Origin: an uncultured Prevotella sp.
GTDB taxonomy: Bacteria; Bacteroidota; Bacteroidia; Bacteroidales; Bacteroidaceae
Length of the DNA stretch: 64,000 nt
NCBI GenBank assembly: GCA_944319935.1
Contig: CALUFM010000005.1
Coordinates: forward strand, 1 to 64,000
Direction of reading: 5' to 3'
Part shown: positions 1 to 64,000 of the stretch, piece after piece
Position numbering within the stretch: position 1 is the first letter of the stretch
Layout: every line of letters begins with the position of its first letter
The notes under the pieces: model-generated
Databases searched by the model: none
What the model saw: only the letters and a program-made list of their open reading frames with translations
What the model was told of the DNA's origin: nothing
Program-made: the position numbers and the translations under genes

Positions 1-384
1 GGTTATTGGGGTATACGGACATACCGCATAACCGTAAGAACCCGCCACCGCATAACCCAACACGCCATTCGCCCCCCTTCGGGGACGGTTGGAGTAGTTT
101 CGACTTACCGCAGGTTACGTTCGCCGCGCTCACTCCACCGGCGGTTAAGCGGAGTTTGCCCCCTTCGGGGACAGGATAGACTTTTATGTACCATCCAAAA
201 GGTTTGCGGATGAAACCCAATCGCTGCCGCGCTCTCCAAACATGGCGTTCAAAGGCACTGGGACACGCCACGAAACCGTGCGCTGACGCCCGCCCCGGGC
301 GGCAAAAAGCAAAATTCTCAACGCTTCGTTCTTGATTCTTGATTCTTATAAGTAATTTTGCAGCCGCTTTAAATTTCGATTAAG
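1..384. other. intergenic region upstream of cca
   Basis: No credible gene is visible. Two short hairpins with a TTCG tetraloop (CCC-TTCG-GGG) lie near 71-86 and 157-172, and a GC-rich GCCCG/CGGGC hairpin lies near 288-302. The last 60 bases become AT-rich and hold the probable cca promoter. The left part may be the end of a feature outside the window; I cannot assign it. Confidence 0.5.
353..360 (+). promoter_or_regulatory. probable -7 promoter box for cca
   Basis: TAATTTTG matches the Bacteroidetes -7 consensus TAnnTTTG and is followed by GCAG, the usual context in this window. A TTG at 332-334 is a plausible upstream element. The start codon follows 24 bases later. Confidence 0.6.
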
Positions 385-1809
385 ATGAGGATGCTTTCTG
401 ACGCCGAACTGGCGCAACTGTTGGATAAGGACATATTTCATGAGATATCAGCCGTGGCCGACGGGCTTGGCCTTGAGTGCTATGTCGTGGGCGGATACGT
501 GCGCGACCTCTTCCTTGAGAGGCCGTCAAACGACATCGACGTGGTGGTCGTAGGCAGCGGCATCAGCATGGCCGAAGGCCTTAAACAGCGGTTGGGCAAG
601 CGGGCCAAGCTGTCCGTGTTCCGCAATTTCGGCACGGCGCAGGTCAAATACAAAGACCTTGAGGTTGAGTTCGTGGGCGCGAGAAAAGAGAGCTACAGCC
701 ACGATTCACGCAAGCCCGTGGTGGAGGACGGCACTCTGGAAGACGACCAGAACCGCCGCGACTTCACCATAAACGCCCTTGCCGTGTGCCTGAACGAGGC
801 GCGCTTCGGCGAACTGGTTGACCCCTTCGACGGCCTTGCCGACCTTGAGGACGGCATCATACGCACGCCGCTCGACCCCGACGTCACCTTTTCTGACGAC
901 CCGCTGCGCATGCTGCGCTGCGTCCGCTTCGCCACGCAGCTCAACTTCTTCATTGAAGACGAGACGTTCGACGCCCTCACGCGCAACGCCGCCCGCATTG
1001 GCATAATCAGCGGCGAGCGCATCGAGGAGGAGCTTAACAAAATCATGATGACGGCCACGCCGAGCCGCGGCTTTGTTGACCTGCACCGCTGCGGATTGCT
1101 GGCGCGCATACTGCCGGAACTTACCAACCTCGACATTGTGGAGACGCGCCACGGCCGCGCGCACAAGAACAACTTCTACCACACGCTCGAAGTGCTTGAC
1201 AATGTGAGCCGCCATTCTGACAACCTGTGGCTGCGCTGGGCCGCCCTGCTGCACGACATAGGCAAGCCCAAGACGAAACGATGGAACAACGCGCAGGGGT
1301 GGACCTTCCACAACCACAACTACGTGGGGGCGAAAATGGTGCCCGACATCTTCCGCCGGCTGAAGCTGCCCATGGACGCGAAGATGAAATACGTCAAGAA
1401 GCTCGTTGACCTGCACATGCGCCCCATTGTCATTGCCGACGAAGTGGTGACTGACAGCGCGGTGCGCCGTCTGCTGAACGACGCCGGCGACGACATCGAC
1501 GACCTGATGACGCTCTGCGAGGCCGACATCACGAGCAAGAACGAGGTGAGGAAAAAACACTTCCTTGAGAACTTCCGCATAGTGCGCTCAAAGCTGCACG
1601 ACCTCAAGGAGAAGGACTACAAACGCCTGTTGCAGCCCTGCATCGACGGCACTGAAATCATGGAGATGTTCAACCTGAAGCCTTCGCGCGAGGTGGGCGA
1701 ACTGAAAAAGCACCTCAAGGACGCCGTGCTTGACAACCGCGTGCCCAACGAGCGTGAGCCGCTGATGGCCCTGCTCATGGAGAAAGCGAAGGAGATGGGG
1801 CTGGCGTAA
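385..1809 (+). CDS. cca: CCA tRNA nucleotidyltransferase / poly(A) polymerase family with HD domain
   Basis: Class II nucleotidyltransferase that adds or repairs the 3' CCA end of tRNA. The 474-residue product has the head-domain signature GGYVRD at about 36-41 and the metal-binding DID at about 50-52. An RRDFTINA block follows, and a C-terminal HD hydrolase domain starts around residue 290 (LHDIGKPK). The length fits the HD-containing CCA-adding/PcnB-like family of Bacteroidetes. The ATG is 24 bases after a good promoter box. It is transcribed alone; the next gene is convergent. Strict CCA addition and poly(A) polymerase activity cannot be told apart from sequence alone. Confidence 0.93.
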   Translation: MRMLSDAELAQLLDKDIFHEISAVADGLGLECYVVGGYVRDLFLERPSNDIDVVVVGSGISMAEGLKQRLGKRAKLSVFRNFGTAQVKYKDLEVEFVGARKESYSHDSRKPVVEDGTLEDDQNRRDFTINALAVCLNEARFGELVDPFDGLADLEDGIIRTPLDPDVTFSDDPLRMLRCVRFATQLNFFIEDETFDALTRNAARIGIISGERIEEELNKIMMTATPSRGFVDLHRCGLLARILPELTNLDIVETRHGRAHKNNFYHTLEVLDNVSRHSDNLWLRWAALLHDIGKPKTKRWNNAQGWTFHNHNYVGAKMVPDIFRRLKLPMDAKMKYVKKLVDLHMRPIVIADEVVTDSAVRRLLNDAGDDIDDLMTLCEADITSKNEVRKKHFLENFRIVRSKLHDLKEKDYKRLLQPCIDGTEIMEMFNLKPSREVGELKKHLKDAVLDNRVPNEREPLMALLMEKAKEMGLA

Positions 1810-1821
1810 GGCGCATGAGGC

Positions 1822-2301
1822 TCAATAGTCGTCTAAGATTTTCTTTATTTTCTTGCGGCGTTTCTTTTGCTTCATCTTCTTGAACTGGAAAGAGTCGAAG
1901 AAGTCGAAGCTGCCGAGGCTGCCGCCGCTTTTCGTGGATTTCCGCAAGTTCCCCGTCGCCTTGTCGAGAGTGAAGCTGATTTTTGGCTTGTGCCCGATGA
2001 CCACCACCTCGCCAAGCCTGCGCCCGTTAGGCAGCAGCCACACCGTGTCGGGCAGTTCTTCACGCGCCATCGAACGGCTTTCGTAACCATTGCCGGCGAC
2101 TGTGAGGCTGTGGAAGTCTCCCTCTATGGTGAACCGCCCTTGCTTGTCGGTGGTCGTCTCGCCGTGCGGGTTGACGTACACCTTCGCGCCTTCGATTTGC
2201 CGTCGTGTCTCCATGTCGAACACCACAGCGGATGTCTGCGCCATAGACGCGCTTGCCATGGCCAGTAGCGGCGTTGTGAAAATGTAGCGTAAAGGGCGCA
2301 T
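1822..2301 (-). CDS. exported carboxypeptidase-regulatory-like domain protein
   Basis: Unassigned small exported protein, 159 residues from the ATG at 2301. That start puts a signal peptide (basic MRPLRY then a hydrophobic stretch to SMAQ) at the N-terminus; an upstream start would give an unlikely longer leader. Residues about 20-100 resemble the CarboxypepD_reg-like beta-sandwich found before TonB receptor domains (GAKVYVN, TTDKQGRFTI, LGEVVVIGHK). The C-terminus is very lysine-rich and ends just before the convergent cca stop. No barrel follows, so it is a free-standing domain and not a receptor. Function unknown. Confidence 0.7.
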   Translation of the reverse strand: MRPLRYIFTTPLLAMASASMAQTSAVVFDMETRRQIEGAKVYVNPHGETTTDKQGRFTIEGDFHSLTVAGNGYESRSMAREELPDTVWLLPNGRRLGEVVVIGHKPKISFTLDKATGNLRKSTKSGGSLGSFDFFDSFQFKKMKQKKRRKKIKKILDDY

Positions 2302-2448
2302 GCGGATGCTTTTTGGTCGCAAAGTAAGCAATTAAAATTGACAAAAGTCATTGAGAAGCGGAAGTTTATATGTATTTTGCATTGTTTCAAACGCTGTAAC
2401 ATAAAACCGTGTACGGCGGACGCAGTTTTTAAAGAATAGGGTCAAAAA

Positions 2449-2480
2449 TTTGTCAGATACGTAAAAAAGAGCTACCTTTG
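2449..2480 (+). promoter_or_regulatory. promoter of the psd-pssA operon
   Basis: TTTG at 2449-2452 and TACCTTTG at 2473-2480 are separated by 20 bases, an exact fit to the Bacteroidetes sigma-ABfr promoter. The start codon of psd is 29 bases downstream. Confidence 0.85.
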
Positions 2481-2509
2481 CAACGATTTTTATACTTCAG
2501 CGGCTTACT

Positions 2510-3199
2510 ATGGGAAAAAGAATGAGGAAACTTAAGAACGTAAGGATTCACCGCGAAGGCACGGACACGCTGCTCTACGGGCTCGTGGCGTTGGTTGCCA
2601 TCGCGCTTATCCTTTGGTTCTATGTTGACTGTAAAATCCCGTTCTGGGCTTTTGTCATAGTGTTCGGCACAATCTATTCAATCGTGGTGAACTTCTTCCG
2701 CTGCCCCAAGCGTTACTATGATGGCGACACCGAGAAGATTGTCGTGGCTCCTGCCGACGGCAAGGTTGTCGTGATTGAAGAGGTTGTCGAGGACGAGTAT
2801 TTCCACGACAAGCGCATTATGGTGAGCATTTTCATGAGCCTTTTCAACGTGCATGCCAACTGGTTCCCTGTTGACGGCAAGGTTAAGTTCGTGAACCACC
2901 AGAACGGCAACTACCACAAGGCTTGGCTGCCGAAGGCCAGCGAGGAAAACGAACACGCGGACATCATGCTTGAGACGCCTGACGGAACTGAGATATTGTG
3001 CCGCCAGATAGCCGGAGCAGTGGCGCGGCGCATCGTGACTTACGCCAAGGCTGAAGAAGACTGCTACATAGACGAGCATCTGGGCTTCATCAAGTTCGGC
3101 TCGCGTGTGGACGTGTTCCTTCCCTTGGGCACCGAGATATGCGTGAAGATGGGGCAGGCCACCACGGGTGACCGCACCGTGATAGCAAAGCTTAAATAA
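2510..3199 (+). CDS. psd: phosphatidylserine decarboxylase proenzyme
   Basis: Converts phosphatidylserine to phosphatidylethanolamine at the inner membrane. The 229-residue product has an N-terminal hydrophobic region of two membrane segments (about 20-60) and the conserved PADGKVV and NVHANW-type blocks. Near the C-terminus is the FGSR self-cleavage site, with cleavage expected between G197 and S198 to form the pyruvoyl group. The short form is typical of the archaeal/Bacteroidetes-type Psd. It heads an operon with pssA, which makes its substrate. Confidence 0.95.
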
Positions 3200-3327
3200 G
3201 CAAACAGGCAACAAGCAGACGAGCAAACAAGCGGATTTGCCTATATGGATTTATGTATTTTGAGTCCTTTTTTACTTATGGAAATTTCCTTGTTTGCCTG
3301 TCGCTGACATACTTGTAGACTGGAAAA

Positions 3328-4035
3328 ATGATAAAAAAACACATTCCCAATGCCATTACTTGCTGCAACCTCGTTTCGGGTTGTGTCGCCACAGTGTTCG
3401 CTTTAGGCGGACAAGTCGGCATGGCGTTGCTGTTCATCATAATAGGTGCGGTGTTTGATTTCTTTGACGGGATGAGCGCGCGCTTGTTGGGAGTGTCTTC
3501 TCCCATAGGCAAAGAGCTTGATTCGCTGGCTGATGACGTTACGTTCGGCGTAGCTCCCGCCACAATCGCATTCTTCGAACTCGGCGTGATGGATTATCCC
3601 TCGTGGCTTGAGCCGGCGCGTGGAGTGCTGCCTTTCTTCGCTTACGTCATGGCGGCGTTCGCTGCTTTGCGGCTTGCCAAGTTCAATCTTGACGAACGTC
3701 AGGCCATGGGTTTCATAGGTTTGCCTACTCCGGCCAATGCTCTGTTCTGGGGTTCGCTTGTGGTTGGCATGGGCGATGTCCTTGAATCGTCGCCTTACAT
3801 GGTGTTTGTTGTACTGGCGTTGATAGTGGCCAGCAGCGTTGTAATGGTGTCAGAGTTGCCCATGTTCGCCCTGAAATTCAAGCATTGGGGGTGGAAAGGC
3901 AACGAACTCAAGTATGTGTTTCTCATAACGTGCTTGCCCTTGATTGCGGTGTTCCGCCTGTCTGCGTTCGCCGTCATCGTGGCTTGGTATGTCATTCTTT
4001 CAATTTACGCAAACCGGAAAGGGACTAAGAAATGA
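3328..4035 (+). CDS. pssA: CDP-diacylglycerol-serine O-phosphatidyltransferase
   Basis: Makes phosphatidylserine from CDP-diacylglycerol and serine, feeding Psd encoded just upstream. The 235-residue integral membrane protein carries the CDP-alcohol phosphotransferase signature with D47, G48, A51, R52, G61, D65 and D69. Several hydrophobic helices follow. The stop overlaps the next start (ATGA), indicating translational coupling with the DUF4834 gene. A degenerate word-type inverted repeat lies in the 128-base gap after psd. Confidence 0.94.
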   Translation: MIKKHIPNAITCCNLVSGCVATVFALGGQVGMALLFIIIGAVFDFFDGMSARLLGVSSPIGKELDSLADDVTFGVAPATIAFFELGVMDYPSWLEPARGVLPFFAYVMAAFAALRLAKFNLDERQAMGFIGLPTPANALFWGSLVVGMGDVLESSPYMVFVVLALIVASSVVMVSELPMFALKFKHWGWKGNELKYVFLITCLPLIAVFRLSAFAVIVAWYVILSIYANRKGTKK

Positions 4036-4304
4036 TAAACGTGCTTGGTTTCATATTGTTGCTGATACTTTTCGTGTTCATTTATGTAAGCGTAAAGGCT
4101 TACCGCATATATCGTTCGTTCCGCGATATGGCAAAAAGATTCACAGGCTCTAAGGGGCGTGATGACGGCTATGGGCGTGAAAGCCGGACACATAGGACCG
4201 ACGGTGACGAGATAATAATAGACCGCCGCTCGTCTGAAGAAGCCAACCGTAAGATATTTTCGAAAAGTGAAGGCGAATACGTTGACTTCGAGGAAACGAA
4301 ATGA
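4032..4304 (+). CDS. DUF4834 family small membrane protein
   Basis: The 90-residue protein has one N-terminal transmembrane helix (about 3-22) and a hydrophilic, charged tail ending in a YVDFEETK-like motif. This is the usual form of the DUF4834 family that follows pssA in Bacteroidetes. It overlaps pssA by four bases, so it belongs to the phospholipid operon. Its role is not known; a link to phosphatidylserine synthase is inferred only from gene order. Confidence 0.8.
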   Translation: MINVLGFILLLILFVFIYVSVKAYRIYRSFRDMAKRFTGSKGRDDGYGRESRTHRTDGDEIIIDRRSSEEANRKIFSKSEGEYVDFEETK

Positions 4305-4384
4305 AAACTGTCAAACCGTGACGCTTTAGCGGTTGGCGGTTGTTGTAATATAATAAGCTCAAGAACCAAAAACAAATCAAAGAC

Positions 4385-5959
4385 ATGAGAAAGGCAATAT
4401 TCTTACTTTGCGCATGTTTGTCAGCATTGTGCGCAAACGCGGCCAATGACGGCAAGTACGGTCATCTGTACGAGAACCTTCCGTTTGAAATGCAACAGGT
4501 GACGGCACCTGTTTTTCCCGGCAACGAGGTCAACCTGAAAGACTTCGGGGCGAAAGGTGACGGCTCGTCGCTCTGCACCGACGCATTCGCCAAGGCCATC
4601 GACGCGCTTGCGCAAAAAGGCGGCGGACGCTTGGTTGTACCCCAAGGGGTGTGGTATACAGGGCCGATTACATTGAAAAGCAACATCAACCTGCACCTGG
4701 AAAAGGGCGCGGTGATACTCTTTTCGCCCGACCTCGACCTCTATCCGCTTATCAGCACATCGTTTGAAGGGCTTGACACACGCCGCTGCCAGTCGCCCAT
4801 TTCGGGCTACAACCTCGTCAACGTGGCAATCACTGGTGACGGTGTGATTGACGGCAACGGCGAGTATTGGCGTCCGGTGAAGCGTGAAAAGGTCACGGAC
4901 AAGCAGTGGAAGGCCTTTACCTCACGTGGAGGAGCGTTCAAGAACCCGAAGTTCTGGTTCCCGTCGGCTGGGGCGTTGAAGGGCGATTCGCTTGCAAACA
5001 TGAACGTGCCCACAGGCGTAAAGACCGAAGCCGAGTGGAACAGCATAAAGCATTACCTGCGTCCGGTGATGGTGAGCCTTGTCAATTGCAAGAACGTTTG
5101 GCTCAACGGCGTCATCTTCCAGAACTCGCCGGCATGGAACATACACCCCCTGATGTGCGAAAACCTGCTTGTCGAGGACGTGCAAGTGCGCAATCCGGCT
5201 TTCGCCCAGAACGGCGACGGCATCGACATCGAGTCATGTAAGAATGTGCTTGTTGTCAATTCTACGTTTGACGTGGGCGACGACGGCATCTGCATCAAGA
5301 GCGGAAAGGACGAGGACGGCCGCCGCAGGGGCGTGCCTTGCGAGAATGTCATAGTCAACGGCTGCACAGTGTTCAAGGGCCACGGCGGCTTTGTCGTTGG
5401 CAGCGAGATGAGCGGAGGCGTAAAGAACATATACGTGTCCGACTGCCAGTTCCTCGGCACTGACGTTGGTCTTCGTTTCAAGAGTACCCGCGGGCGTGGA
5501 GGCGTGGTCGAGGACATCCACATCAAGAACATATCCATGTTCGACATACAGACTGACGCGATAACCTTCGACCTCTATTACGGCGGCAAGTCCGCCGTGG
5601 AGTCGCTTGAGGACGGCGACGAAAATAAGCAGAAAGACACCAAGAAGTTCAAGGTTGACGAAACCACGCCATGCTTCCGTGACATCAATATCAGCCACGT
5701 AATCTGCCGCCGCGCGCGCCGCGCCGCTTACTTCAACGGCTTGCCTGAAATGCCGGTGGCCAACGTCACGATTACAGACCTTGAGGTAAACAACGCCAAA
5801 GAGGGCATAGTGGTGAACAACACCAAGGGCGTTACGCTCAGCAACATAAGCGTCAGTGCGGAAGGGTACACATTCACGGCTCGCAACTCGGCCGACATCA
5901 CCGTCAACGGCAAGGCTTATGGCAAGGTGGGAGGCGACGCCATGACGCTCGACTTCTGA
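4385..5959 (+). CDS. glycoside hydrolase family 28 protein (polygalacturonase-like)
   Basis: Exported pectin-degrading enzyme expected to hydrolyse galacturonan or rhamnogalacturonan backbones. The 524-residue product starts with a signal peptide (MRKAIFLLCACLSALCANA) and then a right-handed beta-helix. GH28 catalytic motifs are present in order: NGDGID near 276-281, GDDGICIKSG near 298-307 with the aspartates, and GHGGFVVGSE near 335-344. The NLKDFGAKGDG opening block is typical of bacterial exo-acting members. It stands alone, with no SusC/SusD pair nearby. Exact substrate cannot be fixed from sequence. Confidence 0.92.
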   Translation: MRKAIFLLCACLSALCANAANDGKYGHLYENLPFEMQQVTAPVFPGNEVNLKDFGAKGDGSSLCTDAFAKAIDALAQKGGGRLVVPQGVWYTGPITLKSNINLHLEKGAVILFSPDLDLYPLISTSFEGLDTRRCQSPISGYNLVNVAITGDGVIDGNGEYWRPVKREKVTDKQWKAFTSRGGAFKNPKFWFPSAGALKGDSLANMNVPTGVKTEAEWNSIKHYLRPVMVSLVNCKNVWLNGVIFQNSPAWNIHPLMCENLLVEDVQVRNPAFAQNGDGIDIESCKNVLVVNSTFDVGDDGICIKSGKDEDGRRRGVPCENVIVNGCTVFKGHGGFVVGSEMSGGVKNIYVSDCQFLGTDVGLRFKSTRGRGGVVEDIHIKNISMFDIQTDAITFDLYYGGKSAVESLEDGDENKQKDTKKFKVDETTPCFRDINISHVICRRARRAAYFNGLPEMPVANVTITDLEVNNAKEGIVVNNTKGVTLSNISVSAEGYTFTARNSADITVNGKAYGKVGGDAMTLDF

Positions 5960-6011
5960 CAACTCGATTTCCAACATGCGGCCCTTCGCATTCTGAAAGG
6001 GCATATATCGC

Positions 6012-6058
6012 ACAACGAAAGGGCATCTTTTACAGCGTAAAAGATGCCCTTTCGTTGT
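6012..6058. terminator. perfect 22-bp palindrome, bidirectional terminator candidate
   Basis: Two 22-base arms are exact reverse complements around the loop AGC. The stem core AAAGGGCATCTTTTAC is AT-rich at both ends. It lies between the plus-strand GH28 gene and the minus-strand tadA gene, where one hairpin could stop both transcripts. It also belongs to the palindromic repeat family of this window. Confidence 0.7.
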
Positions 6059-6198
6059 TTTGTTCGCAATGTTCTGATAATCAATGTGTTGTTGCTTGCC
6101 GAACCGTTGTTGGTGGCCAGTCAGGCTGCAAGCCGTCGCTGACTTGTCTGTGTGGCTGCATACAAGTGTTGTGTAGCCGTATGGCAAGGCGTATGCCG

Positions 6199-6648
6199 TT
6201 ACCTCTTGTCGCGGAAAAAGTCCTGCATCAGCTTGCGGCATTCCGCCTCAAGCACGCCGCTTGTCACCTCGGCTTTCGGGTGCAGCGCGCCCGGCGCGTA
6301 GCGTGTGAAGCCCCGCTTCTCGTCAGCCGCGCCGTAAACCACGCGCCTCACTTGCGCCCAGCCGATGGCACCGGCGCACATCACGCACGGCTCTACCGTC
6401 ACGTAAAGCGTGCAGTCACTAAGGTATTTGCCCCCAAGATATGCCGCGGCCGACGTTATAGCCTGCATCTCGGCGTGCGCCGTGACGTCACACAGCGTCT
6501 CGGTGAGGTTGTGCCCGCGTGATATAATCCTGTCTTTGCACACCACAACCGCGCCAATTGGTATCTCTCCCGACTCAAACGCAGCCTCGGCTTCGGCCAA
6601 CGCCTTGCGCATGTATTGCTCGTCTTTTTGCTGTTGGTTGTCTTCCAT
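6199..6648 (-). CDS. tadA: tRNA-specific adenosine deaminase
   Basis: Deaminates adenosine-34 to inosine in the tRNA anticodon. The 149-residue protein has the zinc deaminase signature, with H58 and E60 in the HAEMQ motif and the PC(V/M)MC motif giving C88 and C91. The GAVVV strand precedes it and the C-terminal helix has the usual RKLMQDFFRDKR-type basic end. Length and motifs match TadA better than other cytidine-deaminase-like proteins. It is a single-gene unit with its own promoter box at 6665-6672. Confidence 0.94.
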   Translation of the reverse strand: MEDNQQQKDEQYMRKALAEAEAAFESGEIPIGAVVVCKDRIISRGHNLTETLCDVTAHAEMQAITSAAAYLGGKYLSDCTLYVTVEPCVMCAGAIGWAQVRRVVYGAADEKRGFTRYAPGALHPKAEVTSGVLEAECRKLMQDFFRDKR

Positions 6649-6664
6649 TATTGTGTTTTTCCTG

Positions 6665-6672
6665 CAAAATTA
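6665..6672 (-). promoter_or_regulatory. -7 box for tadA
   Basis: On the minus strand this reads TAATTTTG followed by CAG, a match to TAnnTTTG, 16 bases before the tadA start codon. Confidence 0.55.
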
Positions 6673-6716
6673 GTAATTTGCGCAACAAACAGCCGCTGCG
6701 TATAGCGGAAAAGTTG

Positions 6717-6724
6717 TATTTTTG
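6717..6724 (+). promoter_or_regulatory. -7 box upstream of yraN-birA
   Basis: TATTTTTG followed by CAATG matches the -7 consensus and points toward yraN. The leader to the yraN start would be about 150 bases. Confidence 0.5.
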
Positions 6725-6880
6725 CAATGAAGATAGGGCGGTTTGTTGAAGTTGCAGCGGCAGGAGAGGGTAAAGCCAAACGTCGTGCAGGCTGCCATCC
6801 CGCCTTGTGAATAAGAGGTGACGGCTATGATTTCTCTGGCTTCCCCAACATCTTCAACTTCTAAAAAAGAACAACATACG

Positions 6881-7243
6881 ATGGCTGAACACAACGAACG
6901 AGGGCGGTGGGGCGAGCAAAAGGCCGCCGAATATCTTGAGCGCAAAGGTTTCCGCATACTGTGGCGTGACTGGCGTGACGGCCATCGCGACCTTGACATC
7001 GTGGCCGTTGATGCAGACCAATTGGTCGTGGTGGAAGTGAAGACGAGGAAAAACGCCGACTTCACCGCGCCCGAAATGGCAGTTGACGCACGCAAGCAGC
7101 GCAACCTTGCCATAGCCGCCGACAAGCTGGCAAAGGCTTACGGCATAGAGTTCCCGTTGCGCTTCGACATCGTCGCCGTGACGGGAACGTGCGACGCCGA
7201 CTGCCGCATCAACCATATCGAGGACGCATTTATCCCTTTTTGA
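6881..7243 (+). CDS. yraN: YraN family (UPF0102) endonuclease-like protein
   Basis: Small conserved protein with a Holliday-junction-resolvase-like restriction endonuclease fold; its cellular role is unclear. The start at 6881 (MAEHNERGRWGE) fits the family, whose members begin just before the GxxGE motif. Acid and lysine residues of the nuclease core are visible in RDLDIVAVD and VVVEVKTRKN. Length is 120 residues, as usual. It lies 13 bases upstream of birA and is probably cotranscribed with it. Confidence 0.88.
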   Translation: MAEHNERGRWGEQKAAEYLERKGFRILWRDWRDGHRDLDIVAVDADQLVVVEVKTRKNADFTAPEMAVDARKQRNLAIAADKLAKAYGIEFPLRFDIVAVTGTCDADCRINHIEDAFIPF

Positions 7244-7256
7244 CAGCAGACGGGCA

Positions 7257-8033
7257 ATGAGCAAACAAGATATAAGCATGGAAGAGGCGGGCGGATTGTC
7301 ATCTGTGATAAAGACAATCAGGCTCAGTGAGACCGACTCGACCAACCGCTTCATGCGCGAATACACTGGTGAGGAGGGCGAACTGATGACCGTCGCAACA
7401 ACCGACTATCAGACGGCGGGGCGCGGCCAGGGGCGCAACACGTGGGAAAGCGAGGCCGGCAAGAACCTGCTGTTCAGCATAAAGACTTATCCCCGGCGTC
7501 TTCAGGCGCGGCGTCAGTTTGTCATGCTTGAGGCCGGGGCGTTGGCCGTGCGCGACGCCTTGGCGGCGTATGCCGACGACTTCACCGTGAAATGGCCGAA
7601 CGATGTTTACTGGCGCGACATGAAAATCAGCGGCACGCTGTCAGAATGCGCCGTAAGCGGCGGCCTTGTAGGCGGCTGCGTAATAGGTACGGGCGTCAAT
7701 GTCAACCAGCGCGTGTTCACCAGCGGCGCGCCAAACCCGGTGTCGCTGAGCCAAGTTACAGGGCGCGACATTGACCGGGAAGAGCTGTTGCAAACGCTGC
7801 TTGCGCGCTTCGCTTGGTATCTCGGGCTTGTAAACAGCGGCAGCTATGACGACATCCACCGCCTTTATGCGGCTTCGCTTTACCGCCGCGAGGGCATGCA
7901 CGCCTACCGTGACGCCACGGGCGGCTTCATGGCGGCAATCGAGCGGGTGGAGCCAGACGGACGGTTGGTGCTGCGCAAGGCTGACGGGGAACTGAAAGAA
8001 TATCTGTTCAAGGAGGTGGAACATGTAATTTAA
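7257..8033 (+). CDS. birA: biotin-[acetyl-CoA-carboxylase] ligase
   Basis: Attaches biotin to the biotin carboxyl carrier protein through biotinyl-AMP. The 258-residue product lacks the N-terminal winged-helix domain of the repressor form, so it is the monofunctional ligase. The adenylate-binding GRGQGRNTW motif is near 62-70, KWPNDVYW follows around 105-112, and GTGVNVNQ is near 145-152. The start could be the second methionine a few codons in. A word-type inverted repeat begins at its stop codon. Confidence 0.92.
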   Translation: MSKQDISMEEAGGLSSVIKTIRLSETDSTNRFMREYTGEEGELMTVATTDYQTAGRGQGRNTWESEAGKNLLFSIKTYPRRLQARRQFVMLEAGALAVRDALAAYADDFTVKWPNDVYWRDMKISGTLSECAVSGGLVGGCVIGTGVNVNQRVFTSGAPNPVSLSQVTGRDIDREELLQTLLARFAWYLGLVNSGSYDDIHRLYAASLYRREGMHAYRDATGGFMAAIERVEPDGRLVLRKADGELKEYLFKEVEHVI

Positions 8034-8210
8034 GTAGTTAAAGTAGTTATGAGTAGTCAAAGTAGTTAAAGACAAATGTCTTACAGCCTACTTCATATTG
8101 CGTTGGCGGTTTTGTCGTTAGCTGTTATATACAACCTTTGCTGCGGTAAGCTTTTGTGGCAAAGCATTTGTCTTTAACTACTTTGACTACTTCTAACTCC
8201 TTTGACTACT
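8033..8210. repeat. long inverted repeat with tandem-word arms
   Basis: Arms 8033-8078 and 8165-8210 are 46 bases each and complementary at about 41 positions. The arms are tandem variants of AGTAGTTAA/AGTAGTCAA and end inward with GACAAATG/CATTTGTC. The 86-base spacer is unrelated. It lies between birA and pyrH on the same strand and may end one transcript or lie in the pyrH leader. Confidence 0.8.
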
Positions 8211-8228
8211 GTATATAATAAAAAAGTT

Positions 8229-8939
8229 ATGGCAAAGTACAAAAGGATTTTATTGAAACTCAGCGGCGAGAGCCTGATGGGCAACCAGCACTTCGGCATC
8301 GACCCTGAACGCCTTGGCGACTATGCGAGGCAGATTAAGGAAGTACACGAAATGGGCGTGCAAATCGGCATCGTCATAGGTGGCGGCAACATATTCCGCG
8401 GCCTGAGCGGAGCGGGCAAGGGTTTTGACCGCGTCAAGGGCGACCAGATGGGCATGTGCGCCACGGTCATCAATTCGCTCGCGCTAAGCTCCGCGCTCGG
8501 CGCGCTCGGCGTAAAGAACAAGGTGCTGACGGCAATCCGCATGGAACCCATCGGCGAGTTTTACAGCAAGTGGAAGGCCATCGAGGCCATGGAGGCCGGC
8601 TATGTGTGCATATTCAGCGCGGGCACGGGTTCGCCTTACTTCACGACAGACACTGGCAGCTCGCTGCGCGGCATAGAGATTGAGGCCGACGTCATGCTCA
8701 AGGGCACGCGCGTTGACGGCATCTACACCGCCGATCCCGAGAAAGACCCCACGGCCGTGAAGTTCAGCGACATCACCTACGACGAAATCTACACCCGCGG
8801 CTTGAAGGTGATGGACCTCACAGCCACCACGATGTGCAAGGAGAACAACCTGCCCATCTACGTGTTCAACATGGACGTGGTGGGCAACCTCAAGCGCGTG
8901 ATGGACGGCGAAGACATTGGCACGCTTGTGCATAACTGA
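8229..8939 (+). CDS. pyrH: UMP kinase
   Basis: Phosphorylates UMP to UDP in pyrimidine nucleotide synthesis. The start at 8229 gives MAKYKRILLKLSGES, the normal N-terminus of the family, and a 236-residue protein. Conserved GIVIGGGNIFRG (ATP site), TAIRMEPIGE and the GTGSPYFTTDTG block are present, with the C-terminal TATTMCKEN motif. An in-frame upstream start adds nine unsupported residues. A hairpin with a T-run follows the stop. Confidence 0.96.
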   Translation: MAKYKRILLKLSGESLMGNQHFGIDPERLGDYARQIKEVHEMGVQIGIVIGGGNIFRGLSGAGKGFDRVKGDQMGMCATVINSLALSSALGALGVKNKVLTAIRMEPIGEFYSKWKAIEAMEAGYVCIFSAGTGSPYFTTDTGSSLRGIEIEADVMLKGTRVDGIYTADPEKDPTAVKFSDITYDEIYTRGLKVMDLTATTMCKENNLPIYVFNMDVVGNLKRVMDGEDIGTLVHN

Positions 8940-9388
8940 CCTGTACTGTACATGCATTTTCTGATTGACGGCCTTTTGCGTTGCGAAAGGCCGTCTTTTT
9001 GTTTGTGAAAGGCCGCCTCCTGCGCTCCAAAATACGGCCTTTCATATTCCAAGCTGCGACAAGGCATCATGCCGCTTCGCTGTTTTGTGCCGCAACTTGG
9101 TGGTTGCCAGCATTTTACATGATGGTAAAGTGCTGCGTGGCGGCATGCGCCTGACGTTGTCACATGATGCCGGTCAAGGCCGTTTGCTGCCGCCGTCAAT
9201 ACTAAGGCGGCTGTCTCCATACAGGCGACAAAAGCCTACCCGCACGCCGGCTGACGCTTGGTTTTTTGATACATTGACTTCTGTTTTTGGCAAACGGTGG
9301 TTTCGCCTTGTTTCAAAATGGTTACGGTTTGATAGTCGGTGCGTCCTGAAAGTAGACAATTTTATTAACCCTTAACAGCTTTTACTTT
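8940..9388. other. intergenic region between pyrH and the pectate lyase gene
   Basis: Holds the pyrH terminator hairpin at 8967-9001 and further degenerate AAAGGCCG-type repeat modules to about 9045. The remainder has no recognisable gene or clear promoter consensus. The lyase leader, about 9330-9388, is AT-rich and ends in CCCTTAACAG before the start codon. Confidence 0.5.
8967..9001 (+). terminator. hairpin terminator after pyrH
   Basis: GACGGCCTTTTGC pairs with GCGAAAGGCCGTC (one G-T pair) around a 3-base loop and is followed by TTTTTG. The stem belongs to the AAAGGCCG palindromic repeat family. Confidence 0.75.
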
Positions 9389-12118
9389 ATGAGGAAAAGA
9401 TTCATCTTGGTGTCAGCGTTGTGCGCAATGACCATGTTCAGCTATGCGCAGAAGGTTGACTTCGACATGAGTAACCGCCAACCCAAAGAAGTTACGGAGG
9501 ACGGCTACCAGTCATGGGCTGTAAACCAGGCTCTTGCCGATACCGCAAGAATCGGTATCAACGAGACTGACAGCTTCACTGTCATCATCAACGCCGGGCC
9601 TGAAGGCACGGTTAACCGCATGTTGCGTCCGCAATGGAACAAGGCCCTCGTGACCGACGCGCGCAAGGCGCGCCTCGTGGGCGACGCCGTGGCGGTGCTG
9701 GGTGACGACGGCGACGGCAATACGCCTGAGCTTGTCAGCGAGAGCGCGACCATCAACCTCGTGCTGAAGGAAATGTCTGCCGGCCACCACACCATGCTGG
9801 CTTACATGAACTGCGTAAGGAACAAGCAGGGCGAGACCGCCCCGATAGACGTACTCGTTGACGGCAAGACGGTGCTGACAGGCGTCAAGATGACTTGCGA
9901 CGCCGAGACACCTTCGGCTGCCGGCCAGGCGTATATTGAGTTTGATGTCGCAGAGGGCAAGGATGTGACAATATCATTCGTGTCGAAACCCGAGGCGGGA
10001 GTTGAATACCTTACTACGGGAATTTACCTGAACGGCTTGGTGTTCGACCAGCCCAACCCCAAGACAACCGCGCTCGACCCGACCCCGGCGAACGCCGACC
10101 TGCACTTCAACGCCGACGAAGGTTCTACCGAACTGACGTGGACAGCAGCGGCCATCGCCGTAAAGCACCAAGTGTACATGGGTACGTCGGAGGCCGATAT
10201 GACGCTCTTGGCCGAGACAAGCGAGCCGAAATACAAGGTGGACAACCTTACCACGCACAACACTTACTACTGGCGTGTTGACGAGGTTGACGCCGACGGT
10301 AACACATACCAGGGCGAAACGTGGACATTCCGTCCCCGCCGTGACGCTTTCCCCGGAGCGGAGGGCTACGGCCGTTACGCCATCGGCGGACGCGGCGGCG
10401 TGGTTTACCACGTCACTTCGCTTGAAGACTACGTTGAAGGCACAGACAACCCCATCCCCGGAACATTCCGTTACGGCATCAAGGAGGTGAAAGGCCCGCG
10501 TACAATCATCTTCGACGTTGAGGGAACAATCCAACTGAAGTCGCGCCTGACATGCTCTGACCCGTATGTGACCATAGCCGGACAGACAGCCCCGGGCAAG
10601 GGCATACTCTTCCGCAGTTCGCCGCTCGGCGTGGCAAACGACGGCATCACGCGCTTCGTGCGCTTGCGCCTCGGCTACCACAACGGCGACACCAGCCGCG
10701 GACTTGACGGCATGGGCATGGCCGGAAACAACCACTCAATCATGGACCACTGCTCAGTGGGATGGACCATCGACGAGGCTTTCTCATCACGCAACTCTTG
10801 GAACATCACCCTGCAGCGCACTCTCATCTCTGAGGCGTTGAGCATCGCCGACCACCCGAACTACGGCAAGGGCACCGACCACGGCTATGCTGCCACCATC
10901 GGCGGACAAATCGGTTCTTACCACCACAACCTTCTCGCCCACAACTCAGGCCGCAACTGGAGTATGGGAGGCGGAATGAGCAACGGTGAGTATGCTGGAG
11001 CTAACGACATCTTCAACAACGTATGCTACAACTGGAAGAGCCGCGCTACCGACGGCGGTACGCACGAAGGCCAGTTCGTAGGCAACTATTACAAGATGGG
11101 TCCGTCAACATCGCAGAAGAAGCTGCTCCGCGCCCAGATAGAGGGCACGGCCCAGGGCACGCAGAAGTATTACGTGACGGGCAACATACGCGAGGAACTT
11201 GACGGAACGAAGACCCAAGACAAGTATGGCGACACATACGAGGAGGTTTGGTCAGCCGGACAGGAGAAGTATGACCCCGTGTTCGTTGACGCTCCTTTCT
11301 ATGACTCACAGGCCACTGTGCAGACGGCCGAACTGGCTTACAAGTCTGTACTCTCTGACGTCGGCGCAAACCAGCCGTTCTTCGACGAGCATGACGTGCG
11401 CATGGTGAACGAGACTTTGACCAAGACTACAAGCAAGGTGGGCAGCGTTTCGGGCAACAAGGGTCTTGTTGACCGCGAGACTGACTCTGAAGGCTTTGGC
11501 TACTTCCCCGTAGAGGGACAGAAGCGCGCCGCCGACTATGACACCGACCAGGACGGTATGCCTGACTGGTGGGAAGAGGTGAAGGGAACTAACCCCGACG
11601 TGGCCGACAACAACGAGTGGCAAGACCCATTCGGATACACCAACCTCGAGCAATATCTCAACTGGATTGCAGAGCCTAACTACATCGTGAAACCGGGCGA
11701 GACGCTTAGTGTTGACCTGACCAAGCTGTTCGCTGGATACGACAAGAACCCGTGGTTCACGATTGAAAGCGACACTCCCGACGGATGGGACGTAACCATC
11801 AACGACAACATGTTGGTTGTCATACCGTCAGACAACGCCGTGTCATTGGCAACGCTCAAGGTGTCAGCCAACGATGACGAGGCTGCCAACGACGACCAGA
11901 AGATGACGCGCAACGTCAACCTCTGCGCTTCGTCAACGGCATCAGGAATAGTCAACGTGGCAGCCGACGAGGATGAGTATGTAGTAAGCGAGATTTACTC
12001 TGTTGACGGCACGCTCGTGCAGAAGGGCGGCAACGTAAGCTCACTGCCCAAAGGCGTCTACATCGTAAAGATGAAGAGCGGCGACAAGGTGAAGTCGAAG
12101 AAAGTTGTGAACAAGTAA
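9389..12118 (+). CDS. secreted pectate lyase (PL1-type beta-helix) with fibronectin-like domain and type IX secretion tail
   Basis: Predicted to cleave polygalacturonate by beta-elimination outside the cell. The 909-residue product has a signal peptide (about 1-20), a beta-sandwich region to about 230 and a fibronectin-III-like domain at about 235-315. The parallel beta-helix lyase domain starts at FPGAEGYGRYA (about 325) and carries the TVIAGQTAPGKG-like and DHCSVGW motifs. The last 70 residues end in GVYIVKMKSGDKVKSKKVV, the pattern of a type A T9SS sorting domain. No lyase partners are adjacent. Substrate assignment rests on the beta-helix family. Confidence 0.88.
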   Translation: MRKRFILVSALCAMTMFSYAQKVDFDMSNRQPKEVTEDGYQSWAVNQALADTARIGINETDSFTVIINAGPEGTVNRMLRPQWNKALVTDARKARLVGDAVAVLGDDGDGNTPELVSESATINLVLKEMSAGHHTMLAYMNCVRNKQGETAPIDVLVDGKTVLTGVKMTCDAETPSAAGQAYIEFDVAEGKDVTISFVSKPEAGVEYLTTGIYLNGLVFDQPNPKTTALDPTPANADLHFNADEGSTELTWTAAAIAVKHQVYMGTSEADMTLLAETSEPKYKVDNLTTHNTYYWRVDEVDADGNTYQGETWTFRPRRDAFPGAEGYGRYAIGGRGGVVYHVTSLEDYVEGTDNPIPGTFRYGIKEVKGPRTIIFDVEGTIQLKSRLTCSDPYVTIAGQTAPGKGILFRSSPLGVANDGITRFVRLRLGYHNGDTSRGLDGMGMAGNNHSIMDHCSVGWTIDEAFSSRNSWNITLQRTLISEALSIADHPNYGKGTDHGYAATIGGQIGSYHHNLLAHNSGRNWSMGGGMSNGEYAGANDIFNNVCYNWKSRATDGGTHEGQFVGNYYKMGPSTSQKKLLRAQIEGTAQGTQKYYVTGNIREELDGTKTQDKYGDTYEEVWSAGQEKYDPVFVDAPFYDSQATVQTAELAYKSVLSDVGANQPFFDEHDVRMVNETLTKTTSKVGSVSGNKGLVDRETDSEGFGYFPVEGQKRAADYDTDQDGMPDWWEEVKGTNPDVADNNEWQDPFGYTNLEQYLNWIAEPNYIVKPGETLSVDLTKLFAGYDKNPWFTIESDTPDGWDVTINDNMLVVIPSDNAVSLATLKVSANDDEAANDDQKMTRNVNLCASSTASGIVNVAADEDEYVVSEIYSVDGTLVQKGGNVSSLPKGVYIVKMKSGDKVKSKKVVNK

Positions 12119-12140
12119 TTTCAGCAACGCTTCTTTATGG

Positions 12141-12172
12141 AAATGGCGCGCCGCTGACGGCGCGCCATTTTT
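12141..12172 (+). terminator. terminator of the pectate lyase gene
   Basis: AAATGGCGCGCC pairs with GGCGCGCCATTT around GCTGAC and is followed by more T. It starts 23 bases after the stop codon. Confidence 0.85.
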
Positions 12173-12173
12173 C

Positions 12174-12254
12174 AATATGCGGCATATCGCAATGCGGTTT
12201 GCCGCATATTGCATTGTAAAAGGCGGCTTTTTGCGCATCAAAAAGCCGCCTTTT
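12174..12254. repeat. pair of palindromic repeat hairpins
   Basis: The first hairpin has 11-base arms AATATGCGGCA/TGCCGCATATT (12174-12210). The second has perfect 16-base arms AAAAGGCGGCTTTTTG/CAAAAAGCCGCCTTTT around CGCAT (12218-12254). Both sit between convergent genes and share the GCGGC core of the dispersed palindromic family. Confidence 0.8.
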
Positions 12255-12293
12255 GTAAAGTGTTGAGTGTCAGGGTGCAGGGTGTAGCGTTAC

Positions 12294-13625
12294 TTATGAC
12301 AAACCGGAACTTATCGTTAGTTCATTATCTCCGTCAATAGCCGTGCTTTCTTCGTCTGTCTTTTTGTTCAACATTATTTGGAAATCGTTTGTTCCGTCTT
12401 TGCCTTTCAATATGAAATAATCTCCTGCCACTTCTCCTTTCATGTGTATCTTGCCGCCAATCCTTACGTTCTTGTATACGCAGTTGCGTATCTGTTGGCC
12501 TTTGCGTTGGAACGATATTTCTATCGGCCACGAATCATTTACGTCGGGGTCGCTCATTGTTCCAGCGAATTTCACGTTGACCCACTTGTCTTCTGGCATG
12601 ATTTTGTTGACCTTCCTCTTGAAGGTTTCAGACAAGACGTTGTCCATCTCATAGTAGTCCAATGGGAAATAGTAGTCATAATGGATGGGAGAAAAACAGG
12701 CAAACGTGATTCCGTTAGGTGAAATTTCGAACCAATTGCTCGATGGAGTAATGCCATCCCAATAGTCACTTAAAAAGTTATACATCGCCTTCTCGCTTGT
12801 CGCAATGTCCGCAAAGGTCAAGTCGCGCCCAAGTTCGTTGTCATAATACATGTCACCCGTTATTTGCGTGGACGCACCGGCAAACTCTCCTGGCTCACCT
12901 ACGCCCCAATCAACGAACAAGTATATGCCGAAAACATGCCAATCGCCCAACTTCCCTTTGTATTCAACGGTGAATTTCCCCTCATCTGCGTCTTTCTCGT
13001 CAAGTTCTTTTGCAAAGTTCTTTATGCAGGTGTTGATGTCATTGGTCTTGTAATTCGACACCCTGCTGATAATGCAACGCTGCAACTGCTCGATGTCATC
13101 CACCCCTTCCAATGCCAAAGGCCATTGGATGTCAACGTCCAAGCGTCCTTTTACTTCCTTGATGTGCTTGAAGTCGTTGGCCGGTTCGTCGTCAAAGGCA
13201 TAGCCCGTGGTGTCGATGTATGACGTGTCTGTGCCCAATGAGTCAGCTCCGTATGCGCCAGACGCCCCGCCGCTGCCGCATTGCCTTACGCCGAAGATGA
13301 CGGCTGCTACTGCAACCACCGCTATCGCGACGATAGTGACGATGCCCTTCGTGGAACTCCAGAACGGCTCTTTCTCGTTGATGTATGCGTTGTAGTCAAC
13401 GTCCTGTTCGCTTTCGGCTGCCGCGTTTGTGGCCGGCGTAGGCGGCACGGGTGGTGCAGTAGGTGGCTGTGGGGGTGCTGCCGGTGTTTCGTTTGGCTTG
13501 TTCTTGCCAAGTATTTCAGCCTTTTCGGCCTCCATTTCTTCCTTGTTCAGGATGCCGGCCTCATAGAGTTGCTGCAAGTCTTTCAGCCTCTCGATGGTCG
13601 GTTTGTTCTTGTCTGTTATGCTCAT
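12294..13625 (-). CDS. SHOCT-domain membrane-anchored protein with C-terminal extracytoplasmic domain
   Basis: Function unknown. The 443-residue protein opens with a SHOCT-like motif (about 10-42: LKDLQQLYEAGILNKEEMEA). A proline-rich linker (about 45-75) and one transmembrane helix (about 90-112) follow. A large soluble domain of about 300 residues is predicted outside the cytoplasm. Part of that domain (SDYWDGITPSSNWFEIS) recalls DUF3298/RsiV-type domains, but the match is weak. It lies seven bases after a TM2/SHOCT gene and is probably cotranscribed. The adjacent SHOCT motifs suggest the two proteins work together. Confidence 0.75.
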   Translation of the reverse strand: MSITDKNKPTIERLKDLQQLYEAGILNKEEMEAEKAEILGKNKPNETPAAPPQPPTAPPVPPTPATNAAAESEQDVDYNAYINEKEPFWSSTKGIVTIVAIAVVAVAAVIFGVRQCGSGGASGAYGADSLGTDTSYIDTTGYAFDDEPANDFKHIKEVKGRLDVDIQWPLALEGVDDIEQLQRCIISRVSNYKTNDINTCIKNFAKELDEKDADEGKFTVEYKGKLGDWHVFGIYLFVDWGVGEPGEFAGASTQITGDMYYDNELGRDLTFADIATSEKAMYNFLSDYWDGITPSSNWFEISPNGITFACFSPIHYDYYFPLDYYEMDNVLSETFKRKVNKIMPEDKWVNVKFAGTMSDPDVNDSWPIEISFQRKGQQIRNCVYKNVRIGGKIHMKGEVAGDYFILKGKDGTNDFQIMLNKKTDEESTAIDGDNELTISSGLS

Positions 13626-13631
13626 GTCGGT

Positions 13632-14171
13632 TTATGAATTTAAGATTTTCTGTTTTTCCGTGTCAAATTCCTCTTGGGTAAGTATGCCGCCGTCAAGGAG
13701 TTGCTTCAGTTCCAACAGTTGTTCGGTCTTGCTTTTGCCCTGTCCGGCGTTGCCGGCCGGCGTCTGCTGTTGGGGGTGTGGTGCTTCTTGCTGTTGTGGT
13801 TGCTGTGGCGCGGCGTATTGTTGCTGCTGGTAATATTGCGTATAAGGTGAAACTCCGTCGTTGTATTCGTCGTCAAATGCCTCTTGGTCCTTGCAAAGCA
13901 GCACTATGCCTTCGATGAATCCGATTAGGCATAAGAGCAAAGAGAGCAGCAATGCGGGAGTTCCAGCCAGCGTGCTGAGTATCAGCGTGGGGTCGATGAA
14001 CACGAAGAAGGGGCTGAGAACCATGCCCGCGATGCACAACAACTGCAAGACAAGGTAGACGAAACCGCTGCCCGTCTTGCCCAAATAAAAACGGTGGATG
14101 CCTAAGCCTCCCAAGAATATGGCGAGGATGGAAGTGAACCATGCCCGCCATGGAAGCCCTGCCGCCGACAA
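13632..14171 (-). CDS. TM2-domain protein with C-terminal SHOCT motif, 5' end uncertain
   Basis: A TM2 domain is clear (FLGGLGIHRFYLGKTGSG at about 20-37, then a second helix). More hydrophobic segments follow to about 95, then a glutamine/proline-rich linker and a SHOCT motif at the C-terminus (LLELKQLLDGGILTQEEFD). The only in-frame start is a TTG at 14171 directly after a TGA, which cuts into the expected N-terminus. A different frame upstream encodes hydrophobic sequence starting MLGLLRENKPTM at 14241 and running to about 14160. A frameshift near 14160 would join them. The gene may therefore be broken or the assembly may contain an error. Function unknown. Confidence 0.6.
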   Translation of the reverse strand: MSAAGLPWRAWFTSILAIFLGGLGIHRFYLGKTGSGFVYLVLQLLCIAGMVLSPFFVFIDPTLILSTLAGTPALLLSLLLCLIGFIEGIVLLCKDQEAFDDEYNDGVSPYTQYYQQQQYAAPQQPQQQEAPHPQQQTPAGNAGQGKSKTEQLLELKQLLDGGILTQEEFDTEKQKILNS

Positions 14172-14277
14172 TCAGTGCCGCCGCGAGCAAGGCCAGGCAG
14201 GTTATCATCGTAGGCTTGTTCTCCCTGAGCAATCCCAACATGTAAACTGCGTAAGCGGCAAGCCCCGCAACGGCGCA

Positions 14278-14649
14278 CTACAAGGCCGTGGCGACGCAGC
14301 GTGACACATTGCGTATCATGAGGAGGTCGCTTTCCCGGAACTCGGCAGTGGGCATGCCCAAGTCCATGTCGTACTGTTCCGCCGTGCTGAACACGTCGCC
14401 CAGGATGGGGTCTGCGCCGAAAGCGGAAATCCAGAAAGCAGGATGCCGCATGTCGTCAAGCGTGTCAATGGCGAACTGCCACACGCAAGCGATGGCGAAC
14501 ATCACGGCGATTAGCGACAAAAACGTCTTCGGCACTCCCGTAGGCAACGGCGTTTGCCTGTAGAGCCGATGCCCTGACACGGTGTTGTTTGAAACGATGA
14601 TTGCCGAAATAAGTATTGCGAAAGTCAGTATTAAAGCGAGTATTGCCAT
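14278..14649 (-). CDS. small membrane protein, possibly truncated by an in-frame TAG
   Basis: The 123-residue product has an N-terminal transmembrane helix (about 3-22), a second at about 42-58, and a soluble stretch to the end. Function unknown. After the TAG at 14278-14280 the same frame stays open as CAVAGLAAYAVYMLGLLRE and further hydrophobic sequence for about 40 codons. This looks like more of the same protein. The reading frame is also open upstream of the ATG except for one TAA at 14665. The locus may be a decaying gene, or the stop may be a sequence error. It is upstream of, and in the same orientation as, the TM2 gene. Confidence 0.5.
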   Translation of the reverse strand: MAILALILTFAILISAIIVSNNTVSGHRLYRQTPLPTGVPKTFLSLIAVMFAIACVWQFAIDTLDDMRHPAFWISAFGADPILGDVFSTAEQYDMDLGMPTAEFRESDLLMIRNVSRCVATAL

Positions 14650-15290
14650 AGGCGTTGCTGTGTTTTAGGTGTTATTTGGGGCTTGTATGCATCCATGTTG
14701 CCCGTGAGACTTGTGGACACAAAACCCCAACTGAAGGTCGTAAGGATTGGGAATGTATGATTTGTTGTTCTTCATGACGTTGCCTCCTAATGTTTTTCAT
14801 GCCCGCAAGTCCTTTGGGCGAGCGGTGCTTTTGTGTTGTGGAAGTTGTGTTTTAGGACTGTCCCGTCCGTCAATATGCGGTTTTTTAGGGCTTGCGTCCG
14901 CAGTCAATGGATGCTTGTCGGTGCGCTGCATGTATGCTCGCAGGCTGCCTCGTGCGTCTTGCCCTTATGCAAATATACGTTTTTTGCATGAAAATGACAC
15001 ACTTTTTAAAGGAATATTTGTGTTGTAACAGTTGTTTCCTATGAAAACACTCATTAATTTTCATCAGTGCAAAATATAATCGACGCATTTTGAGGCATTG
15101 GCTGACAGTATAAATGCATGCTCTAACGGATGCGCTGAGGACGTGGGAGCGGAGATGCTGTGTTGGCTGGTTGCGGACAAGTTGAATGTAGTTTTTCGCC
15201 AGTTTGCGGCTATGCCGCCACGTGAAGAGCCGTGCCGGCGTTACGTTTTCGTAACTGCCTGGCAGTCAGCCTGTAACGAGCCGTGTTGTA

Positions 15291-15325
15291 AAAGGTGGCC
15301 TTTTGCGCCTCAAAAGGCCACCTTT
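15291..15325. repeat. palindromic repeat copy
   Basis: AAAGGTGGCCTTTTG and CAAAAGGCCACCTTT are exact reverse complements around CGCCT. It belongs to the dispersed palindromic family and is not next to a gene end. Confidence 0.75.
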
Positions 15326-15513
15326 CAGACTCTGAAAAGCGGCCTTTCAGGTTGCGATATGCCGTCTTTTATGTTGTGGCCGATGCTGGCTGCGCTTTGC
15401 GCTGGCAGTGCTTGCCGATGGGGCGGTCATGGTCGTAGGCCTGTGGAAATGCGCGCCAGAATGAGAAAAAGACGTTTATTAACATTAAAAGTAGAAAAAA
15501 ACAGGCGTAAAAG

Positions 15514-15545
15514 TTTGGTCATGTCGTGATAAGTATGTACTTTTG
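15514..15545 (+). promoter_or_regulatory. promoter of tRNA-Pro
   Basis: TTTG at 15514-15517 and TACTTTTG at 15538-15545 are 20 bases apart, followed by CAGTCGC. The mature tRNA begins 18 bases downstream. Confidence 0.85.
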
Positions 15546-15562
15546 CAGTCGCTTAACGGTAG

Positions 15563-15639
15563 CGGGATGTAGCGCAGTTGGTTAGCGCACGCGTCTGGGG
15601 GGCGTGAGGTCGCTGGTTCGAGTCCAGTCATCCCGACCA
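15563..15639 (+). tRNA. tRNA-Pro (anticodon GGG)
   Basis: A 77-base cloverleaf. The acceptor stem is CGGGATG/CATCCCG and the D arm is GCGC-loop-GCGC. The anticodon loop CTGGGGG gives GGG, and the T arm holds GGTTCGAGTCC. The 3' end is ACCA, so CCA is encoded. G37 after the anticodon is typical of proline tRNAs. It has its own promoter and terminator. Confidence 0.95.
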
Positions 15640-15643
15640 AGGC

Positions 15644-15689
15644 AAGAGGTTGGATTTCGGCATTCAAGCTGTTTCCAACCTCTTTTTTT
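15644..15689 (+). terminator. terminator of tRNA-Pro
   Basis: AAGAGGTTGGA pairs with TCCAACCTCTT around a 19-base loop, and the 3' arm runs into TTTTTTTG. Confidence 0.8.
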
Positions 15690-15769
15690 GTTTGTTTCCG
15701 TATAATGAAAAAACGTATAAAAGATACGAATATGGGTTTAAAAGTTGCCTTATATTGAAACTTTTTGCG

Positions 15770-15777
15770 TATATTTG
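15770..15777 (+). promoter_or_regulatory. -7 box very close to the higB start codon
   Basis: TATATTTG ends four bases before the ATG at 15782. With initiation 5-8 bases past the box, the transcript would begin at or near the start codon. Confidence 0.6.
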
Positions 15778-15781
15778 CACT

Positions 15782-16123
15782 ATGAAGAGGAAGATAATAA
15801 CTTACGGTGGCTATTTTGAAAGGTTTATATCTACCTTGACGGACAAGGAACTGAAGAAATTAGACTATGTCATCTCGCTGCTTGAGTATGAGGACAGGTT
15901 GCCGGTCAAGTTCATTAAATACCTGCGTGATGGCCTTTATGAGTTGCGTATGGAATACAACGGCAATATCTACCGTGTATTTTTCATCTTTGATGAAGGT
16001 CAAATAGTGGTGTTGTTCAATGGTTTTCAGAAAAAGACACAGAAGACACCTCAATCAGAAATAGAAAAAGCATTAAAAATAAAGGAGGCATATTATGGAG
16101 ACAAACAATCATCAAGTGAATGA
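15782..16123 (+). CDS. higB: RelE/HigB-type toxin (phage Gp49-like family)
   Basis: Probable ribosome-dependent mRNA interferase of a type II toxin-antitoxin pair. The start at 15782 gives a 113-residue basic protein beginning MKRKIITYGGYFERF. The family pattern is visible: LPVKFIKYLRDGLYELRMEYNGN, then YRVFFIFDEGQIVVLFNGFQKKTQKTP. The antitoxin gene overlaps its 3' end by 29 bases in another frame, in the toxin-first order of HigBA. Base composition is lower in G+C than neighbours, and it sits directly after a tRNA gene; both fit acquisition by transfer. An upstream in-frame methionine is inside the tRNA terminator region and is rejected. Confidence 0.88.
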   Translation: MKRKIITYGGYFERFISTLTDKELKKLDYVISLLEYEDRLPVKFIKYLRDGLYELRMEYNGNIYRVFFIFDEGQIVVLFNGFQKKTQKTPQSEIEKALKIKEAYYGDKQSSSE

Positions 16124-16400
16124 TTATAGTGCCGTTCTTGAGCAGAAATACGGCAGGGAAGGCACTCCTGAACGTGCGAAATTTGACGAAGAGGCATACG
16201 AGTTTTATACGTCACAGATACTGCTTAATGCACGGAAGGAGGCAAAGGTTACGCAGTCAGAACTTGCGAAACGCATAAATGTGACAAAGTCGTATATATC
16301 AAGGATTGAGAAAGGTGTGATAACTCCAAGCGTAGCCACGTTTTATCGGATAATGAATGCCTTGGGAATGAGAGTCGAGGTAGTGCGCCCTATTGTTTGA
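16095..16400 (+). CDS. higA: HigA-type antitoxin with Xre helix-turn-helix
   Basis: DNA-binding antitoxin paired with the upstream toxin. The 101-residue protein has a C-terminal Xre/Cro helix-turn-helix at about 42-92 (RKEAKVTQSELAKRINVTKS, then YISRIEKG and MNALGMRVEV). The N-terminal region (RAKFDEEAYEFYTSQ) would wrap the toxin. It overlaps the toxin gene by 29 bases. Autoregulation through the upstream promoter is expected from the family; no palindromic operator is obvious. Confidence 0.88.
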   Translation: METNNHQVNDYSAVLEQKYGREGTPERAKFDEEAYEFYTSQILLNARKEAKVTQSELAKRINVTKSYISRIEKGVITPSVATFYRIMNALGMRVEVVRPIV

Positions 16401-16420
16401 CATTCCTTATTTGTTTGAAC

Positions 16421-16467
16421 AAAAAACGCCGTGCAGCGTCTGTCGATGATGCCGCACGGCGTTTTTT
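16421..16467. terminator. terminator after higA, also facing the hydrolase gene
   Basis: AAAAAACGCCGTGC pairs with GCACGGCGTTTTTT around 19 bases. The A-run and T-run allow termination on both strands between convergent genes. Confidence 0.85.
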
Positions 16468-16535
16468 GTATTCTTGCTGACTGTCAAGGATTAGTGGTTC
16501 GCATGTCATAAGCATTGCAAATGATGCCGTATGCG

Positions 16536-17906
16536 TTATTGCCGTATGGCCTTTTTAATCCAGTCGGCGATGTCTTGCATCACTTCGGGCGACATTGTTT
16601 CCTCTATTTGGGCGTATTCGGTTGGCAGGCCTGTCGTGCAGTGCTGGAAAAGATGGTTCAGTTCGTGGTATTCTTTTATGAGGTTGAGGCTGTTTGGGGG
16701 CAACAGGCGGCGTATGGCCGTGAGGTTGCCGGCGGCTGCCACCTGGGCGTCCTTGCTTCCGTTGATGGCCATCACGGGGCACTTCACTGAGCGGATGTCG
16801 GCCGACGGGTCGTAGGATATGAAGTATTTGAACCATGGCGTGCATTGCTGGATTACGGCTTTAAGGTTCTGCATGATTGGTTCGGGCAGGTTTGCGCCCG
16901 TCTGTTGGGCGGCTACATGCACGGCTATGTCGGGCCACTTCAAGGCACTTCCGTCCTTGATGCCGTCGAGTATGCGGCCAAGAGCCTTGCAGTAAGCGTC
17001 GGCAAACTGTTGGGGCACGCCCGCGCCTACCAACATCATGCGGTTTTGTTCGAGCAGTATGCTGTCTCCACGCACGCCCGGCCCAGCCATGCTGACGATG
17101 AAGTCGGCCTTGCCTTGTGCTCCGAGCATGAACGCTATGGTGCCTCCTTCGCTGTGGCCAAGCACTCCCACGCTGCCGAACTTGCCCGTGTGGCGTGCGA
17201 AGTCGATGGCTGCCAGCGCGTCTTTCATGTTGTTTTCAGTCGTTGCATTGGCCGCGTCGCCCGTAGACTTGCCCGTGCCGCGGTCGTCATAGCGAAGCGA
17301 GGCGATGCCGTTACGCGCCAGGAAGTCGGCCAAGACGAGGAAAGGCTTGTGGTCGAACACTTCTTCGTCGCGGTTCTGTTGCCCGCTGCCAGTTACCATT
17401 ATGACTACGGGCACAGTCTTTTTCTTCATCTTTTCATAGTCTGCGGGGTAGGTAAGCGTGCCGCTCAGGGTGGCGTTGTCGGCAGTGTTGGTGAACTTCA
17501 CTTCTTCGGTCGTGTATGGATAAGGTGCTTTCGGCGTCTGCGGGCGGTTGCGTTCCACCTTGCCCGGCTTCAGGTCTAACGGGAACGGCATGCTGCCTTG
17601 GCTGAAAGTGCCCTTCAACTGTCCGTTGGCCAGCTCGCCTTCATACGATGCCATGATGGCTGGGACGTTGATTTTCACATTGACGCCGTCGCTGACGGTT
17701 ATCTCCGCAGGTATGCCCTTCGCGCCTTGGTCGGGGCTGTCGAGTGTGCAGGCGAGCTTGCCGCCGTCGGTCTTTGTTATGTTGAATACGAGGTTGAGCT
17801 GCGTCCCCATAACGTTGAGCTTGCCCGTCCAACTGCCTTCGATGGTCTGCGCCGATGCCAAGACGGCGGCAAAGAGTGTGATTAGGAATAAGATTGCTTT
17901 CTTCAT
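16536..17906 (-). CDS. exported alpha/beta hydrolase (acyl-peptidase/esterase-like)
   Basis: The 456-residue exported protein begins with a signal peptide (MKKAILFLITLFAAVLASAQ). An N-terminal beta-rich domain (about 22-115, GSWTGKLNVMG) precedes an alpha/beta hydrolase domain. The nucleophile elbow is GHSEGG near 245-250, a dynamic loop RYDDRGTGKSTG is near 205, and a late HELNHLF supplies the probable histidine. This architecture is common in Bacteroidetes and annotated as esterase, lipase or dipeptidyl peptidase-like. Substrate unknown. It is transcribed alone. Confidence 0.82.
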   Translation of the reverse strand: MKKAILFLITLFAAVLASAQTIEGSWTGKLNVMGTQLNLVFNITKTDGGKLACTLDSPDQGAKGIPAEITVSDGVNVKINVPAIMASYEGELANGQLKGTFSQGSMPFPLDLKPGKVERNRPQTPKAPYPYTTEEVKFTNTADNATLSGTLTYPADYEKMKKKTVPVVIMVTGSGQQNRDEEVFDHKPFLVLADFLARNGIASLRYDDRGTGKSTGDAANATTENNMKDALAAIDFARHTGKFGSVGVLGHSEGGTIAFMLGAQGKADFIVSMAGPGVRGDSILLEQNRMMLVGAGVPQQFADAYCKALGRILDGIKDGSALKWPDIAVHVAAQQTGANLPEPIMQNLKAVIQQCTPWFKYFISYDPSADIRSVKCPVMAINGSKDAQVAAAGNLTAIRRLLPPNSLNLIKEYHELNHLFQHCTTGLPTEYAQIEETMSPEVMQDIADWIKKAIRQ

Positions 17907-18011
17907 GGCTTGTCTGTATTTTGTTGATTTTTGGCAAAGTTACGAAAAAACGGCCATTATGGCGTTGCGGAATGTCGTTTTTTACCTGTTTTGTGGTGGT
18001 TGGTTGCAAAT

Positions 18012-18053
18012 AAAAAAGCATCCCCGGCAAACGTTTCCACGCGCCAGGGATGC
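18012..18053 (-). terminator. terminator of the DUF4840-like lipoprotein gene
   Basis: Read on the minus strand, GGCATCCC-type arms (GCATCCC/GGGATGC) enclose a 22-base loop and are followed by a run of T. It lies 38 bases past the stop codon of the gene at 18091. Confidence 0.7.
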
Positions 18054-18090
18054 CCGATATGAAGTGTAAGTTGTCTTAATGTCGTGTCCT

Positions 18091-18759
18091 TTATCGTGAC
18101 AATGTCACGAAGAGCTGGCCGTAAATGGCTTTTGACGGGTTGTTTACGTCGTCGCAGATGCTGAACAACTTTTTGTCGCCCTCATAAACGTAAGCCATGA
18201 ATACAGGCAGTTCAAGTACCCTTATGTAAGACGAATTGGTGAAATATCCGCCTGAAGGTCCCCAGAAGTTGATGGTTATGTTCTTGTGGGTTTGGCCTCC
18301 GTAGGTAAGCTCGGGATATACAATCGGTTCAGGATAGAGCATCATGAGCGATGTCTGCCCTACGCTTGCAAACACAAACTTGCCCGTTATAGTCTGGTCG
18401 GGTGCCTTCTCGATGGCCTCTTTCAGGTCTTTGTATTCATCGGGGAAGTTGAGTGCCAGCACCTTGCCCTGCACGCCGGTGATGACAAACGACGAGTCCA
18501 TCCTTACCGAACCCATCACGCTCATGATGGAGTCGATCTTGTTGGGATTGTTCTTGTCGGTTATAGTGTCGTTGTAGAACTTCAGCTTGTTTTCATATCT
18601 GTAGTCCGATGTGGCCCCGGCATAGTTGCCGGCGATGCTCGTAAGATACTGCTGGTAGGTCTTGCTGTCAATGCCGTCGTCGCTGTCTATGCATGAAACC
18701 AATGACATTGCGCCGACACAGCAAAGGACAATTGCGAATAATTTGTTGATTTTTCTCAT
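18091..18759 (-). CDS. DUF4840-like lipoprotein
   Basis: The 222-residue product starts MRKINKLFAIVLCCVGAMSLVSC, a lipoprotein signal with the lipobox cysteine at about residue 23. The mature part has a YLTSIAGNYAGATSDYRY opening, then beta-rich sequence, and ends in VTLSR. The pattern fits the Bacteroidetes DUF4840 group as I recall it. No function is known. The ATG at 18759 is preferred to one two codons upstream because the signal peptide begins directly. It is probably anchored in the outer or inner membrane leaflet. It is not in an obvious operon. Confidence 0.72.
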   Translation of the reverse strand: MRKINKLFAIVLCCVGAMSLVSCIDSDDGIDSKTYQQYLTSIAGNYAGATSDYRYENKLKFYNDTITDKNNPNKIDSIMSVMGSVRMDSSFVITGVQGKVLALNFPDEYKDLKEAIEKAPDQTITGKFVFASVGQTSLMMLYPEPIVYPELTYGGQTHKNITINFWGPSGGYFTNSSYIRVLELPVFMAYVYEGDKKLFSICDDVNNPSKAIYGQLFVTLSR

Positions 18760-18868
18760 TTCCATTGATTGTTGTTTTTTGTATGTTTACTGTATATTAA
18801 ACCCTCGGGACGTGAAAACCTTGCGTCTGAAAAGTAAAAAAATATTCAGCTTGCGGCTTTTCCCCATT

Positions 18869-19462
18869 TTATATGTGCTTGCCTTCGCTGTGGAGAAGGT
18901 TCATGAACTCTTCGCGCGTCTTTGCCTGGTTGAACGCCCCGGAGAAGTCGCTTGTGGTGGTGATGGCGTTCTGTTTCTCCACGCCGCGCATCTGCATGCA
19001 CATGTGTTTGGCTTCTACCACCACCATTACGCCGAGCGGTTTAAGCGTCTCTTGTATGCAATCCTTGATTTGCAGCGTCATTCTTTCCTGCACTTGGAGG
19101 CGGTGGCTGTATATGTCAACCACCCTTGCAATCTTGCTCAGCCCGGTTATGTAGCCGTTGGGGATGTAAGCAACGTGTACTTTGCCGTAGAACGGTATCA
19201 TGTGGTGTTCGCAGAGAGAGAAGAAGTCGATGTCTTTCACGATGACCATCTGGTTGTATTTCTCCTCGAACAGTGCGTCCAAGAGAACCTTGTGGGCGTC
19301 TTGGCTGTAGCCGCGCGTCAGTATCTGCATGGCTTTTGCCACGCGCATTGGGGTTTTCAGCAAACCTTCGCGGCTTGGGTCTTCGCCGAGAAGCTCGATT
19401 ATGCTTTTGTAATGTGAGGCAAGGTCGTCAAGACCTTCGCGAAATTCTGTCTCAGGATTCAT
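18869..19462 (-). CDS. folE: GTP cyclohydrolase I
   Basis: First enzyme of folate (and pterin) synthesis, converting GTP to dihydroneopterin triphosphate. The 197-residue protein has the zinc-binding [14 protein letters not shown] block around 105-118, the [16 protein letters not shown] block and the C-terminal [12 protein letters not shown] motif. The length matches the canonical FolE. It is last in a minus-strand run with the SPOR gene and the DoxX-TPI ORF. folK of the same pathway is at 32888. Confidence 0.95.
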
Positions 19463-19582
19463 TTTATGTTAATGGTTTGTGTTGTTTCCGTCAGGTGTGC
19501 CGATTGTGCGGCCGGCGTCGTTTCCCAACGCGGCTCGCCATGTTCTTATATGCATGAAGCTGTCCTTTTGGAAACAGGAGTG

Positions 19583-20209
19583 TTAATATCTTACGGTTAT
19601 TTTCCCTTTTACTATGCATGCTTGCCTGTACCCCATGCTTTTAATCTCTTTCAACACCTCGTTGGCTTCTTGGTAAGTGCGGAAGTTGCCGACACGGCAT
19701 ATCCATCGGGGGGAGTAAAAGTGGACGTATATCGGAAGGTCGGGGAACCTTAGTTTTATTGCGTTGCCGATGCGTTCGGCTCTTTGCCTGTCAGCCCTTG
19801 AGTTGCCGCCTGAGTATGCTTGCACGCGGTAGCCGGTCACTTTGCGTCCTCCGCGCATCACTTTCTTTGACGTGTCGATGGTTGGAGAGTCTGTTCCTGT
19901 GTCACGCCTGGTGACCGCATTGCGTTCGACATGTTCGTTGGTTTCCGTCTTTTTGTTTGCCGACTCGTGATTGGCCACGGTGTTCTTTTCGGCGTTGTTT
20001 GGTTTTGTGTCTTTTTCTTGGCTGTGGTTTACAGGTTGTGTCCTTACAAGTTTGGTGCTATTGACCAATTCGTCGATTTCAGGACTTTGGCTTACCGTGA
20101 CCGTTCCTTGCCCCGCCTTGTTCTCCCTAAGGCCTTCGAGGAACGATTGCGCCACGGCGTTAGTCGTGAAACATGTAGCTAAAAGTAAAATTGCGGCGAA
20201 TTGTCTCAT
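19583..20209 (-). CDS. exported SPOR-domain protein
   Basis: The start at 20209 gives a 208-residue protein with a signal peptide (MRQFAAILLLATCFTTNAVAQ). A long low-complexity polar linker rich in N, T, E and K follows to about 125. A C-terminal SPOR domain covers about 130-208 (GYRVQAYSGGNSRADRQRAE, then VHFYSPRWICRVGNFRTY). SPOR domains bind denuded septal peptidoglycan, so a cell-division or cell-wall role is likely. The much longer upstream extension is not protein-like and overlaps tpiA. It lies between folE and tpiA in the same direction, a common Bacteroidales order. Confidence 0.85.
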   Translation of the reverse strand: MRQFAAILLLATCFTTNAVAQSFLEGLRENKAGQGTVTVSQSPEIDELVNSTKLVRTQPVNHSQEKDTKPNNAEKNTVANHESANKKTETNEHVERNAVTRRDTGTDSPTIDTSKKVMRGGRKVTGYRVQAYSGGNSRADRQRAERIGNAIKLRFPDLPIYVHFYSPRWICRVGNFRTYQEANEVLKEIKSMGYRQACIVKGKITVRY

Positions 20210-20309
20210 TGCTTGTTTATGTTTGTTTTCATGACAGGAATAAAGGCAAGGGCGCGGCGGAGACTGTTGTCCTTTTGCCGTCTCCGCCCGCTCTTGCTTA
20301 TGGATGTTG

Positions 20310-22397
20310 TTATTTCCAGGCGTTGATGATGCCCATGAAGTCAGCGGCTTTGAGTGAAGCACCTCCTATCAGGCCGCCGTCGATGTCGGGTTTTGCGAAC
20401 AGTTCGGGGGCGTTGCTTGCCTTGCAGCTTCCTCCGTAGAGTATTGTTGTGTTGTCAGCCACGGCCTTTCCGTATTTGTCAGCTATGATGCTGCGGATGT
20501 AGGCGTGTATTTCCTCGGCCTGGTCAGCCGTTGCGGTCTTGCCTGTTCCGATGGCCCAGATGGGTTCGTAGGCTATGATTATGTTCTTGAACTCTTCTTC
20601 GCTGAGGTTGAACACGCTGCCTTCGAGTTCGGCCTTCACCACTTCGTTCTGCTTGCCGGCCTCCCTTTCCTCAAGGCTTTCGCCGATGCAGAAGATTACC
20701 TTCAGGCCGTTCTTCAGGGCGAGGAGGACTTTTTCTTTCAGTATTTCGGGAGTTTCAGCGTAATATCCGCGACGCTCAGAGTGGCCAAGGATGACGTATT
20801 GCGCGCCCGTACTCTTTACCATTTCGGCTGAGACTTCGCCTGTATATGCACCTTTTTCCTTGTCGGCGCAGTTCTCCGCGCCAAGTCCGATTACGTCCTG
20901 GTTGAGGAATTGCGCAATGCTGGCCAAGTGTATGAACGGCGTGCAGATGATGACGCCGCAGTTGGGCTTCTCGTTTGTCAGTGTGTCGTTGAGTTCCTTT
21001 GCAAGGGCGATGCCGTCTTGCAGGTTCATGTTCATTTTCCAGTTACCTGCTACAATTTTCTTTCTCATAGTCTTTTTGCCTTTAAAAAATTGATATATTC
21101 TGTTAGAATGTTCTTTTTCCCTTATCCATTGGGTCAGCTTCCACGTGCGGTCGACAAACGTGAGGAGCATCAGCGGCAGGATGTACCACAGCAGTATTTT
21201 TGACACCTTGCCGGCAACCGTATGCTCGGGTATGTGCCCGTATTCGGTCTTTTCCAAGTCGTCAGACCTGTAGTCGAGCTGGGGCAGGTCGTTGTGGCTC
21301 CATTTCCCGATGACGACGCCGTCTTTCAGCAACAGCAGTCCGGGGTTGCTTCTTATGATGGTTTTCAGCGTTATGTCGTCGGTCAGGTAGAAGTCGTATT
21401 CCGCCCCGGTTATGTCGCGCCAGTGCTGTATGGCCTCGTCGTTGCTTGCCGTCAGCGCGTAGAAGGGGTATCCGTGTTCGACGCTGTACTCGTAGATGGC
21501 GTCTATCTCGCCGAAGTTTGAGTCATCGGCCTTTTCCAAGTGCGGCGACACCATCAGGAAGGCATATCCTTTGTGGTTGAGTACGCTGTCCGTGATGTCC
21601 TCGCCGCCGTCGGTCGTCTGTATCGAGAAGTCGTGTATCGGCGGCACATAGCCCTCTTCGGTCTGCACGGTCTTGCTGTCGATGAACGTCCAGGTTGAGT
21701 CCGGGTAGTCGTCGAGCGTGAACTCTTTTCTCTCCCCGTTCTTTTCGAGGATGAAGGTTGTCTCAAACTGCGGCTGTTTCGCGCCTTCGGGAATTTCCAT
21801 CCCCTTCTTTATGTCTGCCCCGATGTGGTACGGGCGGAAGTCGAACGGCGGCAGCGTGTAAAGGCTCGTGCTGCTTGACACGAGGATGAACACCACCGTA
21901 TACGTTGACGCAATCCACTGGTTGGTGTGGCTGATGAATCTCGGCATCATCGGCGGACGCTTTACCAGCAATATTGTTGCGGCCAGCAGGACGACGTTTT
22001 TGTAAAAAGTCTCCCAGTTGGTCAGCACAACCGCGTCGCCGAAGCATCCGCAGTCTTTTATCGGGTTGCTGACGGCCAGCCACAGCGTCAGCGGCGTCAT
22101 GACGGCCATCATCAGCAGCAAGAGCCTTGTTACGAGCCGTCTGCGTATGGCGAATAGCAGCATCACGCCGAGCCAGAACTCCAGGCCGCCAAGCAGAACC
22201 GACGCTCCAAGCGTTACATAGTCGGGCACATACTGCGCCAGTTGCATCGCTTCAAGGTAGTCTTGCAGCTTGTATTGCGTCCCTAACGGGTCGATGGCCT
22301 TGACGTATCCCGAGAAGATGAACGTCAACGCCACTACCAAGCGGCACAGGTTGACCGCCAAGGCTGTCATGACTTTCCTCGCGCTCATGCCGGTCAA
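20310..22397 (-). CDS. tpiA: DoxX/thioredoxin-like membrane protein continuous with triosephosphate isomerase
   Basis: One 695-codon frame encodes two proteins that are separate genes in relatives. Residues 1 to about 130 form a four-helix DoxX-like (BT_3929-type) membrane domain. About 180-400 hold a thioredoxin-like region, and a basic linker ([20 protein letters not shown]) follows. The frame then runs straight into a complete 252-residue triosephosphate isomerase starting at the internal ATG 21068. The TPI has NWKMN, GHSERR and [11 protein letters not shown] with the catalytic Lys, His and Glu. No stop separates them. Either a true fusion tethers TPI to the membrane, or TPI is translated from its own ATG. 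The start overlaps the DUF1599 stop by four bases. Confidence 0.85.
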
Positions 22398-22939
22398 GAA
22401 AGTTTGATTACGCCGAACACGGCATAGTTGATTATGTCCATGTAGTTGGCGTCGATGCCCTCTGACACGAGCGTGTCGCCGCCAAGGTCCTCGATTTCCT
22501 TGACGCGCTGGATTTTCGTCAGTATGAAGTCGGTGTAGCTGCTCACCCTCATGGTCCTCCAGGCCTCGTCGTAGTCGTGGTTCTTCCTGAGCATCAGCTC
22601 CAACGCCTTTGCGGCGAAGCCGTCATACAGCTTCAGGGCGTCGTCGGCCGACATGTCGGGCGTGTCAACAAAGCCCCGGTCTAACTGTATCAGCCCCACG
22701 ATGCCGTAGTTGATTAGCCCGATGAACTCGGGCCGTATGCCTTCGCCCACGAGCGACTCCTTCTTCACCTCAAGGCTGCGTATGCGCTTGGCCTTGATGA
22801 ACAGTTGGTCGGTAAGCGACGACGGGCGCAGTATCCGCCACGAGGGGCCGTAGTCGTGCAGCTTTTTTGCGAACAGCGAACGGCACTCGGCCATCACCGC
22901 CTTGAACTGTTCCTCGGTTTTGGATGTGTCTTTTGCCAT
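22394..22939 (-). CDS. DUF1599 protein (nucleotide modification associated domain 1)
   Basis: The 181-residue protein contains two copies of an approximately 75-residue module, each with a HDYGPSWR or HDYDEAWR motif and a following INYGIVG or INYAVFG motif. This internal duplication is characteristic of DUF1599. The family is linked by computation to nucleotide modification, but no activity is established here. It starts the operon leading to the DoxX-TPI ORF with an ATGA overlap. A run of AGTTAAAG words lies upstream. Confidence 0.85.
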
Positions 22940-23021
22940 TTGATATGTAATCTCGGTGCAAAGGTAGTTATAATAAAGCAGTTATAGAAGTTAAAGGAGT
23001 TAAAGAAGTTAAAGAGCTTTT

Positions 23022-23507
23022 TCACTCCTCCATCTTCTTCTTTATGTACTTTATCTTGGCGCACTCTACGTCGAAAGCGGCTTTCAGCGAGTCGCGCTTC
23101 ACCCTCAGCAGGTTCACCGCCCTTAGCTGTTCCTCTGACGCCGCGCTCTTTTCGCGCAGCTTATCCACCTCGGCTTTCATCTCCTGATACTCCCTTTCCA
23201 CACGCTGCAGGGCCGTGTCGGCGCGCTCAACCAAGCCCTGCGCGCGTTTCAGTTCCGATTCCTGGTACAGGCGCAGGCCCTTTTTGCGTGCCTCTATGGC
23301 TTCCGGAAAGTTCTTCCTGAGCGAGTCGATGGTAATCTTCACCTTTTCATATTCGCCCTTGTCGAGCATCTGCTGCGCTTGTTCCAGCAGTTCTCCCGCC
23401 TTCTTCTCTGCGGCGTTTTCGCCGCATCCGGCGAGAAGCAACATGGCGCAAACGGCCAGTATGGCTGTAAAATGTCTTGTCTTCATCATTGTCTTCATCT
23501 TTTTCAC
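23022..23507 (-). CDS. coiled-coil lipoprotein of unknown function
   Basis: The 161-residue product has a lipoprotein signal (hydrophobic stretch then LLLAGCGEN, cysteine near residue 28). The mature part is almost entirely charged helix: a TPR-like first part (LLEQAQQMLDKGEYEKVK), then heptad-rich coiled coil (about 85-130). It ends in KIKYIKKKMEE. Several in-frame methionines at the start make the exact start uncertain by up to eight codons. Probably a periplasm-facing structural or adaptor lipoprotein; no family name can be given. Confidence 0.75.
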   Translation of the reverse strand: MKKMKTMMKTRHFTAILAVCAMLLLAGCGENAAEKKAGELLEQAQQMLDKGEYEKVKITIDSLRKNFPEAIEARKKGLRLYQESELKRAQGLVERADTALQRVEREYQEMKAEVDKLREKSAASEEQLRAVNLLRVKRDSLKAAFDVECAKIKYIKKKMEE

Positions 23508-24039
23508 GTGACAAAGATAAGTATTTTATTTCATTACCGGCAAATGTTTCCCGTGCTTTTTTCCTTCCTTTCAGTCGTGGCATGCGTTGGCTTGCGCCTA
23601 CGCTTGCAGCCGGTGTTTGCGCGGGTGCCGGCAAGTGCCGTTATGAAAGGCCGTCTTTCATCGTCCAAGAAGCCATCTTTTGAAGCCCGAAAGGCCACCT
23701 TTTGCGGTGCGAAAGGCAGCCTTTTGTAAAACGTCGGTTCGTGGCTGGCTGCGTAAAGTGCCTTTGTTTGGTGTAATGTCTTGATGCCCAAGGGATTATG
23801 TTGACTGACGACCGCTTGGTGTGCCCTTGCTCGGCATCCTGTCGGTGGCGTCATGTTACGGCCATGTTGTTCCGCCGCCGAGGCGTTTAAGAAAAGTTAA
23901 CGTCTGCGAACAGGCTGTCATACAGAGGCTTTGACATCCGCAACGGAAACATGGATGATTTTTTCACATTATTATTTTGGCTGTCTCGTTTTTTCGTCTT
24001 AACTTTGACGCTCCAAGAGTGTAACCTCGAATAAAAGAC
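23508..24039. other. intergenic region upstream of dnaE
   Basis: Divergent promoters are expected here. Degenerate palindromic repeat modules (AAAGGCCGTC, AAAGGCCACC, AAAGGCAGCC) lie at about 23645-23727. The dnaE promoter is at 23976-24007. The ORFs in the repeat region are made of repeat words and are not credible genes. Confidence 0.55.
23976..24007 (+). promoter_or_regulatory. promoter of dnaE
   Basis: TTTG at 23976-23979 and TAACTTTG at 24000-24007 are exactly 20 bases apart. The dnaE start codon is 33 bases downstream. Confidence 0.85.
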
Positions 24040-27000
24040 ATGCAAGATTTCGTCCACCTTCACGTACACACGTATTACAGCATCCTTGACGGCCAGGCCA
24101 GCATAAAACGCCTGGTTGACAAGGCCATAGCCAACGGCATGCGGGGCATGGCCGTGACTGACCACGGCAACATGTTCGGCATAAAGGAGTTCTTCAACTA
24201 CTGCAAGAAGAAGAACGGCGAGCTGAAAGAGCAGGGCAAGCCGGAGTTCAAGCCCATACTCGGATGCGAGATGTATGTGGCGCGCCACAGCAAGGAGGAC
24301 AAGGTGAAAGACCACGGCGACCAAGGCGGTTACCACCTCATCGTGCTGGCGAAGAACTACAAGGGCTACAAGAACCTTATCAAACTGGTCAGCCGCTCGT
24401 GGGTTGACGGCTTCTACATGCGCCCCCGTACCGACCGCGCCGACCTTGAGGCTTATCACGAGGGGCTAATCGTCTGCTCGGCGTGCATCGCCGGCGAAGT
24501 GCCCGCTAAAATCCTCAAGGGCGACATGGAGGGGGCGGAGGAGGCCGTGCAGTGGTATAAGCGCGTGTTTGGCGACGACTATTACCTTGAGCTGCAACGC
24601 CATGAGGTGAAAGACCCGCGCATCCGCGCCAACCGTGAGACTTACCCCCTGCAGCAAAAGGCCAACAAGGTGCTGATGAAGTTTGCCGAAAAATACGGCA
24701 TAAAGCTGGTATGCACGAACGACAGCCACTTCGTTGACGAGGAGAACGCCGAGGCTCACGACCGTCTGCTCTGCCTGTCAACCAACAAGGATTTGGACGA
24801 CCCCAACCGCATGCTTTACTCAAAGCAGGAGTGGTTTAAGACGCGTGAGGAGATGAATGAGGTGTTCGCCGACGTGCCCGAAGCCCTGGCAAACACGTGC
24901 GAAGTGCTTGACAAAGTTGAGACGTACAGCATCGACCACGCGCCCATCATGCCGTTCTTCCCCATTCCCGAAGAGTTTGGCACGGAGGAAGAATACCGCA
25001 AGCGGTTCACCGAAGAGCAGCTTTATGACGAGTTTACGCAAGACGAGAACGGCAACGTGGTGCTGTCGCGCGAGGAAGGCGAGAAGAAAATCCAAAAGCT
25101 CGGCGGCTACGACAAAATATACAGGATAAAGTTTGAGGCCGACTATCTGGCCAAATTGGCATACGAAGGTGCCAAGAAGCTCTACGGCGACCCGCTCTCC
25201 GACGAGGTGAAAGAGCGTGTAAACTTCGAGCTTTACATAATGAAGACCATGGGTTTCCCCGGCTACTTCCTTATCGTTCAGGACTTCATCAACTCCGCCC
25301 GCGACCAGCTCGGCGTCATGGTGGGCCCTGGGCGTGGCAGCGCGGCCGGTTCGGTGGTGGCTTACTGCTTGGGAATTACCAAGATAGACCCCATAAAATA
25401 CGACCTTCTGTTCGAGCGTTTCCTCAACCCTGACCGTATCTCATTGCCCGATATTGATACCGATTTCGACGACGACGGGCGTGGAAAGGTGCTTGACTGG
25501 GTTACCGAGAAGTACGGCGCGGACAAGGTGGCGCACATTATTACATACGGCACCATGGCCACGAAGCTCGCCATAAAGGACGTCGCCCGCGTGGAGCGGT
25601 TGCCCCTGGAGGAGTCAAATCGCCTCTGCAAGGCCATTCCTGACCGTCTGCCTGACGGCATGAAGATGAACCTTACGAACGCCATCAAGTGCGTGAAGGA
25701 GTTGCGCGAGGCTGAGGCTTCGCCCGACCCGCGTATGCGCGAGACCATTGAGTACGCCAAGATGCTTGAAGGCAACGTGCGCAACACTGGCATCCATGCC
25801 TGCGGTACAATCATTTGCCGCGACCCTATCAGCGACTGGGTGCCCGTATCTACGGCCGATGACAAGGAGACAGGCCACAAGTTGCTCTGCACGCAGTATG
25901 AAGGCAGCGTCATAGAGGAGACCGGACTCATCAAGATGGACTTCCTCGGGCTGAAGACTTTGTCCATCCTCAAGGAGGCGGTGGAGAACATCCGCCTTAC
26001 AACGGGCAAGACAATCGACCTTGACACCATACCTATCGACGACCCGGAGACATACAAGCTGTACAGCGAAGGCCGCACAATCGGCACGTTCCAGTTTGAA
26101 TCCGCCGGCATGCAGAAGTACCTCCGCGAGCTGCATCCTACCGTGTTCGAGGACCTCATAGCCATGAACGCCCTCTACCGCCCGGGTCCTATGGACTACA
26201 TTCCGCAGTTTATCGAGCGCAAGCGCGACCCGTCGAAAATCACGTATGACATTCCTTGCATGGAGAAATACCTCAAGGACACTTACGGCATCACCGTATA
26301 CCAGGAGCAAGTCATGCTCCTCAGCCGCCAGTTGGCCGGCTTCACGCGAGGCCAGAGCGACACCCTGCGCAAGGCGATGGGCAAGAAGCAAATCGAGAAG
26401 ATGAACCACCTGGAGGGCCTTTTCTATGAAGGCGGCGAGAAGAACGGCTACAAGCACGAGACCCTTCACAAGATATGGGAGGACTGGAAGAAGTTTGCCA
26501 GCTACGCTTTCAACAAGAGTCACGCCACGTGTTACTCGTGGGTGGCGTACCAGACGGCGTACCTCAAGGCGCATTATCCCGCCGAATACATGGCGGCCAA
26601 CATGAGCCGCAACATCACCAACATAGCCGAAATAACAAAGCTCATGGACGAATGCAAGGCCATGGGCATAAAGACGCTCGGTCCTGACGTGAACGAAAGC
26701 CGCCAGAAGTTCAGCGTCAACAAGCAGGGGGCTATCCGTTTCGGCTTGGCCGCCATCAAGGGCATGGGTTCGGCCGCCGCCGAAGCCATCATATCCGAGC
26801 GCGAGAAGAACGGCCCTTACAAAGATGTGTTCGACCTTGTCCAGCGTGTCAACCTGGCTGCCGTCAACCGGAAGTGCTTTGAAAGCCTGGCTCTCAGCGG
26901 TGGGTTCGACAGTTTCAAGGTGAAGCGTGAGAGCTATTTCGGGCGCAACCAGAAAGGCGACGCATTCTTGGACACGCTAATCCGTTACGGCCAGTTATAC

Positions 27001-27744
27001 CAACAGGAGAAGAACGAGGCGCAAAACTCGCTCTTCGGCGGCATCGACAGCGTTGACATAGCCGTTCCGCCAATTCCGGAAGGGGACACTTGGAGCAACA
27101 TTGAGAAGCTGAACCGTGAGCGCGACTTGGTTGGCATATACCTGTCAGCCCACCCGCTTGACGACTTTGAGGTTATTCTCAACAACATGTGCAACACCCG
27201 ATGCTCCGAACTGGCCGACAGGCAGGAGCTTTCGAAGAAGCAGGAAGTCGTGCTGGGCGGCATCGTCACCATGGTGCGCAGCAAGTTCACAAAGACGGGC
27301 AAGCCGTGCGGCTTTGTCACGATTGAGGACTTTGAGGGGGGCGGCGAGCTGGCTTTCTTCGGCGAAGACTGGGGACGATGGAGCGGAATGCTCATTGAGG
27401 GCAGCACGGTGATGGTGAAAGCGCCGTTTGTGCAGCGGTTCCGCGGCAGCGACCTAAAGGAGATGCGCGTCACCGACATACAGTATCTGCAGACCGTCAA
27501 GGACTTGCGCATAGAGAAACTTACCATCACCCTCGACTCGGCCAGGATTGACGACACCACCGTTTCCGACCTTGTGTCGATGGTGAAAGACTGTCCCGGC
27601 AACACGCAGTTGTACTTCTCGGTGTACGACAACAACAGCCGCACGCCGTTTACGCTGCGCAGCAAGAACGGGAAAGTGGACGTTTGCAAGGAGCTGATAA
27701 CGTTCATCAAGGGCAACGACGCCTTGGGATACAAGATTAATTAA
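24040..27744 (+). CDS. dnaE: DNA polymerase III alpha subunit
   Basis: Catalytic subunit of the replicative polymerase. The 1234-residue protein starts with a PHP domain (FVHLHVHTYYSILDG at about 4-18). Polymerase motifs include GPGRGSAAGSVVAYCLG near 430 and the catalytic aspartates in LPDIDTDFDDD near 470. The finger and little-finger domains follow, then a helix-hairpin-helix region (FGLAAIKGMGSAAAEAI) and a C-terminal OB fold. Length and order match the DnaE1 group. It has its own promoter; trxA follows 119 bases later. Confidence 0.97.
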   Translation: MQDFVHLHVHTYYSILDGQASIKRLVDKAIANGMRGMAVTDHGNMFGIKEFFNYCKKKNGELKEQGKPEFKPILGCEMYVARHSKEDKVKDHGDQGGYHLIVLAKNYKGYKNLIKLVSRSWVDGFYMRPRTDRADLEAYHEGLIVCSACIAGEVPAKILKGDMEGAEEAVQWYKRVFGDDYYLELQRHEVKDPRIRANRETYPLQQKANKVLMKFAEKYGIKLVCTNDSHFVDEENAEAHDRLLCLSTNKDLDDPNRMLYSKQEWFKTREEMNEVFADVPEALANTCEVLDKVETYSIDHAPIMPFFPIPEEFGTEEEYRKRFTEEQLYDEFTQDENGNVVLSREEGEKKIQKLGGYDKIYRIKFEADYLAKLAYEGAKKLYGDPLSDEVKERVNFELYIMKTMGFPGYFLIVQDFINSARDQLGVMVGPGRGSAAGSVVAYCLGITKIDPIKYDLLFERFLNPDRISLPDIDTDFDDDGRGKVLDWVTEKYGADKVAHIITYGTMATKLAIKDVARVERLPLEESNRLCKAIPDRLPDGMKMNLTNAIKCVKELREAEASPDPRMRETIEYAKMLEGNVRNTGIHACGTIICRDPISDWVPVSTADDKETGHKLLCTQYEGSVIEETGLIKMDFLGLKTLSILKEAVENIRLTTGKTIDLDTIPIDDPETYKLYSEGRTIGTFQFESAGMQKYLRELHPTVFEDLIAMNALYRPGPMDYIPQFIERKRDPSKITYDIPCMEKYLKDTYGITVYQEQVMLLSRQLAGFTRGQSDTLRKAMGKKQIEKMNHLEGLFYEGGEKNGYKHETLHKIWEDWKKFASYAFNKSHATCYSWVAYQTAYLKAHYPAEYMAANMSRNITNIAEITKLMDECKAMGIKTLGPDVNESRQKFSVNKQGAIRFGLAAIKGMGSAAAEAIISEREKNGPYKDVFDLVQRVNLAAVNRKCFESLALSGGFDSFKVKRESYFGRNQKGDAFLDTLIRYGQLYQQEKNEAQNSLFGGIDSVDIAVPPIPEGDTWSNIEKLNRERDLVGIYLSAHPLDDFEVILNNMCNTRCSELADRQELSKKQEVVLGGIVTMVRSKFTKTGKPCGFVTIEDFEGGGELAFFGEDWGRWSGMLIEGSTVMVKAPFVQRFRGSDLKEMRVTDIQYLQTVKDLRIEKLTITLDSARIDDTTVSDLVSMVKDCPGNTQLYFSVYDNNSRTPFTLRSKNGKVDVCKELITFIKGNDALGYKIN

Positions 27745-27863
27745 TATATATTAAGGTGTAAAAAGACGCGGGAAGCATTGGCGCAGTTGGACACTTGGCG
27801 GCCGTGACGCCTGCACATTGAGGAAAGAAAACATATTATTAACCCTAAATAAAAACAAAACAA

Positions 27864-28178
27864 ATGGAAGTAAAAATCACAAACGAGAACTTTGAGAGCT
27901 TGAAGAATGGTGACAAACCGTTGGTAGTTGACTTTTGGGCTACATGGTGCGGCCCTTGCAAGGCTATCGCGCCCATCATCGGCGAACTCGCCGAGGAGTA
28001 TGACGGCAAGATTGTAGTAGGCAAATGCGACGTTGAAGAGGCTGACGAAATAGCCATGGAGTTCGGCATCCGCAACATCCCGACTATCCTGTTCATCAAG
28101 AACGGCCAGGTTGTTGACAAGTTCGTAGGTGCTACAACGAAAGCCAAGCTGCAAGAAAAGTTCGACTCTCTGCTGTAA
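27864..28178 (+). CDS. trxA: thioredoxin
   Basis: Cytoplasmic disulfide reductase. The 104-residue protein has the WCGPC active site (C29, C32) and the conserved NIPTILFIKNG block with the cis-proline. There is no signal peptide. The length is that of canonical thioredoxin. A strong hairpin terminator lies 27 bases after the stop. Confidence 0.96.
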   Translation: MEVKITNENFESLKNGDKPLVVDFWATWCGPCKAIAPIIGELAEEYDGKIVVGKCDVEEADEIAMEFGIRNIPTILFIKNGQVVDKFVGATTKAKLQEKFDSLL

Positions 28179-28205
28179 TCCCGCGCCTTGTCGGGTTACA
28201 ATCAT

Positions 28206-28238
28206 AAAAGGCGTGCCGCTCATGGCACGCCTTTTTTG
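28206..28238 (+). terminator. terminator of trxA
   Basis: AAAAGGCGTGCC pairs with GGCACGCCTTTT around GCTCAT, followed by further T. Confidence 0.9.
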
Positions 28239-28374
28239 TTTCCCAAAACAACCATGCGTACTTTGGGCAGGGGTTGTTTCGGGTTGCTGAAACAAAGGAA
28301 TGGCCATGCCCCTGAAATGCTGACAAACTGCGAAAAGAGGCAAACCGCGTCGCGAAAGGCCGTGTCTTGCACGG

Positions 28375-28413
28375 CAAGAGGCCACCTTTTACACGCTAAA
28401 AGGTGGCCTCTTG
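28375..28413. repeat. palindromic repeat copy
   Basis: Two perfect 17-base arms, CAAGAGGCCACCTTTTA and its reverse complement, enclose CACGC. It shares the GGCCACCTTTTA core with several other copies. Confidence 0.8.
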
Positions 28414-28653
28414 TAATGTGTTGGAAACCAGTATGTTGCGTGCCCCACCGTTGGGCGGGGCGCAAGTGCATGGGGAAGGGCGGCAAGTATGGCCTTTCGC
28501 GTTGGTCAGCCGGAGTGTTTGCCCATACCTTATTTTATATATGGCATGTCGGTTTTGCAGTCGAACGGTTGCCGCCGGATTTTCGTGGACGGTGAAATTT
28601 GCGGGTGGCTGTTAATAGTAGTTAATCTGTTGGCCATGAAAAGTTTTTTTTGT

Positions 28654-28674
28654 TACTTTGCACCAAATTTGGTG
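28654..28674 (+). promoter_or_regulatory. ftsX promoter region with perfect palindrome
   Basis: TACTTTGC resembles the -7 box. It is followed at once by the perfect 14-bp palindrome CACCAAATTTGGTG (28661-28674), which would cover the transcription start. The ftsX start codon is 18 bases after the palindrome. Confidence 0.5.
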
Positions 28675-28692
28675 TATTATACCATAAAGATA

Positions 28693-29571
28693 ATGGGTAA
28701 AAAACAAAGAAGAACCCGCGTCCGCCACGGACTGCAGGGTGTGACACTATGCATAAGCACCGCCTTGGTGCTGATTTTGTTGGGGATGATTGTGTTCTCC
28801 GTCCTGACGGCGCGCAACTTGTCGTCATACGTCAAGGAAAACCTTACCGTGACCATGATGCTCGGCGAGGACATTACCGACCCGGAGGCCAAACAACTGT
28901 GCAACGACCTGAAGAAGCGTCAATACATAAGCCGCATTACCTATATAAGCAAAGAACAGGCCCTGAAGGAACAGACCGAAGCCATGGGCACCGACCCGAG
29001 CGAGTTTCTCGGCATGAACCCGTTTGTGGCTTCCATAGAGTTGCAACTGAAGGCGCAATACGCCAACTCTGACTCGCTGAAATGGATTTCGGCGGCCCTC
29101 AAGGGGGACAAGCGCGTGACGGACATAACCTATCCGCAGGACTTGATGGACAGCGTGAACAACAACCTCAACAAAATCAACCTTGTGCTGCTGGTGCTGG
29201 CCGCGCTGCTCACCTGCGTCTCGTTCTCGCTTATCAACAACACCGTGAAGCTGGGCATGTACGCCCGCCGCTTCACCATTCACACGATGAAGCTGGTCGG
29301 GGCGTCGTGGGGCTTCATCCGCAGGCCGTTCCTTGGCAACGCCATTGGCATCGGGCTGCTGGCCGCCGTGCTGGCTGACGCCGTGCTGGCCGCCGGGGTT
29401 TACGCCCTGTACACGTATGAGCCGGGCGTGCTTACGGTGATAACGTGGCAGGTAATGGCCATAACCGGGGGCACGGTGTTTGTCTTCGGGCTGCTCATAA
29501 CGCTGTTCTGCGCATGGGTGGCGGTGAACAAGTTCCTGCGCATGAAGGCCGGAGACTTGTACAAAATTTGA
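28693..29571 (+). CDS. ftsX: cell division protein FtsX (ABC permease)
   Basis: Membrane subunit of the FtsEX complex that controls septal peptidoglycan hydrolases. The start at 28693 (MGKKQRRTRVRHGLQG) gives 292 residues, with one N-terminal helix, an extracytoplasmic domain of about 120 residues, and three C-terminal helices. The usual permease block is present (SFSLINNTVKLGMYARRF, HTMKLVGASWGFIRRPF). The 68-codon upstream extension is not protein-like. No ftsE is adjacent. Genes for a DUF3098 protein, uppP, truB and queA follow in a common Bacteroidetes order. Confidence 0.93.
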   Translation: MGKKQRRTRVRHGLQGVTLCISTALVLILLGMIVFSVLTARNLSSYVKENLTVTMMLGEDITDPEAKQLCNDLKKRQYISRITYISKEQALKEQTEAMGTDPSEFLGMNPFVASIELQLKAQYANSDSLKWISAALKGDKRVTDITYPQDLMDSVNNNLNKINLVLLVLAALLTCVSFSLINNTVKLGMYARRFTIHTMKLVGASWGFIRRPFLGNAIGIGLLAAVLADAVLAAGVYALYTYEPGVLTVITWQVMAITGGTVFVFGLLITLFCAWVAVNKFLRMKAGDLYKI

Positions 29572-29809
29572 CAAACAGGTTCTGAAGTGATAATTAAGAA
29601 GTAACAATCAAACAACGTTGCAGGTCACTGACTGACGGCTTTCAAGGCAAATGTCCTTGTCTGCTTGTCTTTGTGAACTTGTCAACTCAAGTGAAATAAA
29701 TAACAAATAGTAAAAAAATAAACATCGCGGCAGTGAGCAGACCCTTTAGTTTCAATGCGAATTTCCTTGTCTGCTCGTCTCTGTCTGCTTGTTTGCTTAA
29801 TTAAAAGAA

Positions 29810-30067
29810 ATGGATAGACGGAATTTTGCTTTCGACCGCATGAATTTCATTCTCCTCGCCGTGGGAATGGTTGTGGTAATCATCGGATTCATCTTAATGA
29901 GCGGCGGAGGAACTGAGGACGGCTCGTTCAACCCTGAGATTTTCAACGCCACGCGCGTAAAGGTGGCTCCAGTGGTGTGCTTTGTGGGCTTCGCGTCGAT
30001 GGTTTACGCCATCATACGCAAGCCGAAAGACAACAATGGCGGCGGCGACTTGACAACGGAGAACTGA
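29810..30067 (+). CDS. DUF3098 family small membrane protein
   Basis: The 85-residue protein has two transmembrane helices (about 11-30 and 48-65) around a short loop with the FNPEIFNATRVKVAPVV motif, typical of DUF3098. In Bacteroidetes this gene regularly stands between ftsX and uppP, as here, which hints at a cell-envelope role. The function is not known. The 238-base gap upstream carries degenerate TTGTCTGCTTG words. Confidence 0.85.
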   Translation: MDRRNFAFDRMNFILLAVGMVVVIIGFILMSGGGTEDGSFNPEIFNATRVKVAPVVCFVGFASMVYAIIRKPKDNNGGGDLTTEN

Positions 30068-30102
30068 CATTCGACAACAAAAACTATTAACAAAGGATTT
30101 AT

Positions 30103-30942
30103 ATGGATTTACTTCAAACCGTCATCATCGCCATCGTTGAGGGCTTGACGGAGTTTTTGCCCGTGTCTTCTACGGGGCACATGATTATCACGCAAAGCTT
30201 TCTCGGTGTCGAGAGTACGCCGTTTGTCAAGGCGTTCACGGTCATAATACAGTTTGGGGCCATCCTTTCTGTCATCTGCCTTTACTGGAAACGCTTTTTC
30301 TATCCCAACGCCGGGCGTGAGGGCAAGTCGTATTGGCGCGCCATGTTCGACTTCTACGCCCGTCTCGTGGTCGGCGTATTGCCGGCCGCTGTGCTGGGTT
30401 TCGCGTTCAACGACGAGATCGAAGCCAACCTCGGCAACGTCCAGTTGGTTGCGTGGATGCTTATTGTAGGCGGAATTTTCATGCTGTTTTGCGACCGCAT
30501 ATTCAACAAGGGCTCTGAAGAGACGCGCCTGACTTACAAGCGCGCTCTGGTGATAGGCTTCATCCAGTGCATCTCGATGATACCTGGCGTGTCGCGCTCG
30601 ATGGCCACCATAGTCGGCGGAATGTCGCAAAAGCTCACCCGCAAGGCCGCGGCCGAGTTCTCGTTCTTTCTCGCCGTGCCCACAATGTTCGGCGCGACGT
30701 GCCTTGAGACATACAAGCTCATCAGCCACGGCGACGGCTCAATCCTGGCGCAAGGCAACAATTTGCAGATGCTCATCATAGGTTCGGTGGTGGCGTTCAT
30801 CGTCGCCATACTCGCCATAAAGTTCTTCATCAATTACGTTTCGAAGTACGGCTTCGCCGCGTTTGGCTGGTACCGCATAATAGTAGGCCTGATAATAATC
30901 ATCTGTTCGCTGTGCGGCATAGAGATGAAAATGACAGACTAA
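30103..30942 (+). CDS. uppP: undecaprenyl-diphosphatase
   Basis: Recycles the lipid carrier for peptidoglycan and surface polysaccharides by dephosphorylating undecaprenyl pyrophosphate; loss or overexpression alters bacitracin sensitivity in other bacteria. The 279-residue membrane protein has the two BacA signatures, EGLTEFLPVSSTGH at about 12-25 and PGVSRSMATIVGG near 160-172. Eight helices are expected. It is followed after six bases by truB. Confidence 0.96.
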   Translation: MDLLQTVIIAIVEGLTEFLPVSSTGHMIITQSFLGVESTPFVKAFTVIIQFGAILSVICLYWKRFFYPNAGREGKSYWRAMFDFYARLVVGVLPAAVLGFAFNDEIEANLGNVQLVAWMLIVGGIFMLFCDRIFNKGSEETRLTYKRALVIGFIQCISMIPGVSRSMATIVGGMSQKLTRKAAAEFSFFLAVPTMFGATCLETYKLISHGDGSILAQGNNLQMLIIGSVVAFIVAILAIKFFINYVSKYGFAAFGWYRIIVGLIIIICSLCGIEMKMTD

Positions 30943-30948
30943 GGGCCG

Positions 30949-31674
30949 ATGAACTTTCACGAAGGAGAGATAATATGCCTTGACAAGCCTTACAGGATGT
31001 CAAGTTTCGGCGCGTTGGCGCGTGTCCGTTATCTTATTTCGCAGAAACTCGGGGTAAAGAGGATGAAGACTGGTCACGCCGGAACGCTCGATCCGCTCGC
31101 CACCGGTGTGCTTATCCTTTGCACGGGGCACGCCACCAAGCGCATTGACGAGCTGCAACGGCACACCAAGGAATATACGGCCACGCTGCAACTCGGTGCC
31201 ACCACAGCCAGTTACGACATGGAACATCCTGTCAATGCGACATATCCTACTGAGCATATAACACGCGAATTGATAGAGGAAACGCTCCAACGGTTTGTCG
31301 GCGAAATCCAACAAGTGCCGCCGGCGTACTCTGCCTGTAAGGTGAACGGCGACCGCGCGTATGACCTTATGCGCAAAGGCAGGGATGTGGAGCTGAAGCC
31401 CAAGACGCTGCGCATTGACGAAATCGAGCTTACGGAGTTCCTTCCTGAGGAGATGCGGATGTCAATCCGTGTCGTCTGCGGCAAGGGGACGTACATCCGC
31501 GCCTTGGCCCGCGACATCGGCGAAGCCCTTGGCAGCGGCGCGTATCTTACCGCCTTGCGCCGCACGAGGGTGGGAGACGTTAGGGTGGAAGACTGCGTCA
31601 CGCTTGACGATTTTCCTGAATGGCTTGACAAACAGACAATAGAAGACAAAATAATGGAGGAAAACAAAATATGA
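30949..31674 (+). CDS. truB: tRNA pseudouridine-55 synthase
   Basis: Makes pseudouridine in the T loop of tRNA. The 241-residue protein has the catalytic aspartate D48 in GHAGTLDPLATG, and the conserved YSACKVNGDRAYDLMR and GTYIRALARDIG blocks. The C-terminal PUA domain is short or missing, as is common in Bacteroidetes. Its stop overlaps the queA start (ATGA). Confidence 0.95.
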   Translation: MNFHEGEIICLDKPYRMSSFGALARVRYLISQKLGVKRMKTGHAGTLDPLATGVLILCTGHATKRIDELQRHTKEYTATLQLGATTASYDMEHPVNATYPTEHITRELIEETLQRFVGEIQQVPPAYSACKVNGDRAYDLMRKGRDVELKPKTLRIDEIELTEFLPEEMRMSIRVVCGKGTYIRALARDIGEALGSGAYLTALRRTRVGDVRVEDCVTLDDFPEWLDKQTIEDKIMEENKI

Positions 31675-32789
31675 AACTGTCACAATTCAAGTTTAAACTG
31701 CCCGAGGAACTGATAGCCCTCAACCCGCCTTACCATCGCGACGAGTGCCGCCTTATGGTGGTGCATAGGGTTTCAGGGAAGATAGAAATGTACAAGACGG
31801 ACGACAAGGGAGAGCCTTTGAAGGACGAAAACGGCAATCCCGAGTATCTTGATTTCCGCAATATCCTTGACTATTTTGATGAAGGAGACGCTTTCATCTT
31901 CAACGACACGAAGGTTTTCCCGGCGCGTCTTTATGGCACGAAGGAGAAGACTGACGCCAAAATCGAGGTGTTCTTGCTGCGTGAATTGAACGAAGAGATG
32001 CGCCTGTGGGACGTCCTCGTAGAGCCGGCGCGCAAGATACGCATCGGCAACAAGCTGTTTTTCGACGACAGCGGGACGATGGTGGCCGAAGTCATCGACA
32101 ACACCACGAGCCGCGGACGCACGCTGCGCTTCCTTTACGACTGTCCCCATGACGAGTTCAAGCGTGACCTTTACGCCCTCGGCGAGGCACCGCTGCCACA
32201 TTATATCGTTGACCGCCGTCCTGCAACCAAGGAGGACTTGGACGACTTCCAGTGCATTTACGCCAAGAACGAGGGGGCTGTAACGGCTCCGGCTTCAGGC
32301 CTTCATTTCAGCCGTGAGCTGATGAAGCGCATGGAAATCAAGGGCATAGAGTTCGCTTTCATCACGCTGCATTGCGCCCTGGGCAACTTCCATGACATCG
32401 AGGTTGAAGACCTTACGAAGCACAAGATGGACTCAGAGCAGATGTTCATCAACGCCGACGCCTGCAAGACGGTCAACGACGCGAAGCTGTCAGGCCACCA
32501 TGTGTGCGCTGTCGGCACAAGTGTGGCCAAGGCAACGGAGACAGCCGTGGGCACCGACAAGCTCTTGAAGGAGTATGAGGGGTGGACCAACAAGTTCATC
32601 TTCCCCCCGTATGAGTTCGGCGTGGCCGACTCGATGATATCCAATTTCTATCATCCCATGTCGCCGCTGCTCATGTCAACCGCCGCTTTCGGCGGCTACG
32701 AGCTTGTCATGGAGGCATACGACATGGCCGTGAAGAACGGTTACAAGTTCGGCTGCTACGGCGACGCGATGCTTATTGTAAACGACTAA
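31671..32789 (+). CDS. queA: S-adenosylmethionine:tRNA ribosyltransferase-isomerase
   Basis: Transfers the ribosyl part of SAM to preQ1-tRNA in queuosine synthesis. The 372-residue protein has the YHRDECRLMV, FNDTKVFPARL, APASGLHFS and FIFPPYEF motifs of the family. A short inserted segment in the first domain (KTDDKGEPLKDENGNPEY) is seen in Bacteroidetes members. It is the last gene of the uppP-truB-queA run. A word-type inverted repeat follows. Confidence 0.95.
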   Translation: MKLSQFKFKLPEELIALNPPYHRDECRLMVVHRVSGKIEMYKTDDKGEPLKDENGNPEYLDFRNILDYFDEGDAFIFNDTKVFPARLYGTKEKTDAKIEVFLLRELNEEMRLWDVLVEPARKIRIGNKLFFDDSGTMVAEVIDNTTSRGRTLRFLYDCPHDEFKRDLYALGEAPLPHYIVDRRPATKEDLDDFQCIYAKNEGAVTAPASGLHFSRELMKRMEIKGIEFAFITLHCALGNFHDIEVEDLTKHKMDSEQMFINADACKTVNDAKLSGHHVCAVGTSVAKATETAVGTDKLLKEYEGWTNKFIFPPYEFGVADSMISNFYHPMSPLLMSTAAFGGYELVMEAYDMAVKNGYKFGCYGDAMLIVND

Positions 32790-32792
32790 ATG

Positions 32793-32880
32793 AATTAAAA
32801 GTTAAGAGTTAAGAATTAAGAAAATTGCCGTTGTTGCTTCAAGACATATTTTCTTAATTCTTAACTCTTAATTCTTAATT
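32793..32880. repeat. long inverted repeat with AATTAAGA word arms
   Basis: Arms 32793-32825 and 32848-32880 (33 bases each) are complementary at about 30 positions and consist of tandem GTTAAGA/AATTAAGA words. The 22-base spacer is unrelated. It lies between queA and folK and could form a long transcriptional hairpin. Confidence 0.8.
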
Positions 32881-32887
32881 AGATAAA

Positions 32888-33295
32888 ATGCACACTGTCT
32901 ATCTTGGATTAGGCACAAACCTCGGCGACAGGCGGGGCAACATGGACACGGCCATGCGCCTTCTGGGCGAGCGTGTCGGCTATGTCGTGCGTGCAAGTTC
33001 GCTTTATGAGACCGAGCCTTGGGGCTTCGCGTCAGACAATATGTTCATGAACGCCGCCGTATGTGTTGAAACTTCGCTCACTCCGCGAGGCGTGCTTGAG
33101 GCCACGCAGGCCATAGAGCGGGAGATGGGGCGCACCGCGAAGTCAACCGACGGGCAGTATCACGACCGCCTCATCGACATCGACATCCTGCTGTACGATG
33201 ACCTCCGCGTGGACGAACCCGACCTGAAAATCCCCCATCCGCTGATGCGCGAGCGCGAATTTGTCATGCGTCCGCTCGGCGAGATACTTTTATAA
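32888..33295 (+). CDS. folK: 2-amino-4-hydroxy-6-hydroxymethyldihydropteridine pyrophosphokinase
   Basis: Pyrophosphorylates the pterin in folate synthesis. The 135-residue protein has the N-terminal LGLGTNLGDR motif, the SLYETEPWGF block and the HDRLIDIDILLYDD motif with the metal-binding aspartates. The length is slightly short but normal for Bacteroidetes. A 97-residue membrane protein gene starts three bases after its stop. Confidence 0.93.
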   Translation: MHTVYLGLGTNLGDRRGNMDTAMRLLGERVGYVVRASSLYETEPWGFASDNMFMNAAVCVETSLTPRGVLEATQAIEREMGRTAKSTDGQYHDRLIDIDILLYDDLRVDEPDLKIPHPLMREREFVMRPLGEILL

Positions 33296-33298
33296 GGC

Positions 33299-33592
33299 AT
33301 GGAAAACAAACCTACAAGCAGCAAAACCGAAATAGGATGGCCCGACGTATTAGACATGGCCGGGGTGATGACGATGTTCTTCTGCTACTTCGTCAACAAG
33401 AAAGTAAGCCACACCCCGTGGCTGTACATCATTGGCGGCATGGCCGCCGTGGCCGTCGGGGCAGTCCGCATACGATACAACAACAGTCATAAGACAGGCA
33501 AGGCAAAGCGCGGCGGAAACGCTTGGGCGGCTTTTTACATCTTCATCGGGCTTTCGTTCATGGCATGCGGGATTATCCGTCTGTTTGCCTGA
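33299..33592 (+). CDS. small membrane protein of unknown function
   Basis: The 97-residue product has three hydrophobic segments (about 17-30, 39-56 and 78-96) separated by a basic loop (RIRYNNSHKTGKAKRGG). It starts three bases after folK, so cotranscription is likely. I do not recognise the family. It resembles the next small protein in size and topology but not in sequence. Confidence 0.65.
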   Translation: MENKPTSSKTEIGWPDVLDMAGVMTMFFCYFVNKKVSHTPWLYIIGGMAAVAVGAVRIRYNNSHKTGKAKRGGNAWAAFYIFIGLSFMACGIIRLFA

Positions 33593-33655
33593 CGCCTGCA
33601 AATCAGTCAAGGTTTTGCAGGCCTTGCAAGGCTTGGAAACACTAAATGCAATACA

Positions 33656-33907
33656 ATGGACAAGGGAAAAATCTTGGATTGGATGCTCGTGCCGATATGG
33701 TTCGTGCTTATATTGCTGGTCATCGACGCCAGTCTTTGGTTCGGCTCCACGTCATATTTAGTGCTGTCAGGCGTCATCACGCTCACGGGCATTGTGGGCA
33801 TGGCATTGTCTTTGGCTTGCCACGATGGCCTGAAAAGCCCCCGCTTCGCATACTCGGCCGTGGTTTTCGTTGGCGGGGCGGCGTTTACGGCGTTGCCGTT
33901 TGCGTGA
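33656..33907 (+). CDS. small membrane protein of unknown function
   Basis: The 83-residue product, starting MDKGKILDWMLVPIW, has three predicted transmembrane segments covering most of its length. No motif is recognised. It is 63 bases downstream of another small membrane protein and may belong to the folK transcription unit. A frame overlapping it in another register is longer but lacks protein-like composition. Confidence 0.6.
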   Translation: MDKGKILDWMLVPIWFVLILLVIDASLWFGSTSYLVLSGVITLTGIVGMALSLACHDGLKSPRFAYSAVVFVGGAAFTALPFA

Positions 33908-34037
33908 TTGGATAAGGGAATAAGCCCAATAAGACAAATGAGACGGATATGACAAGTGCGCCATTTACAACCACTGGGCATTTGGTCTTTAATTTCCTTA
34001 ACTTCTATAACTCCTTTAACTTCCTGTAAGAAACGAT

Positions 34038-34073
34038 AAAGCGCGAAACGGCATCATGCTGTTTCGCGCTTTC
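34038..34073. terminator. bidirectional terminator before rpsO
   Basis: AAAGCGCGAAACGGCA pairs with TGCTGTTTCGCGCTTT (one mismatch) around TCA. It separates the plus-strand small-protein genes from the convergent rpsO. Confidence 0.75.
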
Positions 34074-34108
34074 GTGTTTCTTTTCAATCTATCTTCTTAC
34101 GCTTTCGC

Positions 34109-34378
34109 TTAACGGCGCAGACCAAGCTTCTTGATGATGGCACGGTAGCGTTCGATGTCGCGCTTGTAGAGATAGTCCAACAGGCGGCGACGCTTGCCGA
34201 CGAGGATTGTCAGCGAACGCTGCGTAACGTGGTCCTTGTGGTTCTTCTTGAGGTGTTCCGTCAAGTGGGCAATACGGTATGAGAACAATGCTATCTGGCT
34301 CTCAGCCGAACCAGTGTCAGTGTTAGACGCACCGTAAGTGCCGAAGATTTCCTGCTTTTTAGCTGAATCTAAATACAT
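34109..34378 (-). CDS. rpsO: 30S ribosomal protein S15
   Basis: Primary 16S rRNA-binding protein of the small subunit platform. The 89-residue length and blocks (GSAESQIALFSYRIAHLTEHLK, HVTQRSLTILVGKRRRLLDYL, YRAIIKKLGLRR) are canonical. It is transcribed alone from a promoter about 110 bases upstream. The leader could hold an S15 autoregulatory site, as in many bacteria, but I cannot show the binding motif. Confidence 0.97.
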   Translation of the reverse strand: MYLDSAKKQEIFGTYGASNTDTGSAESQIALFSYRIAHLTEHLKKNHKDHVTQRSLTILVGKRRRLLDYLYKRDIERYRAIIKKLGLRR

Positions 34379-34485
34379 TTTGTTGTGATTGATTAAAAGT
34401 TTTTAATTACATCCTTCGGTCGGCTTTACGCCTCAATCACGGGCGCGGCCGTCGTCGAATGCATCGGATTTTCCGAATTCGGCTG

Positions 34486-34493
34486 CAAAGGTA
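34486..34493 (-). promoter_or_regulatory. -7 box for rpsO
   Basis: The minus strand reads TACCTTTG followed by CAGCC. It implies a leader of roughly 100 bases before rpsO. Confidence 0.65.
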
Positions 34494-35166
34494 CGACTTT
34501 AAATGAAAAATTAAAAATGAAAAATTAAAAATCTACTGGCGTGCAAGCGTTTTTTAACATTCGGCTTTTTGTAAAATCATATAACGCAAAACTCACGCCT
34601 GACGTTTTGCAGTGACATGGCGAAAAGCCGTGACACATTGATTTACATTGACGCTTCAGGGCTGCGTTCTTTTGCAAAACAAAACTTTCAGCGCAAATAT
34701 CGCACGCAAAAGCGTGCAAAGTTAAAAAACAAGATACCAATAATTTACACACGTTGCACATGATTTGTGCAATAGAATGGCGCAGAAAACGCTGCGAAAG
34801 GCCGTGTTTCGCACCGCCAAAAACCGTCAACACGGCATCAAACGGCGGCCTACGCGCCAGCAATAGGCGGTCAATCGCATTGCAAAAGGTGGTCTTTTGC
34901 AAGGCGAAAGGCTGCAAACGGCAACGCCGAAGGCCATAAACGGCTATGCATGAGGACATTTCCTACCCACCCGTCAGCTATTTCATGCTAAACCGCCGGC
35001 ATTCTTCCATTGACACATTGACATGGTTTCGCACCGTTATCATTGCTTTTTGGCACTGCTGACGATTTGCGACGACCGGGCGTAACGCCGTGTTACAAAA
35101 CACTGAAAACATCCGCCGCAAAGTAATTTTCTTAACTCTTAATTCTTAATTCTTAATTTAAAGATG

Positions 35167-35174
35167 TAATTTTG
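35167..35174 (+). promoter_or_regulatory. -7 box for typA
   Basis: TAATTTTG followed by CACC matches the consensus; the typA start is 26 bases downstream. No good TTTG is present at the upstream position. Confidence 0.6.
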
Positions 35175-35199
35175 CACCCGATTTTATTAAGGTATTAGT

Positions 35200-37002
35200 A
35201 TGCAAGATATTAGAAACATTGCGATTATCGCCCACGTAGACCACGGCAAGACGACGCTTGTGGACAAGATGATGTTGGCCGGCAACCTGTTCCGCGATGG
35301 GCAGGACTTGAGCGGCCAGGTGCTTGACAGCAACGACTTGGAGCGTGAGCGAGGCATCACAATACTCTCAAAAAACGTCTCCATCAACTGGAAAGGGACG
35401 AAAATCAACATCATAGACACCCCGGGGCACTCCGACTTCGGCGGCGAGGTGGAGCGCGTGTTGAACATGGCCGACGGCTGCCTGCTGCTGGTCGATGCCT
35501 TCGAAGGCCCCATGCCGCAGACGCGCTTCGTGCTTCAGAAGGCACTGCAAATCGGCCTGAAGCCAATTGTCGTCGTCAACAAGGTTGACAAACCCAACTG
35601 CCGCCCCGAGGAAGTGTATGAGATGGTGTTCGACCTGATGTTCTCGCTCAACGCCACCGAAGACCAGTTGGACTTCCCCGTGGTGTACGGTTCGGCCAAG
35701 AACGGCTGGATGGGCGAGGACTACAAGACCCCGACGGACAACATCAACTACCTGCTTGACAAAATCGTGGAGGTAATCCCTGCCCCGCGCGCACTCGAAG
35801 GCACGCCCCAGATGCTCATAACCAGCCTTGACTATTCAAGCTATACGGGCCGCATAGCCGTAGGCCGTGTACACCGCGGCACGCTTACCGAGGGGATGAA
35901 CGTTACCATCTGCCACCGCGACGGCTCGCAGGAGAAGACCAAAATCAAGGAGCTGCACACCTTCGAGGGCATGGGTCACGTCAAGACTGCAAGCGTGAAG
36001 AGCGGCGACATCTGCGCCATCATCGGCCTGGAGAAGTTTGAAATCGGCGACACCATCTGCGACTTTGAGAACCCCGAGCCGCTGCCTCCCATCGCCATCG
36101 ACGAGCCTACGATGAGCATGTTGTTCACCATCAACGACTCGCCGTTCTTCGGCCGCGAGGGCAAATACGTCACCAGCCGCCACATCAACGACCGCCTGCA
36201 GAAGGAGTTGGAGAAGAACCTCGCCCTGCGCGTGGCTCCCTTCGGAGACTCTACTGACAAGTGGCTCGTCAGCGGGCGCGGAGTGCTGCATCTCTCTGTG
36301 CTTATCGAGACCATGCGCCGTGAGGGCTACGAGCTTCAGGTAGGCCAACCGCAGGTCATCTACAAGGAAATCGACGGCGTGAAATGCGAACCAATCGAGG
36401 AACTTACCATCAACGTGCCCGAAGAGTTTGCCAGCAAGATGATTGACATGGTTACCCGCCGCAAGGGCGAAATGACATCCATGGAGAGCCAGGCCGACCG
36501 TGTCAACATTGAGTTCGACATCCCCTCGCGCGGCATAATCGGCCTCCGCACCAACGTGCTGACCGCCAGCCAGGGCGAAGCCATCATGGCTCACCGCTTC
36601 AAGGAGTACCAACCTTACAAGGGAGACATCACCCGCCGCGTCAACGGCAGCATGATAGCGATGGAGACAGGCACGGCTTACGCTTACTCCATCGACAAGT
36701 TGCAGGACCGTGGAAAGTTCTTCATTGACCCGGGCGAGGAGGTTTACGCCGGCGAGGTTGTCGGTGAACACGTGCATGACAACGACCTCGTGGTTAACGT
36801 GACAAAGGCTAAACAGCTTACCAACACCCGCGCCAGCGGTTCCGACGACAAGGCGCGCATCGTTCCGCGCACCGTCCTTTCGCTTGAGGAAGCCCTCGAA
36901 TACATCAAGGAAGACGAGCTTGTCGAGGTTACGCCGAAGTCAATGCGCATGCGCAAAATCATCCTCGACCACAACGAACGCAAACGGGCGAACAAACAGT
37001 AG
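35200..37002 (+). CDS. typA: translational GTPase TypA/BipA
   Basis: Ribosome-associated GTPase involved in stress adaptation and 50S assembly. The 600-residue protein has the G motifs [10 protein letters not shown] (about 10-19), [11 protein letters not shown] (about 74-84) and NKVD (about 127-130). EF-G-like domains III and V and the TypA-specific C-terminal domain follow ([17 protein letters not shown]). The length is canonical. It is convergent with a MATE gene, and both end at a shared inverted repeat. Confidence 0.96.
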
Positions 37003-37014
37003 TGCGCGAAGCGC

Positions 37015-37111
37015 AAATTAAGAATTAAGAGTTAGGAATTAAGAAAACATGTTTTGACGGTTGTCCGCCCATTGCATGTTTTCTTAATTCCTAACTCTTA
37101 ATTCTTAATTT
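37015..37111. repeat. perfect 37-bp inverted repeat shared by typA and MATE gene ends
   Basis: Arms 37015-37051 and 37075-37111 are exact reverse complements made of AATTAAGA/GTTAGGA words and ending inward in CATG. The right arm contains the stop codon and last codons (KLRIKS) of the minus-strand MATE gene. It probably works as a bidirectional terminator. Confidence 0.85.
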
Positions 37112-38428
37112 ATAATAGTACGCCACGCCGACGACATCAGCTATGAACCATCCGATGGGCACAGCCCACCATATTCCGTTGACTCCTATCGAGGGGATGG
37201 CCGACAACACGTAGGCCAGAAGCACGCGCAAACCGAGCGAAAGCACGGTGAGGACTACCGGGAGCGGCGGCATGCGCACGGGGCGGTAATAGCCGTACAG
37301 CAAGAAAAGCAGTCCGATGCCGGCGTAAAAAGCCCCCTCTATGCGCAGGTAGTCAACGCCGATGGATATGATTTCTGTCTCGCCGGCGTCAACGAAGATG
37401 CCCATAAGCGGTTCGGCGAGGGCGAAAACTATGGCCGACACCGCAACTGAGAATACCGCCGAGACGGCCACCGCGCTCTTGATGCCCTGCCTTATGCGCA
37501 TGCGCTTGCCAGCCCCGAAGTTCTGGGCGATGAACGTTGAGAAGGCGTTGCAGAATTCCTGCACGGGCATGTAGGCGAAAGAGTCGATTTTGACAGCCGC
37601 CGCGAACGCCGCCATGGTGTGCATCCCGAAGCTGTTTACAAGCCCTTGCACCATCAGGATGCCGAAGTTCATCACAGACTGTTGCACGCTCGTGAGCGTG
37701 GAGAACGACGTTATTTCCTTCATCGTCTTGCCGTCAGGATGAAGGTCGGCCATGCGCAGGCGCAGCACAGGCACTGACTTCAGCGTGTAAACCATGATGC
37801 CCACGCCCGAAACGGCCTGTGACGCTACCGTAGCCCACGCCGCGCCGGCCACGCCCCAGTTGAAGACGAGGATGAAAACAAGGTCGAGGGCGATGTTAAG
37901 CACGGCCGACACGGCCAGGAACCACAGCGGCGTGACCGAATCGCCTACGGCCCTCAACAGCGAGGCGTAGAAGTTGTAGAGGAATGTGAACACTATGCCG
38001 ACGAAGATGGCCCACAGGTATGTGCGCATGGGGGCGTACACGTCGTGTGGCACTTGCAGGAGAATTAGAATTTCGTCAATCAGCAGGAACGACAACGCCG
38101 TCAGCGCAATGGTGGCCGCGCTGACAATGACAAACGCCGCGCCTACGCTCCGCCGTACACCTTCAGCGTCGCCCGCGCCGTACTTCAGCGACACAACCGT
38201 GCCGCTGCCCATCGACAGGCCGAGCAGGATTGACGTTATGAAGACCATCAAAGTGTAGGCCGAGCCTACGGCGGCGAGAGCCTCCGGCCCTACGAAACGC
38301 CCCACGATGAGCGTGTCGGCAATGTTGTAACACTGCTGAAGCATGGCTCCCGCTATCATCGGCAGCGTGAACGCAAGCAGCGTGCGCGTTATACCGCCCT
38401 GGGTAAGGTCTCCTTTCGCATTTTTCAT
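37091..38428 (-). CDS. MATE family efflux transporter
   Basis: Cation-coupled multidrug or toxin exporter of the NorM/DinF superfamily. The 445-residue protein has twelve predicted helices and the family opening GDLTQGGITRTLLAFTLPMIAGAMLQQCYN, shown here only as landmarks at about 5-35. NIADTLIVGRFVG and the second-half LMVQGLVNSFG repeat follow. Its last codons lie inside a word-type inverted repeat. Substrate unknown. A second MATE gene is at 39919. Confidence 0.9.
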   Translation of the reverse strand: MKNAKGDLTQGGITRTLLAFTLPMIAGAMLQQCYNIADTLIVGRFVGPEALAAVGSAYTLMVFITSILLGLSMGSGTVVSLKYGAGDAEGVRRSVGAAFVIVSAATIALTALSFLLIDEILILLQVPHDVYAPMRTYLWAIFVGIVFTFLYNFYASLLRAVGDSVTPLWFLAVSAVLNIALDLVFILVFNWGVAGAAWATVASQAVSGVGIMVYTLKSVPVLRLRMADLHPDGKTMKEITSFSTLTSVQQSVMNFGILMVQGLVNSFGMHTMAAFAAAVKIDSFAYMPVQEFCNAFSTFIAQNFGAGKRMRIRQGIKSAVAVSAVFSVAVSAIVFALAEPLMGIFVDAGETEIISIGVDYLRIEGAFYAGIGLLFLLYGYYRPVRMPPLPVVLTVLSLGLRVLLAYVLSAIPSIGVNGIWWAVPIGWFIADVVGVAYYYKLRIKS

Positions 38429-38806
38429 CGCATCCTCTCAAAACTGACACGGCCTCAATCGGAACGCCGTAGCATCCCTTTGAGCCGTGCAAAGTTATAA
38501 AAAATCAGCGTCACGAGACGCTTGTTTGCGCATGTTTTTTCAGTCATTGTTGTGCGCAACGCAACTTATTGACAATCAGGGGCTTACGTTTCGTGTTGTA
38601 AAACGTGGCCTTTCGCCTTGCAAAAGGTCGCGTTTTTGCGGACAAAAGACGGCGTATTGCGGCGCGGAAGGCCGTGTTTTGTAGCATGCTTGGATTTCCT
38701 GCAAATTGCAACCTGTGCGTATGGCCAAATGCAAATATCGTATCTTGTTTCTTGTTCACGTGTTAATTTTCATGCCTTTGGATTGCGCTGTTTGCTTGAA
38801 AAATAT

Positions 38807-38814
38807 TATCTTTG
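38807..38814 (+). promoter_or_regulatory. -7 box upstream of the structured RNA candidate
   Basis: TATCTTTG followed by CAGCG fits the consensus. Transcription would start near 38821. Confidence 0.65.
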
Positions 38815-38875
38815 CAGCGAATAGGGCATCATGCCCTTTTTCATGACATAACGGATAAAGAAGCGCAATGCTTTT

Positions 38876-39003
38876 CTCGATGATGAAAACGTAGGAAATT
38901 TTCATGTAAAAGAGAGACAAAGGCAGGGTGGTTCTCACGCTTAGGCGTGGGGCACGATGGCTATATCTCTCTTTTGGGTTTTCCTACGACCTTCATCATA
39001 GAC
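38876..39003 (+). ncRNA. candidate 6S-like RNA or structured leader
   Basis: A nested, rod-like fold can be read directly. ATGATGAA (38880-38887) pairs with TTCATCAT (38992-38999). CGTAGGAAA (38890-38898) pairs with TTTCCTACG (38980-38988). AAAAGAGAGA (38908-38917) pairs with TCTCTCTTTT (38966-38975). A terminal hairpin has CACGC/GCGTG around TTAG. An open central bubble separates the third helix from the tip, resembling 6S RNA (the 6S-Flavo class is the phylum candidate). A promoter lies upstream. It could instead be the leader of the gene at 39092. The identification as 6S is inference. Confidence 0.5.
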
Positions 39004-39091
39004 ATGGCATTATTAAGCTCCACGCTTCATGTCCGTATGTGAAAGTTGCCCTTGGGGGCTTAGGGCACGTGTGAAAAGTATTGCAGTATCT

Positions 39092-39799
39092 ATGATGGGT
39101 TTGTTTTTCAGGCGGCTGTTGATGCCCTTGTCCGCCTTAAATGCTGTTCCAAATGGTGGCTGCCGTTACAGCGGAGACTACCACGACGGCAAGGCGGTGT
39201 ATTATTATGACGATTCGTCTGACGGCCGCATATACAATGGGTCGTTCCGTTTTTCGCGCAAGTATTATGTCCTTCCGCAGGGCAAGGTTGTCGAGACCGC
39301 CATCGGTTGTTTTGCCGGCGATATGAAAGAAGGCGAGTGGAGGTTCTCCAAGAAGTCGCGTGATGTGAAGAGCGTGTTGACGGTAGAGTATGCCGCCGGC
39401 TTGCGCTCAGGTTGTTATTCCTACAGGTCGGTTTGCAGTTCTCGGGCTTTTGTTTCGGGTGGTAGTGACATATTGTTGCGTATGAGAGTAGAGAATAACC
39501 ACCCTGTCGATGCCGTTGAGTGCGTGTTTGATTATGGACGGCTTACAGGTGGATACGATTCAGAAGGCCGGCCAGACGGGTCTTGGACTTTAGTTCCTGT
39601 AAAGAAAGGCGGGACAAAGACGTATTACGAAGTTTGGGAACACGGCGAATGTAGGTCTTCTTACGCTTATGACAACTCTACGGGACGCAAGGTGGAGGCG
39701 CGGCAGTCCATGCCCGAGCTTGTGGCCGGCATCGTGAGGCGTGAATGTTTGTCGCTTGAAAAGATAATGTTCAAGGGGGCTTACAAGTTCGTTTTCTGA
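39092..39799 (+). CDS. hypothetical protein with MORN/YwqK-like repeats
   Basis: Function unknown. From the ATG at 39092 the product has 235 residues. A short hydrophobic N-terminus (MMGLFFRRLLMPLSALNA) may be a signal peptide. The body contains GxY/GxW strand repeats (YSGDYHDGKAVYYY, GRIYNGSFRF, AGDMKEGEWRFSKK, DSEGRPDGSWTLV) like MORN/YwqK-type repeats. A longer frame starts at 39029 inside the folded RNA region and is less likely. Composition is less G+C-rich than neighbours. It could be a surface or immunity-type protein; no evidence decides. Confidence 0.6.
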   Translation: MMGLFFRRLLMPLSALNAVPNGGCRYSGDYHDGKAVYYYDDSSDGRIYNGSFRFSRKYYVLPQGKVVETAIGCFAGDMKEGEWRFSKKSRDVKSVLTVEYAAGLRSGCYSYRSVCSSRAFVSGGSDILLRMRVENNHPVDAVECVFDYGRLTGGYDSEGRPDGSWTLVPVKKGGTKTYYEVWEHGECRSSYAYDNSTGRKVEARQSMPELVAGIVRRECLSLEKIMFKGAYKFVF

Positions 39800-39918
39800 T
39801 GTTTGCGCATGTCTGCGCACGCCTTTCGGCCGTAATAGGCAATAAACTTACGCTTTGCACGTTGTCTTTATGTTGCCCGGTCATGCCGGCCGGGCGGTGG
39901 AAAGATTGTTTTTGAGAC

Positions 39919-41217
39919 ATGGACAACCGCAACAAGCAAATTTTGAACATAGCCCTGCCCGCCATCGTGAGCAACATCACGGTGCCCCTGTTGGGGCTGG
40001 TCGATGTGGCCATCGTGGGTCATCTCGGCGCGGCGGCTTACATAGGGGCCATCGCCGTGGGCGGCATGACGTTCAATGTGGTGTACTGGATATTCGGATT
40101 TCTGCGCATGGGGACGAGCGGAATGACGTCGCAAGCCCTCGGACGGCGCGACCTCGGCGAGACTGCGCGCATGCTTGTGCGCTCTGTCGGCATAGCCTTT
40201 GCCGTGGCGTTCGCGCTCATAGCCCTGCAAATCCCGCTGCGCGAGGCTTCTCTCGCGATAATGCAGCCAACGGAAGAAGTGGCCCGCCTGACCACTGTTT
40301 ATTTCAACATACTTATTTGGGGCGCGCCCGCCATGCTGGGGTTGTTCAGCCTTTCGGGGTGGTTTATCGGCATGCAAAATTCACGCACGCCCATGCTCAT
40401 CGCCATAGTGCAGAACGTGGTGAACATAGCCGCAAGCACTTTGCTCGTGTTCGGGTGTGGAATGAAGGTCGAGGGGGTGGCTTTCGGCACGCTGACCGCC
40501 CAGTACAGCGGGTTCGTCATGGCCGTGGTGATGTGCCTGAAGGGCTACGGACGCTTGCGCGCCCACTTCTCTTGGCAGGGCGTGTGGCGGCGCGCGGCCA
40601 TGTCACACTTCTTCAGCGTCAACCGCGACATATTCCTACGCACGCTCTGCATGGTGGCCGTGATGCTGTTTTTCACGTCAGCCGGCTCGCGCCAGGGCGA
40701 GGTCGTGCTGGCCGTCAACACGCTGCTCATGCAGTTTTACCTGCTGTTTTCATACGTGATGGACGGCTTCGCTTATGCCGGCGAGGCGTTGAGCGGCCGC
40801 TATTACGGCGCGCGCAACGGCGCGGCACTGCGTGACACGGTGCGTCACCTGTTCCGTTGGGGCTTGGCCATGGCCGCAGGTTTCACCCTCGTTTACGGCT
40901 TTGGGGGCGACGCATTCCTGTCTTTGCTCACTGACGAGCCGCATGTTGTTGCGGCGTCGCACACATATTATTACTGGGCTTTGGCCATTCCGCTGGCCGG
41001 TATGGCGGCTTTCGTGTGGGACGGGGTGTTCATCGGCTGCACGATGACGCGCGGCATGCTCGTCTCGATGGCTTTCGCCGCCGCCACGTTCTTCGTCTTG
41101 TATTACGCCTTGCGCGGCTCTTACGCCAACCACGGGTTGTGGATGGCTTTCATAGCATACATGGCCGTGAGGGGGATTGCGCAGAGCTTTATTTTCAGCA
41201 GACGAGCAGACAAGTGA
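39919..41217 (+). CDS. MATE family efflux transporter (DinF-like)
   Basis: The 432-residue transporter begins MDNRNKQILNIALPAIVSN and has about twelve helices. Family landmarks are VPLLGLVDVAIVGHLG near 22-37, RMGTSGMTSQALGRRD near 68-83, and the second-half GFAYAGEALSGRYYGARNG near 283-301. This resembles the DinF subgroup more than NorM. Substrate unknown. It is not closely similar to the MATE protein at 37091, so the two are not a recent duplication. A word-type inverted repeat follows. Confidence 0.9.
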   Translation: MDNRNKQILNIALPAIVSNITVPLLGLVDVAIVGHLGAAAYIGAIAVGGMTFNVVYWIFGFLRMGTSGMTSQALGRRDLGETARMLVRSVGIAFAVAFALIALQIPLREASLAIMQPTEEVARLTTVYFNILIWGAPAMLGLFSLSGWFIGMQNSRTPMLIAIVQNVVNIAASTLLVFGCGMKVEGVAFGTLTAQYSGFVMAVVMCLKGYGRLRAHFSWQGVWRRAAMSHFFSVNRDIFLRTLCMVAVMLFFTSAGSRQGEVVLAVNTLLMQFYLLFSYVMDGFAYAGEALSGRYYGARNGAALRDTVRHLFRWGLAMAAGFTLVYGFGGDAFLSLLTDEPHVVAASHTYYYWALAIPLAGMAAFVWDGVFIGCTMTRGMLVSMAFAAATFFVLYYALRGSYANHGLWMAFIAYMAVRGIAQSFIFSRRADK

Positions 41218-41227
41218 CAGGTTGATA

Positions 41228-41343
41228 AGGAGTTAAAGGAGTTAGGGGAGTCAAAGGGGTTAAAGACAATTGCTTTGTCGCATAATTTAAGCGTCATGGT
41301 AATGTCTTTAACTCCTTTGACTCCCCTAACTCCTTTAACTCCT
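41228..41343. repeat. long inverted repeat with GGAGTTAAA word arms
   Basis: Arms 41228-41268 and 41303-41343 (41 bases each) match with one mismatch. The arms use AGGAGTTAA/GGGGAGTCAA words and differ from other loci, yet the two arms agree with each other in almost every variant. It sits between convergent MATE and luxS genes. Confidence 0.85.
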
Positions 41344-41349
41344 AAAACT

Positions 41350-41829
41350 TCATTCAGGATACACCATGTTTTCCTCGCCGATGTTTTCAAGCACTTCGGT
41401 CAGGAACTTGCGTGCTTCGAGGCGAGCCATGGGCAGGTCGTGCAGCAGGTAATTGCCGCAGTCGCGCGGCGCGGCACCGGGCACTTCGCCGCTGAAGTCG
41501 GCTATGAACTTGAACGTGTGGCGCATGAGGGGCGCGATGTCGCTCGGCTCAAGGTCGCCACGCATCAGCAGGTAGTTGCCTGTTAGGCATCCCATCGGTC
41601 CCCAATACACCACGCGGTCGGCCCATTCGGGGTCGTTGCGCAGGTAAGTCGCGGCCAGATGCTCGATGGTGTGCAGTGCGCCCGGGTGCAAGGCGGGTTC
41701 GCGGTTGGGTTCTTTCATGCGTATGTCGAACGTGGTGACCACGTCGCCGCCCACCTCGTCCTTGCGCGAAACGTATATGCCGCGCAACAGGCGTTCATGA
41801 TTGATTGTGAAACTTGGTATCTTTTTCAT
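41350..41829 (-). CDS. luxS: S-ribosylhomocysteine lyase
   Basis: Splits S-ribosylhomocysteine into homocysteine and the AI-2 precursor DPD. The start at 41829 (MKKIPSFTINHERL) gives the canonical 159-residue length. Metal ligands are H53 and H57 in HTIEH and C124 in RDCGNY. A catalytic cysteine is in GPMGCLTGNY. Upstream in-frame codons are rejected. mtnN, which makes its substrate, lies immediately upstream in the same direction, so the activated methyl cycle is complete to homocysteine. Confidence 0.96.
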   Translation of the reverse strand: MKKIPSFTINHERLLRGIYVSRKDEVGGDVVTTFDIRMKEPNREPALHPGALHTIEHLAATYLRNDPEWADRVVYWGPMGCLTGNYLLMRGDLEPSDIAPLMRHTFKFIADFSGEVPGAAPRDCGNYLLHDLPMARLEARKFLTEVLENIGEENMVYPE

Positions 41830-41893
41830 TTGTGTAAGTTTTTGGGGAGACGAAAGAAGCTGTGCAAGCAAACTCCTTTGTCTCCTAAAATAA

Positions 41894-42577
41894 TCATAAT
41901 GTTTCGACAAACCTCTTGGTCACGCCGAATGAACTTTCGGCCAGACGCTCCCAGAAGTCGTAGTATTGCGATGCCTTATGGTCGCTGAGGGGCAGGTCGC
42001 TGATGATGCGGAAGCTGATGAAAGGCACGCCGTAGACGTGGCACACCTGCGCGATGGAGCAGCTCTCCATGTCAACGGCCACGGCCTTGGGAAAGCGGGC
42101 TATGATGGCACGCATCTTGTTTTGCGTGTTGACGAACCAGTCGCCGCTGACAATCAGTCCCTTATGCACGGTCGTGGTTCCGCCGGAGAGCATGGCCTTG
42201 TCAACCAACTCGGCGGGAGCTGTGAACGAAGGGGGCATGCCCATAATCTGCCCGAACTGGCATTCGTCGCCGCAATAGGCGTCATGATAGCAGTATTCCG
42301 CGCCCACAACCACGTCGGTTACGCTCATCCTGTTGTCCGCCCCGCCGGCTACGCCCGTTGATATGATGACGTCAGGCTGGTAATTGACAATCATTTCTAC
42401 CGCTCCTACGGCGGAGTTCACCTTGCCGATGCCGCATTTTTGCAGTACGATTTCTTTCCCGCCGATGTTTCCTGTGGTGAAATCCGTGCGGCCGCGGCGT
42501 TCCGTCGCCGCGTCGCTCAACAGTGTTTTCAGTTGCGCCATTTCCTTGTCCATGGCTACGATGATGCCTATTTTCAT
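41894..42577 (-). CDS. mtnN: 5'-methylthioadenosine/S-adenosylhomocysteine nucleosidase
   Basis: Removes adenine from S-adenosylhomocysteine or methylthioadenosine. The start at 42577 (MKIGIIVAMDKEMAQL) gives 227 residues. The family pattern is clear: GIGKVNSAVGA near 51-61, STGVAGG near 80, and VAVDMESCSIAQV near 168-180 with the catalytic glutamate, then RIISDLP. It is 64 bases upstream of luxS. Its promoter is a 38-bp copy of the one in front of the YfhO gene. Confidence 0.95.
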   Translation of the reverse strand: MKIGIIVAMDKEMAQLKTLLSDAATERRGRTDFTTGNIGGKEIVLQKCGIGKVNSAVGAVEMIVNYQPDVIISTGVAGGADNRMSVTDVVVGAEYCYHDAYCGDECQFGQIMGMPPSFTAPAELVDKAMLSGGTTTVHKGLIVSGDWFVNTQNKMRAIIARFPKAVAVDMESCSIAQVCHVYGVPFISFRIISDLPLSDHKASQYYDFWERLAESSFGVTKRFVETL

Positions 42578-42599
42578 GTCCTTTTCTTGTTTTTGCGTG

Positions 42600-42637
42600 G
42601 CAAAGATAATGCAAACCGAGTGAAGTGCAAAATAAAA
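42600..42637 (-). promoter_or_regulatory. mtnN promoter, duplicated 38-bp cassette
   Basis: On the minus strand the 38 bases contain TTTG, a 19-base spacer and TATCTTTG, ending 23 bases before the start codon. The sequence is identical to 43045-43082 on the plus strand. Confidence 0.85.
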
Positions 42638-42909
42638 GCGAGTGGAACGAGGTTTTATTTTAAAGAATGTCCGCAAAGCTCCCATTCCATGGGAGTTAAA
42701 GGAGTTAGAGGAGTTATCGCTCGTTTCACTCGCTAAGGAGTTAAAGGACAAATGCTTTGCGATAAAAATCTTTCTAAAAGAAGATAGGACAAGTGCGGAT
42801 ATTCAGTTTGTTTTTTCACGGGCATGGCACAACGACTGCACTGCAACATGAAACCAGCCGCAATACGATAGGTCATGTTTTACGCCCTAAAAGGCCGTCT
42901 TTTATACGC

Positions 42910-42948
42910 CAATATGCCACCTTTGGGCTTGCAAAAGGTGGCATATTG
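42910..42948. repeat. palindromic repeat copy
   Basis: CAATATGCCACCTTT and its exact reverse complement (42934-42948) enclose nine bases. The TGCCACCTTT core is shared with other copies. Confidence 0.75.
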
Positions 42949-43044
42949 ACAACCGCTTGACAGTCAACGCCTTACAGACCAAGGACAAGAAGGCCTACAA
43001 TACGATGCCGCCTTGACGCGAAAACAACAACGGAAACATCATGT

Positions 43045-43082
43045 TTTTATTTTGCACTTCACTCGGTTTGCATTATCTTTGC
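43045..43082 (+). promoter_or_regulatory. YfhO-gene promoter, duplicated 38-bp cassette
   Basis: TTTG at 43051-43054 and TATCTTTG at 43074-43081 are 19 bases apart. All 38 bases are identical to the mtnN promoter in inverse orientation. The start codon is 29 bases downstream. Confidence 0.85.
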
Positions 43083-43111
43083 ACTGCGAAACAATCAAAA
43101 TAAAATAAGAC

Positions 43112-45613
43112 ATGACAATGAGTACATGGAAAAAGTTTTTGCCTGACGTCTTGGCCGTGGTGCTGTTCGCGGTCATCTCGGTGGCATATTTCTTCCCGGC
43201 GGACATCGAGGGGAAGATACTTTACCAGCATGACGCCGCAGCCGGAAAGGGCATCGGGCGCGAAATGGCCGAACACCGCGAACAGACGGGCGAGGTGACA
43301 CGATGGATGAACTCGGTGTTCAGCGGCATGCCGACCTACCAGACCGCGCCCGAATACGGCAGCACCAAGGGCCTCGGCACGGTGATGGATGTTTATCACC
43401 TTTACTTGCCCGAGAACGTATGGTACGTCTTCGCCTACCTGTTGGGCTTCTACATCCTGCTCAGGGCGTTCAACTTCAGGCAGTCGCTTGCCGTGCTGGG
43501 CTCCATATTGTGGGCTTTTTCAAGTTATTTCCTCATAATTATAGCCGCCGGGCACATCTGGAAGGTGATGGCCCTGGCCTACCTGCCGCCGATGATAGCC
43601 GGCGTCGTGCTGTCGTATCGTGGCAAATACCTGCTCGGAACAATCGTCACGGCCATCTTCGCGGCGTTTGAAATCAACGCCAACCACGTGCAGATGACGT
43701 ATTACTTCCTGTTCGTCATCCTGTTCATGGTCATCGCTTTCTTCATTGACGCCCTGCGCAAGAAGGAGCTTGCGCGCTTCGGCAAGGCCACGGCGGCCTG
43801 CGCCGTGGGTGCGCTCATTGGCGTTTGCCTCAACCTTAGCAACCTTTACCACACGTGGGAGTACAGCAAGGAGTCGATGCGCGGCAAGAGCGAACTTGTA
43901 AAGAAGGACGCCGCCAACCAGAGCGCGACCGGTCTTGACCGTGACTACATCACCGCGTGGAGCTACGGAATAGGCGAGACGTGGACCCTGCTCGTGCCCA
44001 ACGCGAAGGGCGGGGCGAGCGTGCCGTTGGCTCAGAACGAGACGGCCATGTCGAAAGCCGACTATAATTTCGCTCCCATATATGAGCAGTTGGGGCAGTA
44101 TTGGGGCGAGCAGCCGGGCACGAGCGGCCCCGTTTACGTCGGCGCGTTTGTGCTGATGCTGTTCGTCTTGGGGCTTTTCATCGTCAAAGGTCCTATGAAG
44201 TGGGCCTTGCTTGCCGCCACGGTGTTGTCAGTGTTGCTGTCGTGGGGCAAGAATTTCATGCCCCTCACCGACTTCTTCATTGACTATGTGCCGATGTATT
44301 CGAAGTTCCGCACGGTGGCGTCAATCCTCGTCATAGCCGAGTTCACCATCCCGCTGCTGGCCATGTTGGCGTTGAAGAGGATTGTGGACGAGCCAGACTT
44401 GCTGACAAGGAACATCAAGTGGTTCTATGCCAGCTTTGCCCTTACGGGCGGCATAGCCTTGCTCTTCGCGCTTATGCCAACCGTATTCTTCAGCGATTTC
44501 ATATCTTCAAGCGAGATGAAGGCTCTCACCTCGCTGCCGCAGGAATACATAACGCCCGTCATCGAGAACCTTCGCGAGATGCGCCAGGCCGTCTTCACGG
44601 CTGACTGTTGGCGTTCGTTCTTCGTCATAGTGGTCGGTGCGTTGTGCCTGTTGCTTTACAAGGCCAAGAAGCTGAAGGCCGGATACATGGTCGGCGCGAT
44701 AATAGTGTTGTGCTTCATCGACCTCTGGCAGGTTGACAAACGCTATCTGAACAACGACATGTTCGTGTATAAGAGCGTGCGTGAAGCCCCAATCGAAATG
44801 ACTGACGCCGACCGCCTGATACTTCAGGACACAACGGACTTGCGCAATTTCCGTGTCTTGAACTTCGCTTCCAACACCTTCAACGAGAACGAGACGTCGT
44901 ATTACCACAACAGCATAGGCGGCTATCACGCAGCCAAGTTGCGCCGTTACCAGGACATCATCGACTATTACATCGCCCCTGAGATGCAGAAGCTGATGCC
45001 GGCTGTTGCCCAGGCGGGCGGCGACATGTCGAAAGTCAACGGCGACAGCATATTCCCCGTATTGAATTTGCTCAACGCCCGCTACTTCATCCTGCCCCTG
45101 CAAGACGGCAAGACCGTGCCAATACAAAACCCGTATGTGCATGGCCCGGCGTGGTTTGTTGACAAGATAAGCTATGTAGACAACGCAAACAAGGAAATCG
45201 AGACCGTCGGCAAGCTCGACCTTCGCCATGAGGCTGTGGCCGACAAGCGGTTTGAGGGCGTGCTGAAAGTCGCCGCACGTCAGGACAGTACATCCCGCGT
45301 GAAGCTTGTTTCATACATGTCGGACAACCTGAAGTACGAGGTAAGCTCGTCGAAAGGCGGCGTAATCGTGTTCTCCGAGGTGTATTATCCGGGATGGACG
45401 GCCACCGTTGACGGCCAGCCTGTTGAGCTTGGGCGTGTTGACTACCTGCTACGTGCCGTAAATGTAGCTCCCGGCAAGCACACTGTTGAGCTTGCGTTTA
45501 AGCCGAAGTCGGTAACAGTGACTGAGACGATGGCTTACATCTCATACGCAATATTGCTCGGATTGATAGCCCTTGGGGTGTATATGGAATGGAGAAAGAA
45601 AAAAGCTAATTAA
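43112..45613 (+). CDS. YfhO family integral membrane protein
   Basis: The 833-residue protein has many predicted membrane helices (first at about 10-28, then from about 90 to 560). A large extracytoplasmic domain covers about 570-800, and one last helix is near the C-terminus before a basic tail (MEWRKKKAN). The pattern and the VYYPGWTATVDGQPV block fit the YfhO family. Members in Gram-positive bacteria are linked to glycosylation of lipoteichoic acid; in Bacteroidetes the role is unknown but transfer of sugars from lipid carriers is plausible. fkp follows but is separated by an inverted repeat. Confidence 0.88.
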   Translation: MTMSTWKKFLPDVLAVVLFAVISVAYFFPADIEGKILYQHDAAAGKGIGREMAEHREQTGEVTRWMNSVFSGMPTYQTAPEYGSTKGLGTVMDVYHLYLPENVWYVFAYLLGFYILLRAFNFRQSLAVLGSILWAFSSYFLIIIAAGHIWKVMALAYLPPMIAGVVLSYRGKYLLGTIVTAIFAAFEINANHVQMTYYFLFVILFMVIAFFIDALRKKELARFGKATAACAVGALIGVCLNLSNLYHTWEYSKESMRGKSELVKKDAANQSATGLDRDYITAWSYGIGETWTLLVPNAKGGASVPLAQNETAMSKADYNFAPIYEQLGQYWGEQPGTSGPVYVGAFVLMLFVLGLFIVKGPMKWALLAATVLSVLLSWGKNFMPLTDFFIDYVPMYSKFRTVASILVIAEFTIPLLAMLALKRIVDEPDLLTRNIKWFYASFALTGGIALLFALMPTVFFSDFISSSEMKALTSLPQEYITPVIENLREMRQAVFTADCWRSFFVIVVGALCLLLYKAKKLKAGYMVGAIIVLCFIDLWQVDKRYLNNDMFVYKSVREAPIEMTDADRLILQDTTDLRNFRVLNFASNTFNENETSYYHNSIGGYHAAKLRRYQDIIDYYIAPEMQKLMPAVAQAGGDMSKVNGDSIFPVLNLLNARYFILPLQDGKTVPIQNPYVHGPAWFVDKISYVDNANKEIETVGKLDLRHEAVADKRFEGVLKVAARQDSTSRVKLVSYMSDNLKYEVSSSKGGVIVFSEVYYPGWTATVDGQPVELGRVDYLLRAVNVAPGKHTVELAFKPKSVTVTETMAYISYAILLGLIALGVYMEWRKKKAN

Positions 45614-45699
45614 GTTAAGAATTAAGAGTTAAGAATTAAGAAAGCATGTTTTATTGCGGTGAAAGTGATTTTCCTAATTCTTAGCTCTTAATTCTTGAC
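45614..45699. repeat. inverted repeat with AATTAAGA word arms
   Basis: Arms 45614-45643 and about 45669-45699 are complementary with mostly G-T-type mismatches. It starts at the stop codon of the YfhO gene and precedes fkp. Confidence 0.75.
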
Positions 45700-45713
45700 G
45701 TTTCAAAATAACG

Positions 45714-48566
45714 TTGCAACTTATGAAAAAATTATTGTCTTTGCCTCCTAACCTTGTCGGATGCTTTCATGAAATAACCGGATACGGGCGTGACGAGTGG
45801 TTCTGCACGAGCGACCCGGCCGGCCACCGCATCGGTTCGGGCGGCGGGTCAACGTGGCTTTTGCAGTCATGTTATGAGGAACATGCCGCCGGACGCACTT
45901 TTGACGAGTGGCTTTCGGCGGACAAAAGGCTGCTTCTTCACGCCGGAGGGCAGAGCCGCCGCCTGCCGGCTTACGCCCCGTCAGGCAAAGTATTGACGCC
46001 AATCCCGGTGTTCCGATGGGCTCGCGGGCAGAAGCTCAGCCAAGACTTGCTGTCACTGCAAGTGCCTTTGTATGAACAGATAATGAGCCTTGCGCCCGAC
46101 AACATGCACACGATGATAGTCAGCGGTGATGTTTACATAAGGGCTACGCAGCCCTTGCAGCCGGTACCTGACGCCGATGTGGTGTGCTATGGGTTGTGGC
46201 TTGGCCCCGAGATAGCCAAAGACCACGGTGTGTTCGTGTCGAAAAGCGACACTCCTTCGACGCTTGAATGCATGATGCAGAAGCCGTCGGTGAAGACGCT
46301 CGGCGAACTCCTGAAAGATCATTTCTATCTTACGGACATAGGGGTGTGGCTCTTGAGCGACAAGGCCGTCAAGCTGTTGATGGCGCGCTCGATGCGTAAC
46401 GGACAGTTGATAAATTACGATTTGTACTCTGAATTTGGCTGCGCGTTGGGCACCGACCCGTCAATCAAGGACGAGGAGCTGAACAGTCTGCGTGTGGCTG
46501 TTCTCCCGTTGCCGGGCGGAGAGTTCTATCATTTCGGCACAAGCCATGAAATCGTGTCTTCCACCCTTGCCATACAAAACCTCGTGAACGACCAGCGTGA
46601 AATCATGCACCACTCGCTGAAGCCACATCCGGCCATGTTCGTGCAGAACGCAGTAACCCGGACGCCCATCACCGAGGCCAACCAGAACCTGTGGATTGAG
46701 AACAGTTGGGTGGGCAGTGACTGGACGTTGGCTCACGAAAACATAATAACAGGAGTGCCGGAAAACAGTTGGCGCGTGGAGCTTCGCCCCGGCCAGTGTG
46801 TTGACATTGTGCCGGTGGGCGACAAAGGCTATGCCGTGCGACCTTACGGATACGGCGACAAGTTCCGCGGAGCGTTGCAAGACGAGCGGACTGAGTTCAT
46901 AGGCCGCCCCTTCAAGGACTGGGCTGCGGAGCGCGGCATCAGCGTAGACGGCATAGAAGGTTCGGCCGACATGCAGACGGCGCGCGTGTTCCCGCTGTGT
47001 GAAGGCTCTTCTGACGACATGGGATTGGTGCTTCGCTGGATGCTCAACGAGCCTGGCCTTGATGCCGGAAGGCGTGTTTGGGAGCAGTCAGGGAAGCTGA
47101 GTGCCGACGACATATCAGCCCGCGCCAACCTCGTCAGGCTGACGGAGCAGCGGCGTATGTTGCGCGCCCGCAACTGGGAAGCACTCGCCCGCAACCACGA
47201 ACACAGCGTATTCTATCAAGTGGACTTGGACAACGCCGCGCGCGAATTTGCCGAGTTCAATATCCCCGAACCGTCGCCAATATCAGAAAACGCGCCCTTG
47301 CTGAAGCGCATAAGCGATTCGATGTTCCGTTCAGAGCTGTCACGTATCAGCGGAAAAGACTTCAGACAGGCTGAGGACAAGGCCTTCTCGCTGCTCCGTG
47401 ACGGGCTTACCGTGCAAGCCCTCGCCGAGAAACAGCGTCCGCGCATGTCCGTCTACGGCGACCAGATAGTGTGGGCGCGCAGCCCGGTGCGCATCGACAT
47501 AGCCGGCGGATGGACCGACACGCCGCCTTACTGCCTTATGGAGGGCGGCAGCGTGGTCAACCTCGCCATCGAGCTTAACGGCCAGCCGCCCTTGCAGACA
47601 TACGTGCGCCCGTGCCGTGAGCCGCACATCGTGCTGCGCAGCATCGACCTCGGAGCAGTTGAGGAAGTGCAGACTTACGAGCAACTGGCCGACATGCGCC
47701 ACGTGGGCAGCCCGTTCTCAATACCCAAGGCGGCGTTGGCTCTGGCCGGATTCCTGCCCGGTTACGGCGAGGAGACGTTCCCCACGCTCGAAAGCCAGCT
47801 CCGCGCGTTCGGCTGCGGCATAGAACTGACACTGCTGTCGGCCATCCCCGCAGGCAGTGGACTTGGCACGAGCAGCATGCTTGCGGCCACGGTTCTCGGC
47901 GCGCTTAACGACTTTTGCGGCCTGGCCTGGGACAAGAACGAAATCGGCCGGCGCACGCTTGTGCTTGAGCAACTGCTCACCACGGGCGGCGGATGGCAAG
48001 ACCAGTTCGGCGGAATACTGCAAGGCGTCAAGCTGCTTGAGACGCAGCGCGGCTTCGACCAGAACCCGTCAGTGCGCTGGTTGCCGTCAGACGTGTTCAC
48101 CCAGCCCGAATACAAGCCTTGCCACCTATTATATTATACAGGCATAACGCGCACGGCGAAGAACATCTTGGCCGAAATAGTGCGCCGCATGTTCCTGAAC
48201 CAGAGCGACGAACTGCGCCAGTTGCGCGAGATGAAGCGTCACGCCGTTGACATGTATGAAGCCTTGCAGCGCGTTGACTACGCCGCCGTAGGCCGCCTCG
48301 TGCGCAAGACGTGGGCGCAAAACCAGGCCATCGACAGCGGCACAAATCCCGAAGCCGTACTACGCATGACCGAACTTATCGACGACCTCGCCCTCGGCTA
48401 TAAGTTGGCCGGCGCGGGCGGAGGCGGCTATCTCTACATAATGGCCAAGGACCAGGACGCCGCCGCGCGCATAAAAAAGACGCTCAACGCCAACCGCCTG
48501 AACGCCAACGCCCGCTTTGTTGACATGACTCTCAGCACCGTAGGCCTACAGGTTAGCCGCAGTTGA
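45714..48566 (+). CDS. fkp: bifunctional L-fucokinase / L-fucose-1-phosphate guanylyltransferase
   Basis: Makes GDP-L-fucose from free fucose in the cytoplasm; Bacteroides uses it to decorate capsule and glycoproteins. The 950-residue protein has the guanylyltransferase half at about 1-430 (GSGGGSTWLLQ near 42, AGGQSRRLPAYAPSGK near 80-95). The GHMP kinase half covers about 585-950 (ARSPVRIDIAGGWTDTPP near 586-603, PAGSGLGTSSM near 712-722, KLAGAGGGGYLYIM near 901-914). The length equals known Fkp. No transporter or fucosyltransferase is adjacent. A starting point of ATG at 45714 or 45723 is possible. Confidence 0.96.
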   Translation: MQLMKKLLSLPPNLVGCFHEITGYGRDEWFCTSDPAGHRIGSGGGSTWLLQSCYEEHAAGRTFDEWLSADKRLLLHAGGQSRRLPAYAPSGKVLTPIPVFRWARGQKLSQDLLSLQVPLYEQIMSLAPDNMHTMIVSGDVYIRATQPLQPVPDADVVCYGLWLGPEIAKDHGVFVSKSDTPSTLECMMQKPSVKTLGELLKDHFYLTDIGVWLLSDKAVKLLMARSMRNGQLINYDLYSEFGCALGTDPSIKDEELNSLRVAVLPLPGGEFYHFGTSHEIVSSTLAIQNLVNDQREIMHHSLKPHPAMFVQNAVTRTPITEANQNLWIENSWVGSDWTLAHENIITGVPENSWRVELRPGQCVDIVPVGDKGYAVRPYGYGDKFRGALQDERTEFIGRPFKDWAAERGISVDGIEGSADMQTARVFPLCEGSSDDMGLVLRWMLNEPGLDAGRRVWEQSGKLSADDISARANLVRLTEQRRMLRARNWEALARNHEHSVFYQVDLDNAAREFAEFNIPEPSPISENAPLLKRISDSMFRSELSRISGKDFRQAEDKAFSLLRDGLTVQALAEKQRPRMSVYGDQIVWARSPVRIDIAGGWTDTPPYCLMEGGSVVNLAIELNGQPPLQTYVRPCREPHIVLRSIDLGAVEEVQTYEQLADMRHVGSPFSIPKAALALAGFLPGYGEETFPTLESQLRAFGCGIELTLLSAIPAGSGLGTSSMLAATVLGALNDFCGLAWDKNEIGRRTLVLEQLLTTGGGWQDQFGGILQGVKLLETQRGFDQNPSVRWLPSDVFTQPEYKPCHLLYYTGITRTAKNILAEIVRRMFLNQSDELRQLREMKRHAVDMYEALQRVDYAAVGRLVRKTWAQNQAIDSGTNPEAVLRMTELIDDLALGYKLAGAGGGGYLYIMAKDQDAAARIKKTLNANRLNANARFVDMTLSTVGLQVSRS

Positions 48567-48599
48567 CGCACCTCAATGACGCTTCTTTTTGCATCGGAT

Positions 48600-48707
48600 G
48601 TAACACATTGACATCCAACGCTTTACGAAAGACCGCCTTTTACATGCTAAAAAGCGGCCTTTTGCCGTTCAATAAGCCACCTTTCGCAAAGCGAAAGGTG
48701 GCTTATT
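48600..48707. repeat. 108-bp repeat, copy A
   Basis: Starts with a TAACACATTGACATCC head. Two hairpins follow: AAAGACCGCCTTTTA-type, then perfect 17-base arms AATAAGCCACCTTTCGC around AAA. It matches copy B at 54650-54757 at 99 of 108 positions in direct orientation. The pair brackets the five-gene operon. Confidence 0.85.
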
Positions 48708-48865
48708 TGTTTTTGTTTGTTGGTTATGCTGTCCTTGGTAGGTATACAATCCACTTACCAAATGGTGTGTGCAATGGCGGTACTTGCTGTTTGAAAGCAT
48801 TTGCATCGGTGTTATTTGAATATCATTTGAATAGAAACAAGTTGGTATTACGTTAATTTTAGTTA

Positions 48866-48904
48866 ATTGTTTTCGGGGGGGGGAGGTAAAAACAGTTATC
48901 TTTG
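48866..48904 (+). promoter_or_regulatory. promoter-like element with G9 tract in its spacer
   Basis: A TATCTTTG -7 box at 48897-48904 is preceded by a TTTTC at 48870-48874. Between them is an uninterrupted run of nine G (48875-48883). The spacer is 22-23 bases, two or three longer than the usual 19-21, so loss of G residues would restore optimal spacing. Confidence 0.55.
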
Positions 48905-49028
48905 TGTCAAAATATTGATAAACCTTAAATGTCGGTGTATTTGTATATTCCCTGTAACAGCTTTTTGCCATTTCTGCTTGGTAATATTTTTATCTCGTTG
49001 GATGTTAGGTAGGGAAATAATTTTGTAT

Positions 49029-49047
49029 TTGGACCAACTTGGACCAA
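49029..49047. promoter_or_regulatory. two tandem TTGGACCAA palindromes (operator candidate)
   Basis: TTGGACCAA occurs at 49029-49037 and 49039-49047, each a palindrome around A. Their centres are 10 bp apart, one helical turn, and they end eight bases before the -33 element of the proximal promoter. Confidence 0.55.
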
Positions 49048-49054
49048 AAATAAT

Positions 49055-49086
49055 TTTGAATGAATATGAATTAATTGATAATTTTG
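49055..49086 (+). promoter_or_regulatory. proximal promoter of the exported-protein operon
   Basis: TTTG at 49055-49058 and TAATTTTG at 49079-49086 are exactly 20 bases apart. The start codon at 49102 is 16 bases past the box, giving a leader of about 10 bases. Confidence 0.75.
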
Positions 49087-49101
49087 CAAAAAATAGTAAA
49101 G

Positions 49102-49608
49102 ATGAAACTGTTAAAGATTATCCTTTTATTCATGGCCTTGTGCCTTGTTGTGCCCGTTGGGGCGAAAAAGTATAAGTTTGACATCGATAGCCAGCGCAAC
49201 GTCGTTGTGAAGCGCAGCGGCAGTCCTGGGCAGAAGATTGTCGAGGTTGTGGCCATAGCCGGCTCGGTTGACAAGGCCATCAGCCAGGCTTTGGTTGACG
49301 CTGTGGCGGCGTTGACGTTCGAGGGGGCCTCGGGTAGTGGCGAGATGGGTGCCTGCCCGCCTGTTTTGGCAGAAGGCAAGTCTGCATACGAGGCGAACAA
49401 GGGCTTTTTTGATGATTTCTTCAAGCATGGCGGTTTCTTGCGTTTTGTGCGCCGTGTAAGCAATGCATATCCTACGGGAGAGGACAATGTGAAAGTGAAA
49501 GGTGACAACCAGATACGCATTACGCTGATAGTAGACTGGCAGGGGCTTGCCAGTTATTATAATTCAAACGGGTTGAAAACAAGTATAGGGAATTTACAAA
49601 ACTTCTGA
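49102..49608 (+). CDS. exported protein of unknown function, operon gene 1
   Basis: The start at 49102 gives 168 residues with a signal peptide (MKLLKIILLFMALCLVVPVGA). The mature part opens with KKYKFDIDSQRN. It then has an alanine-rich helix (SVDKAISQALVDAVAAL) that faintly recalls LPP20/FlgT-like accessory folds, and an FDDFFKHGGFLRFV segment. It ends in a beta-rich DNQIRITLIVDWQG. No family is recognised with confidence. It is the first of five co-oriented genes with very short gaps. The next gene starts two bases after its stop. Confidence 0.75.
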   Translation: MKLLKIILLFMALCLVVPVGAKKYKFDIDSQRNVVVKRSGSPGQKIVEVVAIAGSVDKAISQALVDAVAALTFEGASGSGEMGACPPVLAEGKSAYEANKGFFDDFFKHGGFLRFVRRVSNAYPTGEDNVKVKGDNQIRITLIVDWQGLASYYNSNGLKTSIGNLQNF

Positions 49609-49610
49609 AG

Positions 49611-50579
49611 ATGAAAAGGATATTACTTTTTTTATTGACATTGGCATGTGTGTTTGTCGCCAATGCGCAAAATGACGGGTTGAAAATGCAGAAGCCCAAG
49701 GTGATGGTTGTGCCTGAAGAGGCGTATTGCATCAATTCGGGCTATTCAAAGACTGCCGCTGATGGCACAACGATAGCCGACTATCGCCGCGCCATGTTGG
49801 ATGAAAATGTACTTGACGTAATCAACTCGTTTGAGAATATCATGGCCGGTTACGGCTTCGAATTGACAAATCTCCAGCAGACGCTTGACGAACTGAAGGA
49901 GGACGAGGCGTTGAGCAACGTGCTGACGGCGAAGGACGATGGCATGGTGCAGGAGGATGACTTGGACCGCCTCTCGCGCGTGGCTGGAGCCGACATAATG
50001 GTGAAAGTGTCGCCGAAGGTGTCAAATTACGGCCCCGAACGCATGCTCGAGTTGCGCGTTTCGTCGATTGACTGCGCTTCAAAGAAGGCATTGTTGGCTT
50101 TCGGGCCTGTGGCTAAAACGTCGGCTGGGTCGGTAAGCATGTTGTTGCGTGCTGCCGTCAGTGATAACATTGAAACTTTCGCGATGGGGCTTAACAAATA
50201 TTTCGAGGGGCTTAAGACCAAAGGACGCGAGGGTACTATATATATAAAGGTGGCCGACACGTGCCCGCTCAACTTAGAGTCAACCGTGAAGTACAAGGGT
50301 GAGGAGGGTGAACTGGCCGACCTTATACAACTTTGGGTCAGTGAGAATGCCGTTGGCGGTGCGTTCACTGGTGGCAAGAGTTCGCGTTACAGCATGAAAC
50401 TTGACCAGGTGCGCATACCCCTTGTAGGTAAAGCTGCTTTCGGACGGACAAAAGCTTTAAGCATGGAAGACTTTGTTAAGACAGGCCTTACGGCTCTGCT
50501 TGGCCGCTATGACATATCTGTCTCCACGCATGCTGTTGGCATAGGTAAGGTTTACATGACGTTGGGTGGAGAACAATAG
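49611..50579 (+). CDS. DUF6175-like exported protein, operon gene 2
   Basis: The 322-residue product has a signal peptide (MKRILLFLLTLACVFVANA). KVMVVPEEAYCI follows, then a region ENIMAGYGFELTNLQQTLDE and RVAGADIMVKVSPKVS. This resembles the nucleotide-free CsgG/TolB-N-like folds that pair with outer-membrane assembly; I recall this group as DUF6175. The C-terminal half ends MTLGGEQ. It overlaps the following gene frame region but the next good start is 14 bases later. No catalytic motif is visible. Role unknown, probably periplasmic. Confidence 0.72.
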   Translation: MKRILLFLLTLACVFVANAQNDGLKMQKPKVMVVPEEAYCINSGYSKTAADGTTIADYRRAMLDENVLDVINSFENIMAGYGFELTNLQQTLDELKEDEALSNVLTAKDDGMVQEDDLDRLSRVAGADIMVKVSPKVSNYGPERMLELRVSSIDCASKKALLAFGPVAKTSAGSVSMLLRAAVSDNIETFAMGLNKYFEGLKTKGREGTIYIKVADTCPLNLESTVKYKGEEGELADLIQLWVSENAVGGAFTGGKSSRYSMKLDQVRIPLVGKAAFGRTKALSMEDFVKTGLTALLGRYDISVSTHAVGIGKVYMTLGGEQ

Positions 50580-50592
50580 TAAGGAGGAACGT

Positions 50593-51534
50593 ATGAGAAG
50601 GTTTTTTGTTTTAATATTGTTCACCGCCGCAACGTTTGTCTGCGGCGCGCAAAACGCCGAGTTCGGACGGCTTACCATCACGCCGTACATAGCTCCTGAG
50701 AGTGGCTTTGACGCTTCGGCCTCGCGCCTGTTGCAGGAAAAGCTGGCTTACGCCGTGTCGTTGGCCAACGCCTCCGGCGGCTTTGACAAGCGGTTTGTCA
50801 TCACGCCGAAGGTTGACATCTTGCAGTCAACTACCACTGCCACAATCCCCCAGAAAGTGTCATTGAGGGCGCAGTTCACGTTCTATGTGGGTGACGGAGT
50901 TGACGGGACGCTATTTTCTTCATGTCAGAAAGAAGTGACTGGGATAGGCGACACGGAGAAGCAAGCCGTGCTTTCGGCCATCCGTAAGATTAACGCCAAG
51001 GACAAAGAATTGCAGGAAACGATAACCGAAGGGCGCGAACGGATTGAGGAATATTATAAAAAGATGGCTCCGAAAATATTCGCCGAGGCGCGTTCCCTTA
51101 TTTCTTCATATAAGTATGAGGAAGCAATCGCCGCCCTTGCAGTCATTCCCCGTTCGTGCGGCGACTATGAAAAGGCGCAAGAAATGATGGCCGAGTGTGT
51201 GTCGGCGAGCGTTGAAAACGCCAACAACGAGCTGCTTGTTAAAGCCCGCTCGGCGTGGAGCGCAAGCCCTGACGAGGCCGGAGCATCCGAGGCGGCTGCT
51301 TACTTGGCCGACATAACCAATCCTTCGGCGAAGGTTACGGCGGCCGTCAATAAGCTGACAGCCGAGATGGAGGCCCGCATTTCAGACATGGCGAAGCGGC
51401 GGCTTGCCGTGAAAAAGCAGCGTATAATAAGCGCGGAGAATGTAAGGAAAGAAGAAATCAGGGCCACGGAGCGGGTGGTAGGACGCATAATCGACGCCTA
51501 TACGCCTGTGTACAGGGTGGCAAGATGGTTTTAG
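50593..51534 (+). CDS. exported protein of unknown function, operon gene 3
   Basis: The start at 50593 is preceded by a rare strong Shine-Dalgarno-like AAGGAGG seven bases upstream, which decides it over an in-frame ATG 27 bases earlier. The 313-residue product has a signal peptide (MRRFFVLILFTAATFVCGA). It continues with a beta-rich first half (GRLTITPYIAPESGF) and a long helical second half from about 140, including a TPR-like helix pair (SSYKYEEAIAALAVI). The C-terminus is basic. It may interact with peptidoglycan or the barrel encoded next, but that is only context. Confidence 0.72.
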   Translation: MRRFFVLILFTAATFVCGAQNAEFGRLTITPYIAPESGFDASASRLLQEKLAYAVSLANASGGFDKRFVITPKVDILQSTTTATIPQKVSLRAQFTFYVGDGVDGTLFSSCQKEVTGIGDTEKQAVLSAIRKINAKDKELQETITEGRERIEEYYKKMAPKIFAEARSLISSYKYEEAIAALAVIPRSCGDYEKAQEMMAECVSASVENANNELLVKARSAWSASPDEAGASEAAAYLADITNPSAKVTAAVNKLTAEMEARISDMAKRRLAVKKQRIISAENVRKEEIRATERVVGRIIDAYTPVYRVARWF

Positions 51535-51572
51535 GCAACATGGATTTTTAGGACAAACAAAAACATATACCA

Positions 51573-53051
51573 ATGCGAATAAAACATTTTTTACTGTCGT
51601 TCCTTCTGCTTTTCGCCGTGGAAGCTTCAGCCCAAAGGTTGTCGTTCGATTCCAAATACATCAAGGTGGGCGTCATCGACAACGGTGTTTACGACATGAC
51701 GGTATTCCAAGCAGACCCGAACATACGTTATCTCGGCAGCGTGAACGCCCCGTTTAAAGAGAATATTGACGGCAGCAGGGCCTCGATGGAGGCTGCGGCA
51801 CGCACGCTCACCGAGGCCGGAGCCGGCAAGCAGACGTTGGACTTGCTGCTGCAGCGCGACGCCGAGGGGCTGCATTTCGACCGGCTTTACGCCGAAGCCT
51901 TGACAAACACCACCATTGAGGAGGTCAACGAGGCAAAACTCGATGTCAGCGCGGAGACCAAGGACGTGCTGAAAAAGGAGATTTCGCGCCAGCTCTTGAA
52001 GAACAATTTCATCGTGTTGTTCTCGTACAAGGAGAAAAGCGACGGCAAGAAGAAGTATTATTGGAATGTTTTTAAAGTAGAGATAGACGACAAAATCATA
52101 GAGCAAGCCTTCCTTACGTGGAACGACATGGAGCGTTACGACCAGATAATAGTGCCCGTAAAGTATGTGGCCCGGGGCAAGGTGGACGACAACCTGGCGT
52201 TGGAAATATCAAAGAAAGTGCCCGAGTTCGCCGTGCGCGGCCCTGTGTACAGCCGCCATCCGTTCTTCGCGAGGGTGGGGGCGGGGCAAGGTGTCAAGTC
52301 GGGCGACCTGCTTTACATCTACCGTTCATATCTTGACGACGACAACACGATGTATTCAAGGAAGGTCTGCACCGTGCGCGCCACCGACGTTTACGCCGAC
52401 AGTACCCGCCTTTACACGATAAGCGGCAAGTTCGCGTCACGCAAGCGCGGCGACATAGCCGTGTACAAAGGAGCGCATCGCTGGTCGCTTGCCGTGATGG
52501 GGCAGGCCAGTTTCGGCGATGACCCGCGCTACGGGGCACGCATGTTGTGGGAATACAGGGCCGGGCGGTTCTCGAAGAACGGTTTTACGAGCTACGTCCT
52601 CGTAGGGTTTGATTTCAACACGTTCAAGAAAGACCCAGAAGGCGTGTGGTGGGACACCAACGGCAACCCCAAGCAACCCATGCTCATGGGCGGAGCTTTC
52701 AACCTTGGCTACGGCTTGGGCTTCAACTTCCTCGGGCGGTTGGAACTGATGCCGTACTTTCTTGTGGGGCTTCAGTACGCCACGTTGACAAACCTGGACT
52801 TGCTGTATTACGACAAGGAGCAGGGCGGATGGACAACGCTTAACGACAACGGCGAGGCATATAACGGAACTCTTTTCGCCTCGGGGCACGCCGGGCTGAG
52901 GCTGAATGTCAACCTGTGGTATCCAGTTCAGCTTACCGTAGGCGCGGACTACAACTACAACCTGCCGTTGGACAAGAAGTTTGAGGCGGCTTACGATAAC
53001 CATGAACTCAACCGCGTGAACTTCTACGCTGGTCTTCGTTTCAACTTATAA
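51573..53051 (+). CDS. predicted outer-membrane beta-barrel protein, operon gene 4
   Basis: The 492-residue product has a signal peptide (MRIKHFLLSFLLLFAVEASA) and a periplasmic-type domain at about 20-300. That domain contains a VGAGQGVKSGDLLYIYR segment like small beta domains of CsgG-type or adhesin-associated proteins. The last 190 residues alternate polar and aromatic residues in strands (YVLVGFDFNTF, GLGFNFLGRLELMPYF, VGADYNYNLPL) and end GLRFNL, as expected for an outer-membrane barrel. The sequence contains one DST tripeptide, a possible Bacteroidales O-glycosylation site. Function unknown. Confidence 0.72.
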   Translation: MRIKHFLLSFLLLFAVEASAQRLSFDSKYIKVGVIDNGVYDMTVFQADPNIRYLGSVNAPFKENIDGSRASMEAAARTLTEAGAGKQTLDLLLQRDAEGLHFDRLYAEALTNTTIEEVNEAKLDVSAETKDVLKKEISRQLLKNNFIVLFSYKEKSDGKKKYYWNVFKVEIDDKIIEQAFLTWNDMERYDQIIVPVKYVARGKVDDNLALEISKKVPEFAVRGPVYSRHPFFARVGAGQGVKSGDLLYIYRSYLDDDNTMYSRKVCTVRATDVYADSTRLYTISGKFASRKRGDIAVYKGAHRWSLAVMGQASFGDDPRYGARMLWEYRAGRFSKNGFTSYVLVGFDFNTFKKDPEGVWWDTNGNPKQPMLMGGAFNLGYGLGFNFLGRLELMPYFLVGLQYATLTNLDLLYYDKEQGGWTTLNDNGEAYNGTLFASGHAGLRLNVNLWYPVQLTVGADYNYNLPLDKKFEAAYDNHELNRVNFYAGLRFNL

Positions 53052-53064
53052 AAGGCATACTACA

Positions 53065-54597
53065 ATGAGAAAGACATTCTTTATAAATACGATAGTTATC
53101 GCCTTGTTGGCGGTTTTCACGTCCTGCGAGTATGAATACGACATGCCAGACATGTCAGACGTGGAGTTTGAGTACAGGGTTGACGAACTGCCCGCTGGCC
53201 TGAAGGCCGAGCTTGTAAGCAAGATTGAGGCCACAGGCCGCCCGATGGAAGCTTTGACGGCAAAGTTCACGCCTGTGATAACCGAGAAAGACGCGGCCGG
53301 GAACATCGTGTACCAAGGCGAAGCGCGCAACGTGGTAAACAAGAACGCCAAGACAATCGAGCTGGCTTACCGCTGTGAGGCGCGGCTGCCGTCAAGCATC
53401 GACATGGCCTTTTCTTCCGGGTATTACAACATGGGGTACTTCAAGTTCAGCAAATCCTTCCCCGTGGAGCTGTCGCCCAGGGGCATGAACATAGGCGTGC
53501 AGAGGGGCGACGAGTACACAGCCGACTTGGAAACGGGCTGCTCTGTTTATTCCGTGAAGAACAGTTTTTATGACGTTATAGACAAAGATTTCGATGCGAT
53601 AGGGTATGACTGGACTGACATTTCGTACACGATAGAGGAACGCGACGCCGACGGAAAGGTGATAAACACGCTGTCGCCGAGCAGCTTGAGCTATTGCTTC
53701 GCAAGCGCGGACAGCGCGAAGAGCGTCACCATATCTATGACGGTGGAAGGCCGTCCGGCTTCAAGCTATACGCAAGCAATTTCTGTGTACACATACACTT
53801 TCACGAAAAAGTTCGCCTTGGACGTGTTCAGCATCACGGAAATAGAGCTTACGCCCGACTTGGAATATACCCGCAAAGACCCCGACACGTCGTCGATGAG
53901 TTCGATATATACGGTTGAGAGCGACATGGGCGCACAAATTACAACCGACATCGAGGGCACGGGATACGAGATGTATGGCGTTGAATATGAAATTGTTGAG
54001 AAGGACAAGGACGGCAACGTGTTGCGGACGCGCAGCGACATCAGCACCCCTTACGGGTCGGTTGTCAGCGAAGCCGGGGCCGCGAGCGTGGAGATTACCA
54101 TAAAGGCGTATGGCTCAGCACCCGGGAAATACAGCAAGACGCTGATTTACGAGTATAAGTTCACGCCCGTGAAGCTCGACCCGCTGAAGCCTGCCGGCAT
54201 AGTGTTGTCGGAGGTGTTGGGCTACAACCGCGTGACGGCCGACCTTTCACAAATAAGCCGAGTGTACTCGGTGACTAACAAATTCACCACCGTAATATCC
54301 GACGTCGAGGCCGCCGGGTACGAATATTACGGCGTTGAATACACGTTCACGGAGAAAGACGAGCGTGGCAATGTGCTGAAGTCGTACACTGACATCAGCA
54401 CTCCGTATGGCCAGGTGGCAAGCGAACCGGGGGCGGCAAGCGTGGAAATAACGGTCAAGGCGTACGGACTGCCTGAAGGAAGTTATAGCCGCGTGCTTGT
54501 CTACACTTACAAGTTCGCCCCGTTCAGGCTGACCCCGTTGCAGCCTACGCCAATCGTTCTGAGTGAAAATGTTGGTTACACACGTGAAAATGGATGA
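53065..54597 (+). CDS. repeat-containing lipoprotein, operon gene 5
   Basis: The 510-residue product has a lipoprotein signal (MRKTFFINTIVIALLAVFTSC, cysteine at 21) and acidic residues after the lipobox (EYEYDMPD), a pattern fitting surface export. A unique part covers about 30-148. Three tandem modules of about 118 residues start near 149, 267 and 385. Modules 2 and 3 share GYEMYGVEY-like, DISTPYG and GAASVEIT blocks; module 1 is more diverged. The protein stops eight residues into what looks like a fourth module (VGYTRENG). It may be a surface-exposed adhesin-like protein; no known family is claimed. Confidence 0.75.
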   Translation: MRKTFFINTIVIALLAVFTSCEYEYDMPDMSDVEFEYRVDELPAGLKAELVSKIEATGRPMEALTAKFTPVITEKDAAGNIVYQGEARNVVNKNAKTIELAYRCEARLPSSIDMAFSSGYYNMGYFKFSKSFPVELSPRGMNIGVQRGDEYTADLETGCSVYSVKNSFYDVIDKDFDAIGYDWTDISYTIEERDADGKVINTLSPSSLSYCFASADSAKSVTISMTVEGRPASSYTQAISVYTYTFTKKFALDVFSITEIELTPDLEYTRKDPDTSSMSSIYTVESDMGAQITTDIEGTGYEMYGVEYEIVEKDKDGNVLRTRSDISTPYGSVVSEAGAASVEITIKAYGSAPGKYSKTLIYEYKFTPVKLDPLKPAGIVLSEVLGYNRVTADLSQISRVYSVTNKFTTVISDVEAAGYEYYGVEYTFTEKDERGNVLKSYTDISTPYGQVASEPGAASVEITVKAYGLPEGSYSRVLVYTYKFAPFRLTPLQPTPIVLSENVGYTRENG

Positions 54598-54649
54598 TGC
54601 TTTTCTGTCCGTTATTGTCCGTATTGATAGCATGATGGAATTTGTCTGT

Positions 54650-54757
54650 GTAACACATTGACATCCAATACTTTACAAAAGGCTGCCTTTTACTCGCTAA
54701 AAGGCGGCCTTTTGTCGTTCAATAAGCCACCTTTCGCAAAGCGAAAGGTGGCTTATT
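54650..54757. repeat. 108-bp repeat, copy B
   Basis: Direct-orientation partner of copy A with nine differences in 108 bases. The final hairpin (54719-54757) is identical in both copies; changes are concentrated in the first hairpin. Confidence 0.85.
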
Positions 54758-54813
54758 GAAAAGAAGGTGGAAATATTGTGAGCCGCAGTATGCCTGTTTT
54801 TGGTGAAAAGATG

Positions 54814-54821
54814 TATATTTG
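54814..54821 (+). promoter_or_regulatory. -7 box for the GSCFA gene
   Basis: TATATTTG followed by CAGGG matches the consensus, 33 bases before the start codon. Confidence 0.6.
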
Positions 54822-54854
54822 CAGGGTTTTTGAAGAAATGGATATTAACGCTAT

Positions 54855-55658
54855 ATGCAATTCAGGACAAAGGTAAATGTTGAGAAACCGGGGTTTGAGA
54901 TAGAGCCGTGCGAGGAGATGTTGTTCGTCGGCTCTTGCTTCGCCGACAACATGGGGCGGCGTTTCCGGGAAGAGAAGTTCCGCGCCACGGTGAACCCCTA
55001 CGGCGTGATGTACAACCCGGCGAGCATCCTGCACACGGTGGAGCGGTGCGCTGACGCGCCGCGCGTGGCCTTGTTTACGTTGGGTACGAACCACGTTTAC
55101 ATACTCAACGAGACGGGAGAGATAGTTGACAACTGCGCCAAGAGGCCGCAACGGCTGTTCACCGAGCGAGAGTTGACGGTGGACGAGTGTGTGGGCTACC
55201 TGCGCAAGGCCGTGGATGTGCTTGCCGGGAGGCGTGCTGACGTGCGGGTGGTGGTGACGGTCAGTCCGATACGCTACGCCAAGTATGGCTACCACGGCAG
55301 CCAGTTGTCAAAGGCGGTGCTGCTCTTGGCGGCTGACAAGTTGGTGAGCGAGCTGCCCGAAAGGGTGGTGTATTTCCCCGCGTATGAGATTGTCAACGAC
55401 GAGCTTCGCGATTACAGGTTTTACGCCGCGGACATGTTGCACCCCTCTGAACAGGCCCTAGAGTATATATGGGAAGTCTTTTCGGATGCGTATTTTTCGC
55501 CTGAGGCAAAGCGTTTTGTCGAGGAGTGGCGTCCGCTGAAAGAAGCCCTTGGCCACAAGCCGTTCCGTCCCGAGTCGGCTGAATACAAGGAGTTCATGAA
55601 TAAAACAATGTTAAAAGTTAAGGCGTTTTCGGAAAAATACCCGAACTTTGTACTGTAA
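54855..55658 (+). CDS. GSCFA domain protein
   Basis: The 267-residue protein belongs to the GSCFA family, an SGNH-hydrolase-like group. The name motif is present as VGSCFADNMGRRF near 25-37. VNPYGVMYNPASIL follows, then VVTVSPIRY near 137-145 and an ADMLHPSEQA motif near 194-203 with the candidate aspartate-histidine pair. There is no signal peptide, so it is cytoplasmic. Family function is unknown; ester hydrolysis is possible. It is commonly found before murF-alr in Bacteroidales, as here. Confidence 0.9.
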   Translation: MQFRTKVNVEKPGFEIEPCEEMLFVGSCFADNMGRRFREEKFRATVNPYGVMYNPASILHTVERCADAPRVALFTLGTNHVYILNETGEIVDNCAKRPQRLFTERELTVDECVGYLRKAVDVLAGRRADVRVVVTVSPIRYAKYGYHGSQLSKAVLLLAADKLVSELPERVVYFPAYEIVNDELRDYRFYAADMLHPSEQALEYIWEVFSDAYFSPEAKRFVEEWRPLKEALGHKPFRPESAEYKEFMNKTMLKVKAFSEKYPNFVL

Positions 55659-55823
55659 TTAGGTTATAAGGTTTTACGGTTATGAGGTAATAAGGGGCAG
55701 GATGACTGTTTAGGGCGGTCTTGGCTGTTTGTTTTCAGTGTTCTTGTCGTGTAGTGACAGTTGACAAGTCATTTGTCCTTAACTACTTTAACTACCTCTG
55801 ACTACTTTAACTACTTATTTATT

Positions 55824-58298
55824 ATGTTCTATTCTATTGAGAAAGTTGCAGCCCTTATAGGCGCGTGCCGGTACGGCGCGGCCGAGGGCAATGTATGTTG
55901 GATACTGACTGACAGCCGCAGCGTGTGCTTCCCCGAAGACACTTTGTTCTTCGCGGTGAAGTCGGAACGCAACGACGGCCACAAGTATATAGCCGACCTT
56001 TACCGCCGCGGCGTGCGCAATTTCGTTGTCGAGGAGTTGCCGCAAGACTGTGACACGGCTTACAAGGACGCCAATTTCCTGAAAGTGGCAAATACGGTTG
56101 AGGCCCTGCAACGCCTCGCCGAGTGCCATCGTAATGAATTTGACATCCCCGTAGTGGGCATCACGGGCAGCAACGGGAAGACCGTTGTGAAGGAGTGGTT
56201 GTACCAACTGCTTTCGCCCCAGATGGTCGTTACGCGCAGTCCGCGCAGCTATAACTCGCAAATCGGCGTGCCCTTGTCTGTCTGGCTGCTCGACGGGCGC
56301 AGCCAGGTTGGCGTATTCGAGGCGGGCATCAGCCAGCCGGGCGAGATGGACGCGCTGCGTGACATCATACAACCTACCATCGGCGTGCTGACAAACCTCG
56401 GCGCGGCGCACCAGGAGAACTTCTCCTCGATGGAGGCGAAGTGCATGGAGAAGTTGAAGCTTTTCCGTGGAACACAGGCCATAGTGTACCCCTGGGACGA
56501 CGAGACGGTGAGAAGTTGCGTGGCAAGCCTCGGCTACAAGGGCGAACAAATAGCATGGTCTATGACCGACCCGGCCGCAAAGATGTATGTTAAGTCGGTG
56601 GAAAAGAGCGGAATATCGACCACCGTCAGTTATGTGTTCGGTGGCGAGGAAGGCCGTTACACGCTGCCTTTCATCGACGAGGCGTCGGTCGCCAACTCTG
56701 TGACTTGCGCCGCCGTGGCCCTTCACTTGGGGCTTACCACTGGGCAGGTGGCCGAGCGGATGGCAGCCGTTGAGCCTGTTGCCATGCGCCTTGAGGTGAA
56801 AGAAGGCCAGCATGGATGCACACTGATAAACGACTCTTACAATTCCGACATCAACTCGCTTGACATAGCTCTCGACTTCATGAGCCGCCGCCCCGACCAC
56901 GAGGGGCGCAAACGCACGCTCATACTGAGCGACATATACCAGAGCGGGAAGGCCGGCGAGGCGTTGTATAAAGAGGTGTCAGACCTCGCAAGGACGCGCG
57001 GCGTGCGGAAGTTCATCGGCATCGGCCCTGAAATCAGCGCAAATGCGGATGTCATAGACATACAGGAAAAGCATTTCTTCGCCGACTGTCATGAGTTCAT
57101 CGCAAGCCAAGTGTTCGCCACGTTGCATGATGAAGTGATTTTGCTGAAAGGCGCGCGGAGGTTCAGTTTTGACCGCCTGACGGAACTATTGGAGCAGAAA
57201 GTGCATGAAACAATCCTCGAGGTCAACCTTGGCGCGGTGGTGAAGAACCTCAACCACTTCCGTTCGTTCATGAAGCCTACCACCAAAATCGTATGCATGG
57301 TGAAGGCCGACGCCTACGGCGCGGGGGCTGTAGAGGTGGCGAAGACGCTGCAGGACCACCGCGTTGACTATCTTGCCGTGGCCGTTGCGGACGAAGGCGT
57401 GACGCTGAGGAGGAGCGGAATAACATCGAACATCATGATAATGAACCCTGAGATGACGGCTTTCAAGACGATGTTCGACTTCGACCTTGAGCCGGAGGTT
57501 TACAGCTTCCGCCTGCTTGACGCCCTTGTGAAGGCCGCCCAGCGTGAAGGCATCACGGGATACCCCGTCCACATAAAGCTCGACACGGGCATGCACCGTC
57601 TCGGTTTCAACCCGCTGACTGACATGGACGAGCTAATCAAACGCTTGAAAAGCCAGAACGCGGTCATCCCACGTTCGGTGTTCTCACACTTCGTCGGCTC
57701 TGACAGCGACGACTTCGACAACTTCTCGGCCCGCCAGTTCGCCCTGTTCAAGGAAGGAAGCGAGAAACTTCAGTCGGCCTTCAGCCACAAGATAATACGC
57801 CACATGGACAATTCGGCAGGCATAGAGCATTTCCCCGAACGCCAGCTTGACATGTGCCGCCTCGGCCTCGGGCTGTATGGCATCGACAGCAGGGACAACT
57901 CCGTCATCAACAACGTATGCACGCTGAAGACCACCATCCTGCAAATCCACCCCGTGCCGAAGGACGAAACCGTGGGCTACAGCCGCAAAGGCATCCTTAC
58001 GCGCGACAGTCTCATAGCCGCAATCCCAATCGGTTACGCCGACGGCCTTAACCGCCGGCTCGGCTGCGGGCATTGCTACTGCTTGGTGAACGGCAAGAAA
58101 GCCCCATACGTAGGCAACATCTGCATGGACGTGGCGATGATTGACGTCACCGACATCGACTGCAAGGAGGGCGACACGGTTGAGATTTTCGGCGACAACC
58201 TGCCCGTAACCGTTTTGTCAGACGTGATGGGCACAATCCCTTACGAGGTGCTGACGAGCATCAGCAACCGTGTAAAGAGGGTTTATTTCCAAGATTGA
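55824..58298 (+). CDS. bifunctional MurF ligase / alanine racemase
   Basis: Fusion of two peptidoglycan precursor enzymes. The start at 55824 (MFYSIEKVAALIG) gives 824 residues. The MurF part covers about 1-450, with the ATP-binding ITGSNGKTVVKEW near 113-125 and the INDSYNSDINSL block near 332. The alanine racemase part covers about 465-824, with the PLP lysine K494 in VKADAYGAG, IKLDTGMHRLGF near 580 and GNICMDVAMIDVT near 760-772. The first makes UDP-MurNAc-pentapeptide and the second supplies D-alanine. This fusion is usual in Bacteroidetes. Upstream in-frame codons lie in TTAACTAC words and are rejected. Confidence 0.95.
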   Translation: MFYSIEKVAALIGACRYGAAEGNVCWILTDSRSVCFPEDTLFFAVKSERNDGHKYIADLYRRGVRNFVVEELPQDCDTAYKDANFLKVANTVEALQRLAECHRNEFDIPVVGITGSNGKTVVKEWLYQLLSPQMVVTRSPRSYNSQIGVPLSVWLLDGRSQVGVFEAGISQPGEMDALRDIIQPTIGVLTNLGAAHQENFSSMEAKCMEKLKLFRGTQAIVYPWDDETVRSCVASLGYKGEQIAWSMTDPAAKMYVKSVEKSGISTTVSYVFGGEEGRYTLPFIDEASVANSVTCAAVALHLGLTTGQVAERMAAVEPVAMRLEVKEGQHGCTLINDSYNSDINSLDIALDFMSRRPDHEGRKRTLILSDIYQSGKAGEALYKEVSDLARTRGVRKFIGIGPEISANADVIDIQEKHFFADCHEFIASQVFATLHDEVILLKGARRFSFDRLTELLEQKVHETILEVNLGAVVKNLNHFRSFMKPTTKIVCMVKADAYGAGAVEVAKTLQDHRVDYLAVAVADEGVTLRRSGITSNIMIMNPEMTAFKTMFDFDLEPEVYSFRLLDALVKAAQREGITGYPVHIKLDTGMHRLGFNPLTDMDELIKRLKSQNAVIPRSVFSHFVGSDSDDFDNFSARQFALFKEGSEKLQSAFSHKIIRHMDNSAGIEHFPERQLDMCRLGLGLYGIDSRDNSVINNVCTLKTTILQIHPVPKDETVGYSRKGILTRDSLIAAIPIGYADGLNRRLGCGHCYCLVNGKKAPYVGNICMDVAMIDVTDIDCKEGDTVEIFGDNLPVTVLSDVMGTIPYEVLTSISNRVKRVYFQD

Positions 58299-58351
58299 TG
58301 TAATGTAAACGTAAGTCCTTGACAATCAAGGATGTAACTATACGCATTGTA

Positions 58352-58408
58352 AAAGACGGCCTTTTGGCTTGCAATATGCCGCATATTGCAAGCCAAAAGG
58401 CCGTCTTT
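58352..58408. repeat. 27-bp perfect palindrome
   Basis: Arms 58352-58378 and 58382-58408 are exact reverse complements around CCG. The arm combines a GACGGCCTTTTGG part and a GCAATATG part, so two repeat cores are fused in one stem. It lies 54 bases after the murF-alr stop, before a same-strand gene, and can serve as its terminator. Confidence 0.85.
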
Positions 58409-58495
58409 CGTATTCTGAAAAGCCATGTTTTGCACGGCGACAATGCTGTTAAACTATTTTAACGAGACGCCATTCTTTTTTTAAGAAAAAAACAG

Positions 58496-58503
58496 TAACT
58501 TTG
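58496..58503 (+). promoter_or_regulatory. -7 box for the MFS permease gene
   Basis: TAACTTTG followed by CC matches the consensus; the start codon is 45 bases downstream. Confidence 0.6.
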
Positions 58504-58547
58504 CCAAAACTCACTTAAACGCATACTATTAATCAAATTAATAACTG

Positions 58548-60020
58548 ATGAATCCAATTCAAACTACTAAGATGACCAACTTCCGTTGGGTCATTTGCGC
58601 ATTGCTTTTCTGCGCTACGACGGTGAACTACCTCGACAGGCAGGTTCTCTCGCTCACGTGGAAAGACTTTATCGCACCTGAGTTCCACTGGACTGATGCC
58701 GATTACGGCATGATTACCGGTTTCTTCTCTGTGTTTTATGCTATCGCGTGCTTGTTCGCCGGCAAGTTTGTTGACTGGATGGGCATAAAGAAAGGTTATC
58801 TTTGGGCTATCTTCATTTGGTCGCTCGGCGCATGTATGCACGCCGGTTGCGGTTGGCTCACCATGGAAATCGAGGGCCTTAACCAGCCTGGCATCAGCGC
58901 GGCTGAGGCTCTTAGCAGCGTGAAGGCCGGCAGTGCTATGGCCATGGCCATAGCTACGGTCAGTGTTTGGTTGTTCCTGGCTTGCCGCGCCATCCTTGCG
59001 CTTGGCGAGGCCGGCAACTTCCCGGCAGCCATCAAGGTGACAGCCGAGTATTTCCCGAAGAAAGACCGCGCGTTCGCCACTTCAATCTTCAACTCTGGCG
59101 CATCTGTTGGAGCATTGGCCGCACCGCTCACTATCCCAATCCTCGCACAGCACTTCGGGTGGGAGATGGCGTTCATCATCATCGGTGCAATAGGTTTCGT
59201 CTGGATGTTCTTCTGGGCGGGACTTTATGAGAAGCCTGAGAAATCGAAGCATGTGAACAAGGCCGAGCTTATCTACATCAACCAAGACGACGAGGAGGAC
59301 GGCAAGGCTGCTGAGGCGGAAACCGCAAGCGAGGCAAAGACCATACCTTTCTTGAAATGCTTTACTTACAAGCAGACATGGTCGTTCGTTGTGGGCAAGT
59401 TCTTCACCGATGGTGTTTGGTGGTTCTATTTGTTCTGGGCTCCGGCTTATTTCTCTGACCAGTTTAACTATCCGTCATCGTCACCGATGGGCATGGCACT
59501 CATCTTCGTGCTTTATCTTATCGTGACAGTGCTGTCCATCTACGGCGGTTATCTGCCCAAGCTCTTTGTTGAGAAGAAGGGCATGGGACCGTATTCAGGC
59601 CGTATGCTGGCGATGCTCATCTTCGCGTTCTTCCCCTTGTTCGCATTGTTCGCACAGCCGTTGGGCGGTTATTCCGTATGGTTCCCGGCCATAATCATCG
59701 GTCTCGCCGGTGCGGGTCACCAGGCTTGGTCGGCCAACTTGTTCTCAACCATCGGTGACATGTTCCCGAAATCAACCATAGCCACCATCACCGGTATCGG
59801 CGCGATGGCCGGAGGTGTAGGCTCGCTGCTTATCAACCTTGGTGCAGGTGAATTGTTCACATACGCTGAGAATATGGGTGAGGCGTTTACCTTCCTCGGT
59901 TTTGAGGGTAAACCCGCAGGTTACATGATTATCTTCTGCATCTGTGCCGTTGCTTACTTGCTGGCTTGGATAATAATGAAAACGCTCGTTCCGAAGTACA
60001 AGCCGATCGTTGTCGAGTAA
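58548..60020 (+). CDS. MFS transporter, hexuronate (ExuT-like) type
   Basis: Predicted proton symporter of the anion:cation symporter family, probably for galacturonate, glucuronate or a related sugar acid. The 490-residue protein has twelve helices. Family landmarks are VNYLDRQVLSLTWKDF near 26-41, ALGEAGNFPAAIKVTAEYFP near 149-168, and FNSGASVGALAAPLTIPI near 180-197. A cytoplasmic loop rich in E and A (about 240-262) separates the halves. It fits the pectin enzymes elsewhere in the window, although no uronate catabolic gene is adjacent. Substrate is inferred from the family. Confidence 0.87.
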   Translation: MNPIQTTKMTNFRWVICALLFCATTVNYLDRQVLSLTWKDFIAPEFHWTDADYGMITGFFSVFYAIACLFAGKFVDWMGIKKGYLWAIFIWSLGACMHAGCGWLTMEIEGLNQPGISAAEALSSVKAGSAMAMAIATVSVWLFLACRAILALGEAGNFPAAIKVTAEYFPKKDRAFATSIFNSGASVGALAAPLTIPILAQHFGWEMAFIIIGAIGFVWMFFWAGLYEKPEKSKHVNKAELIYINQDDEEDGKAAEAETASEAKTIPFLKCFTYKQTWSFVVGKFFTDGVWWFYLFWAPAYFSDQFNYPSSSPMGMALIFVLYLIVTVLSIYGGYLPKLFVEKKGMGPYSGRMLAMLIFAFFPLFALFAQPLGGYSVWFPAIIIGLAGAGHQAWSANLFSTIGDMFPKSTIATITGIGAMAGGVGSLLINLGAGELFTYAENMGEAFTFLGFEGKPAGYMIIFCICAVAYLLAWIIMKTLVPKYKPIVVE

Positions 60021-60040
60021 TCATTACACATATATGAGCA

Positions 60041-60073
60041 AAAAGAGGATGCCCAAACGGGCATCCTTTTTTG
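60041..60073 (+). terminator. terminator of the MFS permease gene
   Basis: GAGGATGCCC pairs with GGGCATCCTT around AAAC (outer pairs are A-T) and is followed by a T-run. Confidence 0.9.
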
Positions 60074-60150
60074 CTTTTCAATATTCTTGACGGTTAGCTC
60101 TTGTTTGATGAAAAGCTTTTGTTCCAGTCGCTTTTTCGTGTTTTTTATGC

Positions 60151-60158
60151 TATCTTTG
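60151..60158 (+). promoter_or_regulatory. -7 box for the TonB-dependent receptor gene
   Basis: TATCTTTG followed by CAGCC matches the consensus; the start codon is 48 bases downstream. No cobalamin riboswitch is recognisable in this short leader. Confidence 0.65.
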
Positions 60159-60205
60159 CAGCCGTTTCGCACGATGCGGGACGTTTTTTAACCAATTAAA
60201 TCTTT

Positions 60206-62365
60206 ATGTACAAAACAGTTTTCAACAAGCGCGAGAGCTTCAAGTTCAAGCATTTCAGCCGCAATGGGTATGCCTTGTTCGCGTGTCTCGGCCGAGAAGT
60301 GCTTGTCGGGACGCTGAGCGTCGCCACCCTGACTTACGCCAAGGCTGACGGCGTAAGCGTGCGCACTGACATGGTAGGGGCGCGTATGGCCGACTCAGTG
60401 CGCACCGTCATGCTCGACGAAGTTGGCGTGACAGCCTCGCGCGCGCCGCTGGCTGGAGGCCGCGTGCCGAGAATTGTAACTGTGCTTGGCCGCGACGAAA
60501 TAGCCGCCGCGCCGGCGCAAAGTGTCAATGACCTGCTCAAGTATGCCGTTGGAGTGGATGTCCGACAGCGTGGTCCCATAGGGGCGCAGACCGACATCAG
60601 CATCCGTGGAGGTACGAGTGAACACATCTCAATCCTTTTGAACGGCATCAACATCTGCGACCCGCAGACCGGGCACAATGCCTTTGACCTGCCCGTGGAC
60701 ATCGGCGACATAGAGCGCATCGAGGTGATTGAAGGCCCAGCGGGGCGGGTGTTCGGCACATCGTCACTTCTCGGGGCGGTAAACGTGGTGACGCGCAGGG
60801 CTGATGAGAGTGGCGGAAGCGTCCATGCGGGCGGCGGTTCGTTCGGATACGTTGACACCGGGGCGCGTTTCAGCCTGTCAACAGGTAAATGGCGCAACTC
60901 GTTAAGCGGCGGATACACCCGCAGCGACGGTTACAGCCGCAGCAGGAGCGGTCATCTTAACGCCGACTACGAGGGCGGACGAGCCTTTTACCAGGGCGGA
61001 TATGCCGACCGTAACTTGGATGTTAGCTGGCATGCGGGCATGAGCGTGAAAGGCTGGGGCAGCAATACGTTCTACAGCACGCTGTCAGACGAGCAGTATG
61101 AGCATACCAACAAGTATTACACAGCCGTGCAGGCTGAGACGACCGTGGGCAAGTTCCACCTGCGTTCGTCTGTTTACTGGAACAGATACCTTGACCGATA
61201 TGAGTTTTACCGTGGCGCGCCTGACCGTTCGCCGTTCAACTACCACCGTACGGACGTAATGGGATTGAACCTCGGCGGCTGGTTCGACTGGGTGTTGGGG
61301 CGTACGGCTTTCGGCGCGGAGACGCGCAACGAGGACATCGTCTCGACCACGCTCGGCGAGCCCTTGGCCGCGCCCAAGCCCATCGGCGACACCGGTTGCA
61401 GCTACACCGTGGGGCTTAACCGCACCAACCTTAGCGCGTATCTTGAACACAATGTAAAGTTCAGGCGGCTCTCCGTGTCGGCGGGCTTCACGGCAGTGAG
61501 GAACACCTTGAGCGGGATGCCTTTCAAAATCTATCCCGGCATTGACGCAAGTTACGCCTTGACGGGCGACCTCAAGGCTTACGTCTCATTCAACATGTCG
61601 CTGCGCACGCCGTCGTTTACCGAGTTGTATTACTCCGTTGACGGCCACAAGGCCGACAAGCACCTCAAGCCGGAGGAGATGAAGGCCGTAGAGGCGGGGC
61701 TGCGCTACGCGCCGCGCGGCATCGTCGCCACCCTGTCGGTTTACCGCAATTGGGGCAGGAACATGATAGACTGGATAATGGACATCAATCAGGCAGATGG
61801 GCGAACGGGCTGGCAAGGGAATGGCGGAAGCCAGGCTGAAAGCGCAAGTAAGCTTGTCAACATGTCTGCCCGTAACTCGCCACAATATAAGGTGTGGACG
61901 TCGGTCAACCACGCCAAGGTCAATTCAACCGGCGTAGAGGCCGATGTGAAGCTTGACTTGCGCAGACTGGTGCCCGGGCAGCGGGTGTTGCGCTCGTTCA
62001 GCGTGGCTTACGCCTATATCGACCAAGACCAGAGGCGCGAGGAGGGCGTGCTGTCGCTTTACGCCCTTGAGTACCTCAGGCACAAGGTTGTGGCCAAGTT
62101 GGGTCTCAACATCCTGCCAAACCTCAACTTTGACGCAAGTTACCGTTATCAGGAGCGAGTCGGTTCGTATGCCGACACGGAAGGCGTCAGCCGCAGCTAC
62201 AAACCTTATTCGCTCGTGGACGCGCGCCTGTCATGGGACAAGCCGCGATATGGTGTCTACCTGGAGGTCAACAACCTGCTTGACGCCAGCTATGTTGACT
62301 ATGGCAATGTGCCGCAGCCTGGCCTTTGGATAATGGCCGGGGCGATGTTGAATTTCAGGTTTTAG
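60206..62365 (+). CDS. TonB-dependent outer-membrane receptor, BtuB-like
   Basis: The 719-residue receptor has an unusual N-terminus: about 30 mostly polar and basic residues (ESFKFKHFSRNGYALFACLG) before the hydrophobic part GTLSVATLTYAKA. A TonB box-like VMLDEVGVTASR and a plug domain (about 85-200, with SIRGGTSEHISILLNGI and IERIEVIEGPAGRVFG) follow. A barrel of about 500 residues ends in MLNFRF. Size and plug sequence fit the vitamin B12 receptor BtuB or a siderophore receptor. There is no adjacent BtuC/D/F. Ligand unknown. Confidence 0.87.
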   Translation: MYKTVFNKRESFKFKHFSRNGYALFACLGREVLVGTLSVATLTYAKADGVSVRTDMVGARMADSVRTVMLDEVGVTASRAPLAGGRVPRIVTVLGRDEIAAAPAQSVNDLLKYAVGVDVRQRGPIGAQTDISIRGGTSEHISILLNGINICDPQTGHNAFDLPVDIGDIERIEVIEGPAGRVFGTSSLLGAVNVVTRRADESGGSVHAGGGSFGYVDTGARFSLSTGKWRNSLSGGYTRSDGYSRSRSGHLNADYEGGRAFYQGGYADRNLDVSWHAGMSVKGWGSNTFYSTLSDEQYEHTNKYYTAVQAETTVGKFHLRSSVYWNRYLDRYEFYRGAPDRSPFNYHRTDVMGLNLGGWFDWVLGRTAFGAETRNEDIVSTTLGEPLAAPKPIGDTGCSYTVGLNRTNLSAYLEHNVKFRRLSVSAGFTAVRNTLSGMPFKIYPGIDASYALTGDLKAYVSFNMSLRTPSFTELYYSVDGHKADKHLKPEEMKAVEAGLRYAPRGIVATLSVYRNWGRNMIDWIMDINQADGRTGWQGNGGSQAESASKLVNMSARNSPQYKVWTSVNHAKVNSTGVEADVKLDLRRLVPGQRVLRSFSVAYAYIDQDQRREEGVLSLYALEYLRHKVVAKLGLNILPNLNFDASYRYQERVGSYADTEGVSRSYKPYSLVDARLSWDKPRYGVYLEVNNLLDASYVDYGNVPQPGLWIMAGAMLNFRF

Positions 62366-62460
62366 CGTCATGCCTTGCGCATCGTAGCCGTGGCATGGCC
62401 CGCTGTTGGCATGACAAATGCCAACATGCGTGTAACTTGCTGATAATCAGCGGATAAATT

Positions 62461-62495
62461 AAAGGCGGCATTTTGCAACGCAAAATGCCGCCTTT
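62461..62495. repeat. palindromic repeat copy
   Basis: AAAGGCGGCATTTTGC and its exact reverse complement enclose AAC. Two degenerate GCCGCCTTT modules follow to about 62540. It separates the convergent receptor and purT genes and may terminate both. Confidence 0.8.
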
Positions 62496-62543
62496 TGTCG
62501 TATAGTTGACCGCCTTTTATGGCCTGAAATGCCGCCTTTGGAG

Positions 62544-63701
62544 TTAAATCACGGTGTCAGCCAGTCGTTTGGCCTTGTCTCTTAACGCGGTCGTGTCAGC
62601 GTCGGTGTCGCCGTAACAAAGAACTACGCCCATGCGGCGGCCTACATGCTGCTGTTGCTTTCCGAATATCCTGAGGCGTGTGTAGTCCTCTTTCAGCACG
62701 TCGAGCATGTTGTATTGAGGTTCATGGTTGGCCTCTTCCTTGGCCAGCACCACTGCGCTCGCTCCTGCGTGTTCAAGGTGTATGGCCGGGATGGGCAGCC
62801 CCATGACGGCACGGAAGTGCAGCTCAAATTCGTTGAGGTTGAGCGTGTGGCCGAGTGTTACCATGCCCGTGTCGTGCGGACGGGGCGACAGCTCGGAGAA
62901 TATCACGCCCTTGTCCTTGCTGAGGAAGAACTCCACGCCCCATATTCCCGCTCCTGTCAACGCCTTTGTCACGGTTTCGGCCATGCGTTCGGCTTCTTTC
63001 AGGTCGGCTTCGCTGATGGCGAACGGCTGCCAGCTCTCACGGTAGTCGCCACCTTTTTGCACGTGGCCGATAGGCGGGCAGAAGAGTGTGGGGCCGTCTT
63101 TCTGGGTGACGGTCAGCAGCGTGAACTCGCTGTCGAAGTGAATGAACTCTTCTATTATAATCTCTTTCACGTCGCCGCGGCTGCCTTCCATGGCCTCGTT
63201 GAATGCCTTCTCAAGCTCGTCGGCACTCTTTACGATGCTCTGCCCGTGGCCTGATGACGACATCAGAGGCTTTATGACGCACGGAAAACCGATTTCGCGG
63301 GCGTGCCCTTTCAGCTCGTCAATGGTCTTGGCGTAGAAATATTTGGCGGTTTTCAGTCCGAGTTCTTTCGCCGCGAGGTCGCGTATGGCCTTGCGGTTCA
63401 TTGTGAAATTGACGGCTTTTGCGCTTGGGACGACCTGAATGCCCTGCGCCTCGAAGCTAAAAAGGCGTTCCGTCCTTATTGCCTCTATCTCGGGCACGAT
63501 GATGTCTGGGCGGTGTTTGTTTACGATGTTGTCGAGCGCGTCGCCGTCAAGCATGTTGAAAACTTCGCTCTCGTCGGCCACTTGCATTGCCGGGGCATTT
63601 GCGTAACGGTCGCAAGCCACGACGTATTGCCCGGCCCTTTTGGCGGCGATTACAAACTCTTTGCCCAATTCTCCCGAGCCTAACAATAGTATTTTCTTCA
63701 T
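62544..63701 (-). CDS. purT: formate-dependent phosphoribosylglycinamide formyltransferase
   Basis: ATP-grasp enzyme that formylates GAR with free formate in purine synthesis, independent of folate. The 385-residue protein has the N-terminal [17 protein letters not shown] motif, the ATP-grasp lid [15 protein letters not shown] near 150-164 and the metal site [23 protein letters not shown] near 265-287 (given as landmarks only). The EVEAI(R)TE block near 72 is typical. The length matches PurT. A word-type inverted repeat lies just upstream. Confidence 0.95.
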
Positions 63702-63717
63702 CTCTTATTGTTTTAAA

Positions 63718-63822
63718 GCAGGCAAGCGGACGAGTGGCAGGCAAACAAGGGGTTTCGGCTTTGTCGTAAAACGCCTTTTATGCAAATCCCCTTGTGCGCT
63801 TGTCACTCGCCCGCTTGCCTGC
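63718..63822. repeat. long inverted repeat with GCAGGCAAGCGG-type arms
   Basis: Arms 63718-63755 and 63784-63822 are complementary at roughly 33 of 38 positions. They use GCAAGCGGACGAGTG/GCAAACAAGGGG words, unlike the TTAA words elsewhere. The right arm includes the last codons and stop of the gene at the right edge. Confidence 0.75.
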
Positions 63823-64000
63823 GGATTAGTTGCTTTACCATCTGCCATTCAGGTGAAACGGCCATCTTGCGCAAGTTCGCCTGGATTATTTTCAGCATCG
63901 TCTCGTTGCTCACGTGACGCTCGCGTGCAATGTCTTCAAGCGGTTTCACGTCGTTGCCGAACAGGCCGTAATACTGTTGCAGCATGTCCTCGTCGTCAGC
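63803..64000 (-). CDS. uncharacterised protein, 5' end beyond the window
   Basis: Only the C-terminal 65 or so residues are present; the frame stays open to the window edge (ADDEDMLQQYYGLFG). PLEDIARERHVSNETMLKIIQ has the spacing of a helix-turn-helix, loosely like sigma region 4, followed by a basic helix (MVKQLIRRQAGE). The ATG at 63985 is probably internal. The last codons are within an inverted-repeat arm. Family not identified. Confidence 0.55.
   Translation of the reverse strand, partial: ADDEDMLQQYYGLFGNDVKPLEDIARERHVSNETMLKIIQANLRKMAVSPEWQMVKQLIRRQAGE

Follow-up and report, generated by a model that had tools for sequence, protein, structure and literature searches.

A candidate slippage-prone promoter spacer upstream of an exported-protein operon in Prevotella, and the class of poly-G promoters to which it belongs

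The locus

The DNA discussed here is a stretch of 64,000 nt (the window) from an uncultured Prevotella sp., in which an operon of five genes, ending at 54597 and containing DUF6175 as its sole Pfam family, is preceded by two predicted promoters, a distal one (P1), built around a run of nine G, and a proximal one (P2). P1 stands between a terminator hairpin and the operon, and the list of open reading frames holds no gene between P1 and the operon, only overlapping frames. The features are as follows.

48671-48707, plus strand: terminator-like intrinsic hairpin, 17-bp stem and T tail, 3′ of a fucokinase/pyrophosphorylase gene
48853-48856, plus strand: TTAA, first copy, start of the 10-bp-spaced upstream element
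48863-48866, plus strand: TTAA, second copy, beginning 34 nt 5′ of the -7 box TATCTTTG
48870-48874: TTTTC, directly 5′ of G9
48875-48883, plus strand: G9 tract, followed by AGGTAAAA
48884-48896: AGGTAAAAACAGT, the 13 nt between the end of G9 and the -7 box
48897-48904, plus strand: TATCTTTG, -7 box of predicted distal promoter P1, a perfect TAnnTTTG (consensus from the available part of PMC7366714)
49029-49047, plus strand: tandem TTGGACCAA (49029-49037 and 49039-49047), 10-bp period
49055-49058, plus strand: TTTG, -33-like, 20 nt 5′ of the proximal -7 box
49079-49086, plus strand: TAATTTTG, -7 box of predicted proximal promoter P2, inside the conserved YAAYTTTGCAAAAAA
49102-49608, plus strand: gene 1, 168 aa, signal-peptide-like start, no match in Pfam or NCBIfam
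49611-50579, plus strand: DUF6175 protein (PF19672), exported-looking
50593-51534, plus strand: exported-looking protein without family
51573-53051, plus strand: exported-looking protein without family
53065-54597, plus strand: lipoprotein-like protein, no family above cut-off

The terminator hairpin is included in a stretch of 109 nt (48599-48707) that recurs, with 92% identity, at 54649-54757, 3′ of the last gene of the operon, and four or more genomes of the genus contain pieces related to this repeat. P1 is also surrounded by a perfect 10-nt inverted repeat (48611-48620 and 48996-49005), which is short and has its arms 375 nt apart. Rfam gave no match across 48400-49250, which leaves that region without a known RNA, and sigma-70 hexamers were looked for and none was found.

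At P1 the order is TTAA pair, G9 and -7 box, all of them exact matches, with the two TTAA copies exactly 10 bp apart, and transcription would be expected to start near 48911. The promoter lies 197 nt 5′ of the ATG of the first gene, with P2 in between. An earlier note on this DNA had placed the G9 between TTTTC and TATCTTTG, 22 nt apart, and the sequence confirms this. The promoter of sigma-ABfr, according to the available part of PMC7366714, carries TTTG at -33 and TAnnTTTG at -7, while in Flavobacterium johnsoniae the -33 element could not be identified. P1 shares with it the perfect -7 box (48897-48904), and differs from it in having no TTTG some 19-21 nt upstream of that box, where the G tract occupies the bases, and in having TTAA-N6-TTAA farther upstream.

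The tract is the longest run of G or C in the window, a single run of 9, with none of 7 or 8. A plus-strand run of at least nine G nevertheless appeared in 40 of 300 shuffles of the whole window, against none of 300 for the composite of G8+ and -7 box; when the 535-nt intergenic region alone was shuffled with dinucleotides preserved, G9 appeared in 8 of 5000 trials and a G8+ run 11-25 nt 5′ of a -7 box in 1 of 5000. Because of these frequencies, local and window-wide, G9 is remarkable by its location rather than by its existence: anywhere in 64 kb it is unremarkable, whereas in an AT-rich gap 5′ of a perfect -7 box it is remarkable. Matches with G7 in the window were not above shuffles (3, against a mean of 5.25).

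Poly-G promoters in the genus

In a search of 269 genomes of the genus, the pattern TTAA-N6-TTAA-N0-9-G6-N10-26-TAnnTTTG occurred at 74 places, spread over 49 of the genomes, and its reversed form did not occur at all. The shorter pattern of G8, 11-25 nt and TAnnTTTG gave 119 matches (overlapping ones counted) in 54 of 249 genus genomes against 12 for the reversed pattern, and the same pattern with C8 gave 39 matches in 21 genomes against 16 reversed, figures to be read with the caution that the reversed control does not preserve the frequency of the -7 box, that the C8 pattern is also above its own control, that 12 of the 39 come from the repeats of one genome, and that related promoters are not independent in the class and spacing counts. 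Ten places in one genome (G136; 12 overlapping matches) carry a C8 / G6-8 hairpin repeat directly 5′ of TACTTTTG or TACCTTTG. Of 247 genomes taken from across the order, 39 have the G8/-7 pattern; most of the matches lie in two genomes that belong to one other family, with 11 and 10, and a third genome has 4.

The source genome has 15 tracts of G8+, and in six of them TAnnTTTG follows on the G strand at no more than 100 nt, against 0, 0 and 1 boxes at three control positions; a set of 155 tracts from many genomes, partly selected for TAAAA, gave 28 boxes, and its control positions gave 10, 10 and 12. A second member of the class in the source genome (L019) has G9, with a spacing of 37 between TTAA pair and -7 box, 5′ of a DUF3575 gene. 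TAA directly follows the tract in 47 of the 74 composites, where P1 has AGG. The longer TAAAA was considered as a definition of the class, and its enrichment is real (21 against 1 reversed, in 60 genomes); it was dropped because it also occurs at tracts within genes and in just 11 of 113 in a set that had not been selected for it. As in simple-repeat phase variation, the tract lies between elements that we predict, from their sequence, to be those of a promoter, and the existence in Bacteroidales of poly-G promoter switches, as a class, is well supported.

The TTAA pair and a rule of spacing

We collected 91 unique promoters, selected by G8+, a gap of 11-25 nt and a perfect -7 box. Of the distances between two TTAA within the 35 nt 5′ of the tract, exactly 10 bp stands out with 42 instances, no other distance occurring more than three times. 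This 10-bp pair is present in 41 of the 91. Among AT-rich -7 boxes that lack a G run it is present in 7 of 147 (p = 6e-14 for the difference), and in 12 of 313 control boxes when the AT filter is lifted; the exact pair is missing from the other 50 poly-G promoters. The pair is by no means restricted to G tracts. Placed 28-36 nt (from the end of the pair) 5′ of TAnnTTTGC, it has 459 occurrences, distributed over 95 of the 100 genomes searched, against 15 for the reversed pattern, and, as far as sequence can tell, it belongs to promoters of the genus in general. Among the first 80 of these matches listed, the distance from the second TTAA to the -7 box is 37-38 in 47, 33-36 in 12, 39-40 in 7 and 32 in 14, the pattern admitting 32-40 only, so that the last 14 sit on its lower edge. 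A run of at least four G is present in only one of these 80, and G-tract promoters are thus a small part of the TTAA-pair promoters.

A similar spacing is seen in the poly-G promoters that carry the pair, 28 of the 41 falling at 36-38, whereas permuting offset, tract and gap among promoters (20000 trials) put a mean of 12.1 and a maximum of 24 there; offset and gap are correlated at -0.62. Among the 74 composites the spacing is 36-38 in 43, 35 in 10 and 34 in 3, P1 being one of these three. A tight mutual fit of the G count to the other distances was also considered, and proved weak: when G counts alone are permuted, 25.5 of 41 stay in range against the 28 observed (a fraction of 0.08 of permutations reaching 28), so that the G count appears loosely fitted to the other distances, as would a drifting tract.

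Variation of tract length

Tract length varies among close relatives, at the level of the class. The same promoter has G7 in one genome and G6 in another (G188 and G201) with 47 of 47 flanking bases equal, and within G201 two promoter copies that differ at 1 of 47 flanking bases have G6 and G7. More widely, a set of promoters from six genomes (G017, G030, G188, G201, G221 and G280), connected through pairs that differ at 10 or fewer of the 47 flanking bases and in length only within the tract, runs through G6, G7, G8 and G9, with spacings of 35, 36, 37 and 38. Orthologous genes of two species have G8 and G9 at equal gap in two cases (L249/L303, 88% protein identity; L082/L289, 72%), G8 in both in a third pair (L235/L308, 96%), and in a fourth (L294/L295, 91%) G9 and G8 with a compensating gap, which keeps the spacing at 37 in both. 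Since these lengths were read from assemblies, some of the differences could be errors.

Genes behind the promoters, and tracts within genes

A script chose the longest ATG frame within 600 nt for the downstream gene, and 15 of the 91 promoters had none of at least 100 aa. A signal-peptide-like start is present in 56 of the 76 downstream proteins, against 15 of 82 other frames of at least 200 aa at the same loci (p = 2e-12) and 12 of 33 frames of at least 250 aa in the window, with signal peptides called by a crude rule and non-gene frames included in both controls. Among 25 of the 63 Pfam families, those listed, are DUF3575 (8), carboxypeptidase-regulatory domains (8), TonB plug (6), BspA-type leucine-rich repeats (6) and NusG (2). 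The two NusG-family proteins we take to be UpxY-like.

DUF3575 was also tried as a general target, and rejected, a G6+ run being present upstream in just 4 of 15 placed loci (30 fetched). The placed loci of KTNALYW type have such a run in three of three, two of them known beforehand from the pattern search, and other types in 1 of 12; the DUF3575 loci found by pattern (L230, L260, L261, L294 and L295) are not of KTNALYW type.

Tracts also occur within genes. A polysaccharide cluster on another contig of the source genome (C4; L003, L006, L011 and L013, within L129) has G8-G12 tracts that lie inside genes for acyltransferases and hexapeptide transferases or at their start, the open frame being broken at the tract in one acyltransferase and two hexapeptide transferases, and another acyltransferase being in frame. 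In genome G005 (L072/L173), G9 lies in the apparent signal-peptide part, as judged by eye, of an exported-protein gene whose frame is broken at the tract.

The predicted proximal promoter and the orthologous operons

A search of genome contigs with the DUF6175 protein led to three loci, two of which include the upstream region and could be aligned: L076, from an uncultured Alloprevotella, and L077, from an uncultured Bacteroidales, with protein identities of 84 and 81%. TGRACCAA repeats and YAAYTTTGCAAAAAA are preserved in both, directly 5′ of the first gene, YAAYTTTGCAAAAAA having C instead of T as its first base; the second repeat begins 38-39 nt 5′ of the -7-like box at all three loci, that of the window included. 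The box itself reads CAATTTTG and CAACTTTG in the orthologues, imperfect against the consensus. The tandem TGRACCAA (49029-49086 in the window; from 5410 in L076 and L077) has a geometry like that of the TTAA pair, with another half-site. An extra TAATTTTG at 49051, with TTTG 19 nt 5′ of it, is not preserved as such in either orthologue.

G9, the TTAA pair and TATCTTTG are absent from both aligned orthologous operons, and when the DNA of the locus was compared with 398 genomes of the genus (E ≤ 0.001) no match covered the elements of P1, while three weak matches overlap part of P2. Of the two predicted promoters, the P2 region (49029-49086) is the conserved one, and P1 is lineage-specific.

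A distal, probably variable promoter and its alternatives

We favour a reading in which the G9 promoter serves the operon as a second, distal promoter that is probably variable. In this reading, to which we give a probability of roughly 0.58, G9 would be the slippage-prone spacer of P1, and the number of G would set the strength of the promoter. The TTAA pair would be bound either by an activator or by the alpha subunit of RNA polymerase; the bound protein would contact the polymerase at the core, and each G gained or lost would shift and rotate the TTAA site relative to that core, thereby changing transcription. P1 is predicted to be weak as assembled because its spacing of 34 is below the peak of 36-38; a longer tract, not a shorter one, would approach the peak. 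Its output would be added to that of the conserved P2, the likely source of the base expression of the operon. The activity of P1 and P2, and switching at P1, are what we infer from this arrangement.

The opposite proposal, made in the earlier note, took TTTTC as the -33 box, with a spacer of 22 nt that the loss of one to three G would bring into the 19-21 range. Its spacing is correct, but we hold the proposal to be quite improbable: TTTTC differs from the TTTG of the consensus given in the part of PMC7366714 at hand, gap and tract together measure at least 22 nt in all 41 TTAA-pair members of the class (P1 being the shortest), and the gap alone measures at least 19 nt in 31 of them, so that the bases 5′ of the tract are not where a -33 box would be. 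Moreover, among the TTAA-pair promoters listed, only 10 of the 50 at spacing 36-38 have TTTG at the -33 place. The upstream element that is constrained by spacing in the class is the TTAA pair, and measured from it G9 is too short, not too long. Two further readings are less credible still. The inverted repeat around P1 might suggest an invertible promoter of the usual Bacteroidales kind, but the pair is short and one of its arms lies upstream of the terminator, and we can scarcely entertain it. A short reading frame (48867-49175) has the tract at its start, and that the tract acts on translation there is equally hard to believe: the frame stays open over the tract, extending 8 nt to its 5′ side and 289 nt to its 3′ side, and the source genome has tracts within genes elsewhere, yet the frame as listed starts with TTG and overlaps, in another frame, the start of the first operon gene.

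The alternative that matters most, although we think it unlikely, is that the tract is an inert relict, P2 alone driving the operon and P1 being a copy of the class that has decayed or was never active. This would fit the conservation of the P2 region, not of P1, in both orthologues, the 10-bp period of the P2 repeats and their near-equal distance (38-39 nt) to the -7-like box, as well as the off-peak spacing of P1 and the AGG after its tract. Against it stand the TTAA pair, G9 and -7 box of P1, all exact when the G8+/-7 part alone is so rare in local shuffles, the other locus of the class at spacing 37 in the same genome, and the imperfect form of the P2 box in the orthologues. What the earlier note had proposed is supported in part. 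A phase-variable promoter switch is upheld as a class, by the 74 places against none reversed and by G6 and G7 between equal flanks, and loses strength at P1, with its spacing of 34, its absence from the orthologues and a nearer P2; the idea that P1 is the main promoter of the operon gives way to the conserved P2 region. The comparison with related genomes which that note had called for is similarly divided, there being no tract in the two aligned orthologous operons and differing lengths in near-identical promoters of the class. Its choice of exported and surface proteins as targets holds at class level, the pattern being strand-oriented (119 against 12) and the downstream proteins largely exported-looking.

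Known systems and significance

Promoters with simple repeats are familiar from porA and opc of Neisseria. The likeness is that a repeat in the promoter region sets, by its length, the distances between elements or regulators, and that surface proteins are controlled; the difference lies in another phylum and sigma factor, and in a tract placed here between the TTAA pair and a TAnnTTTG core, with a peak at 36-38 nt and a genus-wide set. Response regulators of the OmpR/PhoB family bind direct repeats whose half-sites are short, lie upstream of the core and follow each other at one helical turn; the TTAA pair resembles these sites and nothing further is claimed. Neisseria nadA, according to the available part of PMC2791445, acts through a repressor whose operators flank the tract.

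In Bacteroidales, reviews present phase variation as DNA inversion (accessible parts of PMC11868660 and PMC12632263). The invertible promoters (PMC12632263, same part) belong to the same order and have similar targets, namely SusC-type proteins, capsule loci headed by UpxY and surface proteins, whereas the poly-G class would use single-base changes of a G tract, with no inversion. The words slipped and homopolymer are absent from the accessible part of PMC12632263; in PMC2831843, which deals with homopolymeric tracts, the terms Bacteroid, Prevotella and Porphyromonas do not appear; PMC11388281 has slipped-strand in its reference list only; and among the open-licence papers that our search listed there is no description of slippage or poly-G promoter switches in Bacteroidales.

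We can understand these promoters, with somewhat better than even chances, as a second genome-wide system of phase variation in Bacteroidales beside DNA inversion, in which poly-G spacers would set the distance and helical phase between TTAA-N6-TTAA and TAnnTTTG, and single-G slippage would tune a phasome of SusC/TonB receptors, BspA-like and DUF3575 surface proteins, lipoproteins and capsule operons headed by UpxY, P1 being one such switch, assembled in a low state. If this is true, the class would escape the software that finds inversions. The spacing of 36-38 is a quantitative rule, which would predict the state of each switch from its sequence, and the work exposes in the genus a promoter type, with its TTAA pair, that is common and mostly without the published -33 box.
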